NCBI RefSeq assembly: GCF_023702715.1
Contig: NZ_CP098480.1
Coordinates: 1,488,001-1,552,000 of the forward strand
Reading direction: 5' to 3'
DNA: 64,000 bases
DNA from: Acinetobacter sp. C32I
GTDB lineage: Bacteria > Pseudomonadota > Gammaproteobacteria > Pseudomonadales > Moraxellaceae
The notes beneath the pieces were generated by a model, which did no database searches, was not told the DNA's origin, and worked only from the letters and a program-made list of their open reading frames with translations. The translations under genes and the position numbers were made by a program. Shown piece by piece: positions 1 to 64,000 of the stretch. Positions within the stretch are counted from its first letter, which is position 1. The number at the start of each line of letters is the position of its first letter.

Positions 1-545
1 TAGCCTTGTGCAGGTGTCACCGCAAGACTCTGAATGGTTTTTTGTGCCAGAACATCATGCGCATAATCAAAATATTCACTAAACCAACGCGTATGTGTGG
101 TCTTTACAATTTCAGCCAAACCGTTTTGTTCAACACTCTTCGCACGAGTATTCCATGCTTCGGCAGTACCAATTTTTGCTGCGGAATTTGCAACAGTAAT
201 GCTGTGAAAACGTTCAGCATGATAGATGGCTAAAGCCAATGCAGTAATTCCACCCATTGAAATGCCACAGAAATGAACTTTTTCAATGGTTAAGGCATCC
301 AGAATATCGACCACATCTTCAACTAGATTTTGCAATGTACTATTGGCAATGACTGCGCTTGCACCATGCCCACGTGTGTCATAGCTAATAACTTGATAAT
401 GATCAGCCAAAGCTGCAACTTGTGCCTGCCACATACTGTGGTCCGTTCCCAAAGAGTTAGAGAACATGATCACAGGTGCATCTTTGCGCCCTTGAACCTG
501 AACAGCCAGCGGATGTCCTTGACGATTATTGATATGCGTGATCAT
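1..545 (-). CDS. pcaD: 3-oxoadipate enol-lactonase PcaD (3' end outside window)
   Basis: The visible N-terminal ~181 residues read as an alpha/beta hydrolase: an FSNSLGTDHSMW oxyanion-region segment, DTRGHGAS, and the nucleophile elbow CGISMGG. Family knowledge: PcaD hydrolyses beta-ketoadipate enol-lactone to beta-ketoadipate in the cytoplasm. The ATG lies 4 bp after the pcaB stop and has an AAGGAGAG ribosome site, so it belongs to the leftward pca operon. The C-terminus with the catalytic His is beyond position 1. The lactonase assignment rests mainly on operon context; an isolated hydrolase of this type would be ambiguous. Confidence 0.93.
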   Translation of the reverse strand, partial: MITHINNRQGHPLAVQVQGRKDAPVIMFSNSLGTDHSMWQAQVAALADHYQVISYDTRGHGASAVIANSTLQNLVEDVVDILDALTIEKVHFCGISMGGITALALAIYHAERFHSITVANSAAKIGTAEAWNTRAKSVEQNGLAEIVKTTHTRWFSEYFDYAHDVLAQKTIQSLAVTPAQG

Positions 546-549
546 GTGC

Positions 550-1899
550 TTACTCTCCTTTTGCTGCGTGTAGCACGGCATCAATTTGCGCCTGAATATT
601 GCCGAGGTAAGTTGCTGGCTGAAACAGCTCATCCAAAGCCTGATCATTAAAATGAGTGCTCACTTCATCCATCGCTGACAAAATGATTTTTAGATGCTGC
701 TGTTGAGCAACCGCCTGCTGACAGGCCTGCTCAACCAGATGGTGTGCATCTAAACGACCAAGCTTGGGCGCAAGTGCCATCATCACTGCTTCGGCCATGA
801 TTAAACCTTGTGTACATTCAAGATTGCGTTGCATCGCCTCTGCATTGACTTGCATATGCTCAAGCACATCACAACTACGTTCCAAAGCACCCGCACATAA
901 CTGGAAAATTTCTGGAATTGCCAACCATTCTGCATGCCAAGCCCCTAGAGCACGTTCATGTTCTTGCACCATGCTTTGATAGACGCTTGCCATTAAGGCA
1001 GGTACACGATTGGTTGCGGCAAGAATTGAGGCCGCTGCAACAGGATTACGCTTATGTGGCATGGTCGATGAACCACCTCGCCCAACTGCTGTTGGTTCGA
1101 ATACTTCTGCGATTTCAGTTTGCATCAGCAATGACCAGTCTTTCGCCATCTTGCCGACATTCCCAACAATCAAAGCAAGGGTACTGGCAAGCTCAACCAT
1201 ACGGTCGCGTTCACCATGCCATGTACACTCAGGCGCTGTTAACTTGAGTTGTGCTGCAAAAGCTTCGACCACCACTGAACCTTGATCTTGTAAGGATGCC
1301 AGTGAACCTACTGCTCCACCGAGTTGTGCAGTCAATACGCGAGTTTTCATTGCCTGTAAGCGATCAAGATCACGTTTCAAGGCTGCTGCCCAACGGGCAA
1401 ATTTATGTCCCAAAGTAATCGGCAAAGCTTGCTGTAACCAAGTCCGTCCAATCATGACCTGATCACGATATTGCTGGGCTTGCTTTAAGCAAATTTGATA
1501 TGCCTGTTTCAATTGCTGTTCGATCAAAGCCAAGGCATCTCGACACTGCAAAATCGTTGCCGTATCAATAATATCCTGACTGGTCGCGCCCCAATGCACA
1601 TAGCGTGAAGCGTCTTCATCATGCTGTTTCATCAAAGCAGTGAATTGTTTTACCAATGGAATCGCAACATTACCTGCCAGCCCTGCTGCTGCTGCCAGTG
1701 TATGCAAATCAATTTGTGTTACAGCGTTTTGACCCACCTGTTCAATGATATTTGCGGCAGAATCAGGAATCACTTTGACCTGTGCCTGAGCTTTGGCTAA
1801 AGCCACTTCGGCTTGAATCATATAACTCAATAAAGCTTGGTCACTAAAAATGGCCGTGACTTCAGGCTGATAAAATAAGCTGGCGTATAACTGGCTCAT
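550..1899 (-). CDS. pcaB: 3-carboxy-cis,cis-muconate cycloisomerase PcaB
   Basis: A 449-residue member of the fumarase/aspartase superfamily. It carries the signature GGSSTMPHKRNP in the middle third, and a C-terminal domain ending in helices. Known role: cycloisomerisation of 3-carboxymuconate to carboxymuconolactone in the protocatechuate branch of the beta-ketoadipate pathway. A GTG at 1911 would overlap the pcaF stop, but the ATG at 1899 has a GAGG site six bases upstream and gives the family N-terminus MSQLYASLF, so 1899 is chosen. It lies 8 bp after pcaF and 4 bp before pcaD, which indicates one transcript. Confidence 0.96.
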   Translation of the reverse strand: MSQLYASLFYQPEVTAIFSDQALLSYMIQAEVALAKAQAQVKVIPDSAANIIEQVGQNAVTQIDLHTLAAAAGLAGNVAIPLVKQFTALMKQHDEDASRYVHWGATSQDIIDTATILQCRDALALIEQQLKQAYQICLKQAQQYRDQVMIGRTWLQQALPITLGHKFARWAAALKRDLDRLQAMKTRVLTAQLGGAVGSLASLQDQGSVVVEAFAAQLKLTAPECTWHGERDRMVELASTLALIVGNVGKMAKDWSLLMQTEIAEVFEPTAVGRGGSSTMPHKRNPVAAASILAATNRVPALMASVYQSMVQEHERALGAWHAEWLAIPEIFQLCAGALERSCDVLEHMQVNAEAMQRNLECTQGLIMAEAVMMALAPKLGRLDAHHLVEQACQQAVAQQQHLKIILSAMDEVSTHFNDQALDELFQPATYLGNIQAQIDAVLHAAKGE

Positions 1900-1907
1900 A
1901 GCAGACC

Positions 1908-3116
1908 TCACTCAACACGTTGAATAATCAAGGCAATCCCTTGACCAACACCAATGCACATCGAACACAAAGCATACTGACCTTTGATTTGTTCAAGCTG
2001 GTTTAAGGCGGTGGTGACTAGACGCGCACCCGAGACACCCAAAGGATGACCCAAAGCAATCGCACCACCATTCGGATTGATTCGTGCATCATCATCCGCC
2101 AAACCTAAATCACGAGTCACCGCTAAAGCTTGTGCTGCAAAGGCTTCATTTAGTTCAATCACATCCATCTGCGCTAAAGAGAGATTGGCCTGTTTCAGTA
2201 GTTTCTTGATCGCAGGTGCAGGCGCAAAACCCATAATCCGTGGTTCAACCCCAACGGTAGTCGCTGCAATGATTTTGGCACGGGGTTTGAGCTGATATTT
2301 TTCTACCGCTTCGTCCGAAGCAATCAACACTGCTGCTGCACCATCGTTAATTCCAGAGGCATTACCTGCCGTGACCGTCCCCTCGGCTTTGACCACCCCT
2401 TTAAGTTTAGTCAACGCTTCTAAAGTGGTTGATGCTCGTGGATGCTCATCCGTATCCACCACCAGTGCATCACCTTTACGCTGTGGAATCGTCACAGGGG
2501 TGATTTCACGGGTAAAGAAACCTTTGGCTTGTGCGGTTGCAGTACGTTGTTGGCTGTTAAGCGCAAACTGGTCTTGATCGGCACGATTGATATTGAATTG
2601 TTCCGCCACGTTTTCTGCGGTTTGCGGCATGCTGTCCACGCCATACATTTCTTTCAGTTTTGGATTGATAAAACGCCAACCCATGGTGGTGTCTTCAATC
2701 TTTTGACTGCGGCCAAAGGCGCTGTCAGATTTACCCATCACATAAGGTGCACGGCTCATACTCTCGACACCGCCTGCAATAATCAGATCAGCCTCATTGG
2801 CTTTAATGGCACGAGCAGCCATGGCAATGGCATCTAGTGATGAACCACATAAACGGTTCACTGTAGTGGCAGGCACTTGATAAGGCAAACCTGCCAATAG
2901 TGCAGACATGCGTCCAACGTTGCGATTATCTTCACCTGCTTGGTTGGCACAGCCATAGATCACATCATCCACTTGCTGCCAATCTACTTTTGGATTGCGT
3001 TGCATCAAGGCCTGAATCGGAATGGCTCCCAAGTCATCGGCACGTACAGGTGCAAGACCGCCTGCATAGCGACCGAATGGAGTGCGGATGGCATCGATGA
3101 TATAAGCGTTTTTCAT
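1908..3116 (-). CDS. pcaF: 3-oxoadipyl-CoA thiolase PcaF
   Basis: A 402-residue thiolase of the usual length. The N-terminal domain has the acyl-accepting cysteine at residue 90 (NRLCGSS). The C-terminal half has NEAFAAQ, GGAIALGHPLG with the catalytic His, and the second catalytic Cys in CSMCIGVGQG. It cleaves beta-ketoadipyl-CoA to succinyl-CoA and acetyl-CoA, the last step of the pathway. It precedes pcaB in the operon. It is separated from pcaJ by an unusual 411-bp hairpin-rich spacer rather than by a short gap. Confidence 0.97.
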   Translation of the reverse strand: MKNAYIIDAIRTPFGRYAGGLAPVRADDLGAIPIQALMQRNPKVDWQQVDDVIYGCANQAGEDNRNVGRMSALLAGLPYQVPATTVNRLCGSSLDAIAMAARAIKANEADLIIAGGVESMSRAPYVMGKSDSAFGRSQKIEDTTMGWRFINPKLKEMYGVDSMPQTAENVAEQFNINRADQDQFALNSQQRTATAQAKGFFTREITPVTIPQRKGDALVVDTDEHPRASTTLEALTKLKGVVKAEGTVTAGNASGINDGAAAVLIASDEAVEKYQLKPRAKIIAATTVGVEPRIMGFAPAPAIKKLLKQANLSLAQMDVIELNEAFAAQALAVTRDLGLADDDARINPNGGAIALGHPLGVSGARLVTTALNQLEQIKGQYALCSMCIGVGQGIALIIQRVE

Positions 3117-3201
3117 ATTCTTACATTTCCATTTCTAAATCTGTTGTGATCACTGCCACAAATTACGGGTTTAGTCATTCTTCCTCTGCGTAGGCTATGC
3201 C

Positions 3202-3469
3202 TCACTTTTGACAGGGCAAAAGTGACAAAACCCTTTGTTACTCAGACACAACTTCCTTGTTGTGCTGAGTAACGGGGCGACATCCCTGTCGCCAATCACG
3301 ATAGTAAATTAGATGAAAAGTCTAAATCTTCGTAAGTAGAAGCTGTATTTAAACCTTACTATTCAATGTTTCTCGGCGGCGGCATAGATGCCGCCTGTTG
3401 GGCTGTGGTATATGGATATACCATCAGTCCAACAAAGGATTTTTGTTACTTTTTATCCTTAAAAAGTAA
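3202..3469. repeat. Multi-hairpin intergenic element between pcaJ and pcaF
   Basis: The 411-bp spacer 3117-3527 has no gene but holds six hairpins: 3202-3225 (9-bp arms TCACTTTTG), 3237-3273 (GTTACTCAG arms plus further pairing), 3276-3293 (GGCGACA arms), 3378-3395 (GGCGGCAT arms), 3406-3423 (TGGTATAT arms) and 3446-3469 (TTACTTTTT arms). TGTTGGGCTG and CAGTCCAACA pair around the fifth, with one wobble. The pattern suggests a composite dispersed palindromic repeat inserted inside the operon, or a structured mRNA element. No transposase is present. No second copy was noticed in the window. Confidence 0.7.
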
Positions 3470-3527
3470 GGCAATGCCTATACAAAAAAGCCTCTGCTTT
3501 AACCGGTAATTAGTGGCTGTGTAAACA

Positions 3528-4181
3528 TTATCCTTGAGTTGCATCAATCAACTGAGCACCCGTCAACGCTTGCAACTCCTCAAAGCTCAAACCATCCACT
3601 TTCTCAATCACTTTTAAACCGTCTGTGGTCACATCAATTACACATAAGTCGGTATAAATACGATCGACACATTTCAATCCTGTGGCTGGATATGAAAGCG
3701 CTTCAACAATCTTGGGTTCACCTTGCTTGGTATTATGATCGGTGGTGATAAACACTTTCTTGGCGCCTACCGCCAAATCCATGGCACCACCCACCGCAGG
3801 AATTGCATCTGCCGCACCGGTATGCCAGTTGGCTAGATCACCATTGGCTGCCACTTGGAAAGCACCCAGTACCGCGATATCCAAATGTCCACCACGCATC
3901 ATGGCAAAGGAATCACCATGATGGAAAAAGCTGCCACCCGTCAGCATGGTCACATACTCTTTACCCGCATTGATCAGTTCTGGATCTTCTTCACCTTTGG
4001 CTGGTGGCGGGCCAAATGCCAGTAAGCCATTTTCCGAATGCAGGAACACATCTTTATCAGCAGGAAGATAATTGGAAATCTTGGTTGGTAAGCCGATGCC
4101 TAAATTGACATAAGCACCATCAGGAATGTCTTGTGCCACACGTTCAGCAATCTGGTCACGGCTTAGTTTTTGATAGCTCAT
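3528..4181 (-). CDS. pcaJ: 3-oxoadipate CoA-transferase subunit B PcaJ
   Basis: 217 residues, class I CoA-transferase beta subunit. The motif SENGLLAFGPPP holds the catalytic Glu that forms the glutamyl-CoA thioester, and GLGLPTK-like glycine-rich sequence (GIGLPTKISNYL) lies near the N-terminus. With PcaI it transfers CoA from succinyl-CoA to beta-ketoadipate. Its ATG overlaps the pcaI stop by 4 bp, which implies translational coupling of the two subunits. Some Acinetobacter carry the paralogous catIJ; the pcaU/pcaF context favours pcaJ here. Confidence 0.95.
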   Translation of the reverse strand: MSYQKLSRDQIAERVAQDIPDGAYVNLGIGLPTKISNYLPADKDVFLHSENGLLAFGPPPAKGEEDPELINAGKEYVTMLTGGSFFHHGDSFAMMRGGHLDIAVLGAFQVAANGDLANWHTGAADAIPAVGGAMDLAVGAKKVFITTDHNTKQGEPKIVEALSYPATGLKCVDRIYTDLCVIDVTTDGLKVIEKVDGLSFEELQALTGAQLIDATQG

Positions 4182-4867
4182 TGTTCTGCTCCTGTGCCAT
4201 TGGCTGCATCGACAGCGACCACATGCTGTACAAAAATCCCAGGGGTAATGATATGTTCAGGATCAAGTTGACCCAGTTCGACCAGTTCAGAGACTTGCAC
4301 AATGGTGACATCGGCTGCCATGGCCATGATCGGACCAAAGTTACGCGCAGATTTGTTATAGACCAGATTGCCCCAGCGATCGCCTTGATGGGCTTTGATC
4401 AAGGCAAAGTCGGCTTTAATTGGATACTCAAGTACATAGTCTTTGCCCTCGATATGACGGGTTTCTTTGCCTTCTGCCAATAAAGTACCGAAGCCAGTTG
4501 GGGTAAAGACTGCACCGAGGCCCATGCCTGCGGCTTGAATACGGCACGCCAGATTGCCTTGCGGCACCAGTTCCAATTCAATCTTGCCCGCACGATAGAG
4601 TTCATCGAAGACCCATGAATCAGACTGACGTGGGAAGGAACAGATGATTTTACGTACTGCACCTGTTTTAAGCAGTTTAGCCAAACCATAATCACCATTG
4701 CCGGCATTGTTATTGACGATGACCAGATCTTTGATGCCAAGTTCGATTAATCCATCAATCAGTTCAGCGGGTTGTCCTGCGGTGCCAAAACCACCAATCA
4801 TGATGGTTGCCCCATCTTTTATTTGCGATAGCGCCTCGGTTAATGAGAGCGTGCTTTTATCAATCAT
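4178..4867 (-). CDS. pcaI: 3-oxoadipate CoA-transferase subunit A PcaI
   Basis: 229 residues, class I CoA-transferase alpha subunit, with the CoA-binding motif GGFGTAGQP near the N-terminus. The reading frame is open upstream to 4960. ATG 4867 has an AGGAAG site seven bases ahead and matches the family N-terminus (MIDKSTLSL), so the upstream extension is rejected. It is the first gene of the leftward pca operon and faces pcaU across a 249-bp divergent promoter region. It acts as a heteromer with PcaJ. Confidence 0.95.
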   Translation of the reverse strand: MIDKSTLSLTEALSQIKDGATIMIGGFGTAGQPAELIDGLIELGIKDLVIVNNNAGNGDYGLAKLLKTGAVRKIICSFPRQSDSWVFDELYRAGKIELELVPQGNLACRIQAAGMGLGAVFTPTGFGTLLAEGKETRHIEGKDYVLEYPIKADFALIKAHQGDRWGNLVYNKSARNFGPIMAMAADVTIVQVSELVELGQLDPEHIITPGIFVQHVVAVDAANGTGAEQ

Positions 4868-5005
4868 CTGACTACTTCCTGTACGATGCATCACCCGTAT
4901 TTTCATCCTGAAAACCGATGAAATTAAGTCGAGTGCTTTGTTCGGATTTCTTCTATTCATTCTTGATAAATTCTGCGCTCACTTCTAGACGTTGAAGTGC
5001 ATTTT

Positions 5006-5041
5006 GTTCGATGATTATTTTTTATGTTCGATCATCGAACA
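5006..5041. promoter_or_regulatory. PcaU operator: three 10-bp repeats between pcaI and pcaU
   Basis: GTTCGATGAT at 5006-5015 is followed, after exactly 10 bp, by GTTCGATCAT at 5026-5035. The inverse copy at 5031-5040 completes the perfect palindrome TGTTCGATCATCGAACA (5025-5041). One direct repeat 10 bp from a palindrome is the architecture described for PcaU and PobR sites in Acinetobacter baylyi, where PcaU represses itself and activates the pca operon with protocatechuate. The match is by pattern and position, so the role is strongly inferred. Confidence 0.88.
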
Positions 5042-5116
5042 TTATCCAAGTAAAATAGTCATCTTTCGCTTAGAATGTTTTTATAAAGAACCCGTTTTAG
5101 CAAGGATGTCTAAATT

Positions 5117-5941
5117 ATGGAAAATGATCAGGAAAAGAATCCGCGTTTGATTCATCATAACGAAAATAAAAAGACCATTCGGCATGAAGACTTTATTGCA
5201 GGAATCGCGAAAGGCTTGGCAATTTTGGAATGCTTTGGCCCCGAACGGCATCGCTTAAATATGAGTACCGCCGCTGAAAAAACGGGCATGACACGCGCTG
5301 CTGCACGACGCCATTTACTCACTTTAGAATACTTAGGCTATTTAGATTTTGATGGGCATTATTATTATTTATCACCCAAGATTCTTAAATTTTCAGGGGC
5401 TTATCTCGATGGTTCCACACTTCCGAAAATATGTCAGCCCTTATTAAATCTTTTAACCAATCAAACCTCATTGATTTATTCGGTGATGGTGTTAGATGGT
5501 TATGAAGCAATTACCATTGCCCGTAGTGCAGCTCACCAACAAACCGATCGGGTCAATCCTTATGGCTTACATTTAGGCAATCGGCTCCCTGCCCATGCGA
5601 CTTCTGCTGGCAAAATTCTGCTTGCACATTTAACACCAGAACAACAAAAGCGATGGTTAGAAAAATACCCGTTAAAACGTCTAACCAAATATACCCATAC
5701 CGAAACTGATCAATTTTTAGAATTACTGCATGAAATCAAAGAACAAGACTGGTGCTATTCCTGTGAAGAACACGAATTGGGAGTGCATGCTGTGGCTGTA
5801 CCGATTTATGATTCCAATGCAGCCGTTGTTGCTGCCTTAAATATCGTGTCTCCAACCATGCGTACCACCAAGGATTATTTAATTGCCCATATTTTACCTT
5901 TACTACAAGAAACGGCTCGCGATTTACGCCAAATCATTTAA
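5117..5941 (+). CDS. pcaU: IclR-family regulator of protocatechuate catabolism PcaU
   Basis: 274 residues. An N-terminal winged helix (about residues 25-90, with AAEKTGMTRAAARRHLLTLE as recognition region) precedes an IclR effector domain (about 100-272, with AHATSAGKILLA and SCEEHELGVHAVAVPI). It is divergent from pcaI with a canonical three-repeat operator between them. Known role in Acinetobacter: protocatechuate-responsive activator of the pca genes and autorepressor. The close relative PobR is the main alternative, but the adjacent operon decides for PcaU. AAGG lies 11 bases before ATG 5117. Confidence 0.93.
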   Translation: MENDQEKNPRLIHHNENKKTIRHEDFIAGIAKGLAILECFGPERHRLNMSTAAEKTGMTRAAARRHLLTLEYLGYLDFDGHYYYLSPKILKFSGAYLDGSTLPKICQPLLNLLTNQTSLIYSVMVLDGYEAITIARSAAHQQTDRVNPYGLHLGNRLPAHATSAGKILLAHLTPEQQKRWLEKYPLKRLTKYTHTETDQFLELLHEIKEQDWCYSCEEHELGVHAVAVPIYDSNAAVVAALNIVSPTMRTTKDYLIAHILPLLQETARDLRQII

Positions 5942-5955
5942 TCAGACAAAAAAAA

Positions 5956-5975
5956 GCCACATCTGGAAATGTGGC
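5956..5975. terminator. Hairpin after pcaU
   Basis: GCCACAT (5956-5962), a 6-base loop and ATGTGGC (5969-5975), preceded by a run of nine A. Read on the minus strand it ends in a U tract. Read on the plus strand it lacks one. It probably marks the end of pcaU while also blocking leftward transcription. Confidence 0.6.
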
Positions 5976-6521
5976 GAAAGGTGTATTGCTGCTACGGCTT
6001 ATGTCCGTATCTTTAAATTACCTACCCTTGCTTAAATGAACATTAATTTAGTGAACATTCATTATATTTCTTTGCCTCCCAATAGAACTTTCAATTTTTC
6101 AGTAAGCGGACATGTAATAAAAATATTATTTAATCAAATCATTAAATTCAAAACTAAACTTGTAGTAGTTTAAAATTAACGGTTTAATTCATAAAAAATT
6201 GTTGGGATACAACATAGGTTTTGCACTTTTACATCCATTATGATCATTGGTTCACAAAATATAAAACTTGGCCTAAAGTGTTATTTTTTGTATAAAAAAA
6301 CAACATCGTGTAACAAATACTGTGGTTTTTAAGTTTCCCCATCGCTGACATGAGCACATAAAAATACAACCTATTGATATATAAATAATTTATAAAAAAC
6401 AAACCCTTGAAATACAGTCTATTTGTATTCGCTACAGAAGCATAGTATTTTAAAAAACACATGAAAAATAAATAAATTTCAAACCTAAAGATAGATCGAA
6501 TAATAAAAGTGAGATCGAAAA
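5976..6521. other. AT-rich gap upstream of aspT, no gene seen
   Basis: This stretch of about 546 bp is very AT-rich and contains many stops in all frames on the plus strand. A 114-codon minus-strand frame overlaps the aspT start and has no recognisable protein features. The stretch presumably carries the aspT promoter and its control sites. Loosely repeated GAACATT blocks occur at about 6030-6060. Nothing else could be supported. Confidence 0.5.
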
Positions 6522-8207
6522 ATGATTGAATGGTTACAAGGCGAATTAAAACATAGCCCAGAAATTCTATTGTTCTTATCCTTGGCAATCGGTTTCTGGA
6601 TCGGTCAATTTCAATTCGGAAAATTTCAGTTTGGTGGTGTCGCAGGTTCCCTGCTTGTTGCGGTGGTACTCAGTCTCATCGGTGTTCCCGTCGATAATGG
6701 GGTCAAGGCTATTCTGTTTGCCTTGTTCATTTATGCAGTTGGTTTTGAAAGTGGCCCACAGTTCTTCAAATCATTGGGTCCACAATCGATAAAAGAAATC
6801 CTATTAGCAGTATTCATGGCAGTCAGTGGCTTAATCACAGTCTTGGTCATGGCGAAGTTATTCCATTTAGACAAAGGTTTAGCCGCAGGACTCGCTGCTG
6901 GTGGAATGACCCAATCTGCAATTATTGGGACTGCAGGTGATGCGATTTCTCGACTCGACCTGCCCTTGGCTGAGATTCAAAAACTACAGGCCAATGTCGC
7001 AATCGGATATGCCGTCACTTATATTTTTGGTTCATTGGGTGCCATCATTGTCTGTGTGAATATTCTGCCTAAATTTATGGGCAAAGAAATTCACGATGAT
7101 GCCTTGAAAGCACAATCCGAACGCCTCAAAGGTGCTTTTGAACTGGCTCCAGGCCAAGAACTGGCGATGCCTGAAATTGTCGGACGCATTTATAAAGTCA
7201 AAGAAGCCAATGGACAAACTGTTGCAGAACTTGAATCCAAACAAAGTAGCATTACCATCGAGCGCTTAAAGCGTAAAGATCAATTGATTGATGTTGCACC
7301 AGAACTGACTTTACAAACAGATGATGTGATATTGCTGGTCGGCCGTCGTGCCAGTGTTGTTGCTATTTCAGACCAAATTGGTACTGAACTACAGTCTTCA
7401 CAAGGTATGGAAATGATTATGGATACGACGGATGTCATCTTAAGGAATTCCAAGTATATCAATCGCAGTCTCGGCGATATCAAAGGCAATACGCCTGCCT
7501 ATTTAAAGCATGGGATTTACGTGCTAGCGATTAAACGCAATGATGAAACTCAAAGCTTGAGTGATGACACGGTTTTACATCAAGGAGATGTCATCACCGT
7601 TTATGGAACTAAAAGTGATCTGGATCGTTTAGTCAAAGAAGCAGGTACAGCACTGCCTGAAAGCTTAAAAACCGACTGGATCTTCCACGGCGCAGGGCTG
7701 GTGGTCGGCTTATTGATTGGTCTGTTTGTAGTCCGTATCGGTGATGTCCCTCTCACACTTGGTGCAGGTGGTGGTGCGTTACTGTCTGGCCTTCTGTTTG
7801 GTTGGTTACGTAGTCGTAATCAAGTCCATGGCAACATGCCTTTAGCTGCATCGCAACTCCTAAAAGATTTGGGTCTGGCAGGATTCGTGGCTGCGGTTGG
7901 TTTGCAATCTGGCTTACAAGCCATCCAAACCATTAAAGACAGTGGTCTGTCCCTATTTATGATCGGTGTGGTGGTTACATTAGTTCCTCTGATTCTTTCT
8001 ATGCTTTTTGCCCGTTATGTGCTGCGTTATGACAACGTTGCGGTTATGGCAGGCGCCTTGTCTGGTTCCCGTAGTGCCAATCCTGCCTTTGGTGCAATTC
8101 TAGATAAAGCTGGAAACTCAATTCCGACCGTGCCTTTTGCAATCACCTACGCCTTGGCAAACGTATTCTTAACTCTGCTTGGCCCCCTCATCGTCGGTCT
8201 TGCCTAA
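6522..8207 (+). CDS. aspT: Aspartate:alanine exchanger family transporter AspT
   Basis: 561 residues, typical of the AAEX family. Several N-terminal membrane helices (to about residue 180) are followed by two soluble RCK/TrkA-C-like domains (about 205-380) and a second helical block (about 385-561) with GAGGGALLSGLLFGWL and GALSGSRSANPAFGAI, the latter a family-typical motif. The neighbour aspD lies 54 bp downstream on the same strand. Known pairs exchange aspartate for alanine so that decarboxylation consumes a cytoplasmic proton and builds proton motive force. Substrate choice is inferred from that pairing. Confidence 0.9.
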   Translation: MIEWLQGELKHSPEILLFLSLAIGFWIGQFQFGKFQFGGVAGSLLVAVVLSLIGVPVDNGVKAILFALFIYAVGFESGPQFFKSLGPQSIKEILLAVFMAVSGLITVLVMAKLFHLDKGLAAGLAAGGMTQSAIIGTAGDAISRLDLPLAEIQKLQANVAIGYAVTYIFGSLGAIIVCVNILPKFMGKEIHDDALKAQSERLKGAFELAPGQELAMPEIVGRIYKVKEANGQTVAELESKQSSITIERLKRKDQLIDVAPELTLQTDDVILLVGRRASVVAISDQIGTELQSSQGMEMIMDTTDVILRNSKYINRSLGDIKGNTPAYLKHGIYVLAIKRNDETQSLSDDTVLHQGDVITVYGTKSDLDRLVKEAGTALPESLKTDWIFHGAGLVVGLLIGLFVVRIGDVPLTLGAGGGALLSGLLFGWLRSRNQVHGNMPLAASQLLKDLGLAGFVAAVGLQSGLQAIQTIKDSGLSLFMIGVVVTLVPLILSMLFARYVLRYDNVAVMAGALSGSRSANPAFGAILDKAGNSIPTVPFAITYALANVFLTLLGPLIVGLA

Positions 8208-8246
8208 AGATAATTTGTATTCAATCACTTATTGCTTCAACTATAA

Positions 8247-9863
<1,617 letters not shown>

Positions 9864-9887
9864 ATCTGAATCGAATTTTCAGTAAAT

Positions 9888-9913
9888 AAAAAAGCAGCTT
9901 AAGCTGCTTTTTT
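9888..9913. terminator. Bidirectional terminator between aspD and cntB
   Basis: A perfect 26-bp palindrome with A6 at one end and T6 at the other and GCAGCTTAAGCTGC in the middle. It lies between the convergent stops of aspD and cntB, so it can end transcription from both sides. Confidence 0.9.
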
Positions 9914-9938
9914 ATACTTTCAGAATCAAAATTTTAAA

Positions 9939-10895
9939 TTAAAGATCAAGTACCAGTTTTTTGCCTTTGGCACGCGACACACAAATCATCATCGATTGCT
10001 GTGAGGCCTTTTCATCATCACTCAGATACTGATCGAAATGTTCAGCCTCACCTTCCAGAATCATGGTTTCACACGTGCCACAGACTCCTTCACGGCATAA
10101 ACATTCCACATCAATATTGAGTAATTCAATCGCTTGTAAAATGGTTTGATTGCCTTGCACTTCGACTTGCTGATTGGATTTTGCCAACACTACCGTAAAT
10201 GCTTCACCTTCTTCTGGTACCGTAGATGCAAACTGTTCCCAGTGAATATATTCATCGCGATAACGATGGTAATTACAACGATCGATCACCGCATCAATCA
10301 TTGGCTTAGGGCCACACACATACACATGCGTGCCTTTCGGTTGAGTGCCAATCAACTGGTCCAGATCCAGACATTTTCCATCTGAGTCAACATAGCTAAT
10401 AATATGTTCGCCATGTTTCTGCTTGAGTTCTTCCAACAGTGCTGCATGTTCTGGCGAACGATAGGCATAATGCAATTCAAAGTCGGCACCACGTGCAGCC
10501 AACTCATCCATTTGCGGCACAAATGGGGTGATGCCAATTCCGCCAGCAATCAGAATATGTTTCTCGCCATCTGCCGCCAATGGAAACAAATTCTTCGGTT
10601 CAGAAATCAGAATCTCACAACCTTCACTGCACTGATCATGCATAAAGACTGAGCCACCTTTACCTTCAATATCTTTACGGACACAGACTTGGTAGGTCGA
10701 TAAATCTTGAGCACAGCTCATCAGTGAATAGGCATTGGACAGCTGGTCATTCATTTTCACAATGATATGACTGCCACCATCGAATTGAGGGAAATTTTGT
10801 CCGTCCTGACGTTTAAATGTAAATCGTTTGATCAGTGGAGTCAGTTGCTCAACACGTGTGACCACTGATGCAAACATTTCATAATGACTAGCCAT
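9939..10895 (-). CDS. cntB: Carnitine monooxygenase reductase CntB
   Basis: 318 residues in class IA oxygenase-reductase order: flavin domain (about 1-100, with NAYSLMS), NAD domain (about 105-225, HILIAGGIGITPF and VYVCGPKPM), and a C-terminal plant-type [2Fe-2S] ferredoxin domain with CLCREGVCGTC and a distant fourth Cys (MMICVSRA). It passes electrons from NAD(P)H to the Rieske oxygenase CntA in the cytoplasm. It is the last gene of the leftward carnitine cluster. The paralogous YeaX/VanB reductases look alike; the cntA neighbour decides. Confidence 0.92.
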   Translation of the reverse strand: MASHYEMFASVVTRVEQLTPLIKRFTFKRQDGQNFPQFDGGSHIIVKMNDQLSNAYSLMSCAQDLSTYQVCVRKDIEGKGGSVFMHDQCSEGCEILISEPKNLFPLAADGEKHILIAGGIGITPFVPQMDELAARGADFELHYAYRSPEHAALLEELKQKHGEHIISYVDSDGKCLDLDQLIGTQPKGTHVYVCGPKPMIDAVIDRCNYHRYRDEYIHWEQFASTVPEEGEAFTVVLAKSNQQVEVQGNQTILQAIELLNIDVECLCREGVCGTCETMILEGEAEHFDQYLSDDEKASQQSMMICVSRAKGKKLVLDL

Positions 10896-10999
10896 GTCTA
10901 AATCCTCTTTACCGCATGCTGCTCATCTCAGCATTTTCTAATTTTAAGCGCATATTGCCTGTTGGGCTGCCCATTCTGGCAACCCAACCAGCAGTGTCC

Positions 11000-12451
11000 C
11001 TAAATTCCTAAACACATATATTTAATGGTCATGAACTCTTCCAAACCATATTTAGAGCCTTCACGACCTACACCCGATTGTTTCACCCCGCCAAATGGCA
11101 CCACTTCATTGGAAATAGCAGTTGAGTTCATCCCGACCATGCCATATTCCAGCTGTTCAGCGACACGCCAAATTCGTGAAATGTTTTCGCTATATACATA
11201 AGCAGCTAAACCAAAAATGGTATCGTTAGCTTGCGCCACCACATCCGCTTCCTCAGTAAAACGAATCAACGGTGCCACAGGTCCAAAAATCTCTTCCTGA
11301 ACAATCTCCATATCACGCGACACATCAGTTAACACGGTCGGTTCAAAGAATGTCTGACCCAATGAATGCTGTTGACCACCGCACGCCACTTGGGCACCTT
11401 TGCCACAGGCATCATCAATCAACTGTTGTGCTTTCAGTACTGCTTTATCATTGATTAATGGCCCAATCTGCACATTCGGTTCCAAACCATTGCCGATTTT
11501 GAATTTCTGTACTTCTTGCACAAATTTCTCGGTAAAAGCCTGATAAACCTTGTCATGTACATAGATTCGATTGGCACAAACACAGGTTTGACCTGCGTTA
11601 CGGAACTTGGCAAAGATTGCACCTTGTACCGCTTTATCCAGATCAGCATCATCAAACACGATCAATGGCGCATTGCCACCCAGTTCCAGTGCCAACTTTT
11701 TAATGGTGCCTGAGCATTGCTGCATCAATAAACGACCGACAGGTGTAGAACCAGTAAAGGTCAGCTTTTTGACTTTTTCATGACTGGTAAATACTGAACC
11801 AATCTCTTGCGATTTGCCTGTCACCACATTAATGACACCCGCTGGAATGCCCGCCATTTCTGCCAGCTTGGCAATTGCCAGTGCGCAATAAGGTGTTTCA
11901 TTGGCAGGCTTGATTACAATGCTACAGCCTGCCGCCAAAGCAGGTGCTGCTTTACGGGTAATCATCGCAATCGGGAAATTCCATGGCGTAATTGCTGCAA
12001 CCACACCCACAGGTTCTTTGGTGATAATAAAACGCTGTTGGCTATTGGTGGTTGGAATCACATCGCCATAAACACGTTTGCCTTCTTCCGCAAACCATTG
12101 AATAAATGAAGCTGCATATTTCACTTCACCCAAAGCTTCGGCTAAGGGTTTACCCTGCTCAATGGTCATGATCCGTGCCAGCTCATCAGCATGACTCAAA
12201 ACCAGTTGATACCAAGCCAATAACAGGTCTGCACGTTTTTGTGCAGTCAAACCTTTCCATGCAGCTAAAGCCTGATACGCCACTTCGACTGCTTCGGTGG
12301 CTTCTGCTGCACCCATATTGGGAATGACACCAATTTCCTCACCTGTCGCAGGGTTAGTGACAGGAATGGTGGCATTAGATTGTGCACTCACCCATTGACC
12401 ATTGATCAGTCCGTGTTGTTGAAATAACGGACTTGCTTGCAAACTTGACAT
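11000..12451 (-). CDS. NAD(P)-dependent aldehyde dehydrogenase, probable malic semialdehyde dehydrogenase
   Basis: 483 residues, whole ALDH fold: N-terminal coenzyme domain with ITPWNFPIAM and FTGSTPVGR, active Glu in ELGGNAP, and catalytic Cys in NAGQTCVCANR. It resembles succinate-semialdehyde dehydrogenases of the GabD type. It sits between cntA and cntB, and carnitine cleavage releases malic semialdehyde, so oxidation of that aldehyde to malate is the inferred role, as shown for the A. baumannii carnitine cluster. Substrate is not readable from the sequence itself. Confidence 0.88.
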   Translation of the reverse strand: MSSLQASPLFQQHGLINGQWVSAQSNATIPVTNPATGEEIGVIPNMGAAEATEAVEVAYQALAAWKGLTAQKRADLLLAWYQLVLSHADELARIMTIEQGKPLAEALGEVKYAASFIQWFAEEGKRVYGDVIPTTNSQQRFIITKEPVGVVAAITPWNFPIAMITRKAAPALAAGCSIVIKPANETPYCALAIAKLAEMAGIPAGVINVVTGKSQEIGSVFTSHEKVKKLTFTGSTPVGRLLMQQCSGTIKKLALELGGNAPLIVFDDADLDKAVQGAIFAKFRNAGQTCVCANRIYVHDKVYQAFTEKFVQEVQKFKIGNGLEPNVQIGPLINDKAVLKAQQLIDDACGKGAQVACGGQQHSLGQTFFEPTVLTDVSRDMEIVQEEIFGPVAPLIRFTEEADVVAQANDTIFGLAAYVYSENISRIWRVAEQLEYGMVGMNSTAISNEVVPFGGVKQSGVGREGSKYGLEEFMTIKYMCLGI

Positions 12452-12528
12452 GTCATGTTCCTATCGATTGAAGCAAGGTGTGACTTTATCGTTTGCCACA
12501 CCTCCCTGATCTAATACCTGAGACAAAA

Positions 12529-13644
12529 TTATTGATGGTGTTGCGCAACAAGATTCTGGAAATAAGCGATCCCATGTTCACTGATTCCTGAACGTTGCTT
12601 GTCGGTCATGATACGCCCTTGACCACGATAACCCCGTGATTTTAAACCACGTTGCACGCTTTCAACCAGTTCGAGGTCTTCAGGGCGGAAGACATTGCGA
12701 TACCATTCAATCAGGTCTTTCTGATCTTGGGTCAGTTCTTCATTGGTAAAGAAAATATCGTAGTGTTGCAAAGTGGTTTCCGCATCCATCGGGAACTCAT
12801 AAATCACGGTCATGAAGTTTGCACCCGGTGGTACGTTAAACATGGTGCACGGCCAAGTCCAGAAACCGCTAAATGTTGGATCTTTCACCGATGGATCAAG
12901 CTTGAACGACTTTTCTGAAGAACGTGCATAACCATATTGCAGCGTCCAGTTTTGATGGGTGGTGTGCCAGTATTTATCCACCTGTACCGAGTCAGCAAAA
13001 CCAGGATGCGCTGGACCACAGTGATAACATTCTAAATAGTTATCCACGATCACTTTCCAGTTGGCAGGTGTTTCCGTGACGAAACGTGCAGCCAGTTTCA
13101 AGTCTTTGATTACCGCACAAGCTTCATTCAGTTTTTGTGCAAATTCAGGCAACTGATCTTCAACACAGGTGGCATTTTCGTCCATATTGATAAAGACGAA
13201 TCCACCATATTCCTCAACTTTTAAGGGCACCATGCTGGAGTTTTGCTTGTCAAAAGACTCAACATGATCACAGTTACGTGCCAGTGCCAAACTACCATCC
13301 AGCTTGAATGTCCATGCATGATAGGGACAGGTAATGACATTTTTGGCTTTACCGCTACCGCTTAACAGCTCATGACCACGATGTGGGCAAACATTATAAA
13401 ATGCACGTAACACGCTGTCTTTGCCGCGAATCACGATGATGTTTTCACCAATCACCTTACGGGTAATATAGTCATTGGCTTGGGCAACTTCACTGCCATG
13501 TGCCACGCAAATCCAGCTTTTCGCAAAAATTTCTTCTTTTTCACGCTCAAACACCTGAGATGAGGTATAGAACACTTTTGGAAATGTCCATGCCACATCT
13601 GGGTTTGAACAGAAATCTTCTGGTAATTTTTCAACTGCATTCAT
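12529..13644 (-). CDS. cntA: Carnitine monooxygenase oxygenase subunit CntA
   Basis: 371 residues. The Rieske [2Fe-2S] ligands are C86, H88, C106 and H109 (CPHRGH and CPYHAW). The mononuclear iron ligands are H208, H213 and D323, with E205 as the bridging residue that replaces the usual Asp. These positions match those published for A. baumannii CntA. The enzyme cleaves L-carnitine to trimethylamine and malic semialdehyde with O2 and electrons from CntB. A gamma-butyrobetaine preference as in relatives cannot be excluded. Confidence 0.96.
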   Translation of the reverse strand: MNAVEKLPEDFCSNPDVAWTFPKVFYTSSQVFEREKEEIFAKSWICVAHGSEVAQANDYITRKVIGENIIVIRGKDSVLRAFYNVCPHRGHELLSGSGKAKNVITCPYHAWTFKLDGSLALARNCDHVESFDKQNSSMVPLKVEEYGGFVFINMDENATCVEDQLPEFAQKLNEACAVIKDLKLAARFVTETPANWKVIVDNYLECYHCGPAHPGFADSVQVDKYWHTTHQNWTLQYGYARSSEKSFKLDPSVKDPTFSGFWTWPCTMFNVPPGANFMTVIYEFPMDAETTLQHYDIFFTNEELTQDQKDLIEWYRNVFRPEDLELVESVQRGLKSRGYRGQGRIMTDKQRSGISEHGIAYFQNLVAQHHQ

Positions 13645-13708
13645 GGTTTTACTCCATTAAACTGTTTTGTCCTAACGACCGTTTTATCAAAATTGGCTGA
13701 TGTTCAAA

Positions 13709-14662
13709 TCACTTGAACATTTGCTTTAACGAACTCAGCATGTGCTGATATAAATCCTGCACCACAGGACAATCCCGTACTAAACGTAAACTGCCATGTA
13801 GTAATCCTTTGCCAAGATAAAACTCGGCGGCAATATTGGCTTGTTTTAACTTGTCCACAAAAATACGCCCGTCGTCACACAGCGGATCGTATTCAGCCAC
13901 CGCAACAAAGCTACGTGGCATGTCAGAAAAATCCTGTGCGTTCAATGGTGCTAAACGTGTATCTTTCCAGTCACTTTCATTCGGTGCATATTCCTTCAGG
14001 TAATAATGCATTTCCTCGAGCGTTAATAACGGCGCCCGTGCATGTTGCTGGCAAGACGCAGTATCAAAACTGCTGCCCAAACATGGGTAGATCAAGGCCA
14101 AACCACATGCCTGATTGCCTGTATGCTCTAGCTGAACCGCCAGTGCCGCGGCTAAATTGCCTCCTGCACTGTCGCCTGCTAACACAATCTGCGTTGGATC
14201 AATGTTCCAGTCTGCGCCATGCGCGCGGAGCCAGTGATAGACCATTTCACAATCTTCATAAGCGGCTGGGAAATGATGTTCGGGCACCAAACGATAATCC
14301 ACACTCAATACCGCAACATTCAAATCACGACATAAATAACGGGTGATAAATTCATGCGAATCTAAATTACCTAACATCCAGCCACCCCCATGGATGAACA
14401 ACACGCAAGGCCAACCTTGCGCAGGTGCTTGGCCCAAGGGTGAATACAACCGAACATTGACGGGATGAGTGGCATGCGCAACGGTTTTATCTTCAATCTT
14501 CACCGTACCATCACGTGGCAAGGTGTAATGCAGGCACATCGCATCATAGGCTGCACGAATTGAATCAATATCGTTATCCGCTGCTGAATAAATGCTGCTC
14601 CAGTACACCAGACTTTGCATTTCTTCGCTTAACCCATAGTGCATGTTCGGTTGCTGAGTCAT
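13709..14662 (-). CDS. Alpha/beta hydrolase of the hormone-sensitive lipase (HGGG) family in the carnitine operon
   Basis: 317 residues with the oxyanion motif HGGGWMLG, the nucleophile elbow GDSAGGN, a late Asp in AEYDPLCDDG and a His in LLHGSLR. This is a complete esterase triad of the HSL/bHSL family. There is no signal peptide, so it is cytoplasmic. Its ATG overlaps the transporter stop by 4 bp, so it is translationally coupled to carnitine import. Inference: it may hydrolyse imported acylcarnitines or related esters to free carnitine. The natural substrate is unknown. Confidence 0.88.
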   Translation of the reverse strand: MTQQPNMHYGLSEEMQSLVYWSSIYSAADNDIDSIRAAYDAMCLHYTLPRDGTVKIEDKTVAHATHPVNVRLYSPLGQAPAQGWPCVLFIHGGGWMLGNLDSHEFITRYLCRDLNVAVLSVDYRLVPEHHFPAAYEDCEMVYHWLRAHGADWNIDPTQIVLAGDSAGGNLAAALAVQLEHTGNQACGLALIYPCLGSSFDTASCQQHARAPLLTLEEMHYYLKEYAPNESDWKDTRLAPLNAQDFSDMPRSFVAVAEYDPLCDDGRIFVDKLKQANIAAEFYLGKGLLHGSLRLVRDCPVVQDLYQHMLSSLKQMFK

Positions 14663-16308
14663 AACAATTCCTTTTGACTGTTTTTATGTGCCAGTGCGGT
14701 TGCCGCAATATCAATCTGCATCTGTTGATTTGGGTCAGTATGCTCAAGCGCGTCCAAGTCACTAAAGCTGCTCTGTTCAATCAAATGCGATGGTACTTTG
14801 GAATAATCCTCAATCAACCATTTCACCAAGCCATAGGTTTGTACCAGAATAATCACAATAAACGGTAAGGCAGTCACAATGGTGGCAGTTTTCATGGTGT
14901 CTAACGGTGCCTTAGAGAAAATCATCGCAATCGGCACCAGGGTTAACATCAGACACCAAAACAAACGCGCATTCGGAGATGGATCTTGCCCTTCACTTAG
15001 GCCACGGGTACAGGTTGCAGAAACCGCATAGCCCACCGCATCCATATGTGCTGCAAGGAAAATCACCATAATGCCAAGGAACAACCACATCATCAGCTTG
15101 CCTGCTGGCAATAAACCGAGCAGTTGACCAATCGCCACTTCACCGCCTTGCTGACTCAAGATTTGCGGCACATTGACCATGCCGTGAATAAAGCTGTGAA
15201 CGCTGTAATTTTCAAATACCCCAAAGATGAACCATAAACCAACGCTACCGCCGATGACCATGGCAAGAATCACTTCTTTAATGGTGCGTCCTTTAGATAC
15301 ACGGGTCACAAACAGCGCTACACCGGGTGCATAAGAAATCCACCATAACCAATAGAACACCGTCCATTCACGGGTAAACTTTCCATCGCCCATCGGGTCG
15401 GTAAACAGACTCATATCGACAAAGTTAGTCGCCATCAGACCAAAACTCATCAATGAATTATTCATAATGAATTGGGTTGGGCCAAAGCACAGCACATAGA
15501 TCGCAAACAGCACCACACCCAAACACACCATATGACTCAAACGCTGCATGCCTTTATCCATACCGACATAAGAGCTGAGGGCAAATAACACCGACACCGC
15601 CAAGATAATGATGACTTTGGTCATGAAGGTATTCGGAATACCCGTGAGTTGCGACAGAATGTTGGTAAAAGTGACTGCAGTCAAAACCAGTGAAATGGTC
15701 AAGGCACCAAACATGCACAGCAAGAACATCAGGTCAACCACACGTCCAACGGGACCTGTCGCTTTAAAGCCAGTGACCGCTTCGACCATTGAGGCTAAGC
15801 TCAAGCCTTTATTCTTTCTGACATGGTAGCTATAGCACAGTGAAATTGATGCCAAAGCGTAAATCGACCATGCACTCAAACCAGAGTGAAAGAAAGAATA
15901 AGCCACACTGTATTTCAATGCTTCAGCCGATTCAGGGGCTAAATTCAAACCCGGCGTTTGATAATAATAGGCCCAGTCTAGAAAGCCCCAGTACAAGGTA
16001 GATGACCCGATCCCCGACAAAATGAACATGAAAATCCATGACATGGTGCTGTATTGGGGCTTACCTTCACCGAGCTTGATTTTGCCGTATTTACTAAAGG
16101 CCAAACCGAAGGTAAAAATAATTGATAAAAAAGCAAATAACAGGACTGGCGTGGTAAACACCGACGTAGTCCACTGCATCCATTTTGCAGCCAGTTGTAT
16201 TGATTCAGATGAGTAGATTGCCAGACCAGCCACCGAAGTAAATACAACGGCAAGACTGGTGATCGCAAGCGTCTTATCTGTATAAGGCTTTGTAATTTGA
16301 TTATCCAT
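14659..16308 (-). CDS. BCCT-family transporter, probable carnitine uptake
   Basis: 549 residues with about twelve membrane helices. It has the betaine/carnitine/choline transporter signature region, including WTVFYWLWWISYAPGVALF with the tryptophan-rich binding box, and GIGSSTLYWGFLDWAYYY. Soluble tails of 20-50 residues lie at both ends. In A. baumannii a BCCT protein encoded with cntA imports carnitine, so the substrate is inferred from context. It overlaps the hydrolase gene by 4 bp and lies 45 bp downstream of the dehydrogenase gene. Confidence 0.92.
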   Translation of the reverse strand: MDNQITKPYTDKTLAITSLAVVFTSVAGLAIYSSESIQLAAKWMQWTTSVFTTPVLLFAFLSIIFTFGLAFSKYGKIKLGEGKPQYSTMSWIFMFILSGIGSSTLYWGFLDWAYYYQTPGLNLAPESAEALKYSVAYSFFHSGLSAWSIYALASISLCYSYHVRKNKGLSLASMVEAVTGFKATGPVGRVVDLMFLLCMFGALTISLVLTAVTFTNILSQLTGIPNTFMTKVIIILAVSVLFALSSYVGMDKGMQRLSHMVCLGVVLFAIYVLCFGPTQFIMNNSLMSFGLMATNFVDMSLFTDPMGDGKFTREWTVFYWLWWISYAPGVALFVTRVSKGRTIKEVILAMVIGGSVGLWFIFGVFENYSVHSFIHGMVNVPQILSQQGGEVAIGQLLGLLPAGKLMMWLFLGIMVIFLAAHMDAVGYAVSATCTRGLSEGQDPSPNARLFWCLMLTLVPIAMIFSKAPLDTMKTATIVTALPFIVIILVQTYGLVKWLIEDYSKVPSHLIEQSSFSDLDALEHTDPNQQMQIDIAATALAHKNSQKELL

Positions 16309-16353
16309 ATCTATTCAATCCATCTCGGATAGTGACTATTCCCTCAGGGGTAC

Positions 16354-17466
16354 TTACTCCATCGCGAATAAATCCATTTTTTGCTGAGTCACACAAGATG
16401 CAATCGCATCACCCACTTCATAGGTCTTGGCAGTTCCACCGACATCAGGGGTTTTCGGGCCATGCACCAACACATGCTCAATCGCCTGCATAATCTCCTG
16501 TCCTGCCTGAATCACCTGCTCATCGCCATCTGCCAAGAAATCCAGCATCATCGCACCTGACCAGATCGCCGCAATCGGGTTGGCAATTTGCTGTCCGTAA
16601 ATATCAGGTGCTGAACCATGCACAGGTTCAAACAATGACGGGAATTTACGTTCAGGGTTGAGGTTGGCCGAAGCCGCCAAACCAATGGTACCCGTACATG
16701 CAGGGCCTAAATCCGACAAGATGTCACCAAATAAATTCGATGCCACCACCACATCAAAACGCTCAGGCTGTAGAACAAAACGTGCCGCTAAAATATCGAC
16801 ATGCTGTTTATCTGCCTTGATTTGCGGATAGTGTTTTGCCATTTCATCGACACGTTCATCCCAATACGGCATGCTGACTGCAATGCCATTGGATTTGGTT
16901 GCAGCCGTGATTTTTTTAGCCTCACGCTGATCAGCAAATTCAAAGGCATATTTTAAAATGCGATCGACACCATGACGGGTAAACACCGCTTCCTGCAACA
17001 CAAACTCACGATCGGTGCCTTCAAAGGCTTTTCCACCAATCGCTGAATATTCACCTTCGCTGTTTTCACGCACCACATAAAAATCGATATCGCCGGGTTG
17101 TTTACCCGCAAGTGGGCATTTCACCCCAGGCATTAACCGAACTGGGCGTAAATTCACATACTGATCAAAACGACGACGGAACTGCAGCAATGATCCCCAT
17201 AGTGAAATGTGATCAGGCACCTTTTCAGGCCAACCCACCGCACCAAAGAAAATTGCATCATATTGCTGCAGGACTTCAAACCAGTTATCCGGCATCATTT
17301 TGCCGTGTTCAAGGTAATAATCACAGCTGGCCCAATCAAAGCTATCCATTTGAACTTGAATGCCATATTTGTCTGCTGCTGCCTTTACAACCTTAATGCC
17401 TTCTGGTAGAACTTCTAAACCAATCCCATCACCCGCAATCGTGGCAACTTTATACTTTTTTGCCAT
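16354..17466 (-). CDS. Tartrate/D-malate dehydrogenase of the isocitrate/isopropylmalate dehydrogenase family
   Basis: 370 residues. It has the N-terminal GDGIGLEVLPEG motif, the acidic metal-binding motif VASNLFGDILSDLGP, and the NAD-contact segment EPVHGSAPDIYG. Family members (TtuC, DmlA) oxidatively decarboxylate D-malate or tartrate. As first gene of the leftward carnitine operon it plausibly converts the malate made from carnitine into pyruvate and CO2. Substrate stereochemistry is inferred from context. The 100-bp gap to the LysR gene must hold the divergent promoters. Confidence 0.9.
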   Translation of the reverse strand: MAKKYKVATIAGDGIGLEVLPEGIKVVKAAADKYGIQVQMDSFDWASCDYYLEHGKMMPDNWFEVLQQYDAIFFGAVGWPEKVPDHISLWGSLLQFRRRFDQYVNLRPVRLMPGVKCPLAGKQPGDIDFYVVRENSEGEYSAIGGKAFEGTDREFVLQEAVFTRHGVDRILKYAFEFADQREAKKITAATKSNGIAVSMPYWDERVDEMAKHYPQIKADKQHVDILAARFVLQPERFDVVVASNLFGDILSDLGPACTGTIGLAASANLNPERKFPSLFEPVHGSAPDIYGQQIANPIAAIWSGAMMLDFLADGDEQVIQAGQEIMQAIEHVLVHGPKTPDVGGTAKTYEVGDAIASCVTQQKMDLFAME

Positions 17467-17566
17467 AACGCTCCCTTACACCTTTGGTTAATATCCTTAG
17501 CTGTAAACATGCTGTTTTCGGCAACAATGATCAATAAGAAAACTATCACCCCAATGGACACGGATC

Positions 17567-18547
17567 GTGAATAATCTACCTAACCTATCGGATTTAAAGG
17601 TTTTTTGCACAGTCGCCAAACGCAAGAGTTTTGTCGATTCAGCTGAGGAGCTGGGTGCTTCACCTGCATTTATCAGTAAACGCATCAATATTTTAGAAAC
17701 CAACCTGAACTGCAAACTGTTCCATCGCAGTACCCGTCATGTCAGTTTGACCGAAGATGGCAAACTGATTCTGGATCGGGTCTCCAATATTCTGGATGAA
17801 TTTGATGAAATCAGTGAGCTGGTGAATAACCCCTTAAGCACGCCCACAGGTCATCTCGACATTGTCAGCAGCTTCGGTTTTGGTCGTAAACACGTTGCGC
17901 CAATTCTGTCTAAATTAATGACCATGTACCCAAAACTGGAAATTCAATTTGATACCATCGACAACACCAAAGACCTGATTCAACACAGCATTGATCTGGA
18001 TATTCGCATCGGCAATGAGATTGCCCCGAATATGATTGCCAAAAAACTGATGTCAAATTTCCGAATTTTCTGCGCTGCACCGAGCTATTTGCTACAACAA
18101 GGCATGCCTGAAAGTCTGGAAGATTTACGCAACCATGATTGCCTGACTATCAGTGAGCGAGATCAATCCTCGGTGTTATGGAAATTGCGTCATCTCTCGG
18201 AAGATCGGTCGGTACATGTCACACCGCGCTTCATTTCCAATAATGGCGAGATTATTCACCAATTGGCGATTGAAGGGCGTGGCATTATCTTACGTTCAAT
18301 CTGGGATGTGGCAGATGAATTGATTAGCGGTCAGTTACAGCATATTTTGCCTGAATACTGGCAAGACGCCGATGTATGGGCGGTCTATCCTTCACGTTTA
18401 AAAAGCTCATCTAAATTACAGACCTGTATCCTGTTTATTCAAAATGAACTGATTAACCGTTTACAGCATATTCAGAATCTAAGCCGTGGTCAGTTGATCC
18501 AACCGATTGAGTCAATCAATCCGAATATGGAGAAAGTATTTCTATAA
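17567..18547 (+). CDS. LysR-family regulator divergent from the carnitine operon
   Basis: 326 residues with an N-terminal winged helix (LSDLKVFCTVAKRKSFVDSA, then GASPAFISKRINILE as recognition helix) and a type 2 periplasmic-binding-like effector domain (about 90-300). The start is a GTG at 17567; no ATG lies in frame upstream before a stop, and the Shine-Dalgarno signal is weak. It is adjacent and divergent to the D-malate dehydrogenase gene, the classic arrangement of a LysR activator with its target. The inducer is presumably carnitine or a breakdown product; that is inference. Confidence 0.88.
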   Translation: MNNLPNLSDLKVFCTVAKRKSFVDSAEELGASPAFISKRINILETNLNCKLFHRSTRHVSLTEDGKLILDRVSNILDEFDEISELVNNPLSTPTGHLDIVSSFGFGRKHVAPILSKLMTMYPKLEIQFDTIDNTKDLIQHSIDLDIRIGNEIAPNMIAKKLMSNFRIFCAAPSYLLQQGMPESLEDLRNHDCLTISERDQSSVLWKLRHLSEDRSVHVTPRFISNNGEIIHQLAIEGRGIILRSIWDVADELISGQLQHILPEYWQDADVWAVYPSRLKSSSKLQTCILFIQNELINRLQHIQNLSRGQLIQPIESINPNMEKVFL

Positions 18548-18622
18548 TCGCGCTAAGCTGCCTGCTTTCTTTTTTCAGCAACATCATGCACATTAGCAAG
18601 ATCATGAATTAACAGGCAGCTT

Positions 18623-19456
18623 ATGAGCACGGCAATATTTGGCCTTATTTTACTTGCAGCGACATGTCATGCCACATGGAATGCCATTGTAAAAGCGGGT
18701 ACAAATAAGTTTTTAACCACGGTATTGGTCACCGCATCCGCAGCAGTTTTAGCAGCGCTACTGCTGCCCTTTTTTCCAATACCACAACGCGAGAGCTGGC
18801 CTTATATTCTGGCCTCAACGGCAATACAAATTCTGTATTTTGGCATGGTGGCTAAAATCTATCGCGTTGCCGATATGGGCCTGACCTATCCCTTAATGCG
18901 TGGCACAGCACCACTGATTGTGGCCGTTTTAGGCACTTTGTTATTGCATGAACAACTGCAATTCAATGCATGGCTAGGCATCATCACCATTTCCGTCGGT
19001 ATTTTATCGATGATTTTGGCTGCACCCAAAACGGGACGCAAAGGTATCGGTCTAGCTTTACTCAACGCTGTCTTGATTGCGGGTTATACCTTGCTAGATG
19101 GACATGGTGTTCGCCTTGCAGGATTAGCCATTGCCTATATCCTATGGAGTTTCGTACTCTCAGGACTGATCTTTTTTATCTTTGCCCTGAAAATGCAGTA
19201 TCGTCAGATGGGTGAGTATTTTCGACATAATTGGCATTTAGGTTTAATTGGTGGAATCGGTTCATTTTTCTCTTATGGTTTGGCACTGTGGGCAATGACA
19301 CTTGCACCTGTTGCGATAGTTGCCGCACTAAGAGAAACCTCGATTTTATTTGCCACGCTGATTTCGATCTTTATTCTAAAAGAACGTATCAATGCGGTAC
19401 GGATTATCTCCTCATGCATCATTTTAATTGGTGCTTTGATCTTAAGAACTGCCTAA
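18623..19456 (+). CDS. EamA/DMT-superfamily transporter
   Basis: 277 residues with about ten predicted membrane helices in two repeated halves. The second half ends in a typical EamA segment (ALRETSILFATLISIFIL, then the KERI loop). The direction of transport and the substrate cannot be told; many relatives export metabolites. It follows the LysR gene by 75 bp on the same strand and shares its downstream hairpin, so it may be co-expressed with the carnitine regulator. Confidence 0.85.
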   Translation: MSTAIFGLILLAATCHATWNAIVKAGTNKFLTTVLVTASAAVLAALLLPFFPIPQRESWPYILASTAIQILYFGMVAKIYRVADMGLTYPLMRGTAPLIVAVLGTLLLHEQLQFNAWLGIITISVGILSMILAAPKTGRKGIGLALLNAVLIAGYTLLDGHGVRLAGLAIAYILWSFVLSGLIFFIFALKMQYRQMGEYFRHNWHLGLIGGIGSFFSYGLALWAMTLAPVAIVAALRETSILFATLISIFILKERINAVRIISSCIILIGALILRTA

Positions 19457-19464
19457 AGCAAAAA

Positions 19465-19491
19465 AGCCAGTCTATCGCAAACAGACTGGCT
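19465..19491. terminator. Terminator between EamA transporter and porin genes
   Basis: AGCCAGTCT (19465-19473), a 9-base loop and AGACTGGCT (19483-19491), with an A run before and TCATTTT after. It lies between two convergent genes. Confidence 0.85.
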
Positions 19492-19508
19492 CATTTTCAA
19501 GGCCGAAT

Positions 19509-20693
19509 TTAGAAGTAATAATCTAGCGATAAATAGAACAATTTATTCCATTGATTGCTGTCACCTTGCGCCAATCCATCTGCACCACTGCCCGTCATTG
19601 GGTCATTGCGACTCCAGATATATTCACCCTGTATGCCGACTTTTTTATAGTTAAAATATAGACCTGCAATTAAGCGATCCGAATCTTGATAGCCTGATTC
19701 ATCTTTATAAAAACGGCTATACGACACATAAGGTTTAATATTTTCTAACTGATGGAAAGGCTTGGCAAAGGTGTAGTTAATTTCATTGGCCATATATTTG
19801 CCTTTGTTGGCCACTTGATAGGGATAGTCAAATGCGCCAATAGTCGAGCTTTTTGGCAAAAGATCATCTGCATTTTTAATGTCCTGCTCTCCTGCCAAGA
19901 ACAACCATTGCCATGCCTGATAATTGGTGGTGCTAAAAATGCTCCATGTACTACGATGCCCATCTTTATTGGTACGATTATTTTCCAGTTCCGAATACCA
20001 GTAAGAACCGCCAATTTCCGTGGAGAAATTCTGGGATTGATCTAGCTCAAACTTTCGGGATAAACGCGTCACCCACATATTCTTTTCATCAATATCGGTG
20101 CCTTGGGTCAGATCATCTGCCCGCACAAAGTTACCGCTATAGCGACTGGAATCCTTGGAGGTACCTTTGTATTTGCCACCATCAGTGGGGTAAAAACCGA
20201 GAATGAAGTTATACAGATTGTCCTTAAACTGGTATTTCACCCCAAGGTTTTGAATGTCTTCCAGTCCAACGGTATTCAGCAAAGTTTCATAATAACTATT
20301 GCCCCAGAGTCGTCCAAAGCCGAAATCAACTGATTGAAAACCAACTGTCAGTCGTTGCTGATCCGAGAATTTATAGCCTGCCCAAGCATCTTTTAAAAAT
20401 AGTGCATCACATAAGCGGTCATACTGGTAGCAACGTACATCCATCGATGCAATCCAGTCTGGATTTTCATAACTGAGTACCGCTTTGATATCAGCTAGTC
20501 GCCAGTCATCATTTTTAGAGCCTTCATTGGCTTCGACAATATAGTCTTTATGGATATAGCGGGTACGGATTGCGCCTGTCAGTTTTAGTTCACCCGCTTG
20601 GGTTTTCGGATCACCGATACTGAAATCGGCAGCCCAAACTGGCGTATTTGCCAAGACACCCATTGAACTCAAGAGAAGCAGTGCTTTTTTCAT
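19509..20693 (-). CDS. Outer-membrane beta-barrel porin
   Basis: 394 residues with a signal peptide (MKKALLLLSSMGVLANTPVWA, cleavage before ADF). Alternating aromatic beta strands follow and the protein ends in LSLDYYF, whose terminal Phe is the outer-membrane insertion signal. It has the general look of OprD/alginate-type channels, but no named substrate class is certain. It stands next to the carnitine cluster and may bring its substrate or another small organic compound across the outer membrane. It appears to be a single-gene unit. Confidence 0.82.
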   Translation of the reverse strand: MKKALLLLSSMGVLANTPVWAADFSIGDPKTQAGELKLTGAIRTRYIHKDYIVEANEGSKNDDWRLADIKAVLSYENPDWIASMDVRCYQYDRLCDALFLKDAWAGYKFSDQQRLTVGFQSVDFGFGRLWGNSYYETLLNTVGLEDIQNLGVKYQFKDNLYNFILGFYPTDGGKYKGTSKDSSRYSGNFVRADDLTQGTDIDEKNMWVTRLSRKFELDQSQNFSTEIGGSYWYSELENNRTNKDGHRSTWSIFSTTNYQAWQWLFLAGEQDIKNADDLLPKSSTIGAFDYPYQVANKGKYMANEINYTFAKPFHQLENIKPYVSYSRFYKDESGYQDSDRLIAGLYFNYKKVGIQGEYIWSRNDPMTGSGADGLAQGDSNQWNKLFYLSLDYYF

Positions 20694-20810
20694 TGTTGTA
20701 CGTCCTTGTTTAACCTCATATGAAAATGAAGAAATTCATGCAGACAAACAACGCTTAAACTATAAAGTTGGTCTTTACGGAGTGTGTTTAATGGAACAGG
20801 ATTAGAGATA

Positions 20811-20872
20811 CTGAAGCTATCCGCACGTAAATTAAAAGGTTTAATCTATGCAAGATATAGCTTCAGCTTTTT
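20811..20872 (+). terminator. Plus-strand hairpin with U tract upstream of the porin gene
   Basis: CTGAAGCTAT (20811-20820) pairs perfectly with ATAGCTTCAG (20857-20866). Inside the loop is a second small palindrome (ATTAAA-AGG-TTTAAT, 20831-20845), and C plus six T follow (20867-20873). Both flanking genes run on the minus strand, so this points to the end of an unannotated plus-strand RNA or to a chance structure. Confidence 0.4.
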
Positions 20873-20879
20873 TCATGGT

Positions 20880-21827
20880 TTAAAAGTTTACGGTAGAAAT
20901 CTCTTCTACAACCTTTAATCCTTGCTGCGTTTTTTTAACTGAGTACATATTTAAATCCATTGATGAGGCTAAGCCAAATTGAAGCCGTGTGCTCAAAAGA
21001 ATTGAAATTTTACTGCTGTCATTTATCAACTGTGGCTCAAGTCTTTGTAAATTATCTGCGAACTCTTGTGCGAAAAATGAATTTTTAAGTTTTATTGGAT
21101 CATTGATCTGCACATCAAATAAAATGAGTTGAACCTCTGATCCATCTTCCATTTCTGAAATCCGTTTTACATGGATAATTTCAGGCTGACCGCCCTTAAA
21201 CTTTTTAATTTCAACAGTATTATTGCGGTCAAACAAATTGAAAGAAGAAATTCCAATGCCTAAACCCATCAACGTAATCAATGCTGCAAAAATCTTATGC
21301 TTAGTCCACATCTCAGGAACTTGTTGTTCTTGATCATCTTTTTTTAAATTAATCACCATTGAACCCGCAACGAAGTCATGAATGGAGCGGCGGTTTTGTC
21401 GGTTAAAAATATAAAAATAAATAAGCAAAATTTGTAAGCAGGCCAACAACAGGTTGAATAATTCAGATAATAGTAAAATCGGAAAATAACCGCTTAATGA
21501 CATGAGGCATGATGGCGCAAACAAGATGGCTGAACGAAGCAATGATGGGATTACATCAAGATCTTTCCCATGTGTGTCAGCCACTTTGATTTTTAAAAGC
21601 TGTTTGCCAAACGTTTGTCCAGAATGTAAGTGGCTGTTTAACAAACCAAAATACAAAACAACAAAGAAATATCCAATAAAAATAGATATAACTGGAAATG
21701 GATACATAAACTCAGAGAGAAGTCGAATCGTACTCCAGCAGAAACCTCCTACCAATAATAAATCAATAAGAAAAGCGAATGATCGGCGCCAGAAACCAGC
21801 AATATAAGAAAATTTTACAGAAGACAA
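20880..21827 (-). CDS. RDD-domain integral membrane protein
   Basis: 315 residues. An N-terminal RDD domain (about 8-165) starts with GFWRRSFAFLIDLLL and has several membrane helices; FGKQLLKIKV and RSIHDFVAGSMV are typical RDD-like stretches. Another helix lies at about 178-200 and a soluble C-terminal domain of about 110 residues follows, probably periplasmic. The start is a TTG at 21827 with AAGGG six bases ahead; no ATG fits. It is the last gene after the lipoprotein array. Function unknown. Confidence 0.8.
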   Translation of the reverse strand: MSSVKFSYIAGFWRRSFAFLIDLLLVGGFCWSTIRLLSEFMYPFPVISIFIGYFFVVLYFGLLNSHLHSGQTFGKQLLKIKVADTHGKDLDVIPSLLRSAILFAPSCLMSLSGYFPILLLSELFNLLLACLQILLIYFYIFNRQNRRSIHDFVAGSMVINLKKDDQEQQVPEMWTKHKIFAALITLMGLGIGISSFNLFDRNNTVEIKKFKGGQPEIIHVKRISEMEDGSEVQLILFDVQINDPIKLKNSFFAQEFADNLQRLEPQLINDSSKISILLSTRLQFGLASSMDLNMYSVKKTQQGLKVVEEISTVNF

Positions 21828-21916
21828 AACATACCCTTTATATTTAATTAAAAATTTATAACGTTAGCTATCAAACTAAAATTTCAAGATTATATAATAA
21901 ATCCTAATAAAATACA

Positions 21917-22366
21917 TTAATGAAGCATCTCACCCAAGGCTTTTATATTCAACCACTCTTCATCTGTATATTTCATTTTAGCCAATAATTTTTGATCACT
22001 AATTTTTCGTTTATACTGTTTATATATATTAATATTATTTTTATTCAAAAATTCAACATACTCACCACCATTTTCATTGCGATGGAATTCAGCAAAAAAC
22101 AAAACTGTATAAAATTCTTCCCGTTGAATTTCATTCAACCCTACTAATAAACTATCCAAACGATTATAAAAATCACTATAAGGATGGTTTCCACAAAAAA
22201 TTTTCTGATCAATACGATTGATCGCCTGCTGTACCTTTAGATCATGACTTAGTTCAATCACTCTCTTATTAAAATTATGAATACATGATTTTTGCTTAAC
22301 TAGAGAACAACTTGAAAGAGATGCAAATATTAGAAAAATGAGTAGTTTCTTAAAATACTTTTTCAT
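21917..22366 (-). CDS. Small lipoprotein of unknown function
   Basis: 149 residues starting at ATG 22366, which has a GGAAGGA site; a TTG at 22378 is less likely. The signal peptide ends in the lipobox LSSC, followed by SLVKQKS. The mature part is helical and charged (HNFNKRVIELSHDLKVQQ, then NENGGEYVEFLNKN). No family is recognised and it does not share the YYxYC pattern of the other lipoproteins. Position in the AT-rich tail of the T6SS island suggests an accessory or immunity role, which is unproven. Confidence 0.7.
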   Translation of the reverse strand: MKKYFKKLLIFLIFASLSSCSLVKQKSCIHNFNKRVIELSHDLKVQQAINRIDQKIFCGNHPYSDFYNRLDSLLVGLNEIQREEFYTVLFFAEFHRNENGGEYVEFLNKNNINIYKQYKRKISDQKLLAKMKYTDEEWLNIKALGEMLH

Positions 22367-22416
22367 TCCTTCCCTCAATAATAAATATTACACATAAATT
22401 TCAATAGCTTGCGATA

Positions 22417-22893
22417 TTATCTTTTATCTTTCAACTCTTCTAGTTTACTTTTTGCTTCAACACTCCCCAACAAACTAGCTTTCCTTAACCAATTTTTAGC
22501 TTCAGCCAAATCTTCAACTTTATTCTTATTTAATAAAATTAAAGCCAACTGCAACTGTGCATTTTCATGGTTTTTATTTGCCGCCAACCTGTAATAATAC
22601 TCTGATTTACTTATATTTCTATCACTACCCAGACCCCTTAAATAAATAATACCTAAAGCATTTTGCGCAGAAGCATCACCTTGTTCAGAAGCTTTTTCAA
22701 GCCATCTCTTAGCTTGATTATAATCTTTTGGGTAACCTTCATCACCATTTAAAAAATTCATTGCAATATAATATTGCGCATCAACATTACCAGTTTCTGC
22801 TAATTTAAATTCATGACTACTTTCATATGGAACACTATTTGCGCAAGCACAAAAAAGCAAGCTTAAACCAAATAATTGTAAAAATTTAAACAT
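22417..22893 (-). CDS. Sel1-repeat lipoprotein
   Basis: 158 residues from ATG 22893 (an in-frame ATG at 22911 is also possible). The hydrophobic leader ends in a lipobox-like FCAC. Three Sel1/TPR-like repeats follow: AETGNVDAQYYIAMNFL, then AKRWLEKASEQGDASAQNALG with IIYLRGLG, then AKNWLRKASLLGSVEAKSKLE. Sel1 proteins are protein-interaction scaffolds and are common among secretion-effector neighbours. Here it sits among likely immunity lipoproteins downstream of an Rhs effector, so a role in binding an effector in the periplasm is a reasonable but untested idea. Confidence 0.82.
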   Translation of the reverse strand: MFKFLQLFGLSLLFCACANSVPYESSHEFKLAETGNVDAQYYIAMNFLNGDEGYPKDYNQAKRWLEKASEQGDASAQNALGIIYLRGLGSDRNISKSEYYYRLAANKNHENAQLQLALILLNKNKVEDLAEAKNWLRKASLLGSVEAKSKLEELKDKR

Positions 22894-22948
22894 GTTAATC
22901 ACAAAAACCATTATAAAACAAAAAACATAGCCAACTTAATATCGAAAA

Positions 22949-23407
22949 TTAATCCAAATTAATTACTGGAATTTCGTCTTTAATACAATGCTTAACCTCT
23001 GCTTCGCTATATGACAATCCAACTGACCATTCATTTATATTTTCATATTTTATTTCCTCACCATCATAACCATAGTGTTTTGGATTTATTGGATACAACA
23101 CTCCCATATATATCTTTTTACCAAAACAATATTCAAAAAAACTATCATGACTTGATATTAGCACCCAACCATCATCTTGCAATTTTTTTTGTATATTTTC
23201 AAAATCACCAAATGACATTTTTGATTTTTTCACCTCTGCTGTGGCGTACTTATTCATAGGCTTATCAATCCAAACTTTCTCTTTTGGTCTGAACTTCCCA
23301 AAGTATTTATTAACTACACTATAAAAATATTGATCTTTCTCTTTTTCCTCAGTACTTGAACATGCAGTCAGCAAAACAGATAAAAACAATATTGAAATAA
23401 ATTTCAT
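22949..23407 (-). CDS. Lipoprotein paralog 4 of the putative Rhs immunity family
   Basis: 152 residues with signal peptide and lipobox LTAC. Mature core: WIDKP, then KKLQDDGWVLISSHDSFFEYC, then YPINPKHY and the C-terminal CIKDEIPVINL. It is clearly the sister of the gene at 23569-24090 (shared VDKP/IDKP, DGW.LIS, YPI.P.HY, LSY, C.KDEIPVI). Two conserved Cys outside the lipobox suggest a periplasmic disulfide. Inferred role: immunity or orphan immunity against an Rhs toxin acting at the envelope. Confidence 0.75.
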   Translation of the reverse strand: MKFISILFLSVLLTACSSTEEKEKDQYFYSVVNKYFGKFRPKEKVWIDKPMNKYATAEVKKSKMSFGDFENIQKKLQDDGWVLISSHDSFFEYCFGKKIYMGVLYPINPKHYGYDGEEIKYENINEWSVGLSYSEAEVKHCIKDEIPVINLD

Positions 23408-23568
23408 AAATTTACTCTTAATATTTAACCTACAGTTAAAAATAAAATACTAATCGAAGCACCAGCATCTATTTCTCAGCCAAAATCTATTTCTATTGTT
23501 TTATAGATATTAATATTATCTCCAAGAAATATTAAGAATACGTCTAAAGACAGTATTTCAAAACTTAT

Positions 23569-24090
23569 TCAAATTATCTTTTTAAATTCATCTAATTTAA
23601 TTACGGGTATCTCATCTTTTCTACATTGATTCACTCCACTTTCTCCATAAGACAACCCTACTATCCAGTCATTAATATCTGTATATTTAACTTCACGCCC
23701 TTCAGGGTTGTAATGATGTGGTCGTATTGGATAAAGTATACCTATATGTATTTTCTCACCCAAACAATACTCATAGTAGCTATCTTGATCAGAAATAAGT
23801 TTCCAACCATCAATTTCCAATTTCTTACGAATATGAGAAAAATCATTTAAAGAAAGATTTGATTTTTTTATTTTAGTAATTGAATATTTACTTTCTGGCT
23901 TATCAACCCAAATTTTTTCATTTGGTTGATATTCCCCAAAGTATTGATTAATGACATGTGTAAAATACTTACCTTGTTGAGTTTCTTCAACGCTAGTGCA
24001 AGAACAAAGATATACTATAAAAACTAAAAAACTAGCTTTCTTTAATGCTTTTTTATTTATAAAACAATCTAAAAACAAAATATTCGACAT
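23569..24090 (-). CDS. Lipoprotein paralog 3 of the putative Rhs immunity family
   Basis: 173 residues from ATG 24090 with an AGGT-rich ribosome site. A long N-region leads to the hydrophobic stretch FLVFIVYLCSC, whose last Cys fits a lipobox. The mature core matches the gene at 22949-23407 along its full length (WVDKP, IDGWKLIS, SYYEYC, YPIRPHHY, GLSYGESGV, CRKDEIPVI). It reads more weakly like the gene at 24585-25037. The extended N-region makes the start slightly uncertain. No named family is recognised. Confidence 0.74.
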   Translation of the reverse strand: MSNILFLDCFINKKALKKASFLVFIVYLCSCTSVEETQQGKYFTHVINQYFGEYQPNEKIWVDKPESKYSITKIKKSNLSLNDFSHIRKKLEIDGWKLISDQDSYYEYCLGEKIHIGILYPIRPHHYNPEGREVKYTDINDWIVGLSYGESGVNQCRKDEIPVIKLDEFKKII

Positions 24091-24098
24091 ACCTACCT

Positions 24099-24551
24099 CT
24101 ATTTATAATTATGACATATATATGAGGTTGTATTATTAGCTTTATAAAATATTATATGCCAATCATCATTTAATTGCATTGCAACAGAACCTTCGGCCAA
24201 TTCTTTATTACCCACAACAACTCGCGGTGCAATAATTTCAAGTTGTCTTTTATCTCTACAAAATATATAACTTTCATTATATTTTTGATGATATTTCCAT
24301 CCCATTCCTTTTAGTTGCTTATCTTTCTTGTTAAAAAAAATATTGATCTTAAATTCATCTGCTTTAATTTTATATGAAACCGTATTCGAGCTATAAGATG
24401 AGTAACCCTTTAGATCGCCAGCTTTACCATCAAAAAGGACACTAGCCTCATTTACAAAGTCCTGATTTACTTTATCTATATAGGGTTTTCGTTCTACCTC
24501 CTTATCACATCCGACTAACAGAAATGAGAGGATTAAAATAATTTTTCTCAT
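24099..24551 (-). CDS. Lipoprotein paralog 2, divergent member of the putative immunity family
   Basis: 150 residues from ATG 24551 (an in-frame TTG at 24560 is rejected). Lipobox LVGC ends the signal peptide. The core keeps the pattern GMGWKYHQKYNESYIFC and a C-terminal YIC, which mirrors GW-...-SYY-x-x-C and a final Cys in its neighbours, but most of the rest has diverged. It lies 8 bp before the next lipoprotein gene, in operon spacing. Inferred to be a diverged immunity protein; a general periplasmic lipoprotein is the alternative. Confidence 0.68.
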   Translation of the reverse strand: MRKIILILSFLLVGCDKEVERKPYIDKVNQDFVNEASVLFDGKAGDLKGYSSYSSNTVSYKIKADEFKINIFFNKKDKQLKGMGWKYHQKYNESYIFCRDKRQLEIIAPRVVVGNKELAEGSVAMQLNDDWHIIFYKANNTTSYICHNYK

Positions 24552-24584
24552 ACAAGCCAAATCAAAGTAAAAAATACAAAATAA

Positions 24585-25037
24585 TTACTTACCATAATAC
24601 TCCATACAATTATTAACGCCTAGCTTATTGTAATAAATTGCAAAGTACCAATAATCTTTGCTTTTAAAATTAACTTCTTCACCGTCTCGTGTATAATGCT
24701 TATCATAAATCGGATTTAATATGTCTATCGAATAATGGTTAGTTTTACAAAAATTATAATAACTATTATAAGAATCCACCAAATCCCACTTCCTCTTTAG
24801 TAGATCATTTTTTACACCCTCATAATCTTTGCTAGAAAAATCTTGTTTTTTTATTTTCACTACTAAAAGTTGAGTTGAGCTCTTTTCCCTATCAGTGTCA
24901 TATTCATATTTATATCCTTTAAATATTTCATTAGAAAGTTCTTTTAAGTCAATTTTCTCAGGTACATCATTCTCACTTACAGAGTTACAGCTTATAATAA
25001 GACAAGAGAGAAATATATAATATAATGCTTTTTCCAT
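24585..25037 (-). CDS. Lipoprotein immediately downstream of Rhs, candidate cognate immunity protein
   Basis: 150 residues with a short signal peptide and lipobox-like IISC. The core has KIKKQDFSSKDYEGV, KRKWDLVDSYNSYYNFC, NPIYDKHY, RDGEEV and GVNNC, in the order seen in the paralogs at 22949 and 23569. It starts 10 bp after the Rhs stop, the usual place of a cognate immunity gene. A lipoprotein implies that protection takes place in the periplasm or at the inner membrane. The pairing is inferred from position only. Confidence 0.75.
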   Translation of the reverse strand: MEKALYYIFLSCLIISCNSVSENDVPEKIDLKELSNEIFKGYKYEYDTDREKSSTQLLVVKIKKQDFSSKDYEGVKNDLLKRKWDLVDSYNSYYNFCKTNHYSIDILNPIYDKHYTRDGEEVNFKSKDYWYFAIYYNKLGVNNCMEYYGK

Positions 25038-25047
25038 TCTATAACCT

Positions 25048-28000
25048 TTAATCTTGTGTACGAACTAAAGTCGGTTTACTATCACTTACGCTTATATCAA
25101 CTCCTGGCGTACCAATACCGACTTCCACACCTACAGGGCCATTCCGATCAAAAAAGGATCCCGCAGGAGTTGTTACTCCAAATCTAGCTCCCCACCAACC
25201 AACACTTTGGGTAACTCCCATACCAGTTAAAAACTCATCTGTGGCTTTGGAGTTTGTTAAGCCTGATGGCTTATTAAGGATATAACCAGCCATACAGCTT
25301 CCACTAAACATTTTCTTCAGTTTATTTAAATTTGCAGCACCAACTTTAAAACTATTATCTATACTTTTTTTAGCAATATCACCAACTGTTTTAGCATGAT
25401 CTTTTGCATCTTTCATACCAGTTAATGAGATTCCGCCAGCATTATAGACATTACCATTATGCAAATTATAAATTTTAGAACCCCCTAATACTGAAAAACC
25501 TCCTGAGCATATAACATAATCAAAAAGTGGTTCTACGGCTATTTCACATTGCTTTCCTGTTTTTAGCCAACAATCGTAATTCCGTTGACCTTGATATGCT
25601 ATACCCGACTGGGCACTAGCAGGAATACCAAACATTTCACCATAATTAAAACTATTCAACCCTTCTGGATCAATCCATTGATTCGGATTATTTACATAAG
25701 CGGAGGTATTCATACCGCCCTCAAGTCCTATCGGATCTTTACTTATATACCTTGCACTATACGGCTCATAATAACGATAACGGTTATAATGCAGTCCTGT
25801 TTCATTATCGTAATACTGACCTTGGAATCTAAGATTACTCTGCTCAAATGGATTGTCCTTATTGAGTATTTGAATCTCGAGTGCGGTCCCCCACGTATCC
25901 TGAGTAATTTCCCAAACACATTCACCTGCGGCATTACTCAGTGTTTGCGGTGTTCCAACTTGATCACAATGATAAAAAGCAGTTTGCTCTAAAGCCACAC
26001 GGTTTTTACGTGTATCGCTGCTCCAAATCGGATCTTTATAAACCGAATAAGGCTTGTTGAGGTATTCACTATAATCAGGGGTTTCAATCAGCTGAATAAA
26101 ACCCTGATATCCTGCTTGCATTAACGGTACAAAGCTATCAGGCTCATAAACATAATGTTTGGTATAGCTATTTTCAGGATGATTCGAATTTTGGCTAGAT
26201 TCCCAAATCATCAAATCACCATCCCAACCAAATAAAGTGAAATCTTGGTTTGATGATTTCTTATATAAACGACGTCCAAAAACATCATAACCATACTGAG
26301 TCACTTTCCCATTCAAGTTACTTTGAATCAAACGGTTATGATTGTCCCAAGTCAGCTTTAAGACCTTACCATTTTGCGTGGTTTCAATCACATTGCCTTG
26401 TACATCATATTGATAATGCTTGCCTTGATACTGCTTGATTAAATTGTTTTTGGCATGTGTTGTCTGGTTAATTGGGTCAACCAGATTCCCCGCTGGATCG
26501 AACTTAAAACTCTCGTTTTTATGCTGACTCTGGGTTGAAATCAAACGTCCAATCGGATCATATTGATAATTAAACTGTCCTAAACGACTGTCTTCAACTT
26601 GGGTGAGCAAATAATTTTTATCGTATTGATAATGTCTATGTGCTTGATAACGGAGTCGATCTGAGGTTTCTTGCTCAGGCTCAATCTGTTGAGAAATCAG
26701 TAACCCGACATCATTATAATGCTTGGTTTGTACCAAACCATTTGCCAAGAAACGTACCGTTTCACGATGCAAATCATCACGTTGGAAAGAAACAACATCC
26801 TGTTGGTTAAACGCAATTCCGTAGATATGTCCTGAACCATAACTCAGATTGGTCTGTTGCTGTCCATCGGGACGAATGGTTTTAACAGGATTGCCAAGTT
26901 CATCATATTCATAACGCAGTACAGCCGTTAGATTCAACATTTTATAATGCTGGTGTTCACGCACCAATTGTCCAAGCTGATTACGATACAGTTGAACCTG
27001 ACTTTCTGCATTACTGGCTGAGCTTAATTGTTGATTTAAATTATATTCAAATTGCTCTGACTGGCTTTGATGAGTATGCAGATGCGTATATGTTTTAGAA
27101 GCAATCTGTCCATCATCATAATAGCTAAATTCAGTCAGAATATTGGGTTGTCGAATCTGGAATAATAGACCATTTTCACTATAGCTATAATGCTTTTCTT
27201 CACCATCAAATGCTTGTTCGCGAACTAACTGACCAAACTTGTTATAGCTAAACTGGTATTCAGCCTGATTTTGGTTAATAAGCTTTTGGATACGACCCTG
27301 CTTATCCCATTGATAGCCCACACGGTGTTGATTGGCATCAATACGTTGTTCTAACAGGCCGACAGTATTGTATTGATATTGAGTGGTTAAGCCATTGGTA
27401 TCGGTGTGTTTGAGTAGACGCCCTTCTTGATCATGCTCAAATAGTTCTTTCAAGCCATCTGGATAAACAATCGCTTGAAGTTGCCCTTTATCTTTACCTT
27501 GCATACTATACAGATATTGAACTTTCTGTTCATTTGCCGCTTGCTGGGCACTTAGATCACCTTCTTCATCATATTCCCATGTACTGCTTTTGCCCGAACA
27601 ATCAGTATAAGACAGCATTTGTCCTTGATCATTGTATTGGATTTTCTTGATACCTCCTTTGGCATCAATCACTTCCACCACTTGATTATTGTTATTGTAT
27701 TTATATTGGGTAACATGGCCTAAAGGATTAATCTCTTTGCTGACATTGCCCTGTGCATCATATTCACGTTTCCAGATATTGCCTTCTGGATCTTTGGTCT
27801 CGGTTAAATTGCCTTGTTCATCATAAGCAAAGCGAATCACACCACCATTCGGCTGTACAATTTTCGCCAGTTGGCCCTGATCATTATATTCTTGCTGAGT
27901 TTCCCGACCTTCAAAGTCAATCTGTCGGGTGATGCGTTTTTCACCGTCACGAGAATACCAAGACTCTCGACCATCGGCTAAACGAGTGCGATAGGTAAAA

Positions 28001-29841
28001 CCATCCAAATCAAAATAATAATAGGTTGGTACATCATAGGCATCGTAAACCGCAACTTGACGTAAACGTGGATGCCATTTTAGTTTGGTATGGAAACTGC
28101 CATCATCCGCCCACTCTTCAATGGCTTTGGCATTTGGCAACGTCGATTCATAACGAATATTTTGTCCACGGTCTGTGCGATCGGTATAGCGCGTTAATTG
28201 GTGCGCCTGATTATATTCATATTGACGTGCATACCCATTTTGATCGAAAGCTGTAATCAGATTACCTTGTGCATCATAGTGATAGCGTGCCCAAGGCTTA
28301 ATTTGATCATCCACAAATACCGCAATAATCTTAACTTGCTCATTAAAAGCAAATTTTAGTTGGTGCTGAGCCTGTTCAAACTGAAAATCAATGGCTTGAA
28401 GATAAGCAACACCATCTGCCAAAAGATAACTTAGGCTAATTTTTTCATTGGTGTTTTCATTAAATTGTTGAATTAAATGATAGGGCTGACCAAGACCAAA
28501 TTGATGAAAATGGAAACTCCAGTCACCGCCGAAATCTAATAGCAAATCTCCATTTCCAACTGGATGAACCGTCATTCCTTCATAAGGAACGGTATAAGCC
28601 TGCTGCAAAATCGTAGATGGTAAGGCATGTTTACGCCCTTTCGCATCAATAAAGACGTAACCTTGTTCTTTTGGCAAAATCACATTGGAAAAAGGCATCA
28701 TCCAACGAGCGCCCATCATCCCCTGATCAAACTCATCCATTTGCGAGTTATATTGGCGACTAAATACAAAACCAACTTTAGGTAAATAGAAATCGGCATG
28801 CTGAACCCGCTCTGCACCAATTGAATAACTGATACTCTTACCCGTCTCTGAACCATTACCTTCACAAGGCGGTGCATTCAACGCATCCGCCTGTAAGCTC
28901 ACAAACTCTAAGGTATCCCCTTTGGTATGGCGCTCATATTCTCCCGTCTGATTAATCGGCACACTGGCATTGCCTTTATTTTCGCTGGCCTGAATCGCAG
29001 TTAAAGTTTGTTGTAATAACCAAGCCAAACTATATTTCTGCCCTGCATTGGCTTGCTGCTGTAAAGTCTGGCTTAAAGTTGCAATTGCTTGTGTTGCTTT
29101 CTGTTGCAGGTGAGTTTGAATATTGGGTTGTAGTTTAGGGGTTAAATCTGCCTGACTCGGTTTACCGATTAAATCAATGAGAGGTGCAGCCCAATTGCTA
29201 AATTTGAGTTTGGGGTCTCTTTTCTCTGCTGTTGCACCTGCCGACGTTGCAGCCATGTTCGCACTTATTGCTGTCGCAGGCACAGACAAGCTCGTCAGAA
29301 TACTGCTGCCTAAGGTCGTTGCCTGTGAGAGTAAGGTCGCTAATTTGGCTTGTGTTTCTTGTAAAAACTTTTCTAAATCACCTGCGACCATCGCATTCAA
29401 ATGCAGGCTCAAGCGTTTAATATCCGCGTCTTTAATCTTTCCATTTTCTGGATATAAACATTGCGACATTAGACCAAACATCGGACGTAATGCCATACGC
29501 GCATGTGCTTCATTGCTTGGTTCAGCAAATAAACCAATTAAATTTGCAGCGAGCAAAGCACCCTGTTGTACACCTGCATCCTCTGTCTTGCTGTCGGTCG
29601 TGTATAAAATTAAATCCAGCACACTGCCGGTTAAAGCAAAAATATTGGCTACCGTTGCAGTATTCGCACTCCCTTGTAATTGTTCTAAACTGGTATTCCC
29701 ACATACCTGTAAATAAAGCTGGATTTGCTTGGCAATCATTTGCAGGTCAGTTACCGTGTGTACGCTGTCCAAATTAAAAACAGCAAGTTCAACCTTCGAC
29801 GCTTTTTGATCTGTTGCCTGTTGTGTTTTTTCCGTAGCCAT
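25048..29841 (-). CDS. T6SS-associated Rhs effector with unrecognised C-terminal domain
   Basis: 1597 residues from ATG 29841 (TTG at 29850 is rejected). Order: an N-terminal helical, partly hydrophobic region of about 330 residues without a visible PAAR motif; an Rhs/YD-repeat shell of about 1000 residues with many YD motifs (such as YEYDELGNPVKTIRPDG); and the core end with RYYEPYSARYISKDPIGLEGG and NPNQWIDPEGL. After that DPEGL motif 202 residues remain (about 25051-25656), containing YNLHNGNVYNAGG and GVEVGIGTPGVDISVSD; no toxin family was recognised. Known Rhs proteins encapsulate and release such a tail. VgrG upstream and lipoproteins downstream support T6SS delivery. Confidence 0.92.
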   Translation of the reverse strand: MATEKTQQATDQKASKVELAVFNLDSVHTVTDLQMIAKQIQLYLQVCGNTSLEQLQGSANTATVANIFALTGSVLDLILYTTDSKTEDAGVQQGALLAANLIGLFAEPSNEAHARMALRPMFGLMSQCLYPENGKIKDADIKRLSLHLNAMVAGDLEKFLQETQAKLATLLSQATTLGSSILTSLSVPATAISANMAATSAGATAEKRDPKLKFSNWAAPLIDLIGKPSQADLTPKLQPNIQTHLQQKATQAIATLSQTLQQQANAGQKYSLAWLLQQTLTAIQASENKGNASVPINQTGEYERHTKGDTLEFVSLQADALNAPPCEGNGSETGKSISYSIGAERVQHADFYLPKVGFVFSRQYNSQMDEFDQGMMGARWMMPFSNVILPKEQGYVFIDAKGRKHALPSTILQQAYTVPYEGMTVHPVGNGDLLLDFGGDWSFHFHQFGLGQPYHLIQQFNENTNEKISLSYLLADGVAYLQAIDFQFEQAQHQLKFAFNEQVKIIAVFVDDQIKPWARYHYDAQGNLITAFDQNGYARQYEYNQAHQLTRYTDRTDRGQNIRYESTLPNAKAIEEWADDGSFHTKLKWHPRLRQVAVYDAYDVPTYYYFDLDGFTYRTRLADGRESWYSRDGEKRITRQIDFEGRETQQEYNDQGQLAKIVQPNGGVIRFAYDEQGNLTETKDPEGNIWKREYDAQGNVSKEINPLGHVTQYKYNNNNQVVEVIDAKGGIKKIQYNDQGQMLSYTDCSGKSSTWEYDEEGDLSAQQAANEQKVQYLYSMQGKDKGQLQAIVYPDGLKELFEHDQEGRLLKHTDTNGLTTQYQYNTVGLLEQRIDANQHRVGYQWDKQGRIQKLINQNQAEYQFSYNKFGQLVREQAFDGEEKHYSYSENGLLFQIRQPNILTEFSYYDDGQIASKTYTHLHTHQSQSEQFEYNLNQQLSSASNAESQVQLYRNQLGQLVREHQHYKMLNLTAVLRYEYDELGNPVKTIRPDGQQQTNLSYGSGHIYGIAFNQQDVVSFQRDDLHRETVRFLANGLVQTKHYNDVGLLISQQIEPEQETSDRLRYQAHRHYQYDKNYLLTQVEDSRLGQFNYQYDPIGRLISTQSQHKNESFKFDPAGNLVDPINQTTHAKNNLIKQYQGKHYQYDVQGNVIETTQNGKVLKLTWDNHNRLIQSNLNGKVTQYGYDVFGRRLYKKSSNQDFTLFGWDGDLMIWESSQNSNHPENSYTKHYVYEPDSFVPLMQAGYQGFIQLIETPDYSEYLNKPYSVYKDPIWSSDTRKNRVALEQTAFYHCDQVGTPQTLSNAAGECVWEITQDTWGTALEIQILNKDNPFEQSNLRFQGQYYDNETGLHYNRYRYYEPYSARYISKDPIGLEGGMNTSAYVNNPNQWIDPEGLNSFNYGEMFGIPASAQSGIAYQGQRNYDCWLKTGKQCEIAVEPLFDYVICSGGFSVLGGSKIYNLHNGNVYNAGGISLTGMKDAKDHAKTVGDIAKKSIDNSFKVGAANLNKLKKMFSGSCMAGYILNKPSGLTNSKATDEFLTGMGVTQSVGWWGARFGVTTPAGSFFDRNGPVGVEVGIGTPGVDISVSDSKPTLVRTQD

Positions 29842-29910
29842 CAATCTCAAACCCTTAATTTATTTCAATACATCTATTTTTAAATTGCTGCGCGTGAATT
29901 AAAATCTGTC

Positions 29911-32900
29911 CTAACCATTGTTCTGACCATGAAAACGATCAACGATGCCTTGTTGAAGAATCGAATCCATTTGGGTGGCCTCCGCCAATTTTGTCGCTGC
30001 CTGATCTTTTACAAAACCCACACCCTGTGCTTTGATCATGTCAACCGACTGGCTCGGATTCATGGCGAGTTGCGCCAAGCTTTTCATTTGATCTGGAGAA
30101 ATATTAAGGTTCAGTTGCTTTGAAACAGCACTTAAAGCGGTATTGCTGACTTGATCCTTGATTTGCCCAACCGTCTGCTCAACCAAACCATTTAAGGTAT
30201 TTTTACCTATATTTTTAAGGCTATTTTTATCCATCGAAACTAAACTGCTGCTCAGCTGTTGCTTCATGTTCTGTCCCAATGCACTGCTTAATGAGGCGGC
30301 AACTTTTTCTACTGGCTCTGCCCAAGTATAATCACGTTTAAAGTCACTACTTGATGCCCATGCACTGGTCTCATCTTTTTCAAAAATGACCTTGGCTGCG
30401 CCTGGTGCAATGCCTGTCACTTGAGCAAAACCATTTCCATCCAGTTTGCCAGTCAGTTGCTTCCCCAGAGAATCAATCACTTTATAGCTGTTCTGCTTAA
30501 AGAAATTATCTCCCCCATAACTTCTTAATAACTGTAGCGCGCCTTTCAGTGATTTTGCTTGTGGTAACTGGGGTGCATTGCTACTTGCACTCGCGCCTGA
30601 GGCGAGTAAATGCTGACCTGCTTTTGCTTCAAACTTACCACTGGTCACAGGGAAAATACCTGATCCATTCAGCTTAATCTGAGAACCACCCGCAGTAATC
30701 ACAATCTCTTTCGGACTACTGATCTCAATACGATCTTCAGTTGAGATAATCTGAATGCCTTGCTTGGCCAGTAAATCCATACCATCTGACTGTGCTTGGA
30801 CTTCAAACTTACCTTTGGCAGCAACTTGTTTAATCCCATTCTGCGCTGCAAATACACTGATTCTGTTTTGCGCATGTGTAACCAGATTTTTCTGTGTGCT
30901 TAGATTGATACTATCGCCCGCAAACTGATTGATCTGTCCATCCGCAGATAAATGAATATCTTCATTGGTACTTAGGCCAATCCCTGCTGGCGAGTTCAGC
31001 AATAGCAATGATTTTTTAAACTGAGCGATCTTCTCTTGAATCTGCTCAGCAAATTCTTTGAGTTGATCCAGCGATTCTATTTCATCAGTCTGCTGATTCT
31101 TGGCCACTTCACTTAGAGCTTTGGCATTGTTTTGATTGCCCTCTAGCTGTTGTTTAGCAACTTGGGCATCCAGATGCTGGCCTTGGGCTTGATCCTGTTT
31201 ATGCGTGGAAAGCAGTAAACCCTCGCCTGCACGGACTGCACCCCATTGATCAGTGCGCAGTTCAAAACCTTCACCGCGGTCTTCACTTTCTGCTGTTGAT
31301 TTAGGGTGACTCAGTTTGCCGAGATTGAGTTGACTGGCTGCATGACTGCTTTGCAACTGAGCACTGATCTGACCTGTGGTGTCATCAAAGCGCAGTTGGT
31401 TAAAACCTTCGCCCTGATATTCTTTTGACTTGATCCCTGCCAGTTTCTTGGTGTCAGGCAGCTTACCTGCATGGTCAAATCTAGTTGGACTACGATGGCC
31501 TTCGTGGATTCTTCCCACTACAAATGGACGGTCGATATTGCCATCAAAGAAGTCGATGACTACGATTTCATCAATTCGTGGCAAGAAGCGTGCACCATAG
31601 CCTTCACCTGCCCAAGGCGTGAGTACATCCACCCACGCTGAATCAGTGTCATTGTCATTCGCGCCTGCACCACCATCATGGCTGTGATCGTCATTGCGAG
31701 TAAACAGGAAACGAACTTTAATCCGTCCCCATTCATCCACATAGATTTCTTCGCCGCTTGGCCCAACTACTTTGGCACGTTGTGGTGAAGCTGCTGGACG
31801 GTGTTGTAAGGGATGATATTCAGGAACGGTTTTAATGCTACGGCGTTGCAAAATCAGTTGATTGGCTTGGCGTTCGTCACTCTCTTTTATTTGCCAATTG
31901 CTTTGTGCTAATAATTGATTGATCTGTTGATGTAGATCTTTAGGCAAGTTGTTTTGGTTATAAAAGTTTTTGCCTGTGATCAGGAATTCTTTATCACTGC
32001 CATCATGCTGATCAATTTCAGGGTGTTCAGCCAATTCAAACCAGTAACCGACATGGGTATCGCGCACGGTGCTATGGGCTGTAAATTGTTTGGATTGTAA
32101 GTCGTAGTATTGACCCAAGTTCCGATTCAGTTTTTCGATCTGTGTATTGCCCGATGGGGTTGCACCATCTTCCCCATTCAGGTCTTGCATCCATGCCGGT
32201 GAAAAGTGCCATGCCTGTTCCAGACCAAGACTGGCATTGTCATGTTGTTCGCTGTGTTGATGTGTGCTCTGTACACTGCCTGCGCCATCTTCTTGTTCCA
32301 GTGCATCCGCTTGCCAGCGTTGTACATGCACGCTGCTCGGTTGTAATGAACGTTGTCCAACCAAACTGGTCATGCTGTCGTATTGTTCGGTGGCACTGCT
32401 GCGGTGATAACGGATCTGTCGTCGCTCTAAGGCTTGGTACTGGCTATTGTCGTCAATCAGGCGTAGTTTTTGCGGCTGAATCGCAGCACTGCTTTGCGCG
32501 ACTGTTCGTTCAGCTTCATCAATGAGCCAGTTGATCGATTCGCTACGCATCAAAGATGTTAAAAAATCTTCATCTGATTGATTATATTGCATAATAAAGG
32601 GACGAATGTCGTAGTCTTGACTGAGTCCGCTTAAATCAAGCGTTAAGCTGGATGCAAATAAGGGGCTTTTTTGTTGCCACTCTTTGAAGATAATTTCCAC
32701 CACATCACGCACGCTCTTGTTCATAAATACGCGGCTGTTACGGCGTTGTTTCCATAGTGCGGTGGGATCTTCTAAAGTCAGTTTATAGACAGTAAGGCTA
32801 CCGTCTGATTGTCCTTGTAAGGCTTGAGTAATAATCCCTGTAACACGAGTGAGTTGACCTTGATCAGTCACCGTATCAATTGCCGCTTGGCTACCAATAA

Positions 32901-33099
32901 ATTGTTTGAGTGGAATGGTCGCATTGGTCGACAGGCAAATCAGTTCTGCCTTAAATCCATCATTCAGTTGATGCTGACCATCAATACGCTGTAGGAAGAC
33001 TTGAGTATTTAAGTTTTGATTAGAAAATTGAATATGGATTGCACGTTTTTGTGCAGTAAGGCCCAAACTGTCCAAGGCCTGAAATATATTACTCAACAT
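29911..33099 (-). CDS. vgrG: VgrG spike protein with C-terminal adaptor-like extension
   Basis: 1062 residues, long for VgrG. Order: gp27/GPD-like domain (to about 400), gp5 OB-fold (about 440-560, VDEWGRIKVRFLF and WVDVLTPWAGEGYGARFLPR), DUF2345-type region (about 600-830, with LLLSTHKQDQAQG), then a transthyretin-like stretch (about 860-920, TGKLDGNGFAQVTGIAPGAA) and a helical tail. Such C-terminal extensions often bind a cargo effector, here presumably the Rhs protein encoded 69 bp downstream. The ATG is preceded by an AT palindrome (TATTTTATAAAATA) and no clear Shine-Dalgarno site. T6SS structural genes are not in the window. Confidence 0.94.
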   Translation of the reverse strand: MLSNIFQALDSLGLTAQKRAIHIQFSNQNLNTQVFLQRIDGQHQLNDGFKAELICLSTNATIPLKQFIGSQAAIDTVTDQGQLTRVTGIITQALQGQSDGSLTVYKLTLEDPTALWKQRRNSRVFMNKSVRDVVEIIFKEWQQKSPLFASSLTLDLSGLSQDYDIRPFIMQYNQSDEDFLTSLMRSESINWLIDEAERTVAQSSAAIQPQKLRLIDDNSQYQALERRQIRYHRSSATEQYDSMTSLVGQRSLQPSSVHVQRWQADALEQEDGAGSVQSTHQHSEQHDNASLGLEQAWHFSPAWMQDLNGEDGATPSGNTQIEKLNRNLGQYYDLQSKQFTAHSTVRDTHVGYWFELAEHPEIDQHDGSDKEFLITGKNFYNQNNLPKDLHQQINQLLAQSNWQIKESDERQANQLILQRRSIKTVPEYHPLQHRPAASPQRAKVVGPSGEEIYVDEWGRIKVRFLFTRNDDHSHDGGAGANDNDTDSAWVDVLTPWAGEGYGARFLPRIDEIVVIDFFDGNIDRPFVVGRIHEGHRSPTRFDHAGKLPDTKKLAGIKSKEYQGEGFNQLRFDDTTGQISAQLQSSHAASQLNLGKLSHPKSTAESEDRGEGFELRTDQWGAVRAGEGLLLSTHKQDQAQGQHLDAQVAKQQLEGNQNNAKALSEVAKNQQTDEIESLDQLKEFAEQIQEKIAQFKKSLLLLNSPAGIGLSTNEDIHLSADGQINQFAGDSINLSTQKNLVTHAQNRISVFAAQNGIKQVAAKGKFEVQAQSDGMDLLAKQGIQIISTEDRIEISSPKEIVITAGGSQIKLNGSGIFPVTSGKFEAKAGQHLLASGASASSNAPQLPQAKSLKGALQLLRSYGGDNFFKQNSYKVIDSLGKQLTGKLDGNGFAQVTGIAPGAAKVIFEKDETSAWASSSDFKRDYTWAEPVEKVAASLSSALGQNMKQQLSSSLVSMDKNSLKNIGKNTLNGLVEQTVGQIKDQVSNTALSAVSKQLNLNISPDQMKSLAQLAMNPSQSVDMIKAQGVGFVKDQAATKLAEATQMDSILQQGIVDRFHGQNNG

Positions 33100-33284
33100 T
33101 ATTTTATAAAATATTAACTAAAATTTACGCTATTTTATAAACAGCATACAAATCTGTCTATATTTTTAATGTTACGTTCTTGCAACAAAGCCTGCAATAA
33201 ACTGCAGATTTTAGTCTAAGCGCCTAAAATAATGATTAATAATTTTTTTTACAGGATTAAATCAGAATACATATAAACCAAAAT

Positions 33285-33324
33285 GTTTTATCAAATAAGG
33301 CCAATTCTCCCTATTTGATAAAAC
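33285..33324. terminator. Long hairpin between the isomerase-like gene and vgrG
   Basis: Perfect 13-bp arms (GTTTTATCAAATA and its complement) around a 14-base loop, directly after the isomerase-like gene. The stems are AT-rich and a modest T-rich stretch follows on the minus strand. It likely ends the helicase/isomerase transcript and separates it from vgrG. The rest of 33100-33284 holds only AT-rich presumed vgrG promoter DNA. Confidence 0.65.
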
Positions 33325-33339
33325 AGCAATCATTCAACC

Positions 33340-33702
33340 TTAGACTGTGGCCTTAAAATAATCTTCTTTCGGCATATCAATCACTTCAACACACAACTGT
33401 ATCGGATAGCTGACTTTAGACTGGATATAGCTTTTTTGCTGCAGTCGCTGCAACAATGCCGCACCAACAGCTTGTTTTTGAGCCTGCGTTCTGCCACTCA
33501 ATAAATACAGTTTTAAATGAATATAGGCTTCTTCGGTTTCATTCAAACCAATTAAAAATATCTCGTCTTTAAATGCACGAGATTTAATATCATGTGCGAC
33601 AAATAAATCCGTTTCAATTAATGCGATATTCGCATCTTTTAATAATTGATGCGGATTTAATTCAGTTAAATTAGCCGAATAGTTTGCAATTAAATGCGGC
33701 AT
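33340..33702 (-). CDS. 5-carboxymethyl-2-hydroxymuconate isomerase (HpcD/HpaF)-like tautomerase
   Basis: 120 residues beginning MPHL, so that Pro becomes residue 1 after Met removal, as in tautomerase-superfamily enzymes. It has the CHMI-type length and the C-terminal YPIQLCVEVIDMPKEDYFKATV-like family end (FKATV). The family isomerises a homoprotocatechuate ring-cleavage product, but no other hpa/hpc gene is in the window. It starts 11 bp after the helicase gene stop, so it may be co-transcribed by chance of arrangement. The real substrate is uncertain. Confidence 0.8.
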   Translation of the reverse strand: MPHLIANYSANLTELNPHQLLKDANIALIETDLFVAHDIKSRAFKDEIFLIGLNETEEAYIHLKLYLLSGRTQAQKQAVGAALLQRLQQKSYIQSKVSYPIQLCVEVIDMPKEDYFKATV

Positions 33703-33713
33703 TTTTATGATTC

Positions 33714-35426
33714 CTATTCTACAAATAATAAAGCTAAACGGACTTGGTCATAAGCCATTCGCGGACTAGTGGCTTCAACAATGGGACGCAATTTAATCGA
33801 ACCATCATCAGTAAAATGTTCAGGATTTTTACGTTTATGCAAACGCTTATAAATCTTACGCACTTCTTCAATCACTTCATCGCCTGGACTGGCGACTGAA
33901 ATATCCAAACCCTGCTCTTTATGCAAACGTGCCAGATGATTGATGATCGTTGCAGGCGTTAAACCACGCTCATGTGCAATGTCTTCAATTTCATAGCCTT
34001 CTTCAAATAAAGTACGGGTTTCATCCAAGGTCGCTGCAGCATAATTCTGTTTTGCACCTTTGGCGATTTTCTTTTCATTACGGGCAATTTCAGTCGCATT
34101 CAGTGTGCCACCACAATGCCGAATAAAGGCATTATGCTGTGTGCTTAAATCAATATTTTCAAAGTTGGCTTCCGCTTCACTCGATAATTCCTGAAAACGG
34201 CGATCTGCTTTAATTGCCAAGCTATCCAGCTCAAGTGCCTGCTCATTAAAGCCGAGCAATTTCAGCCCTGTCAGAGATTTTAAGCGTGATAAAGCCACAT
34301 AGCCCTGACCTTTTTCAAAGGTATTACTGAGATTGATCTCTGCGGCTTCCAAAGTCATCCCTTGGCTTTTATGAATAGTGATTGCCCATGCCAAACGCAA
34401 CGGAATCTGTTGAAAACTGGCAATTGCCTTACCCGCTTCATTTTCAATCGACCATGTTTCAGGTTCAACCAAGAAGGTTGTGCCATCCGTCAACTTCACT
34501 TTAGGCAAAATGCCCTGCTTATCGTCTTCTTCAAAACCAATCACTTCACCTAAACTGCCATTGATATAGCCCATATCAAAGTTGTTTTTAACAAACATGA
34601 CTTTGGCATTTTTCTTTAGGGTGAGTTCTTCAGGCGCACGTACTGATGATTTTAAGGTTTCCATCAACTTTTCGTTGCCATCGACCACGGCATTGAATTG
34701 ATGGCTTTCATTGTCAATTTCATTCAGGTGCTGATAATTAATATTATCGACATCCATATTATGCGTATATAAACGGGTAAAGGTCTCGCCAATATCGTGC
34801 TGCCGCGATTGTTGCAAAGCACTAATATGGTTGCCTTGAATATTCTGCGCCCGAATTGCATTGAGAATCTGATTGAGGATTTCATCATCCTGACGATGCT
34901 GTTCAGTTAAATAACAGACACGGAATTTAGCTTCGACCCAAGCCTCCGACATAAAGCAGAATTTATCGCGATTGCTTTCATCCTTTTTACCGACTGGCGG
35001 TAACTGGAAGAAGTCACCAGCAACAATGACTTGAATCCCACCAAAGGCTTCGTCACTTTCTTTAAAGTATTTCAATACCTGATTAACCAAATTCAATTGC
35101 TTGGCATGCAGCATTGAAATTTCATCAATAATCAAGACTTGGGCATTTTCTAAATGCTCTTTTAAATATTTACGCTCTTTCATCCGTTTCAGATCATCAT
35201 CACTTAGGCGGTCTTTAATCCCGATCCCTGCCCAAGTATGGATGGTCATGCCATTCATATGCGTCGCCGCAATCCCTGTGGATGCAGTGATCGCCACAGG
35301 CACTTTACGTGCTTTGAGATAATGAATGTACTGATTAAGCGTATAGGTTTTTCCTGCACCTGCTGAGCCCGTTAAAAAAACATTTTCCCCAGCTTTAAGT
35401 AACTTGAGTGCAGTCTCTTGTTTCAT
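33714..35426 (-). CDS. Pif1/RecD-like AAA helicase with C-terminal helix-turn-helix
   Basis: 570 residues from ATG 35426, next to Walker A GSAGAGKT at residues 20-27. The frame is open to 35537 but the added leader has no helicase similarity. Walker B is VLIIDEISML; a Q-loop-like FFQLPPVGK follows; the C-terminal helicase part has WAITIHKSQGMTL. A helix-turn-helix (about 450-500, IEDIAHERGLTPATI) lies near the end, as in several SF1B proteins. Expected role: ATP-dependent 5'-3' DNA unwinding in replication or repair. It is divergent from the hydrolase at 35588. Confidence 0.88.
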   Translation of the reverse strand: MKQETALKLLKAGENVFLTGSAGAGKTYTLNQYIHYLKARKVPVAITASTGIAATHMNGMTIHTWAGIGIKDRLSDDDLKRMKERKYLKEHLENAQVLIIDEISMLHAKQLNLVNQVLKYFKESDEAFGGIQVIVAGDFFQLPPVGKKDESNRDKFCFMSEAWVEAKFRVCYLTEQHRQDDEILNQILNAIRAQNIQGNHISALQQSRQHDIGETFTRLYTHNMDVDNINYQHLNEIDNESHQFNAVVDGNEKLMETLKSSVRAPEELTLKKNAKVMFVKNNFDMGYINGSLGEVIGFEEDDKQGILPKVKLTDGTTFLVEPETWSIENEAGKAIASFQQIPLRLAWAITIHKSQGMTLEAAEINLSNTFEKGQGYVALSRLKSLTGLKLLGFNEQALELDSLAIKADRRFQELSSEAEANFENIDLSTQHNAFIRHCGGTLNATEIARNEKKIAKGAKQNYAAATLDETRTLFEEGYEIEDIAHERGLTPATIINHLARLHKEQGLDISVASPGDEVIEEVRKIYKRLHKRKNPEHFTDDGSIKLRPIVEATSPRMAYDQVRLALLFVE

Positions 35427-35587
35427 AATTTCTTCAGTCAAAAACAACAGTGCATAGCTTAACGATTTTTTCGCAAAAATAAAAACGCAAATCCAATTCG
35501 CGAACGCTTGGTGTCGCATAATTGCATTGACATCCAAGGGTTTTCATTTAATGTGGTTGTTAATGAATTCAGACTTGATATATAAAA

Positions 35588-36553
35588 ATGACTACTTCAA
35601 ATCTCTATACATATCAGCCAGATATACTCGGTGAAGATTATCAGCAACTGACTTTAAATTTTGCTGATGACTATGATGGAAAAGTTGTTGCTACACTGGT
35701 TCGTAAGAAAGCCGCAGAAGCGACCAAAAAAGCAGTTTTATATATTCATGGTTTTGCAGATTATTTTTTCCAAAAAGAAATGGCTGAACAATTCAATCAG
35801 CATGGTTACGATTTTTACGCACTTGACCTGAGAAAATATGGTCGCTCAAAACTGCCACACCAAAAGCTCTACTATGTTTTAGATTTACGTGAATATGATG
35901 CCGAAATCAGCAAGGCACTCGAAATCATCGGTCAAGAAAATCACAATCAAGTTGTACTGGCGGGACATTCCACTGGTGGTCTGATTGCTACTTTGTATGC
36001 TGCACATTATCCAGATCATCGTTTAATTAAAGCAGTCTGGAACAATAGCCCCTTTTATGATTTCTATAAAAGTGTCATTGAGAAAAAAGTCGGGATTCCC
36101 TTGCTCAGTGAAGTGGGTAAACGCTTACCCAATGCAAAATTTCCAAGTGGCTTAAATCCATGGTACACACCAAGCTTGCATAAAGATTTTTACGGCGAAT
36201 GGGATTTCAATTTAGATTGGAAACCAAAAACCATGCCTTTTGTGCACCTCTGTTTTGTCACGGCCATTCATGAAGCACAAAAAGAAATCCATCGAGGTGT
36301 GACCCTAAATGTGCCGACCTTAATCATGCATTCACATCAATCCAAATTTCCTAAAAAATGGGGCATTGATGCACAGCAAAGCGATGTGATTCTAGATGTC
36401 AATGATATGACGCAAAATGCCAAGAAAATGAAAGGTGATGTGCAAACCCTGTCTATTCAAAATGGTTTGCATGATTTGGTTTTATCTGCACCGCCTGTTC
36501 GTGCACAGGTCTATAAAGATCTGTTTGCTTGGTTGGCTGAAAAAACCCAGTAA
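35588..36553 (+). CDS. Serine aminopeptidase S33-type alpha/beta hydrolase
   Basis: 321 residues. Motifs: YIHGFADYFFQKEMAE at the oxyanion strand, nucleophile elbow GHSTGG, and a late His in NGLHDLVLS. This layout fits the monoacylglycerol lipase/lysophospholipase branch (hydrolase_4). No signal peptide is seen, so it is cytoplasmic. Its start has no strong ribosome site. It runs towards the convergent regulator gene at 36584. Substrate unknown. Confidence 0.86.
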   Translation: MTTSNLYTYQPDILGEDYQQLTLNFADDYDGKVVATLVRKKAAEATKKAVLYIHGFADYFFQKEMAEQFNQHGYDFYALDLRKYGRSKLPHQKLYYVLDLREYDAEISKALEIIGQENHNQVVLAGHSTGGLIATLYAAHYPDHRLIKAVWNNSPFYDFYKSVIEKKVGIPLLSEVGKRLPNAKFPSGLNPWYTPSLHKDFYGEWDFNLDWKPKTMPFVHLCFVTAIHEAQKEIHRGVTLNVPTLIMHSHQSKFPKKWGIDAQQSDVILDVNDMTQNAKKMKGDVQTLSIQNGLHDLVLSAPPVRAQVYKDLFAWLAEKTQ

Positions 36554-36583
36554 TACCGACGACCATTTTAAATATCTTGATGC

Positions 36584-37762
36584 TCAGTGGTCTTGGTACT
36601 TACTGAGCATATTTTTAGCGGGATGCGAGGCTGGTAATAACTCCAATAAGCGTTCAGCCGCATCCACGGCTTCCGGACAATAAGCCAAATGCTTTAATAA
36701 AGCATCACTGCCCTGTGTCTGGAAAATCGCATGACTCAAACGAGATTCCAAACAATCTCGCCAAGCAGATAAAAATGGACTTTCGGTTTTCGCTAAAAAA
36801 ATGCCGGTATAGCCTTGCAGGGCTGTGTTGATATAACCCGCATCCAATGCTTGTTCCAGTTGCAGGAAATCCGCCTCAACAGGTACATTCAGACGATAAG
36901 GACGAGAACCAAGTAAATCGCCCAAGTGCTCTCTTAAATGTGACATCTCCGCTTTTAATGTCCCCATACTGACTTTGCGTTCCCCATACAAGGCCTGATG
37001 TAAATTCTCTAAATTCAACCCTTGTGGGCATAAAGCCAAAATTACCAAAATTTCAACTTGTCTCGGGCTTAAGCTTAAGTGCTTGCCATTGATCAAGACC
37101 TGTGCCGTATTAAAAGTACGGAGATACACATGTTGTTGCTGTAATTGTTGCACCGCCATTTGAATAATTGCGGCGCAGCGTTCGACGGCTAATAGACCTA
37201 AACTATTGTGGTTTTCCCATGTAGTAGATAAATCCACTACGCCTAAGACTTGTTTGGAGTATGGGTCTATGATCGGAGCAGCATAGCAAACCCAATCATG
37301 CACCGACGCCATATAGTGTTCATTGGAAAATACACAACTTGATTTCTGCGTCTTCAGCGAAAGTGCCAGTGCATTGGTGCCGACCAGTTCTTCCTGCCAT
37401 TGCCCACCTGCAACAAAATGGACACGTTCGGCAGCATTACGCATTTGAGTACAAGATGCTGTCCAAATAATGGTACTGCCGACATCGCCAACCGCAAGCA
37501 CCATCGCTGACTGCTCTGCAACATGCTTAAGGTCTTGTTGGCAAGCCTGCAATGCCAAGGCCAAAGAACCTGTCTGAGTCGAAACTTGATCGAGCAACGG
37601 TGCAGCTAAGCGTTCTTTAGGAATATCAGCGAGTGTAGAACGCTCCCATGAACTGGCAATACTCTGTTCCATTTTTTCGGCATGTTGTGGATTGAGGCTA
37701 CTTTGTGCCCTGAGTTGCTCAACCAATGTCCGCTGTTGCTGTAATTCCCTTTTTGTATGCAT
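36584..37762 (-). CDS. GAF-domain transcriptional regulator of the aldehyde/ethanolamine genes
   Basis: 392 residues. The N-terminal part resembles AcoR-type activators (SIASSWERS, then a GAF sensor at about 60-200 with GTNALALSLKT and CYAAPIIDPYSKQVLGVVDLS). Instead of the sigma-54 AAA+ domain it carries an OmpR/SARP-like winged helix (about 225-310, LSPRQVEILVILALCPQG) and a helical tail. It is divergent from exaC and near eat-eutBC, so control of ethanolamine or acetaldehyde use is inferred. The effector is not known. Confidence 0.82.
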   Translation of the reverse strand: MHTKRELQQQRTLVEQLRAQSSLNPQHAEKMEQSIASSWERSTLADIPKERLAAPLLDQVSTQTGSLALALQACQQDLKHVAEQSAMVLAVGDVGSTIIWTASCTQMRNAAERVHFVAGGQWQEELVGTNALALSLKTQKSSCVFSNEHYMASVHDWVCYAAPIIDPYSKQVLGVVDLSTTWENHNSLGLLAVERCAAIIQMAVQQLQQQHVYLRTFNTAQVLINGKHLSLSPRQVEILVILALCPQGLNLENLHQALYGERKVSMGTLKAEMSHLREHLGDLLGSRPYRLNVPVEADFLQLEQALDAGYINTALQGYTGIFLAKTESPFLSAWRDCLESRLSHAIFQTQGSDALLKHLAYCPEAVDAAERLLELLPASHPAKNMLSKYQDH

Positions 37763-37889
37763 TTGTAATTTCCCTATTCCCTTACATGCAATTCCAACCT
37801 TTTTCCAACCTTCAACGCGATAACGTCATTCTCAATAACGTACCCAGTACTTTATTTAAAAATATCACAACACATAAAGGAGTATGTAT

Positions 37890-39401
37890 ATGCGCTATGT
37901 TGATCCGAATCAATCTGGTTCAAAAATCCATTTTAAAGACCAATATGAAAACTTTATTGGTGGACAGTGGGTTGCCCCTGTTAAAGGAGTCTACTTCGAC
38001 AATATTTCTCCTGTCGATGGCAAAAGTTTTACTCGTATTCCACGCTCGAGTGCAGAAGATATTGAATTGGCGCTGGATGCCGCCCACAAAGCCAAGCAAG
38101 AATGGAATAAATCATCTCCAACCACACGATCTAATTTATTACTTAAAATTGCTGACCGTATGGAAGCCAATTTGGAAATGTTGGCGGTTGCTGAAACTTG
38201 GGATAATGGTAAACCTGTTCGTGAAACGCTGGCGGCTGATATCCCTTTGGCCATAGATCATTTCCGTTATTTTGCAGGCTGTATTCGCGCACAGGAAGGT
38301 GGCATTTCTGAGATAGATGAAGATACGATTGCCTATCATTTTCATGAACCGCTCGGCGTAGTTGGGCAAATCATCCCTTGGAACTTCCCAATCTTGATGG
38401 CGGCATGGAAACTGGCACCGGCATTGGCAGCGGGCAACTGCGTGGTGATCAAACCTGCGGAGCAAACCCCCGTTGGGATCTTATTGGTGGCTGAGCTGAT
38501 ACAAGACCTATTACCTGCTGGCGTACTCAATATCGTCAATGGTTATGGTGCCGAAGTTGGCCGCCCACTGGCAACCAGTCCACGTATTGCCAAAATTGCG
38601 TTTACTGGCTCAACCCAAGTTGGGCAATTGATCATGCAATATGCCACCGAAAACATCATTCCAGTGACTTTAGAGCTCGGTGGAAAATCACCGAATGTAT
38701 TCTTTGCCGATGTGATGGATCATGACGATGATTTTCTGGATAAAACCCTTGAAGGTTTTGCCATGTTTGCGCTGAATCAAGGTGAAGTCTGCACCTGCCC
38801 ATCGCGTGCCTTAATTCAGGAAAGTATTGCCGATCAGTTTATGGAAAAAGCCATCGAGCGTGTCAAGCGGATTAAGCTCGGACATCCACTTGATACCGAC
38901 ACCATGGTCGGTGCGCAAGCATCTTTAGAACAACAAGAGAAAATCCTGCGTTGTATTGATACAGGCCGACAAGAAGGTGCTGAAGTGCTATTGGGTGGTC
39001 ATGGTCGCCAAGAGGTCGGCAATGGATACTACATCGAACCGACCATCTTTAAAGGTCATAACCACATGCAAGTGTTTCAGGAAGAAATCTTTGGCCCTGT
39101 GCTATCGGTAACCACATTTAAGGACTTTGATGAAGCCATTCAGATTGCCAATGACACCATGTATGGCTTAGGTGCTGGAGTCTGGTCACGTTCATCACAT
39201 ACCGCCTATCGTGCAGGTCGTGCCATTGAAGCTGGGCGAGTTTGGACCAATTGTTATCACATCTACCCTGCCCATGCTGCATTTGGAGGCTATAAAAAGT
39301 CAGGTGTAGGCCGTGAAAATCACAAAATGATGCTCGACCACTATCAACAAACCAAAAATCTGTTGGTGAGCTATTCAACCAAAGCCATGGGCTTTTTCTA
39401 A
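37890..39401 (+). CDS. exaC: NAD-dependent acetaldehyde dehydrogenase (ExaC/AcoD type)
   Basis: 503 residues. Two in-frame ATGs lie at 37884 and 37890; AAGGAG is seven bases before the second, which is chosen. ALDH motifs: [29 protein letters not shown] and the catalytic Cys in [11 protein letters not shown], the latter typical of the ExaC/AcoD group that oxidises acetaldehyde to acetate. It forms a unit with the ethanolamine genes downstream in which the ammonia-lyase makes acetaldehyde. Its promoter region is shared with the divergent GAF regulator. Confidence 0.9.
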
Positions 39402-39421
39402 GTCGATAGAAGGATCAAATA

Positions 39422-39453
39422 CTGTATAAGCCTTGCGACATCGGCTTATACAG
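39422..39453. terminator. Hairpin after exaC
   Basis: CTGTATAAGCC (39422-39432), a 10-base loop and its complement (39443-39453), then a short CCTTTAACC. The T run is weak, so it may only attenuate before eat. The remaining 39454-39608 is presumably the eat promoter region. Confidence 0.65.
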
Positions 39454-39608
39454 CCTTTAACCATAATGTGCTGATGACTCAATAAACACCGTATTTTCTC
39501 AATTAAACTGGATCAAGCAATCAAATAAAAATTTAATTTTGGCACAAGGTGTGCAACATCGGCATTGCTTTTGCATCTTGCTGATGAGACCCATACACGG
39601 AGCTTTGT

Positions 39609-41039
39609 ATGAACAATCAAGAACCTATTTCTGCACTTTCAGCATCTGCAACCTCTTCTGAAGATTATTTTGCCCAAAGAAAACTCAAGCAAGGTGCCGT
39701 GGGCTGGTTATTACTGATCGGCTTAGGGGTCGCCTATGTCATTTCAGGTGATTTCGCTGGCTGGAATTTTGGTATCGCTCAAGGGGGTTGGGGTGGCATG
39801 TTTGTTGCCACCACAGTCGTTGCCGTGATGTATCTCTGCCTATGTCTTGCCATGTCTGAAATGGCAACTATGCTGCCAACAGCGGGTGGCGGCTATAGTT
39901 TTGCCCGTATCGCATTTGGCCCACTCGGTGGTTATTTAACAGGTACCGCGATTCTGATTGAGTATGCGATTGCACCTGCCGCCATTGCGGTCTTTATTGG
40001 GGCCTATTGTGAATCTCTATTCGGTATTGGTGGTTGGCAAGTTTATTTAGCTTGTTATCTGATTTTTATGGGGATCCACCTGAAAGGTGCTGGTGAAGCA
40101 CTTAAGATTATGTTTGCCATCACCTTGGTTGCAGCGATTGCACTGGCTGTTTTTATCGTTGCGATGTTGCCTCATTTTAATTCTCAGAATTTGTTTGATA
40201 TTGCTGCCGGGCAACAATTTGGCGCAAGCAGCTTTTTACCCTATGGCTATTTAGGCATTTGGGCAGCGGTTCCCTATGCGATTTGGTTTTTCTTGGCTGT
40301 TGAAGGTGTACCTTTAGCTGCTGAAGAAGCCAAAGACCCTGCCAAATCACTACCACGCGGATTGATTGGTGCGATGTTAATTTTAACCGCTTTTGCCCTA
40401 CTGATTCTATTTTTAGGCGCAGGTGCAGCCGGTGCCAGTACCCTACAAAACTCCAGTGCGCCCTTGGTCGATGCGCTCGTCAAAGTCTATGGACAAGGCA
40501 CATGGCTGGCGAACTTTGTCAATTTTGTCGGTCTTGCGGGGCTCATCGCCAGTTTCTTTTCAATTATCTATGCCTATTCACGCCAGATTTTTGCACTCTC
40601 CCGTGCCGGCTATTTACCCACATCGCTGTCATTGACCAACAAAAATCACGCCCCTTATTTAGCCATTATTATTCCTGGCATCATTGGCTTCTTCTTGTCC
40701 TTAAGTAAAGAAGGCGATTTACTGATTTTAATTGCAGTCTTCGGTGCGACCATTTCTTATGTCTTGATGATGCTCTCGCATATTAAGCTACGCGTATCTC
40801 GCCCCTTAATGCACCGTCCTTATAAAACACCTGGTGGTATCGTCACCTCGAGCATTGCCTTAATTTTAGCTGCCACCGCAGTTGTTGCAGGTTTTCTGGT
40901 CAATCCTAAAGTGTGGTGTATTGCAGCAGGCATTTATATGGTCTTTATTGCCTATTTTATCTTTTACAGCCGTCATCAACTCATACAAGGGACGCCAGAA
41001 GAAGAGTTTGCCCAAATCACGGCAGATGAAAAGCAATAA
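39609..41039 (+). CDS. eat: Ethanolamine permease (APC superfamily)
   Basis: 476 residues, about twelve membrane helices. Helix 1 has GVAYVISGDFAGWNFGIAQGG, typical of ethanolamine permeases, and SEMATMLPTAGGGYSFARIAFGPLGGY follows. The family couples ethanolamine uptake to a proton or cation. It is placed 24 bp before eutB, in one operon. GGAG lies six bases before ATG 39609. Other amino-acid permeases of the APC group are a less likely alternative because of the eutBC partners. Confidence 0.92.
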   Translation: MNNQEPISALSASATSSEDYFAQRKLKQGAVGWLLLIGLGVAYVISGDFAGWNFGIAQGGWGGMFVATTVVAVMYLCLCLAMSEMATMLPTAGGGYSFARIAFGPLGGYLTGTAILIEYAIAPAAIAVFIGAYCESLFGIGGWQVYLACYLIFMGIHLKGAGEALKIMFAITLVAAIALAVFIVAMLPHFNSQNLFDIAAGQQFGASSFLPYGYLGIWAAVPYAIWFFLAVEGVPLAAEEAKDPAKSLPRGLIGAMLILTAFALLILFLGAGAAGASTLQNSSAPLVDALVKVYGQGTWLANFVNFVGLAGLIASFFSIIYAYSRQIFALSRAGYLPTSLSLTNKNHAPYLAIIIPGIIGFFLSLSKEGDLLILIAVFGATISYVLMMLSHIKLRVSRPLMHRPYKTPGGIVTSSIALILAATAVVAGFLVNPKVWCIAAGIYMVFIAYFIFYSRHQLIQGTPEEEFAQITADEKQ

Positions 41040-41062
41040 CCAGAAAGATTAAGGAGAAGATC

Positions 41063-42448
41063 ATGCGTTACCGTCAAATCGTGGCCCAACAACACTATCA
41101 GTTTGCCGATCTTAAAACCTTGATGGCAAAAGCAACCCCTTTGCGTTCTGGTGATCAACTGGCGGGTGTTGCTGCACAAGATGCAACTGAACGTGTTGCT
41201 GCACAAATTACACTGGCAGATGTGCCGTTAAAAAACTTTTTAAATGAAACGCTAGTCGATTACGAAACCGATGAAATTACCCGTCTGATTATTGATGAAC
41301 ATCGCGCTGATCTGTTTGCACCAATTGCGCATTTTACGGTGGGTGATTTCCGTAACTGGTTACTCAGTGAAGATGCCACCACCGAAAAGCTACAACAGCT
41401 TGCAGCGGGTTTAACCCCAGAAATGGTTGCCGCTGTGAGTAAAATCATGCGCAATCAAGACCTGATTTATGTTGCAAGTAAATGTGAGGTCATTACCCAG
41501 TTTCGCAATACTATCGGTTTAAAAGGACATTTATCCACACGGTTACAACCCAATCATCCGACCGATGATGTACTGGGTATTTCCGCCAGTATTTTGGATG
41601 GTTTGATGTATGGCAATGGCGATGCAGTGATCGGGATTAACCCAGCAACAGACAATCTGCATAATTTATCAGAGCTGCTAAAACTGATTGACCATGTTAT
41701 TCAAGAATATCAAATCCCGACCCAGTCTTGTGTTCTGACCCATATCAGTTCAGGCATTCAACTGGCAGAAAAGAATGTTCCAATTGACCTGATGTTTCAA
41801 TCTATTGCAGGTACACAAAAAGCCAATGAAGGTTTTGGTATTTCACTTCAAATGCTACAAGAAGGTTATGAAGCAACGCTGTCTTTAAACCGCGGTACGC
41901 TTGGTAACAATGTGATGTATTTTGAAACGGGTCAAGGTAGTGCCCTGTCGAGTAATGCACATCACGGCGTCGATCAACAAACCATCGAAGCACGTGCCTA
42001 TGCTGTGGCGCGCAAATACAAGCCTTTATTGGTCAATACCGTGGTCGGCTTTATTGGCCCTGAATATCTCTACGACGGAAAACAAATTATTCGCGCAGGC
42101 TTAGAAGATCATTTCTGTGGCAAGTTGCTCGGTCTGCCAATGGGCTGCGATATTTGCTATACCAATCATGCAGATGCCGATCAGAACGATATGGATGTGC
42201 TGCTGACCTTATTTGGTACAGCAGGCATTAATTTTATTATGGGTATTCCGGGTTCGGATGATGTGATGTTGAATTATCAAACCACCTCTTTTCATGATGC
42301 ACTATACCTCAGACAACTGCTTGGGCTACAGCCTGCTCCTGAGTTTTCACTCTGGTTAGAACAACAAGGCATTTTAAAACAGCAGCAGCAACAGATTCAT
42401 TGGGCAGAGCAAATGCCCGCTCAATTCTCCAGATTATTGATGCATTAA
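41063..42448 (+). CDS. eutB: Ethanolamine ammonia-lyase large subunit EutB
   Basis: 461 residues, full-length TIM-barrel subunit that holds substrate and the radical chemistry. Family segments seen: LQPNHPTDDVLGISASILDG-like stretch, GIQLAEKNVPIDLMFQSIAG, YFETGQGSALSSNAHHGVDQ and the C-terminal GIPGSDDVMLNYQTTS. With EutC it converts ethanolamine to acetaldehyde and ammonia using adenosylcobalamin. AAGGAG sits in front of the ATG. No B12 synthesis or reactivase (eutA) gene is in the window. Confidence 0.97.
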   Translation: MRYRQIVAQQHYQFADLKTLMAKATPLRSGDQLAGVAAQDATERVAAQITLADVPLKNFLNETLVDYETDEITRLIIDEHRADLFAPIAHFTVGDFRNWLLSEDATTEKLQQLAAGLTPEMVAAVSKIMRNQDLIYVASKCEVITQFRNTIGLKGHLSTRLQPNHPTDDVLGISASILDGLMYGNGDAVIGINPATDNLHNLSELLKLIDHVIQEYQIPTQSCVLTHISSGIQLAEKNVPIDLMFQSIAGTQKANEGFGISLQMLQEGYEATLSLNRGTLGNNVMYFETGQGSALSSNAHHGVDQQTIEARAYAVARKYKPLLVNTVVGFIGPEYLYDGKQIIRAGLEDHFCGKLLGLPMGCDICYTNHADADQNDMDVLLTLFGTAGINFIMGIPGSDDVMLNYQTTSFHDALYLRQLLGLQPAPEFSLWLEQQGILKQQQQQIHWAEQMPAQFSRLLMH

Positions 42449-42458
42449 GGAGAATCAA

Positions 42459-43271
42459 ATGAAACTTTCTAAAGACATTCAATTTCCTGCACAGGCGCAT
42501 CAAGACCAGTGGGAAACACTGAAACAGTTTACTGATGCCCGTATTGCCATTGGACGTGCAGGATGCAGCATTCCAACCCATGCATTACTTGATTTCCAAC
42601 TCAGTCATGCCCAAGCCAAAGATGCGGTCTTTCAATCACTGAATGTCACCCATCTGCAAGAACAGCTACAAAAACTAGGTTTAAACCCAATCCATGTACA
42701 AAGTCAGGCTGAACATAAAGAGCTGTATTTGAAGCGACCTGATTTAGGACGTTTACTTTCAACCGATTCGACACAACAGCTTCAGCAAATGCAAAAAGCG
42801 TCGCAGGCTTATGATGTCTGTATTGTGATTGGTGATGGTTTATCAGCCCGTGCCATTGAAGAAAATGCACTGCCTTTTATACAGGCACTGATCCAGCCTT
42901 TTGCAGAACAACAGTGGTCTTTAGCCCCAATTGTAATTGCCACAGGCAGCCGTGTTGCTTTGGGCGACGAAATTGCTGAAATTTTTCAGGCTCGTATGTT
43001 GATTATGCTGATCGGTGAACGTCCTGGTCTCAGTTCTCCTGACAGTATGGGACTCTACTACACATGGAAAGCGCACAGCGGTTGCCTAGATTCACAACGT
43101 AACTGTATTTCCAATATTCGTCCTGCAGGATTAAGTACGCCGATTGCCACACAACGCTTATTGGCTTTAATGCATAACTCCAAACGACTGGGCTTATCTG
43201 GTGTCGATTTAAAGGATGAACATGTGGTTCCAACTATTGAAGAACATCATCAACGCAGATTGCTTTTTTAA
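42459..43271 (+). CDS. eutC: Ethanolamine ammonia-lyase small subunit EutC
   Basis: 270 residues, with the family end GERPGLSSPDSMGLYYTWKA and CISNIRPAGLS and the core VIGDGLSARAIEENALPF. It binds the cobalamin cofactor together with EutB. The start follows the EutB stop by 10 bp with AAGGAG ahead, so the two subunits are co-translated. No microcompartment shell genes (eutS, M, N, L, K) are near, so acetaldehyde is handled by the ExaC-type dehydrogenase in the cytoplasm. Confidence 0.96.
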   Translation: MKLSKDIQFPAQAHQDQWETLKQFTDARIAIGRAGCSIPTHALLDFQLSHAQAKDAVFQSLNVTHLQEQLQKLGLNPIHVQSQAEHKELYLKRPDLGRLLSTDSTQQLQQMQKASQAYDVCIVIGDGLSARAIEENALPFIQALIQPFAEQQWSLAPIVIATGSRVALGDEIAEIFQARMLIMLIGERPGLSSPDSMGLYYTWKAHSGCLDSQRNCISNIRPAGLSTPIATQRLLALMHNSKRLGLSGVDLKDEHVVPTIEEHHQRRLLF

Positions 43272-43279
43272 CTGAGCAA

Positions 43280-43310
43280 TTGGACAGCCCTATTTTCCAG
43301 CGCTGTCCAA
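43280..43310 (+). terminator. Terminator after eutC
   Basis: TTGGACAGC (43280-43288) and GCTGTCCAA (43302-43310) pair around a 13-base loop. No strong T tract follows, so termination may be partial. Confidence 0.6.
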
Positions 43311-43385
43311 AAAGCATAAGGTCAACACATCGGTCTTAAAAATGATTTAAGATACAACATAATTTTTATTCATTGGTACTCGGTC

Positions 43386-44096
43386 ATGCCCCTCGCTTCT
43401 CATCTAAAAACCGTTTACGCCATTCAGCATCTTGCTTTTGAAGACCTTGGTTCATTAGAAGATATTTTTTATCAGTTGGGTTTTCGCGTCCGTTATTTTG
43501 AAGCGGGTGTGGATGATCTGAGTCCCGCACTTAATTATGAGGGCTTAACGATAATTCTCGGTGGCCCAATCGGCGTCTATGAAACCGAGGACTACCCGTT
43601 TTTAGTGGATGAAATTGAGGGTTTAAAACAACGCTTAAAAGCCAATAAACCCACCATTGGCATTTGTTTGGGCGCACAGCTGATTGCACATGCACTGGGG
43701 GCAAAAGTCTATGCTGGACATCAAAAAGAGATTGGTTGGAGCAAATTAGACATTAAAGTGCTTGAGACGAATCCCTTAGCCGCATTAGAAAATGTCGAAG
43801 TGCTGCACTGGCACGGCGACACTTTTGATTTACCTGAAAATAGTAGCTTATTGGCAAGTTCGGCAATCTATCCAAATCAAGCTTTTTCTGTCGGCAATAA
43901 CATCTTGGCCTTGCAGTTCCATCTTGAAATCGCTGAAGAAAATTTTGAAAAATGGCTCATTGGCCATACCTGTGAAATACGTCATGCAGGTTTATCCATT
44001 CCTCAATTACGCCAAGATAATCAGGCTTATGCAGCACAGTTGGAGCAACAGTGCCGACTGGTCATTCAAACGTTCTTAGACCATCTGAATGTTTAA
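43386..44096 (+). CDS. Class I glutamine amidotransferase (GuaA-like)
   Basis: 236 residues. The nucleophile Cys lies in GICLGAQLIAHALG, the His-Glu pair in LQFHLEI, and LGGPIGVYETEDYPFL is a family stretch. This is a free-standing class I glutaminase domain that may transfer ammonia to an unknown acceptor; homologs are commonly annotated as GMP synthase-like amidotransferases. It is a single gene with its own downstream terminator, 114 bp after eutC. No specific pathway can be assigned. Confidence 0.85.
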   Translation: MPLASHLKTVYAIQHLAFEDLGSLEDIFYQLGFRVRYFEAGVDDLSPALNYEGLTIILGGPIGVYETEDYPFLVDEIEGLKQRLKANKPTIGICLGAQLIAHALGAKVYAGHQKEIGWSKLDIKVLETNPLAALENVEVLHWHGDTFDLPENSSLLASSAIYPNQAFSVGNNILALQFHLEIAEENFEKWLIGHTCEIRHAGLSIPQLRQDNQAYAAQLEQQCRLVIQTFLDHLNV

Positions 44097-44119
44097 AGCT
44101 TGCTATTTTAGAATTGAAA

Positions 44120-44151
44120 AAAAAGCCCAACATTAAATCGCTGGGCTTTTT
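44120..44151. terminator. Bidirectional terminator between the amidotransferase and DUF1330 genes
   Basis: AAAAAGCCCA (44120-44129) and TGGGCTTTTT (44142-44151) form a stem ending in A and T runs on the two strands. It serves convergent genes. Confidence 0.88.
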
Positions 44152-44185
44152 CGATGGTTCATCTATAAGCTCTGTTGCACCAATA

Positions 44186-44611
44186 TTAAAGCTGTATTGT
44201 TGTCTGCATTGGCAGCAATCGAGAATCTTGAATTGCTGCAATACGATGTCCATTTCCCTTCATGCATTCTGGGTTCTGTGCAAACGACATAAAGCTGTCA
44301 ATGGATGTTTGTTTTACCAACATCACAATGTCCCAATACTCATCAGAAGGGCCGATAAAAAATTCACCTGCATTGGCAAGCAATAAAATATCGCCACCCG
44401 TTTGCTGTAGAAATGGATGTGTATGGTCGATATAGCGCTGAAAAGCCTCTCGCCCTGTAATTGGGGTTGCTGGTGCTAAATCTGGACAATCTGAATAATC
44501 CGCCACTTGCTTCAATCGAAGTAAGTTCAACATGACGACCTCCCCTTGAAGATGTCGCTTAAATAAACGAATCCCATCCTCTTGGGTTGGGAAAATATAC
44601 GCGTCTTTCAT
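44186..44611 (-). CDS. DUF1330-type small protein
   Basis: 141 residues with an alpha/beta barrel-like pattern. VVMLNLLRLK at about residue 25 and GGDILLLANAGEFFIGP follow the DUF1330 dimeric ferredoxin-like fold. There is no signal peptide. It begins 12 bp after the MarR-family gene and reads in the same direction, so both share the promoter at the large palindrome. DUF1330 members have no agreed function; a link to oxidative or aromatic compound stress via MarR is speculative. Confidence 0.78.
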   Translation of the reverse strand: MKDAYIFPTQEDGIRLFKRHLQGEVVMLNLLRLKQVADYSDCPDLAPATPITGREAFQRYIDHTHPFLQQTGGDILLLANAGEFFIGPSDEYWDIVMLVKQTSIDSFMSFAQNPECMKGNGHRIAAIQDSRLLPMQTTIQL

Positions 44612-44623
44612 TTTTCCTCCCCT

Positions 44624-45037
44624 TTAAACTTTTAATTTATTTAACAAAAGCTGTAGCGTCTTGATTTCCTCTTGATTGAATAATGCAAAGATAGAATCAA
44701 CCGTATGCTCGACCGTCGTGATCGCATTGCTGAGAAGTTCTTGGCCACTTGCACTCAGTACAACAAAGCTTTGTCTTGCATCACGTGGATGAACCGTCTT
44801 TACGATCAGTCCAGTTTTTTCCATAGGTTGCAACACTCTGGTGACACCAGAAGCTGTTAGTGCAACTTTATGGGCCAATGAGATTCGATTTAATCCCACC
44901 TCAGGCACCAGACCAAGGTGATACATCAGAATGAATTCCGTCAGATTAATTCCGTGTACGCTAAGCGCCAGATCAAGTTTTTTACTCAATAAAGAACCAA
45001 CAAGGTGTTGATCCAGTAATAATTCAAGCTTATTCAT
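44624..45037 (-). CDS. MarR-family transcriptional regulator
   Basis: 137 residues from ATG 45037 (a TTG at 45049 is rejected). The winged helix is visible in RISLAHKVALTASGVTRVLQPMEKTGLI followed by the wing HPRDARQSFVVLSASGQELL, a standard MarR core, with helices for dimerisation at both ends. It is divergent from the hydrolase gene, with a perfect 52-bp inverted repeat in the 89-bp gap. Expected behaviour: dimeric repressor released by a small phenolic or oxidant. The ligand is unknown. Confidence 0.88.
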   Translation of the reverse strand: MNKLELLLDQHLVGSLLSKKLDLALSVHGINLTEFILMYHLGLVPEVGLNRISLAHKVALTASGVTRVLQPMEKTGLIVKTVHPRDARQSFVVLSASGQELLSNAITTVEHTVDSIFALFNQEEIKTLQLLLNKLKV

Positions 45038-45054
45038 AACCAATTTCAATACCG

Positions 45055-45106
45055 ATACAATGCTTGCAATATACTTGATAACTCAAGTATATTGCAAGCA
45101 TTGTAT
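45055..45106. promoter_or_regulatory. Perfect 52-bp palindrome, probable MarR operator
   Basis: Two identical 24-bp arms (45055-45078 and 45083-45106, reverse complement) around the 4-base centre TAAC. The inner 20 bp, ATACTTGATAACTCAAGTAT (45071-45090), has the size of one MarR-dimer site; the outer parts could hold further dimers. It fills most of the gap between the MarR gene and the divergent hydrolase gene, and so overlaps both promoters. Confidence 0.9.
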
Positions 45107-45126
45107 TTTACTTTTTGAGATGAAGC

Positions 45127-46089
45127 ATGAATGAGGTCTCTATAAATACTCTCTATCTCCACTACGATATCTTTGGCGCTGAGCATGAAAATACCATTCT
45201 ATTAATTTCAGGATTAGGTACTCAGATGATTCATTGGCGTGATTTATTCTGTCAAATGCTTGCTCAAAGAGGCTTTCGAGTCATTCGGTTTGATAATCGA
45301 GATGTTGGCTTGTCAACACATTTGCATGATCAACCCGCTCCAGAGTTGAGTGATCTGATCCATGCCACCCAAAATGGCGAGAACATCAAGATTGCTTATA
45401 CGCTTCACGATATGGTTGAAGATACAGTGGGATTACTTGATGCTTTAGCAATTGATCAAGTCCACATTATTGGACGCTCTATGGGTGGGATGATTGCCCA
45501 ACTGATGGCAAGTACTTACCCTAAAAGAGTCAAGAGCTTGATATCCATTATGTCGAGTACAGGAAACCCAGCGCTTCCAAGTGCCCAAGCTGATGTTATG
45601 GCGCTGCTCACCTGCCCCAGTCCAGATCCACATTTGAATAAAACTGATTTTTTTCTGCATAAACTGCATTTTGCAAAATATATCTCGAGCCCTCGATTTA
45701 GTTTTGACGAAAATGCATATTTAAAACTTATTTCGGAGGAATATGACCGCAATTACGATCCAGATGGACTAAAAAGGCAAATTGCTGCAATTGCAGCAAC
45801 CGGTGATATTCGCTCATACCTCGCCTGCATCATTGCCCCGACACTGGTGATTCATGGCACAGAGGATTTATTAATCCCGATTGCATGCGGCCAAGATAGC
45901 GCAAAATCTATTTCTGGCGCAAAGCTGTTAACAATTGAGGGTATGGGACATGATTTGCCAACAGATCTCTATCAATTCATCATCGATGCGATTGCTGCCC
46001 ACATCCAACAAGCAAGCAAGGCATCACCAAGATCAGTAACAAACCGACCGACCAACAATCGCACAATGCGATACACCGATTTAAAATAA
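45127..46089 (+). CDS. Alpha/beta hydrolase controlled by the adjacent MarR regulator
   Basis: 320 residues. Motifs: LISGLGTQMIHW at the oxyanion strand, RFDNRDVGLS, the nucleophile elbow GRSMGGMIAQ, catalytic Asp in HGTEDLLIP and His in GMGHDLP. This is the pattern of the TAP/aclacinomycin methylesterase-like hydrolase group. The C-terminus has a short basic tail. Divergent from the MarR gene, it is the likely regulated target and may act on the ligand that lifts repression. Substrate unknown. Confidence 0.86.
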   Translation: MNEVSINTLYLHYDIFGAEHENTILLISGLGTQMIHWRDLFCQMLAQRGFRVIRFDNRDVGLSTHLHDQPAPELSDLIHATQNGENIKIAYTLHDMVEDTVGLLDALAIDQVHIIGRSMGGMIAQLMASTYPKRVKSLISIMSSTGNPALPSAQADVMALLTCPSPDPHLNKTDFFLHKLHFAKYISSPRFSFDENAYLKLISEEYDRNYDPDGLKRQIAAIAATGDIRSYLACIIAPTLVIHGTEDLLIPIACGQDSAKSISGAKLLTIEGMGHDLPTDLYQFIIDAIAAHIQQASKASPRSVTNRPTNNRTMRYTDLK

Positions 46090-46120
46090 AATGCTTAAAA
46101 AAACCATTAGCAGCAGAAAT

Positions 46121-46152
46121 AAAAAGCCGATTTGAAAACAAATCGGCTTTTT
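46121..46152. terminator. Bidirectional terminator between hydrolase and glnS
   Basis: AAAAAGCCGATTTG, an AAAA loop and the exact complement. The convergent genes on both sides use the same stem. Confidence 0.92.
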
Positions 46153-46177
46153 AAGATCAAAACAATAAATTCAAAAC

Positions 46178-47905
46178 TTATTTCTTATCTGCTTTAAAGC
46201 TATCTTTCAGATCCAGAATACGGTTGAACACTGGTTTATCTGCTTGATGATCATGTTGATCCGCAACAAAATAGCCTTCACGTTCAAACTGGAAACGATC
46301 TTCAGGTTTTGCTTGTGCTAAAGCTGGCTCAATCACCGCTTGAACCACTTGCAATGAGTCTGGGTTTAAATGTGCGAGGAAATCATCATCTGCATCGGGT
46401 GCTGCTTCGTTAAACAAACGATCGTAAATACGAACTTCCGCAGGTACACCTTTGGTCGCAGAGACCCAATGAACAACCCCTTTCACCTTACGCCCTTCAG
46501 GGTTTTTACCTAAAGTTTCAGGGTCAATTGAACATTTAAGTTCGATCACTTCACCATTGGCATCTTTAATTACTTCATCACACTTGATCACATAGGCATG
46601 ACGTAAGCGCACTTCACCATCAGGAATCAGACGTTTAAAGCCTTTCGGCGGTACTTCTTCAAAGTCTTTACGATCGATATAAAGTTCACGCGTCAACGGA
46701 ATAATGCGTTCACCCATATCCACGTTAGGATGACGAGCATGAGTGAGATCCAATTCCTCAGGTAAATTGGTCAATGTCACTTTCAATGGATTGAGTACTG
46801 CCATACCGCGTGCTGCGGTATTTTCCAAAGACTGGCGAATACAGAACTCAAGCATTGCCACATCAACAATACCGTCCGTTTTCGATACACCAACACGCTT
46901 ACAGAAATCGCGTAAACCTTCTGCGGTAAAACCACGGCGACGCATCCCAACGACTGTTGGCATACGTGGATCGTCCCAGCCCTGTACATGCTGACCTTCA
47001 ACCAATTTACGTAATTTACGTTTAGAGGTAATGGTGTAATCGATATTTAAGCGTGAAGACTCGTACTGACGTGGTACAGCTTGCGAGTGAACTTTTTCTA
47101 CAATCCAGTCATAGAATGGACGATGATCTTGGAATTCTAAAGTACAGAGTGAATGGGTAATACCTTCAATCGCATCAGACAATGGATGAGCGTAGTCATA
47201 CATTGGGTACATTTTCCATTTATCACCGGTTTGGTGATGTTCTGAATGCAGTACACGATAAAGAATCGGATCACGCATATGCACATTCGGGCTTGCCATG
47301 TCGATTTTGGCACGGAGTACAGCACCGCCCTCTTGAATTTCACCATTACGCATTTGTTCAAAACGCGCAAGATTCTCTGCGACAGTCGCATCACGGTATG
47401 GTGAATTTTTTCCAGGTTCAACGAAATTACCGCGGTTCAGCTTAATTTCTTCTGGGGTTTGTAGATCAACATAAGCATCACCTTGTTCAATCAACTGAAC
47501 AGCCCATGCATAAAGTTGGTCAAAATAACCAGAAGCATAGCGAGGCTCGCCATTCCAGTTAAAACCTAACCATTTCACATCATTGGCAATACCATCAACA
47601 TATTCTTGTTCTTCGGCATCTGGGTTGGTATCGTCAAAGCGTAAATTACATAAACCTTCAAATTCTTCGGCAATACCAAAATTCAAACAAATTGCTTTGA
47701 CATGTCCAATATGTAGGTAACCATTTGGCTCAGGCGGGAAACGAGTTACAACTTTTTGGGTACGACCTTCTTTTAAATCATCGGTAATGACTTGACGTAC
47801 AAAGTCTAAGCCTGCCTGTTGTTCTTGCTGCACGGCATCGACAGAGGCATGGGTATTCGGCGTCGGGGTCTTTGGCAGTTCAGAAACAACATCATTTGGC
47901 TTCAT
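46178..47905 (-). CDS. glnS: Glutaminyl-tRNA synthetase
   Basis: 575 residues from ATG 47905, with the longer frame to 47953 rejected. Class I motifs: [12 protein letters not shown] for HIGH and the [10 protein letters not shown] segment in the KMSKS place. Two anticodon-binding beta-barrel domains make up the C-terminal part ([12 protein letters not shown]). It charges tRNA-Gln with glutamine in the cytoplasm and is essential. An acidic/threonine-rich linker of about 30 residues precedes the catalytic domain. Its promoter lies in the 167-bp gap to ppiB. Confidence 0.97.
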
Positions 47906-48072
47906 AGGGTGTAAATCACTTCTTACAGTTAAAAATGGGAAATAAAAACGCAATCTTTGCTATTTATGAAAGATTTTAACGTTTTTTACTTGCCTTGTAG
48001 TTTACAGTTTGCTTATGCTTCTCTCAACCAAAAACCCATGGTCAATTTGCCCATGTTTAGGAGATTAATGTA

Positions 48073-48582
48073 ATGAGTTTTCCTCAAGTCGAATTAAACA
48101 CCAACAAAGGTCGTATTGTTCTTGAGCTTAACGCTGAAAAAGCACCAAAAACGGTTGCAAATTTCTTAGAATATGTACGTGACGGTTTCTATGACGGCGT
48201 AATTTTCCACCGCGTGATTGATGGTTTTATGATCCAAGGCGGTGGCATGGATGAAAACTTCAAAGAAAAAGCAACACGTGACTCAATCGAAAATGAAGCT
48301 GACAACGGCTTAAGCAACGATGAAGGCACAATTGCAATGGCGCGTACTCAAGCTCCGCACTCTGCATCTGCTCAATTCTTTATCAATGTTAAAAACAACT
48401 CTTTCTTAAACCATACTGGTAAAACAGCACAAGGCTGGGGTTATGCAGTATTTGGTAAAGTTGTTGAAGGTCTTGATATCGTAGAAGCGATCAAAGGTGT
48501 ACGTACAGGTAACCGTGGTTACCATGCCGATGTTCCTTTAGAGAACGTTGTAATTGAATCTGCTAAAATTATCTCTGAATAA
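48073..48582 (+). CDS. ppiB: Cyclophilin-type peptidyl-prolyl isomerase B
   Basis: 169 residues, standard cytoplasmic cyclophilin. The active core is [15 protein letters not shown] with the catalytic Arg, QFFINVKNN, and AVFGKVVEG. It has no signal peptide. An AGGAG site is upstream of ATG 48073. lpxH follows 21 bp later, so the pair is probably one transcript, an arrangement commonly seen in gammaproteobacteria. Confidence 0.96.
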
Positions 48583-48603
48583 TTTTATCCAACAGGATTC
48601 TTT

Positions 48604-49320
48604 GTGACTTATCTGTTTATCTCAGATCTACACCTGTCACCTGATCACCCTCGACTCGTTCGAGGGTTTTTAGCTTTATTGAAACAATACCAGCATAAAA
48701 ACACACAACTCTATATTTTGGGTGATTGGTTTAATGCTTGGATTGGGGATGATTACACCGCCCCGTGGTTAGATGAAATTGTCAGCGCTTTGCAAAAATT
48801 CACTGCGGCGAACAACCAGGTTTACTTCCAAGTGGGCAATCGTGATTTTGCCTTAGGTCAAAAATTCTTAAAACAATTCGATGGCATTTTACTGCCTGAC
48901 GTTTATACCTTAAATATTCAGCGACATACGTTCCGACTGGAACATGGCGATGCGCTCTGTACCGATGATGTTGCCTACCAACGTTTTCGCAAAGTGATTC
49001 GTAACCCCGTATTATTGGGGCTAATAAAACGCACACCATTAAGCTTTAGACAAAAAATTGCCAATGGTTTCCGGAAAAAAAGTAGTGAAACCAAGCAATT
49101 GAAAAGCTATGACATTATGGATGTAAATGCTCAAGCAGTAGAATCCGTGCTTGAACACGTTGATTATTTAATTCACGGCCATACCCATCGTCCAGAGATT
49201 CACCATGTCCTGAATAAACAACGTATTGTTTTAGGAGATTGGCGAGCAGATTCAGCTTGGATTTTAGAGCTCAATGAGCAAGAAAATTATCAATTAGATT
49301 TTAAACAGTGGAATTATTAA
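48604..49320 (+). CDS. lpxH: UDP-2,3-diacylglucosamine diphosphatase LpxH
   Basis: 238 residues starting at GTG 48604. Metallophosphoesterase motifs: ISDLHLS, GDWFNAWIGDD, GNRDF, HGD and the C-terminal HGHTHRPEIH. This gives lipid X from UDP-diacylglucosamine in lipid A synthesis at the inner face of the cytoplasmic membrane. The N-terminus MTYLFISDLHLS matches the family and supports the GTG start. Confidence 0.95.
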   Translation: MTYLFISDLHLSPDHPRLVRGFLALLKQYQHKNTQLYILGDWFNAWIGDDYTAPWLDEIVSALQKFTAANNQVYFQVGNRDFALGQKFLKQFDGILLPDVYTLNIQRHTFRLEHGDALCTDDVAYQRFRKVIRNPVLLGLIKRTPLSFRQKIANGFRKKSSETKQLKSYDIMDVNAQAVESVLEHVDYLIHGHTHRPEIHHVLNKQRIVLGDWRADSAWILELNEQENYQLDFKQWNY

Positions 49321-49486
49321 CACTCAAGACATATAAGTAAAATCAATAAATTAATATAAATTTCTTTAAATAAAATTTACTCCCAATATCATATAGCTGT
49401 AATTTTTAGTTTCATTTTATTTTAGCAAAACTTAACAATGTTCATCTATATTGAATTTAAACAACACAATTCAGGATGATTTTTCG

Positions 49487-50911
49487 ATGCTAAAAAGAAT
49501 GTCTTTTCTCACTTTGTTAATTATTTCGACCAACTCTGCTTTCGCAGATGACTCAAATCTCATAAATGAGGCAGAAGCTTTAGCAATTGATGCAAAATTC
49601 TATGCAGCTTCATATGATGTACCTTATGATGAGGCCATACGAAGATTATTGATTATGCATGGGACATCTTCTGATATTTCCAATATTAGAAACAATGTAA
49701 AAGGTGATCTACAAGGAATGTATTTTGACAACAGTAAAAATGACTTTGCTTTAAAAGTGAATGTCGCGAATTATGCTAAAAATTTACCAACGTCATTAAC
49801 GGTTAAACCTAAGACTTCACAAGCAGTCCAAAGCATTATCTCAAGTAAAGGAAATTCTAATTTAAGAAAACAATTTAATATTAGCGATGCAGACATCAGA
49901 ACAGTGGCTACACAATATTCACAACCATTGTCCGCTCCTATTAATTTTAGTCAACAAAATTATAAAACAAAAGAACAACGTTTAAAGAATATTGAATCTA
50001 AACGAGAGCAGCTAAAAAAATCACTCCCAGAACTACAGTTAGTCTATGACGATGAGAAAACAGGAAATGCGAAAGTGTATGTTAAATCGGATAAAGGCAA
50101 TGCAAAACAAATAGCAGAAGTCCTTTTGGCTGTTCCTGTTGAAATTAGTGTTGTTCCTTTTGGGGGAAGAGTGGCTACTCGAGGAGGATCACCGCTACAA
50201 GCAACTGCACCAGATTCTGTAAAAGGCCAAATTGCTTGTTTTAGTGGATTTATTGGGAAAAGAAACAATGTATTAGGAATTATAACTGCAGGACACTGTG
50301 CATCGGTAGGCCAATTTTCTGAATATCAATATTCAGATCGGGATGGAACAAAATATATCATCCCACTTCTACCCGCATCTCAACCCATTTCAAGTGGCTG
50401 GAGAGATGATAGTGTTGCTGACCTTGGATTCCTTCCAGCGGGAACATCTTCAACTCAAGCAGCTAAAGCCGAATTTTATGCAGATTCAAGCGTCAACTTT
50501 AGAAAATTAACAGCAACAAAAACTCGTGCAGGAACTCCATATGATAATGGTACAGTAAATGGAGCATATATTTGTCATCTTGGTAAAACAGGTCAATATG
50601 TTACAACTCTGACACAGAGTTGCGGTGAAGTTGAAAGCATAAGTGGAGGAAATGCAGAAAACAATGGTAATACCTTTGTTATTGTTAAAAATACCAACGG
50701 GAATGCAGGACATGACCATACAACTGGGCAAGGTTCTTTACGTTGTTATCCTGGAGACAGCGGTGGCCCTTGGTTTGCATTAACTACTGGATATGGAATT
50801 ATGCATGCCTGTTTTTGGAAAGGCCAAGATTCAACGAGTCCAGTAGATATCTCGATCTATACCAGTCTCGATTATTTAAATTCGATAGGTGCCAGCATTG
50901 TTACTCAATAA
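49487..50911 (+). CDS. Secreted trypsin-like serine protease with pro-region
   Basis: 474 residues from ATG 49487. A signal peptide ends at NSAFA before DDS. A pro-region of about 220 residues is rich in polar and Lys residues. The protease domain shows His at about residue 270 (ITAGHCAS), Asp at about 312 (DDSVADLGF) and Ser at about 425 (YPGDSGGPW), a full chymotrypsin triad. Three or more Cys in the domain allow disulfides. It resembles alpha-lytic or streptogrisin-like secreted proteases in layout, but no precise subfamily is claimed. A lipoprotein gene follows at once. Confidence 0.87.
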   Translation: MLKRMSFLTLLIISTNSAFADDSNLINEAEALAIDAKFYAASYDVPYDEAIRRLLIMHGTSSDISNIRNNVKGDLQGMYFDNSKNDFALKVNVANYAKNLPTSLTVKPKTSQAVQSIISSKGNSNLRKQFNISDADIRTVATQYSQPLSAPINFSQQNYKTKEQRLKNIESKREQLKKSLPELQLVYDDEKTGNAKVYVKSDKGNAKQIAEVLLAVPVEISVVPFGGRVATRGGSPLQATAPDSVKGQIACFSGFIGKRNNVLGIITAGHCASVGQFSEYQYSDRDGTKYIIPLLPASQPISSGWRDDSVADLGFLPAGTSSTQAAKAEFYADSSVNFRKLTATKTRAGTPYDNGTVNGAYICHLGKTGQYVTTLTQSCGEVESISGGNAENNGNTFVIVKNTNGNAGHDHTTGQGSLRCYPGDSGGPWFALTTGYGIMHACFWKGQDSTSPVDISIYTSLDYLNSIGASIVTQ

Positions 50912-50930
50912 ACACCATAACCTTTTTATT

Positions 50931-51317
50931 ATGCTCCTAACTTTCTCCATGTTAAGTGGATGTCATTCAAAAGAGGACATTATGAACATATCTCAGCTTA
51001 AACCTGAAATTGAGCTAGTGACTTATAAAAAAATGGGTACGGGCTCAAGACTGGGTATCGCAGGAGGAACCATTAAAGTCATTAACAACTGTGTTTACCT
51101 CTCAACAGCGAACAGCAATCTTCCACTTATTTTCCCAAATGAATTCCGATGGGAAAATGGAATAATTACCGATGGAAATATTCAACTAAAGCCTGAGCAA
51201 GAGGTGAGAATGAATGGTGATATGCTGGAATTAAACAATAAAATAATTGCCTCTTACCATATATCAAATAATCATTGCCTAAATGGAGTGAGTCGAGCTT
51301 TGTTTTATATTCAATAA
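50931..51317 (+). CDS. Small lipoprotein paired with the serine protease
   Basis: 128 residues from ATG 50931, 19 bp after the protease stop. An upstream in-frame GTG at 50889 overlaps the protease gene and is possible but less likely. The signal peptide MLLTFSMLSGC has a clear lipobox. The rest is short and beta-rich (GGTIKVINNCVYLSTANS, LIFPNEFRWENG) with two Cys. No family is recognised. It is probably co-transcribed with the protease and could be an inhibitor, a chaperone or an unrelated envelope protein. Confidence 0.72.
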   Translation: MLLTFSMLSGCHSKEDIMNISQLKPEIELVTYKKMGTGSRLGIAGGTIKVINNCVYLSTANSNLPLIFPNEFRWENGIITDGNIQLKPEQEVRMNGDMLELNNKIIASYHISNNHCLNGVSRALFYIQ

Positions 51318-51355
51318 TACATTCACATTCCTATTGATAGATACTTCCATACAAA

Positions 51356-51385
51356 AGCCTGATCGCTGAGACTTGTGATCAGGCT
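51356..51385 (+). terminator. Terminator after the protease/lipoprotein pair
   Basis: AGCCTGATC (51356-51364) and GATCAGGCT (51377-51385) with a 12-base loop, then CCACTTTATTTTCTT. It probably ends the protease transcript. The rest of the gap to nfsB is presumably promoter DNA. Confidence 0.7.
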
Positions 51386-51536
51386 CCACTTTATTTTCTT
51401 ACAACTCATCAGAACGTTAACCAATCTGATAAAACCCACATACGACTTAAATCGATATCAAAATCACATTTAGCTACTTTCAGCGACAGTGAGATCAAGT
51501 AAAATAAATTAAATTTTAAAATCGAGTAAATGACGG

Positions 51537-52190
51537 ATGGATACTTTAGCTACAGCAAAAACACGTTACGCCACAAAAGCTTATGATGCAGAGAAAAAAA
51601 TTCCTCAGGCACAATTTGAAAAACTACTCGAAATTTTACGTTTCAGCCCTTCTTCGGTAAATATTCAACCTTGGCACTTCTTGGTTGCTGAATCTGATCA
51701 AGCAAAGCAGCGTATTGCATCGGCATTGACTGGCAATTATGTGTATAACGCGGCCAAAGTTCTCAATTCTTCACATACCTTAGTATTTTGCACGCGTACC
51801 GATATTTCTGCTGAATACTTAGAACAATTATTACAGCAAGATGATGCCAGTGGTCGCTTTAAAGATGAAACTGCCAAACAAGGACAACGTGCTACCCGTT
51901 CTGGTTATGTTGAATTTTATCGTAATGAACTGAAAAATCTTCCTGCATGGATGGAAAACCAGACCTACCTTGCACTTGGACAACTGCTTTTTGCTGCGGG
52001 TCTAGAAGGAATCGACGCAACACCGATGGAAGGGTTTGATAGAGAACTCATGAATAAAGAATTTGGTTTAGCTGAAAAAGGCTTAAAAGCCTCTGTAATT
52101 GTTGCACTCGGTTATCGCAGTGACAGTGATTTCAATGCCAAACTGCCAAAATCACGACTACCCGATGAAGTGGTTTTTACTCGTCTATAA
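51537..52190 (+). CDS. nfsB: Oxygen-insensitive NAD(P)H nitroreductase NfsB-like
   Basis: 217 residues with the family length and landmarks RFSPSSVNIQPWHFLV (FMN loop), a central aromatic helix (NQTYLALGQLLFAAGLEGIDATPMEGFD) and the C-terminal GYRSDSDFNAKLPKSRLP. It is an FMN dimer that reduces nitroaromatics and quinones in the cytoplasm; the E. coli enzyme NfsB and dihydropteridine reductases are the closest layout. The start is an ATG at 51537 after GACGG, with a weak ribosome site. Confidence 0.93.
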   Translation: MDTLATAKTRYATKAYDAEKKIPQAQFEKLLEILRFSPSSVNIQPWHFLVAESDQAKQRIASALTGNYVYNAAKVLNSSHTLVFCTRTDISAEYLEQLLQQDDASGRFKDETAKQGQRATRSGYVEFYRNELKNLPAWMENQTYLALGQLLFAAGLEGIDATPMEGFDRELMNKEFGLAEKGLKASVIVALGYRSDSDFNAKLPKSRLPDEVVFTRL

Positions 52191-52201
52191 ACCATAAATA
52201 T

Positions 52202-52228
52202 CAAAGGGAGTTTTCATGACTCCCTTTG
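52202..52228. terminator. Terminator between nfsB and the EamA transporter
   Basis: CAAAGGGAGT (52202-52211), a 7-base loop and ACTCCCTTTG (52219-52228), then TTTATTTC on the plus strand. It serves convergent genes. Confidence 0.85.
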
Positions 52229-52229
52229 T

Positions 52230-53090
52230 TTATTTCATCATTGCTTTGGCCAAACACAGGACTGCAACCACACCACAGATCAATCCAATCCAGGTATAGG
52301 CTTTTAAGCGTTCTTTAAATAATACGACGCCACTAAGAACGCCAAGTACCACGACAAGAATATTCATACCCGCAAAAACAATGGCTGGCGTTTCTTTGAA
52401 AATCATATGTGCTTTGACATATAAGGCAATATTGGCAAAATTGAGTACACCTAAAAATAAACCTGTAAAAATATTTTTAGGCTGCCAATTAGGTTGAGTA
52501 ATTGCGATATAAGCGATGGATAAAATAAAGGCTGCAATAAACGTTAAATTCAGTGTGACTGCAAACTGCAAACCTAAACTACTACTATATTTAAGTAATA
52601 TATCAACAGCAGCATAACCTGCCCAAACACTAAACAAAAACAAGGCTGATTTTAAATTCATGCCTTTATTAGCTTGCTCTGTGGCCTGTCCAATAATAAT
52701 CGCTAAAATCGCAATGATGCCCAGCACTACACCAATTAATTTTAATTGGCTAAATTGCTCCCCAAAAACAAAATAGGCCGCTAATAACGACAGTATAACT
52801 GCAAGCCGCTGAGCAATTTCCGTTTTCAGGATGCCTGCAAATTGCAAAGACTTCGCCAAGCATAAAAATATGCTGGGTAATAACACTGCTAAAATAAGAA
52901 TTAGCCACCAAGGGGTATGATTTAAAGAGATATGCGTAATATCGGTTTTAAACCAATAAAAGCATAAAAGGCTTGCGCTCAAATAATTCCACGCAATCAT
53001 TTGAAAAACATCAAATCCCTTTGCTTTTAGGTATTTCAGTAAAATCGAGACCAATACACTACAACACGCCGCAGCAACAATCATTTCCAT
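52230..53090 (-). CDS. EamA/DMT-superfamily transporter
   Basis: 286 residues, about ten membrane helices in two EamA halves, with a typical end (VLGVLSGVVLFKERLKAYTWIGLICGVVAVL). The stop is 1 bp beyond the nfsB terminator stem. It is not closely similar by eye to the transporter at 18623. Substrate unknown; DMT exporters of metabolites or amino acids are the usual guess. It has its own upstream start after the hfq terminator. Confidence 0.84.
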   Translation of the reverse strand: MEMIVAAACCSVLVSILLKYLKAKGFDVFQMIAWNYLSASLLCFYWFKTDITHISLNHTPWWLILILAVLLPSIFLCLAKSLQFAGILKTEIAQRLAVILSLLAAYFVFGEQFSQLKLIGVVLGIIAILAIIIGQATEQANKGMNLKSALFLFSVWAGYAAVDILLKYSSSLGLQFAVTLNLTFIAAFILSIAYIAITQPNWQPKNIFTGLFLGVLNFANIALYVKAHMIFKETPAIVFAGMNILVVVLGVLSGVVLFKERLKAYTWIGLICGVVAVLCLAKAMMK

Positions 53091-53120
53091 AGTATTTATT
53101 CTAGCTTTCTAATAGACAAA

Positions 53121-53152
53121 AAAATGCCAGTCTATTACGAGACTGGCATTTT
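53121..53152 (-). terminator. hfq terminator
   Basis: A perfect stem with 13-bp arms (AAAATGCCAGTCT and its complement), a 6-base loop, and A/T runs at both ends. It lies between the stop of hfq and the start of the EamA gene. Confidence 0.9.
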
Positions 53153-53171
53153 CTTAAAGATCATCGATCAA

Positions 53172-53687
53172 TTAACGATTGTTTTCGTCTTCTTGACCAT
53201 CTTCAAATTTAGTTTCGCCGTCGAAGCCACCTTGATGACCGAAGCCACCTTGACCACCGAAGCCACCTTGACCGCCGAAGCCGCCACCTTGACCACCGAA
53301 GCCACCTTGACCACCGAAGCCACCTTGACCACCGAAGCCGCCGCCTTGACCACCGAAGCCGCCTTGACCACCGAAGCCGCCACCTTGACCACCGAAGCCA
53401 CCAGCAGCGCCTTGACCACCGAAGCCACCAGTAGCGCCTTGTGCAGGGAAGCCACCAGCAGTACCTTGAGCACCAGCAGGACGTGGATTACGCGCAGGAA
53501 CAACTGTAGAAATCGCGTGTTTATAAACCATTTGACTTACAGTGTTTTTCAACAAAACAACATATTGGTCAAATGACTCAATATGACCCTGCAATTTGAT
53601 ACCGTTTACAAGGAAAATAGAAACTGGAATACGTTCTTTACGGAGAGAATTTAAGAACGGATCTTGTAAAGTTTGACCTTTAGACAT
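53172..53687 (-). CDS. hfq: RNA chaperone Hfq with long glycine-rich C-terminal domain
   Basis: 171 residues from ATG 53687 with GGAG ahead; the TTG at 53699 is rejected. The N-terminal 66 residues are a classical Sm fold ([20 protein letters not shown], then [20 protein letters not shown] and [10 protein letters not shown]). Then comes a Gly-Gln-Phe repeat tail of about 90 residues and an acidic end ([11 protein letters not shown]). Known in Acinetobacter: a long glycine-rich Hfq tail. It pairs small RNAs with mRNAs. It follows miaA in the usual tsaE-mutL-miaA-hfq order. Confidence 0.97.
53221..53437 (-). repeat. In-gene tandem repeat encoding the Hfq glycine-rich tail
   Basis: Degenerate tandem units, mostly GGTGGCTTCGGTGGTCAA (reading on the minus strand), each giving GFGGQG-type peptide. 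The units differ at third positions and in length ([13 protein letters not shown]), so copy number could vary by slippage. Confidence 0.85.
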
Positions 53688-53778
53688 TTTTAACTCCAAA
53701 AAATTTTTAAATCAGCGCAAAAAAACTATCTTTATTTTTCAACTAAAAATTATAAAAAGACAGCCTGCGAATTTTGCT

Positions 53779-54723
53779 TTATCCAAAGAAGTTTCGCAAG
53801 TCTTCTTTCGCCTGCTTTATCGTCACGTAAGTTTTAAAATCGTGTAATTCTTGCAAAGAACGTAACCAAGTGTATTGACGTTTGGCTAATTGCCTCGTCG
53901 CAAAAAGGGCTTTGTTCTCCATTTCTACTTTATTTTTGAGACTTAGGTCACTTTTTACTAAAAAATCCAAAGCTTGACGATAACCGACGGACCGCATGGA
54001 CGGTAAATTATCATTTAAATCGTATTTTTTAATCAATTCCTCTACTTCATTTAAAAAACCAATGTTCCACATTTTGCTCAATCTTTGCTCAATGCGTTGA
54101 TGTAATTCTAAACGATCTGGCATCAATGCGTAGTTATGAAATATGTAACGATATGGTTGATTTTTGGGCTGTTCAGCTTGTAATTTTGTTATCGGCTCAC
54201 CGGTAATTCGATAGACTTCCAATGCTCGAATAATCCGTTGTTTATCTGAAACTTTAAATTTTTGCCCCGCAACAGGATCGGCAGCCACCAACTCATCATA
54301 AACCGCTTGCCAGCCTTCAAGATCGGCCTTAGCAACAATTGCATCACGGATTGCTTGGTCAGCATTTGGCAAATTATTGGCCAGACCTTCAAGCAAAGCT
54401 TTGAAATACAACATGGTTCCGCCCACCAAGATTGGGGTTTTTCCACGGGCATGCATATCATCAATCAATGGGCAAACATCTTCAACAAATTGTGCTGCCG
54501 AATAGACCTCTAAAGGCGTAATAATATCAATTAAATGATGCGGATATTGTTGCTGCTCTTCTTTGGTCGGCTTTGCTGTGCCAATATCCATATCTTTATA
54601 CACTAAAGCCGAATCAACCGAAATCAGCTCAAAATTACCACGCTCATAGAGTTCACATGCCAATGCTGTTTTACCACTTGCGGTAGGCCCCATTAAATTG
54701 ATGACGGGCAATTGATTTGACAT
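53779..54723 (-). CDS. miaA: tRNA dimethylallyltransferase MiaA
   Basis: 314 residues. It has Walker [12 protein letters not shown] at the N-terminus, then [16 protein letters not shown] and [14 protein letters not shown], and C-terminal [12 protein letters not shown]. It transfers dimethylallyl to A37 of tRNAs that read U-starting codons. It starts 6 bp after the mutL stop and is co-transcribed with it; hfq follows after 91 bp. Confidence 0.96.
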
Positions 54724-54729
54724 GTAAAA

Positions 54730-56673
54730 CTACTCTCCTCGAGCAAATAATTTATCTAATTGATGAAGTGGAAATGCCCGCCAAGTCGGACGTCCATGAT
54801 TACATTGGCTGGCAAATTCGGTTTGTTCCATTTGACGCAATAAAGCATTCATTTCCGATAAACTTAACTGTCGATGGGCACGCACAGCGCCATGACAAGC
54901 CATACCCGCGAGTAGCTCATCACGTTTTTGTAATAAACCTCGCGCCTCATCATTCGGATCAAGATCATTCAATAGTTCAGGTAATAAATTAGCAAAGTCA
55001 GCTTTGTGTAAAATTGCAGGTACTCCACGAACAATCACCTGTTCATCGCCATATTGATCAATTTCCAGACCTAAGCGCTGCAATTGCGGTTGTAAATCTT
55101 CAACACGCGTTGCCTGCATTCGGGTAATTGAAACGACTTTAGGAATCAACAGTTGTTGTGAGGTCCAAAATTCTGGTTTATCCCATGCCGACTTCATCTG
55201 TTGTAGCAAGATACGCTCATGTGCTGCATGCATATCCACAATAATCAGGCCTTCAGTATTTTGCGCCAGAATATAAATGCCATGCAGTTGTGCGATCGCA
55301 ATCCCTAATGGAAACTCATCTACACGTGATGGACCTTGATCATTTGCATCAACATCAGCATCTTCACGCAAAGGCGCTAAATAGGTTTTTAATGCATTAT
55401 TCAACTGTGCCGAACCGTTATAACGTGGTTCTTGTGGTGCTGAATTATATTGTACAGCCTGTGGACGACTTTGATTAAACTCAGTCAATAAGTCAGTCGA
55501 CACAACCACTTGCTGATTGACTTGAGGTTCAGATTCAGCCACTGCTCGATGTAAATTGAATTGTTCTTGATATTTTGGCTGTGGCTGATAATTGAAATGC
55601 TCAGTTGTCGCCTCATCTGTTTTCATGGCTTGAGCAAGGTCAGCAGTTGCGGTCTGAAATTGCGAAAGCGTTGCTTTGGCATAATGACGCACAAACTCAT
55701 GCACTTCACGTTGATTCAAAAAGCGGATTTCATGCTTGGTCGGATGCACATTCACATCAATATTTTCAGGATCAACTTCTAAAAACAACAAATATGATGA
55801 ATGTTGATGCCCATGCAAAATTCCGTCATAGGCCATACGTAAAGCGTGTGAAATGGTTTTATCTTTGACAATACGACCATTTACATACACATATTGCATG
55901 TCCGCCTGTGCACGTGCATCGGAAGGATGTCCCAACCACCCAGACAAACGCATATTGATACTATCTGAATCGATCCAGTAGGCATTTTGAATAAATTGCT
56001 GACCCAATAATTGCTGCACACGTTGATAGCGTAATTCACCGCTGTCAGCAATCGGCAGGTTTAAACGGATGTTATCGTTATGCTCTAGTACAAAACGAAT
56101 ATCGAAATGAGTTAAAGCCAGACGGCGAACAATTTCCTCAATATGATTAAATTCTGTGGTTGGTTTTTTTAAGAATTTACGACGTGCGGGCACATTAAAA
56201 AATAAATCTTGTACGCGAATGTGTGTGCCTTTTTGTGCAGCGACCGCTTGAATTTGTTGATGATCAAAAGCGGTACCATTCACTTCAACTTGATAGCCGA
56301 CACCTTGCTCATCTTGACTACTGGTTAATGTCAAACGTGACACAGCCGCAATTGAGGCCAATGCCTCGCCACGGAACCCTAAACTGACAATCGCATGTAA
56401 ATCATCTGCAGTCTGAATTTTACTGGTGGCATGACGCATCACTGCTAAAGGTAAATCTTCAGCGTGAATACCATTCCCATTATCAATGATTTCAATCAGC
56501 GTTGAGCCACCTTGCGCCACTCGAATAATCAATTCAGTCGCGCCAGCATCAATCGAGTTTTCTAATAATTCTTTGACTACTGATGAGGGACGTTCAATCA
56601 CCTCACCTGCAGCAATCTGGTTGGCTAAGGCAGCATCTAGGGTATGAATACGACGAGTTGAATCATGCGCCAT
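54730..56673 (-). CDS. mutL: DNA mismatch repair protein MutL
   Basis: 647 residues. The GHKL ATPase domain (about 1-330) has [31 protein letters not shown] and [11 protein letters not shown] variable linker of about 100 residues (330-440) joins the C-terminal dimerisation domain. The C-terminal domain has [24 protein letters not shown] and CNHGRPTW. Its first motif resembles the MutL endonuclease motif DQHA-x2-E-x4-E except that the last Glu is Gln. It coordinates MutS with downstream steps. It overlaps the tsaE stop by 11 bp. Confidence 0.96.
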
Positions 56674-57139
56674 TCAATTGTTCCTGCAAAGTTTGAGATA
56701 AAGCTTCAGACTCTGTGGTTAAAGTCACAAATCGAGTCAGTTCATCTTCTGATTTTTGAATATCAATCACAATATCTGGTTTTGGTATTTCATCACCACC
56801 TTTCGATGGCCATTCAAATAAAAATAAAGCATCGGGTGTTTCCAGATAATCACGGATGCCCATTAACTCAAGTTCATAGGGATCATTCAAACGATACAGG
56901 TCAAAATGGAAAATCTCTTTACCTTGAATGGTATAAGGTTCAACCAAGGTATAAGTCGGACTCTTGACCGAACCTTTATGCCCTAACTTTTGTAGAAAGT
57001 AACGGGTAAACGTGGTTTTTCCTGCACCCAAATCACCAATTAAATAAATAATGCCTGAGTGCACATGTTGTGATAGCACCTGTGCAAAACGTTGAGTGTC
57101 TTGTTCATGATTTAAAGTAAATTTCACTGAAGATGACAT
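56663..57139 (-). CDS. tsaE: tRNA threonylcarbamoyladenosine synthesis ATPase TsaE
   Basis: 158 residues with Walker [13 protein letters not shown] at about residue 36-47, [11 protein letters not shown] switch, and [18 protein letters not shown]; the C-terminus is longer than the E. coli protein. With TsaB, C and D it makes t6A37 in tRNA. It is the first gene of the tsaE-mutL-miaA-hfq block and overlaps mutL. Confidence 0.95.
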
Positions 57140-57261
57140 GGCAAATAAAACAAAATTGGGATGGCAGCTATGATAACATTGCCCTGCTTTAAAGCCTAAT
57201 CCATAGAAAGAAGTTGATTCTTTTTAAAACAACTCCTAAATTATTTTCTGAGGAAACTGTT

Positions 57262-57654
57262 GTGGACGAACATCGGAAACTCATTTCGAAATTTACGCAT
57301 CAGCTTTTTTTATCCATCGAAAAACCTTTTGAGACAACAACTGAGCTAGAACGGCAAATTCTTGCAAGTTTTAGTTTTGGTACAATTCATGCCCAATGTT
57401 TTTTAAACCAACTCCCTGCTTTAGAGATTCATAAACTTGCAATTTTTATTTTTACTGCAGAATTTAAATATGCACCTCAACAAGCACAAGATTTTGTAGA
57501 ACATCTCATTGAAGTTGCTCGTGATAAAGAGCTTCATCCGACCACTCATGCAATCATTCATAGAGGAATTGATGGGCACAGGCAATTCATCAACTCGGAT
57601 TATGTTAATCTAAGCAAAAACATCAACGAGATACTTAATCTCATTTGTTCTTAA
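57262..57654 (+). CDS. Hypothetical protein of 130 residues
   Basis: The best start is GTG 57262 with TGAGGAA six to seven bases ahead; a TTG at 57214 opens a longer frame without a clear site. The protein is helical and acidic/aromatic (LISKFTHQLFLSIEKPF, IFIFTAEFKYAPQQAQDFVEHL), has no signal peptide or membrane helix, and no family is recognised. The pseudouridine synthase start is 38 bp downstream on the same strand, so they may be co-transcribed. Confidence 0.68.
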   Translation: MDEHRKLISKFTHQLFLSIEKPFETTTELERQILASFSFGTIHAQCFLNQLPALEIHKLAIFIFTAEFKYAPQQAQDFVEHLIEVARDKELHPTTHAIIHRGIDGHRQFINSDYVNLSKNINEILNLICS

Positions 57655-57692
57655 AATGCCGGACCTTAATTTTAGTGGCATCATTTATCTCT

Positions 57693-58655
57693 ATGAATCA
57701 ATTCTCAAATAAAGATTTTACTCCTCCACTCATAAATGGTGTCAGTGCCAGTAAAGTCTTTTTACCTCACGATGTTTCTGCACTTACTATTTTTGATTAT
57801 CTCTGCCAACACTTCCCACATATTCAGATTAGCGAATGGCAACAGCGTTTTGCCGATGAGCTGATTTATGCAGCAGATGGCAGCAAACTCACATTAGAAA
57901 GCCGATATACACCCAATACCCATATTTTCTACTATCGTTTCCTTGCCCACGAAATCCATGTGCCATTTCAGCATGAAATTTTATTTGAAAATGATGATCT
58001 GCTTGTCGTCGATAAGCCACACTTTTTGACCATGAGTCCAACAGGCCAGTATGTGCAAGAAACCCTCTTGGTCAGGCTTAAAAAACAAACAGGCTATGAA
58101 GATCTTACCCCCATCCATCGACTAGATCGTGAAACTGCAGGCGTGGTGCTATTCTGTAAAAAAGCACACTCAAGAGGTGCATATCAGCAGCTTTTTGCGG
58201 ATAGAAAAGTGCAAAAAACCTACCATGCGATTGCAGCTTATCGTCCTGAACTGCATTTTCCACAAATTTTGCAGCTCCATTTAGAAAAAGGTCAGCCTTT
58301 TTACACCATGCAAATTGCTCCAGAAAAACCCAATAATACTGAAACTTTGATTGAATTATTGATGCATGATCAACACTATGCCAAATATAAACTCAGCCCT
58401 AAAACCGGCAAACAACATCAATTGCGTGTTCATTTAAATTACCTGAATATTCCGATACTTAATGATTCTTTTTATCCAAATATTAAACATAAAGCAGACG
58501 ATGATTTTAGCCATCCTTTACAATTACTGGCCAAGGAAATTCAATTTTTTGATCCGATTTTAAAACAGGAAATGCGCTTTAGTTCTCACTTTGAACTTGC
58601 ATTGCCCCCACAACGTAATGACAAAAATTCTATTTTTTCACTTCAAAAATATTGA
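57693..58655 (+). CDS. RluA-family pseudouridine synthase
   Basis: 320 residues from ATG 57693; the upstream in-frame extension is not supported. The catalytic Asp lies in the motif PIHRLDRETAGV, followed by VLFCKKAHSRGAYQQLF, and KTGKQHQLRVHLNYLNIPI is another family stretch. An N-terminal segment of about 80 residues has no clear S4 domain. It is a stand-alone large-subunit rRNA or tRNA pseudouridine synthase; the exact site cannot be deduced from the sequence. Confidence 0.9.
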   Translation: MNQFSNKDFTPPLINGVSASKVFLPHDVSALTIFDYLCQHFPHIQISEWQQRFADELIYAADGSKLTLESRYTPNTHIFYYRFLAHEIHVPFQHEILFENDDLLVVDKPHFLTMSPTGQYVQETLLVRLKKQTGYEDLTPIHRLDRETAGVVLFCKKAHSRGAYQQLFADRKVQKTYHAIAAYRPELHFPQILQLHLEKGQPFYTMQIAPEKPNNTETLIELLMHDQHYAKYKLSPKTGKQHQLRVHLNYLNIPILNDSFYPNIKHKADDDFSHPLQLLAKEIQFFDPILKQEMRFSSHFELALPPQRNDKNSIFSLQKY

Positions 58656-58716
58656 AATTACATTGCAATGGTTTAAAATACATGACGATAACTAAAAATA
58701 TGTGGTTACATTCTTC

Positions 58717-59025
58717 ATGCGAAAAACAGAAGTTTATCAGGTTCGCCTCGATTCACAGGAAAAGAAGCAAGCTTTTGCTGTATTTAAACAGCTGGGGATC
58801 TCCCCTGCTCAGGCCGTTCGTCTTTTCTTCAAACAAGTGGTACTGACCAAGTCGATTCCTTTTGCAATCGAAAATCAGAATATCAACATGGAACAGTTGT
58901 TAAAACTACGTAAATCGAAAGCCGCAGCCAATGCTGAAAATCCGTCTTCGACTGATATTGAAGATGATCATGAAGATTTATTTGAAGAGTTGAATGCACT
59001 GCTTGGTGAGAGTGACAAAACTTAA
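58717..59025 (+). CDS. RelB/DinJ-like ribbon-helix-helix protein, orphan
   Basis: 102 residues from ATG 58717; a GTG at 58702 is in frame. The N-terminal part (VYQVRLDSQEKKQAFAVFKQ, then GISPAQAVRLFFKQVV) matches the RelB/DinJ ribbon-helix-helix dimer with the usual LTKSIPF end. The C-terminus is long and acidic (TDIEDDHEDLFEELNALLGE) in place of a toxin-wrapping helix. No RelE/YafQ-like toxin is next to it. It may be a solitary antitoxin-derived regulator. Confidence 0.83.
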   Translation: MRKTEVYQVRLDSQEKKQAFAVFKQLGISPAQAVRLFFKQVVLTKSIPFAIENQNINMEQLLKLRKSKAAANAENPSSTDIEDDHEDLFEELNALLGESDKT

Positions 59026-59118
59026 CAATGTTGCATTTATAAACAAGTTTTTATTTTTTAAGCTGAATTTTTTTCGCTATCCTGACAGTCCTAATAAAAT
59101 TATAAAGGATGGTTAGGA

Positions 59119-59562
59119 ATGATTGTTAAGCGAGCAACAAAGGAAGATCTTCATCAACTTGCTGTCTTGTTTGACGAATACCGTCAGTTCTACGGTGCAT
59201 CCTCAAATATTGAACAATCGTATCAATTTTTAAAACATCGCTTTGACAACAAAGACAGTGTCATTTTTATTCATGTTAAAGATGACGTATTTACAGGCTT
59301 TGTCTTGCTCTATCTGGCTTTTTCCTCAGTGGCTTGTGAAACCTATTACATCCTTGATGATGTTTATGTCACACCGTCTTACCGCAAACAAGGCTCTGCA
59401 AAACAATTGATTGATACCGCGATCTTATTCGCACGGCATGAAAATGCGCAGCGTATCAGCCTTGAAACACAAAAAAATAATTATCAATCTCACCGTCTTT
59501 ATGAACAAATGGGCTTTATCCAAGACAGTGAGTTCAAAACCTTTCATTGTTTTTTAAAGTAA
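59119..59562 (+). CDS. GNAT-family N-acetyltransferase
   Basis: 147 residues with the GNAT fold: IVKRATKEDLHQLAVLFDEYRQFY at the start, the acetyl-CoA loop VYVTPSYRKQGSAKQLIDTA, and the end SHRLYEQMGFIQD. It is similar in layout to small-molecule or peptide acetyltransferases. An AGGA ribosome site precedes the ATG. It lies 93 bp after the RelB/DinJ-like gene. A toxin role is unlikely because ordinary GNAT toxins pair with DUF1778 antitoxins, but it is not excluded. Confidence 0.85.
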   Translation: MIVKRATKEDLHQLAVLFDEYRQFYGASSNIEQSYQFLKHRFDNKDSVIFIHVKDDVFTGFVLLYLAFSSVACETYYILDDVYVTPSYRKQGSAKQLIDTAILFARHENAQRISLETQKNNYQSHRLYEQMGFIQDSEFKTFHCFLK

Positions 59563-60276
59563 TCATTCATCTAAAGCGATGTTCTGACTTAACTGTTTTT
59601 GGGTAGGTGTAAGATACATCCATTCACCTTGTTTTAATTCAGGCAATTCAAGTAAACCAACTTGATGCCGATGCAAAACTTCAACTTTATTTCCAACTAC
59701 CGCCAGCATTCTTTTCACTTGGTGATAGACCCCTTGATGTATCGTCATCGCCAATTGATGGGTTGAGAAAAGTTGAACATCCGTTGCAGCATACATCCCT
59801 TTTTCATTACGCAGTTCGACTCCCTGCTCTAAGCCATGTTGCTGTTCAGCTGTAACTGGATCTGCAGTCGTCACATGATAAACTTTCGGCACATGCTTAC
59901 GTGGATGTGTTAAAGCTTGTAGATATTGACCATCATCGGTCAATAACAATAAACCTGTCGTGTCCTGATCCAAACGCCCCACGCATTGAATCCCACGATG
60001 CAACAAAATTTCAGGAAAAAGACTGAATACACTTTTATGATGTGTTGCCTGATGCGAACATTCATAGCCTTGTGGTTTATTTAAAACAATATAGACATGC
60101 TCTCGATATTGGTATTCTTCACCAAATACTTGAAAGACCAGTTGATCGGTATTGAAATTCTGTTTCGGATTATCACAGACCTGATTGTCTATTTGCACAG
60201 AACCATTTTTTATTAACTGCTGGCAATACTTACGTGAACCCAAGCCTTGTGATTGCAAAATTTTTTCCAGCAGCAT
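59563..60276 (-). CDS. rsuA: 16S rRNA pseudouridine(516) synthase RsuA
   Basis: 237 residues. An N-terminal S4 domain (LEKILQSQGLGSRKYCQQLI) precedes the catalytic VGRLDQDTTGLLLLTDDG with the active Asp; the end has YHQVKRMLAVVGNKVEVLHRH. The family makes pseudouridine 516 in 16S rRNA; RluB and RluE/F relatives are alternatives, but S4 plus this compact length fits RsuA best. Its stop abuts the GNAT stop (convergent). Confidence 0.88.
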   Translation of the reverse strand: MLLEKILQSQGLGSRKYCQQLIKNGSVQIDNQVCDNPKQNFNTDQLVFQVFGEEYQYREHVYIVLNKPQGYECSHQATHHKSVFSLFPEILLHRGIQCVGRLDQDTTGLLLLTDDGQYLQALTHPRKHVPKVYHVTTADPVTAEQQHGLEQGVELRNEKGMYAATDVQLFSTHQLAMTIHQGVYHQVKRMLAVVGNKVEVLHRHQVGLLELPELKQGEWMYLTPTQKQLSQNIALDE

Positions 60277-60522
60277 ATATACCCCCTAATCTAAACAGGC
60301 TCTATTGTACTCGATTCCCGCACTCACGGTGGGTTGTTGCTTATTCATTCTTTATTTTTATAATTTATTCACAATCTCTTCACTTGTAATACAACCCATA
60401 CAAAACCCTCTTCAAACTCTCTCAATCTAGATATTGCGCTCCATATTTTCAGCCACAACTCTTGTTACATTTGTCACAAGCAAAAAGAATACTGTCCAAA
60501 AGAATGGATAAGGAGTTTCACC

Positions 60523-61035
60523 ATGAAATCGAATATGTGGTTATGTAGCGTTATCTTAGCGGCATCTTCAATGATGACTGTTGCACATGCAGATAACACA
60601 ACGCGTGTAGCAGCAACCTCCGCCCTAGGCAGTGTGGTTGGTACTGCGCTAGGAAAACAACTTGGTGGTGATACAGGTGCCATGATTGGCTCTGCAATCG
60701 GTGGGGCTGGCGGTGCAGCTGCCTCTAGTAATCGACGTGACCGTACCGAAGCTGCCATAGGCGGCGGTTTAGGTGGTGTGGGCGGTTATACGGTTGGCCG
60801 TAATATGGGTGGAAGTAATGGTGGCTATATCGGTGCTGCACTCGGTGCTGCTGGTGGTGCTGCTTTAGGTCAAAAAGTAGGCCAGGACCGTGATGCAGAT
60901 CGCCGTTATGATGATCGTCGCTATGACCGCCGTTATGACAACCGCCGTTCTTATGATGATCGCCGTTATTATAATTCGCGTGAAAGCTACCGTCATGACA
61001 ATGGTCGTCACCGTGGTTGGTACAAACATCGTTAA
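60523..61035 (+). CDS. Glycine-zipper surface or envelope protein
   Basis: 170 residues. The N-terminal signal peptide ends in VAHADN. Glycine-zipper segments with GxxxG spacing follow (GSVVGTALGKQLGGDTG, AMIGSAIGGAGGAA, GGGLGGVGGYTVG, YIGAALGAAGGAALG). The C-terminal 45 residues are Arg-Tyr-Asp-rich (RYDDRR repeats). This suits a glycine-zipper 2TM-type envelope protein; function unknown. AAGGAG lies seven bases before the ATG and a strong terminator follows. Confidence 0.85.
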   Translation: MKSNMWLCSVILAASSMMTVAHADNTTRVAATSALGSVVGTALGKQLGGDTGAMIGSAIGGAGGAAASSNRRDRTEAAIGGGLGGVGGYTVGRNMGGSNGGYIGAALGAAGGAALGQKVGQDRDADRRYDDRRYDRRYDNRRSYDDRRYYNSRESYRHDNGRHRGWYKHR

Positions 61036-61060
61036 TCAGATCAAAACGGTTTACCCTTTT

Positions 61061-61083
61061 AGCGCCTTCGGGCGCTTTTTTTA
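61061..61083 (+). terminator. Terminator after the glycine-zipper gene
   Basis: AGCGCC, a TTCG tetraloop and GGCGCT followed by a T tract. A textbook rho-independent terminator. Confidence 0.95.
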
Positions 61084-61098
61084 TTGCCTACAATAAAA

Positions 61099-61154
61099 TA
61101 TATCGATCAAAACCGATATACAAAGTCAAACTTATATCGTATTATTTCGATATA
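61099..61154. promoter_or_regulatory. Two identical palindromic operator-like sites before the LLM gene
   Basis: TATATCG-N8-CGATATA occurs twice: 61099-61120 and 61133-61154, starts 34 bp apart. Both arms are exact in both copies while the 8-base centres differ. They lie between the glycine-zipper terminator and the start of the oxidoreductase gene, and the second copy ends 15 bp before the ATG. This is the expected size for a dimeric repressor; the regulator is not in the window. Confidence 0.8.
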
Positions 61155-61169
61155 TAGTTTTGAGAATCG

Positions 61170-62174
61170 ATGATGAAATCACTACAAGATATAAAGTTCT
61201 CTATTCTGGAACTCGCACCTGTTCGGGATGATAAAAGTATCGAGTTTTCTCTCCGTCATGCACTCGAACTGGCACAGCACGCTGAAAAATTAGGTTATGA
61301 ACGTTTTTGGTTGGCTGAGCATCATAATATGGATGGGATTGCCAGCTCAGCGACAGCGGTTTTATTGGGTTTTATTGCTGCAAATACCCAACATATCCGC
61401 CTAGGTTCAGGCGGTATTATGCTGCCAAATCATGCACCGCTGGTGGTTGCAGAACAATTCGGGACTTTAGCGACATTATACCCAAATCGTTTTGAACTCG
61501 GTCTAGGTCGTGCTCCTGGTACCGATCAAATGACCATGCGTGCCCTACGTCGAGGTCGTCAGGAAACTGAAGATCAATTTCCTCAAGATGTGATGGAAAT
61601 TTTACAATATTTTAAAGCACCTCAAGCTAATCAAAGAATTATCGCCACGCCAGGTCAAAATACCCATGTCCCCGTTTGGCTACTCGGCTCAAGTTTATTC
61701 AGTGCACAACTGGCAGCTAAGCTTGGACTTCCTTATTCTTTTGCTTCACACTTTGCCCCAAGAATGTTAGGTCAAGCCATCGAGCTTTACCGAGATAATT
61801 TCCAAGCATCTGAATATCTGGACAAGCCTTATGTCTCAATGGGCGTACCAACAGTCGTTGCAGCAACCGATGAAGACGCTCAATATTTAGCGACTAGCTC
61901 TTATCAGCGAATTTTAAATCTGATCCGTGGTCATAGCTTAAAACTCAAACCACCGATTGACTCAACCCAAGGGCTTGCAACCAGTGCTGAACAATTGGCA
62001 ATTCAAAATTTTTATGCCATGGCACAAATCGGTTCTCAAGAAACCGTTAAATCTGGTTTAAATAAAATCGCGGCACAATATGATGTCGATGAATTTATCT
62101 TTACTTGTGATATTTATGATACCGAAAAGCGTTTAGAAAACTTTAGCCGCTTGATGGATATCAAAACCCACTAA
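61170..62174 (+). CDS. Luciferase-like monooxygenase family oxidoreductase (LLM class)
   Basis: 334 residues. Landmarks: [48 protein letters not shown] stretch ([13 protein letters not shown]), and [12 protein letters not shown], typical of the small LLM flavin-dependent group annotated as YhbW-like or MsnO8-like oxidoreductase. Two adjacent ATGs (61170, 61173) are possible. It is predicted to bind FMN; substrate and role are unknown. Paired operator-like sites suggest tight inducible control. Confidence 0.9.
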
Positions 62175-62185
62175 GTGCTTAACAT

Positions 62186-62223
62186 AGCCAACAAGGCTTA
62201 TATTTTTATGTGTCTTGTTGGCT
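62186..62223. terminator. Terminator between the LLM gene and the GGDEF-EAL gene
   Basis: AGCCAACAAG (62186-62195) and CTTGTTGGCT (62214-62223) with an 18-base loop, then TTTAT. It serves convergent genes. Confidence 0.85.
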
Positions 62224-62245
62224 TTTATATGATGCAATCAAGCAT

Positions 62246-64000
62246 TTAGATTCCATGTTGCAGCATTGTTGTCGCTTGTTGTACATTAACAGCGGAACTA
62301 AATAAATAACCCTGACCAATAGAACATCCAGATGCTTTGAGCAATTCAAGCTGCTCAATATTCTCAATCCCCTCAGCAACAATATCCAAGGAAAGTTTTG
62401 GCCCTAACGCAATGATGGCTTGGACAATCGCTAAAATCGCCTCATCCCCATTCATCTGACGAATAAAATCACAATCAATTTTTAGACAATCGACAGGATA
62501 ATCACGCAAACGGGTTAAAGACGAATGCCCAGTTCCAAAATCATCCAGTGAAATTTTCACGCCTTGTTGTTTTAATAAATTTAATGCGCGAACTACATAA
62601 TCAGAACCCCGATCATCTAAGATATGTTCGGTGATTTCAATCTCCACTAAATGGTGTGGAATTTTATATAAATTTAACCGCTGCAATAAACGTTCAGCAT
62701 AATTATCTTTTAAGAATTCAACTGGCGCTGCATTGATTGAAACAGGCACAACCTCTACTCCCTGTTCAATCCACATGGCGATATCTTTAAAAACCTTATT
62801 CTGCATCGCATCACTGATTTTTGTGGCCAGTATATAATCTTGAAAAGCTTGTTCAATATTTCGAGGTGAATGAATCTGTTGATCTTCGGTTTTCCAACGT
62901 AATAATGCTTCAAATCCAACCACTTTCGAATCAGTTAAACGGACTTTAGGTTGATAGTAAGGCACCATGAGGTCATCACGAATGATATGACGCGCCTCAT
63001 TCAGTTGAATTGCAATATTCTGTGCTGCAATCTGCATCTGGGGATTGAACATACGGAAACCACCACGACCCGCTGCTTTCAGATCGTTGAGTGCGGTATC
63101 GGCACATTTCATTAGATTTGAAGAATCTTTTGCATCACGCGGATAAATCGCACAACCAATACTCATGCTGCCATTAATTAAATTCCCAGCATAAGTAATC
63201 GGTGCATCTAATTGCCGGCTGACATCTATCGCCACTTTTTCAAGCTCTGCTTCTGAGTCAATGCCGTTGACAACAACTGCAAACTCATCGCCGCCCAACC
63301 GTGCCACAAAGGTGTTGTCTGGCAAGATATGTTCTATTCGTTTTGATAGAACACGCAGCAAATGATCTCCTGCCGCATGCCCTAAGGTATCATTAATATG
63401 TTTAAAATAATCCAGATCCAGCAGCATTAAGCCAACACGCTTTTCACCCTTTTTATGTCGAAGTAAAGAACGCTTTAGCTGTTGCTTAAAGAAACGACGA
63501 TTGTAGAGCCCCGTTAAATCATCGAGTTCACTTGAAAGACGTAGCTGTATTTCAGTTTGTCGTTGTGCGGTTACATCACGAGATAGGCATAAGACCTGCA
63601 CAATCTGACCTTGGTCATTCAAGATAGGTGTTAGTAAATTATCCCAATATTGTCGCTCCGAACCGTCTCCACTCATTCCACGAAAACGTGCGGTTTTCCC
63701 TTTCAATGCTGTTTTCAAGGCATAGCTTGCCTTCGAACGAATCTCTGTTGGTAAGAGTTCAGCCCACTTCATTCCAAAGCGTTGATGATGTTCTGGGATA
63801 TTCAATGCAATGCAGCCTGTTTTATTGACATGCAATAAAGAGCCATCTGCTTCTAATAATTTTATACAGTCAATACTATTATCCAGCATATTGGTTTGTG
63901 CATTAATACACTGCACCAAATTCTGCTGGTATTGTTTGGTTTCATGGATATCAACACTATTGACGAACCAATAGCCCTCGCCTTCATCGTCCAAAAATTT
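62246..64000 (-). CDS. PAS-GGDEF-EAL cyclic-di-GMP signalling protein (N-terminus outside window)
   Basis: At least 584 residues are visible and the frame stays open to the window edge. Visible order: the end of one PAS-like segment (YWFVNSVDIHETKQ), a second PAS domain (about 30-150), GGDEF (about 160-320, with LTGLYNRRFFKQQ and VARLGGDEFAVV), and EAL (about 330-580, with GFEALLRW, EITEHILDD, DDFGTGHSSLTRL and VAEGIEN). The GGDEF core is intact and has no RxxD inhibitory site at the usual spacing; EAL residues look complete, so it may be a phosphodiesterase, a cyclase or both. It is anchored or sensory by its missing N-terminus. Confidence 0.92.
   Translation of the reverse strand, partial: KFLDDEGEGYWFVNSVDIHETKQYQQNLVQCINAQTNMLDNSIDCIKLLEADGSLLHVNKTGCIALNIPEHHQRFGMKWAELLPTEIRSKASYALKTALKGKTARFRGMSGDGSERQYWDNLLTPILNDQGQIVQVLCLSRDVTAQRQTEIQLRLSSELDDLTGLYNRRFFKQQLKRSLLRHKKGEKRVGLMLLDLDYFKHINDTLGHAAGDHLLRVLSKRIEHILPDNTFVARLGGDEFAVVVNGIDSEAELEKVAIDVSRQLDAPITYAGNLINGSMSIGCAIYPRDAKDSSNLMKCADTALNDLKAAGRGGFRMFNPQMQIAAQNIAIQLNEARHIIRDDLMVPYYQPKVRLTDSKVVGFEALLRWKTEDQQIHSPRNIEQAFQDYILATKISDAMQNKVFKDIAMWIEQGVEVVPVSINAAPVEFLKDNYAERLLQRLNLYKIPHHLVEIEITEHILDDRGSDYVVRALNLLKQQGVKISLDDFGTGHSSLTRLRDYPVDCLKIDCDFIRQMNGDEAILAIVQAIIALGPKLSLDIVAEGIENIEQLELLKASGCSIGQGYLFSSAVNVQQATTMLQHGI

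Follow-up and report, generated by a model that had tools for sequence, protein, structure and literature searches.

A tandem array of four lipoprotein genes behind a Tse15-type Rhs effector in Acinetobacter sp. C32I as a probable stock of immunity genes against versions of one toxin domain

In the T6SS clusters of Vibrio cholerae, arrays of orphan immunity genes lie behind one effector, and each orphan resembles the immunity gene of another strain (PMC5361080). Protection was shown for SMDB11_2280, a tail-less orphan of Rhs1 in Serratia marcescens Db10 (PMC10539506). The EsaG and TipC immunity paralogs of firmicute T7SS form strings of homologous, recombining genes, and TipC has a 5' homology block and a signal that is probably of the lipoprotein type (PMC9484751). 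A. baumannii is reported to have a few orphan immunity genes (PMC6833914). The toxin domain of Tse15 (Rhs1) from A. baumannii AB307-0294 is lethal to E. coli upon cytoplasmic expression and is inhibited by Tsi15 (Rhs1I) (PMC11461821). Among the listed titles and abstract beginnings of open-licence papers, none dealt with Tse15-family immunity arrays or lipobox joins.

The locus described here lies in a 64,000-nucleotide stretch of the genome of Acinetobacter sp. C32I (contig NZ_CP098480.1), hereafter the window, the positions of which are used throughout. All genes of the locus were encoded on the minus strand. Downstream of a VgrG gene (29911..33099) was an Rhs effector gene homologous to A. 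baumannii tse15 (25048..29850, listed from a TTG start), with a C-terminal toxin domain of the Tse15 type that extended over 25051..25542 by profile. The four open reading frames that a first-pass annotation had reported behind the Rhs gene were all present. Gene 1 (24585..25037, 150 aa), in the cognate position, starts 10 bp past the Rhs stop and is followed by the putative orphans gene 2 (24099..24560, 153 aa), gene 3 (23569..24090, 173 aa) and gene 4 (22949..23407, 152 aa). Genes 3 and 4 are separated by a gap of 161 bp (23408..23568), which was conserved in displaced copies of the block. Gene 2 was listed from the TTG at 24560, and the ATG at 24551 is the more likely start since it directly precedes a typical signal peptide. 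Directly behind gene 4 a Sel1-repeat lipoprotein was encoded (22417..22911), followed by a 3' flank common to several relatives (20880..22378) with genes for a small lipoprotein (21917–22378) and an RDD protein (20880–21827).

For comparison, 30 genome stretches were fetched besides the window (designated L034, L037 and so on, followed by the gene position). Sel1 proteins were found directly behind another type of Rhs toxin in A. gyllenbergii (L034 8676, 37% identical to the window Sel1 protein) and in G065 (L040 14382). Because Sel1 proteins adjoin a different Rhs toxin type in these relatives, the Sel1-repeat lipoprotein of the window may be a fifth orphan immunity protein, directed against that other toxin type.

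The window Rhs protein aligned over its full length with Tse15 (PDB 8uxt, 8uy4; phmmer E 0, residues 4–1591), the clade domain and the Rhs core included. A toxin-domain profile (A3), constructed from 17 domains with that of the window among them, matched the C-terminus of Tse15 (E 3.5e-38, residues 1449–1601 of 8uy4). A T6SS sheath gene (VipB/TssC family) was present in the genome, and the window Rhs is a predicted T6SS effector of the Tse15 type. Searches of the 17 toxin domains against NCBIfam and Pfam returned three single matches (E 0.019–0.1), with no Vap family among the Pfam matches. The model of the toxin domain had eight strands at low confidence (mean pLDDT 63.3). Among the best 50 Foldseek matches, the top three were VapG and VapB of Rhodococcus equi (probability 1.00, E 2.5e-3 to 1.4e-2), all others had a probability of at most 0.25, and none had an E of 0.001 or better. 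Vap proteins are eight-stranded barrels (PMC4089522, PMC4118825), and the resemblance of the modelled fold to the Vap beta-barrel is a lead only. An amphipathic-strand test for a pore was not convincing (z per sequence −1.6 to 1.0, single strands up to 3.2).

The four genes behind the effector gene were homologous and aligned throughout. The lipobox cysteine Cys17, Trp84, Cys97, Pro109 and Trp130 (gene 1 numbering) were invariant among the four, and in an alignment of 50 family members W84, C97 and C144 were invariant and P109 was present in at least 90%. The core GW/KW-(x)-S-Y/F-Y/F-x-x-C, reported in the first pass for all four genes, was found in genes 1, 3 and 4, while gene 2 has an isoleucine at the third step of S-Y-x. 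The second cysteine reported near the C-terminus corresponds to the family-wide C144, although in the four-gene alignment gene 2 was not lined up at this position. Genes 3 and 4 had been called very close; they were indeed the closest pair of the four, but merely 53% identical. A strong divergence of gene 2 was not borne out, since it shared 25–26% identity with the others and gene 1 shared 24–29%.

The lipobox of gene 1 is LIISC and ends at residue 17. Lipoboxes were assigned with a home-made rule and by visual inspection. A signal peptide with lipobox was recognised by eye in all four window genes, and by the rule, which picked the wrong cysteine in gene 1, in 54 of the 63 full-length family members. 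The four genes probably encode lipoproteins, in which the two cysteines beside the lipid-bearing one would suit a periplasmic disulfide. No Pfam or NCBIfam family reached its cut-off for the four lipoproteins; the best NCBIfam match below cut-off was Riean_0653 (E 0.002, 19 bits against the 57 needed). A Pfam search with 50 lipoproteins gave nine families, each matched by no more than two of the lipoproteins (best E 0.0067). The AlphaFold model of gene 1 showed an alpha/beta mature domain predicted with confidence (mean pLDDT 88.6), which had no match in the PDB (best E 0.13).

The lipoprotein family and the toxin domain occurred together. The lipoprotein profile matched 23 of 175 Acinetobacter genomes and the toxin-domain profile 19, all of them inside the 23 (Fisher 7e-22). 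Since the toxin profile was derived from loci reached through the lipoproteins, the search was repeated with the window toxin domain as a lone query; it matched 13 genomes, all inside the 23 (6e-13 by chance for the 12 others). The lipoprotein profile matched only the window's own genome among 390 sampled genomes of the order (E ≤1e-4). The toxin domain turned up in 12 of 299 sampled genomes of the family, and all 12 belonged to Acinetobacter. When the 30 stretches and the window were searched with profiles in six frames, a family gene lay at most 200 bp downstream of 21 of the 23 toxin-domain places (two toxin pieces in L047 were counted as one place); the exceptions were L052 6211–6708 and a weak piece in L053. 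The identities of the toxin domains and of the first genes behind them co-varied (Mantel r 0.90, p 0.0001) in 16 of the 21 pairs, the five pairs with incomplete toxin or immunity pieces being left out. After five near relatives were dropped, the correlation for the 11 non-redundant pairs was r 0.78 (p 0.0002).

Family members did not lie mainly far from T6SS genes: 75 of 81 units followed either a loose toxin domain or an Rhs gene (70 assigned by rule and 5 by reading), the 81 units corresponding to 80 genes, one of which was split over two fetched stretches. The six units without an Rhs link were in L043, L049, L050, L051, L056 and L063. Members or pieces away from Rhs genes (L049 10216, L051 9130, L043 7876 and L050 9155) were found beside ThiF, ecotin, GDYXXLXY and PALP genes; such members may be solitary antidotes, remnants or proteins with another role. 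The lipoproteins as a whole are the predicted immunity family of the Tse15-type toxin domain. That the candidate antidotes are lipoproteins suggests that the target of the toxin is reached from the periplasm. In the available part of PMC6833914, the group 15 (Tse15) immunity protein does not appear among the proteins for which a signal peptide or transmembrane segment is stated, and this silence either counts against the periplasmic reading or reflects start-site annotation.

Gene 1 was 92% identical to a gene of A. gyllenbergii (L034 9603) that lies behind a remnant of the window toxin type; the remnant was 98% identical to the window domain over 57 residues and 93% over a slightly longer stretch. 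It was 64% identical to L040 11331, which lies behind a 90% identical domain. From these matches, gene 1 is most likely the immunity gene for the resident toxin. The other three genes matched first genes behind other versions of the domain. Gene 2 was 64% and 56% identical to the first genes L045 11406 and L047 8761, whose toxin domains were 24% and 19% identical to the resident domain, and the tree placed it in one clade with the first-position genes belonging to the L045/L047/L057 version of the toxin. Gene 3 was 88.6% identical to the first gene L037 11013 (toxin domain 32% identical to the resident one), and gene 4 was 76% and 70% identical to the first genes L038 11078 and L039 10208 (toxin domains 34% and 33%). 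Over the mature parts, identities to the best foreign first gene were 66% for gene 2, 94% for gene 3 (L037) and 83% for gene 4 (L038), compared with 23%, 27% and 22% to their own gene 1. Each of the three window orphans was also closer to a foreign cognate than to its array neighbours. Because the toxin domains of L037 and L038 were 84% identical and their first genes 53%, genes 3 and 4 may between them deal with two close versions of the same toxin. The first-pass proposal of one cognate and several orphans against rival versions is strongly supported by sequence comparison, each extra gene having its match in a foreign first gene behind a different Tse15-type domain, and the strain appears to hold a modest reserve of antidotes taken over from elsewhere.

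Across all genomes, 18 of the 21 orphans with a resident cognate resembled a foreign first gene more than that cognate; L038 7116, L055 10370 and L042 5137 were nearer to their own cognate. A foreign first gene with at least 50% identity was found for 21 of 43 orphans, including all three of the window, and not for the other 22. These 22 included a clade of ten, none of which lay behind a recognised toxin domain (L034 11163, 11587, 11975 and 17122; L042 8454 and 9103; L058 9939 and 10592; L060 9137 and 9525); its toxin may be an undescribed version. In A. higginsii, an old orphan (L038 7116–7574) was 85% identical over the mature part to the present cognate (11078–11548), as though an earlier encounter with this toxin version had preceded its acquisition.

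Copies of the window block were present behind other toxins in A. gyllenbergii (window 22906–25068, 92.6% over 2172 bp), A. higginsii (22949–24915, 94.3% over 1968 bp) and A. sp. A7.4 (22949–24554, 91.2% over 1617 bp). The gene order was the same in the three species, which carried the block of genes 1–4 or its later part. The head of the shared block ended just inside the end of the toxin gene in A. gyllenbergii, inside gene 1 in A. higginsii and at the start of gene 2 in A. sp. A7.4; such differences would follow from the joining of new modules to the front of an existing array. The copy of gene 3 was in pieces in all three species, at different points, and contained a stop in A. vivianii, and the copy of gene 4 was in pieces in A. 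sp. A7.4, so copies have been lost repeatedly. In total, 7 of the 81 family units were split into two or more pieces. Relatives also had loose toxin pieces with a family gene behind them (L034 9413, L041 10363 and L040 10802). The very long array of A. gyllenbergii (L034 9603–20000 and L035 2–196) comprised 15 family units, the last of which extended into L035; several Sel1 proteins and toxin pieces were interspersed.

The earlier observation that no displaced toxin tails are left between the genes was confirmed for the Tse15 type over 22949–25037, the gap at 23408–23568 included. A six-frame profile search of this region (open segments of at least 18 residues, E ≤0.05) detected no Tse15-type pieces, a search that a tail of an unrelated type could escape, and its open reading frames had no matches to the Rhs core. 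In relocated copies, DNA similarity often began near the lipobox cysteine. The sharper joins changed from about 45–65% identity upstream to 93–100% soon downstream, while the change was gradual in the pairs L037/L039 and L045/L048. Break points were measured from the last fitting cysteine, and a junction seen from two genes was counted once. From 37 pairs, 5 running to an edge were removed, which left 32 usable; one more, without lipobox, was dropped (L045 11406/L048 10523, whose similarity starts at +3 without a sharp drop). Of 14 distinct break points, 6 were within −10 to +35 nt of the cysteine codon and 10 within −66 to +84. Compared with an even spread over 800 nt, the p values were 6e-5 (6 near) and 3e-5 (10 near); this null is rough, because break points deep in a gene destroy it and stay invisible, and the merging was done by eye. 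The tandem duplicates L042 8454–8894 and 9103–9558 (90% DNA identity) were similar from the lipobox cysteine on.

The mature part of gene 3 matched the L037 gene from the lipobox on, and the signal peptides were unrelated. Mature domains have apparently acquired other signal peptides in frame. As the similarity often starts near the lipobox, signal peptides would have been exchanged and no toxin tail would remain. As a rule, an aspartate behind the lipid cysteine keeps lipoproteins in the inner membrane. The residue in this position can change along with the signal peptide: it was Asn in gene 1 and Asp in its A. higginsii copy. In gene 2 it was Asp. A wider proposal, which we consider speculative and on the doubtful side, is that the lipoproteins are modular, their mature domains moving from one signal peptide to another through lipobox joins that build tail-less arrays and can alter the residue behind the lipid cysteine, and so perhaps the membrane to which the antidote is sorted, and that the toxin is a Vap-like eight-stranded barrel acting on the periplasmic side.

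The first-pass annotation had read the array as amplification and diversification in place, that is, one gene was duplicated locally and the copies diverged, aimed at the resident toxin or its drifting versions. The window genes are all homologous and lie head to tail, as local duplication would leave them, and true local duplicates exist elsewhere, for instance L042 8454 and 9103; moreover, L055 10370 was closer to its own cognate (52% identity) than to the best foreign one (29%). However, the window copies shared 24–29% identity with each other (genes 3 and 4, 53%) but 88–93% with genes elsewhere, in the tree they fell into different starred clades together with foreign first genes, and the same block order was found in other species. 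Genes 3 and 4 in particular were 53% identical to each other, compared with 86–89% to genes elsewhere, and amplification in place is not supported. The same block behind other toxins in other species argues for acquisition and displacement. Local duplication of the window array was rejected on the basis of the identities, the tree and the foreign first-gene matches, and we regard it as very unlikely.

Genes 2–4 could also be passengers, leftovers of displaced modules without present function. The gene 3 copies broken at different places in relatives, and the 7 units in more than one piece, fit this. In contrast, all window copies were open and had a signal peptide, and the dN/dS of the mature parts was mostly 0.1–0.3. 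In 12 comparisons with other genomes, the mature-part dN/dS ranged from 0.09 to 0.56 (gene 1, 0.11–0.20; gene 2, 0.14–0.30; gene 3, 0.09–0.30; gene 4, 0.12–0.56), and whole-gene values reached 0.76 (gene 4 against its A. higginsii copy, mature part 0.56). Selection on the mature parts was mostly purifying, with comparisons to a cognate copy partly measuring selection on the cognate. Since no terminator-like site was found in 22300–25300, read-through from the Rhs gene is possible, which also speaks against mere debris, and genes 1–4 may be read together with the Rhs gene; promoter-like sites in the same region were fewer than after shuffling (12, shuffle mean 17). We consider the passenger explanation unlikely, if less so than local duplication. 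Lipoprotein signals and a position behind Rhs would equally be expected of T6SS envelope accessory factors, for example assembly or delivery helpers that are not antidotes. Yet the identity of the lipoproteins followed the toxin domain, which differed between loci with Rhs cores 94–97% identical, and a toxin piece with a family gene also occurred without an adjoining Rhs core (L040 10802, L034 9413). An accessory role is the least probable of these explanations and hardly credible.

We favour, with a probability of about 0.82, the reading of the array as an immunity stock against versions of the Tse15-type Rhs toxin, with gene 1 as the cognate and genes 2–4 as orphans, grown by displacement. 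It draws on the observed homology, co-occurrence, position, co-variation, foreign matches, shared blocks, break points and mostly purifying selection. The gene 1 product would be exported, anchored in the envelope and bind and neutralise the resident toxin when injected by a sister cell, protecting the recipient. Genes 2, 3 and 4 would do likewise against other domain versions in other Acinetobacter, those matched by genes 3 and 4 being close to each other. The toxin would act in the periplasm or at a membrane. Newly arriving Rhs-CT and immunity DNA would join the head of the array, replace the resident toxin and keep the older immunity genes, in an order of events that we infer. The join would often occur at the 5' end of the immunity gene near the lipobox and swap the signal peptide in frame, which would keep the mature domain and leave no toxin tail.

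The locus offers a matrix of four immunities against four toxin versions, which bears on whether orphan immunities protect and on the number of toxin versions covered by a single gene. A join that falls at the signal peptide of the immunity gene is offered as an explanation for arrays without toxin tails.

Like Tse15, the window effector is a full-length Rhs homolog with the matching C-terminal toxin domain. Unlike Tsi15, which is encoded upstream of tse15 (PMC11461821), the window lipoproteins are encoded downstream of the Rhs gene, and the available parts of PMC11461821 and PMC6833914 describe no orphan array for the Tse15 toxin. The array behind one effector, with each orphan resembling an immunity gene from elsewhere, recalls the Vibrio cholerae clusters, but here one lipoprotein family faces versions of one toxin domain, and joins are often at the signal peptide. 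The Serratia marcescens Db10 Rhs1 system differs in its NADase toxins, with one orphan shown and a second suggested; signal peptides do not figure in the available parts of PMC10539506. Strings of homologous, recombining immunity paralogs are shared with EsaG and TipC, which recombine mostly via shared homology blocks, whereas the DNA upstream of the sharper joins described here shared only about 45–65% identity. Orphan immunity arrays built by displacement are already known, and the array of the Tse15 family is an addition that extends them to this family.
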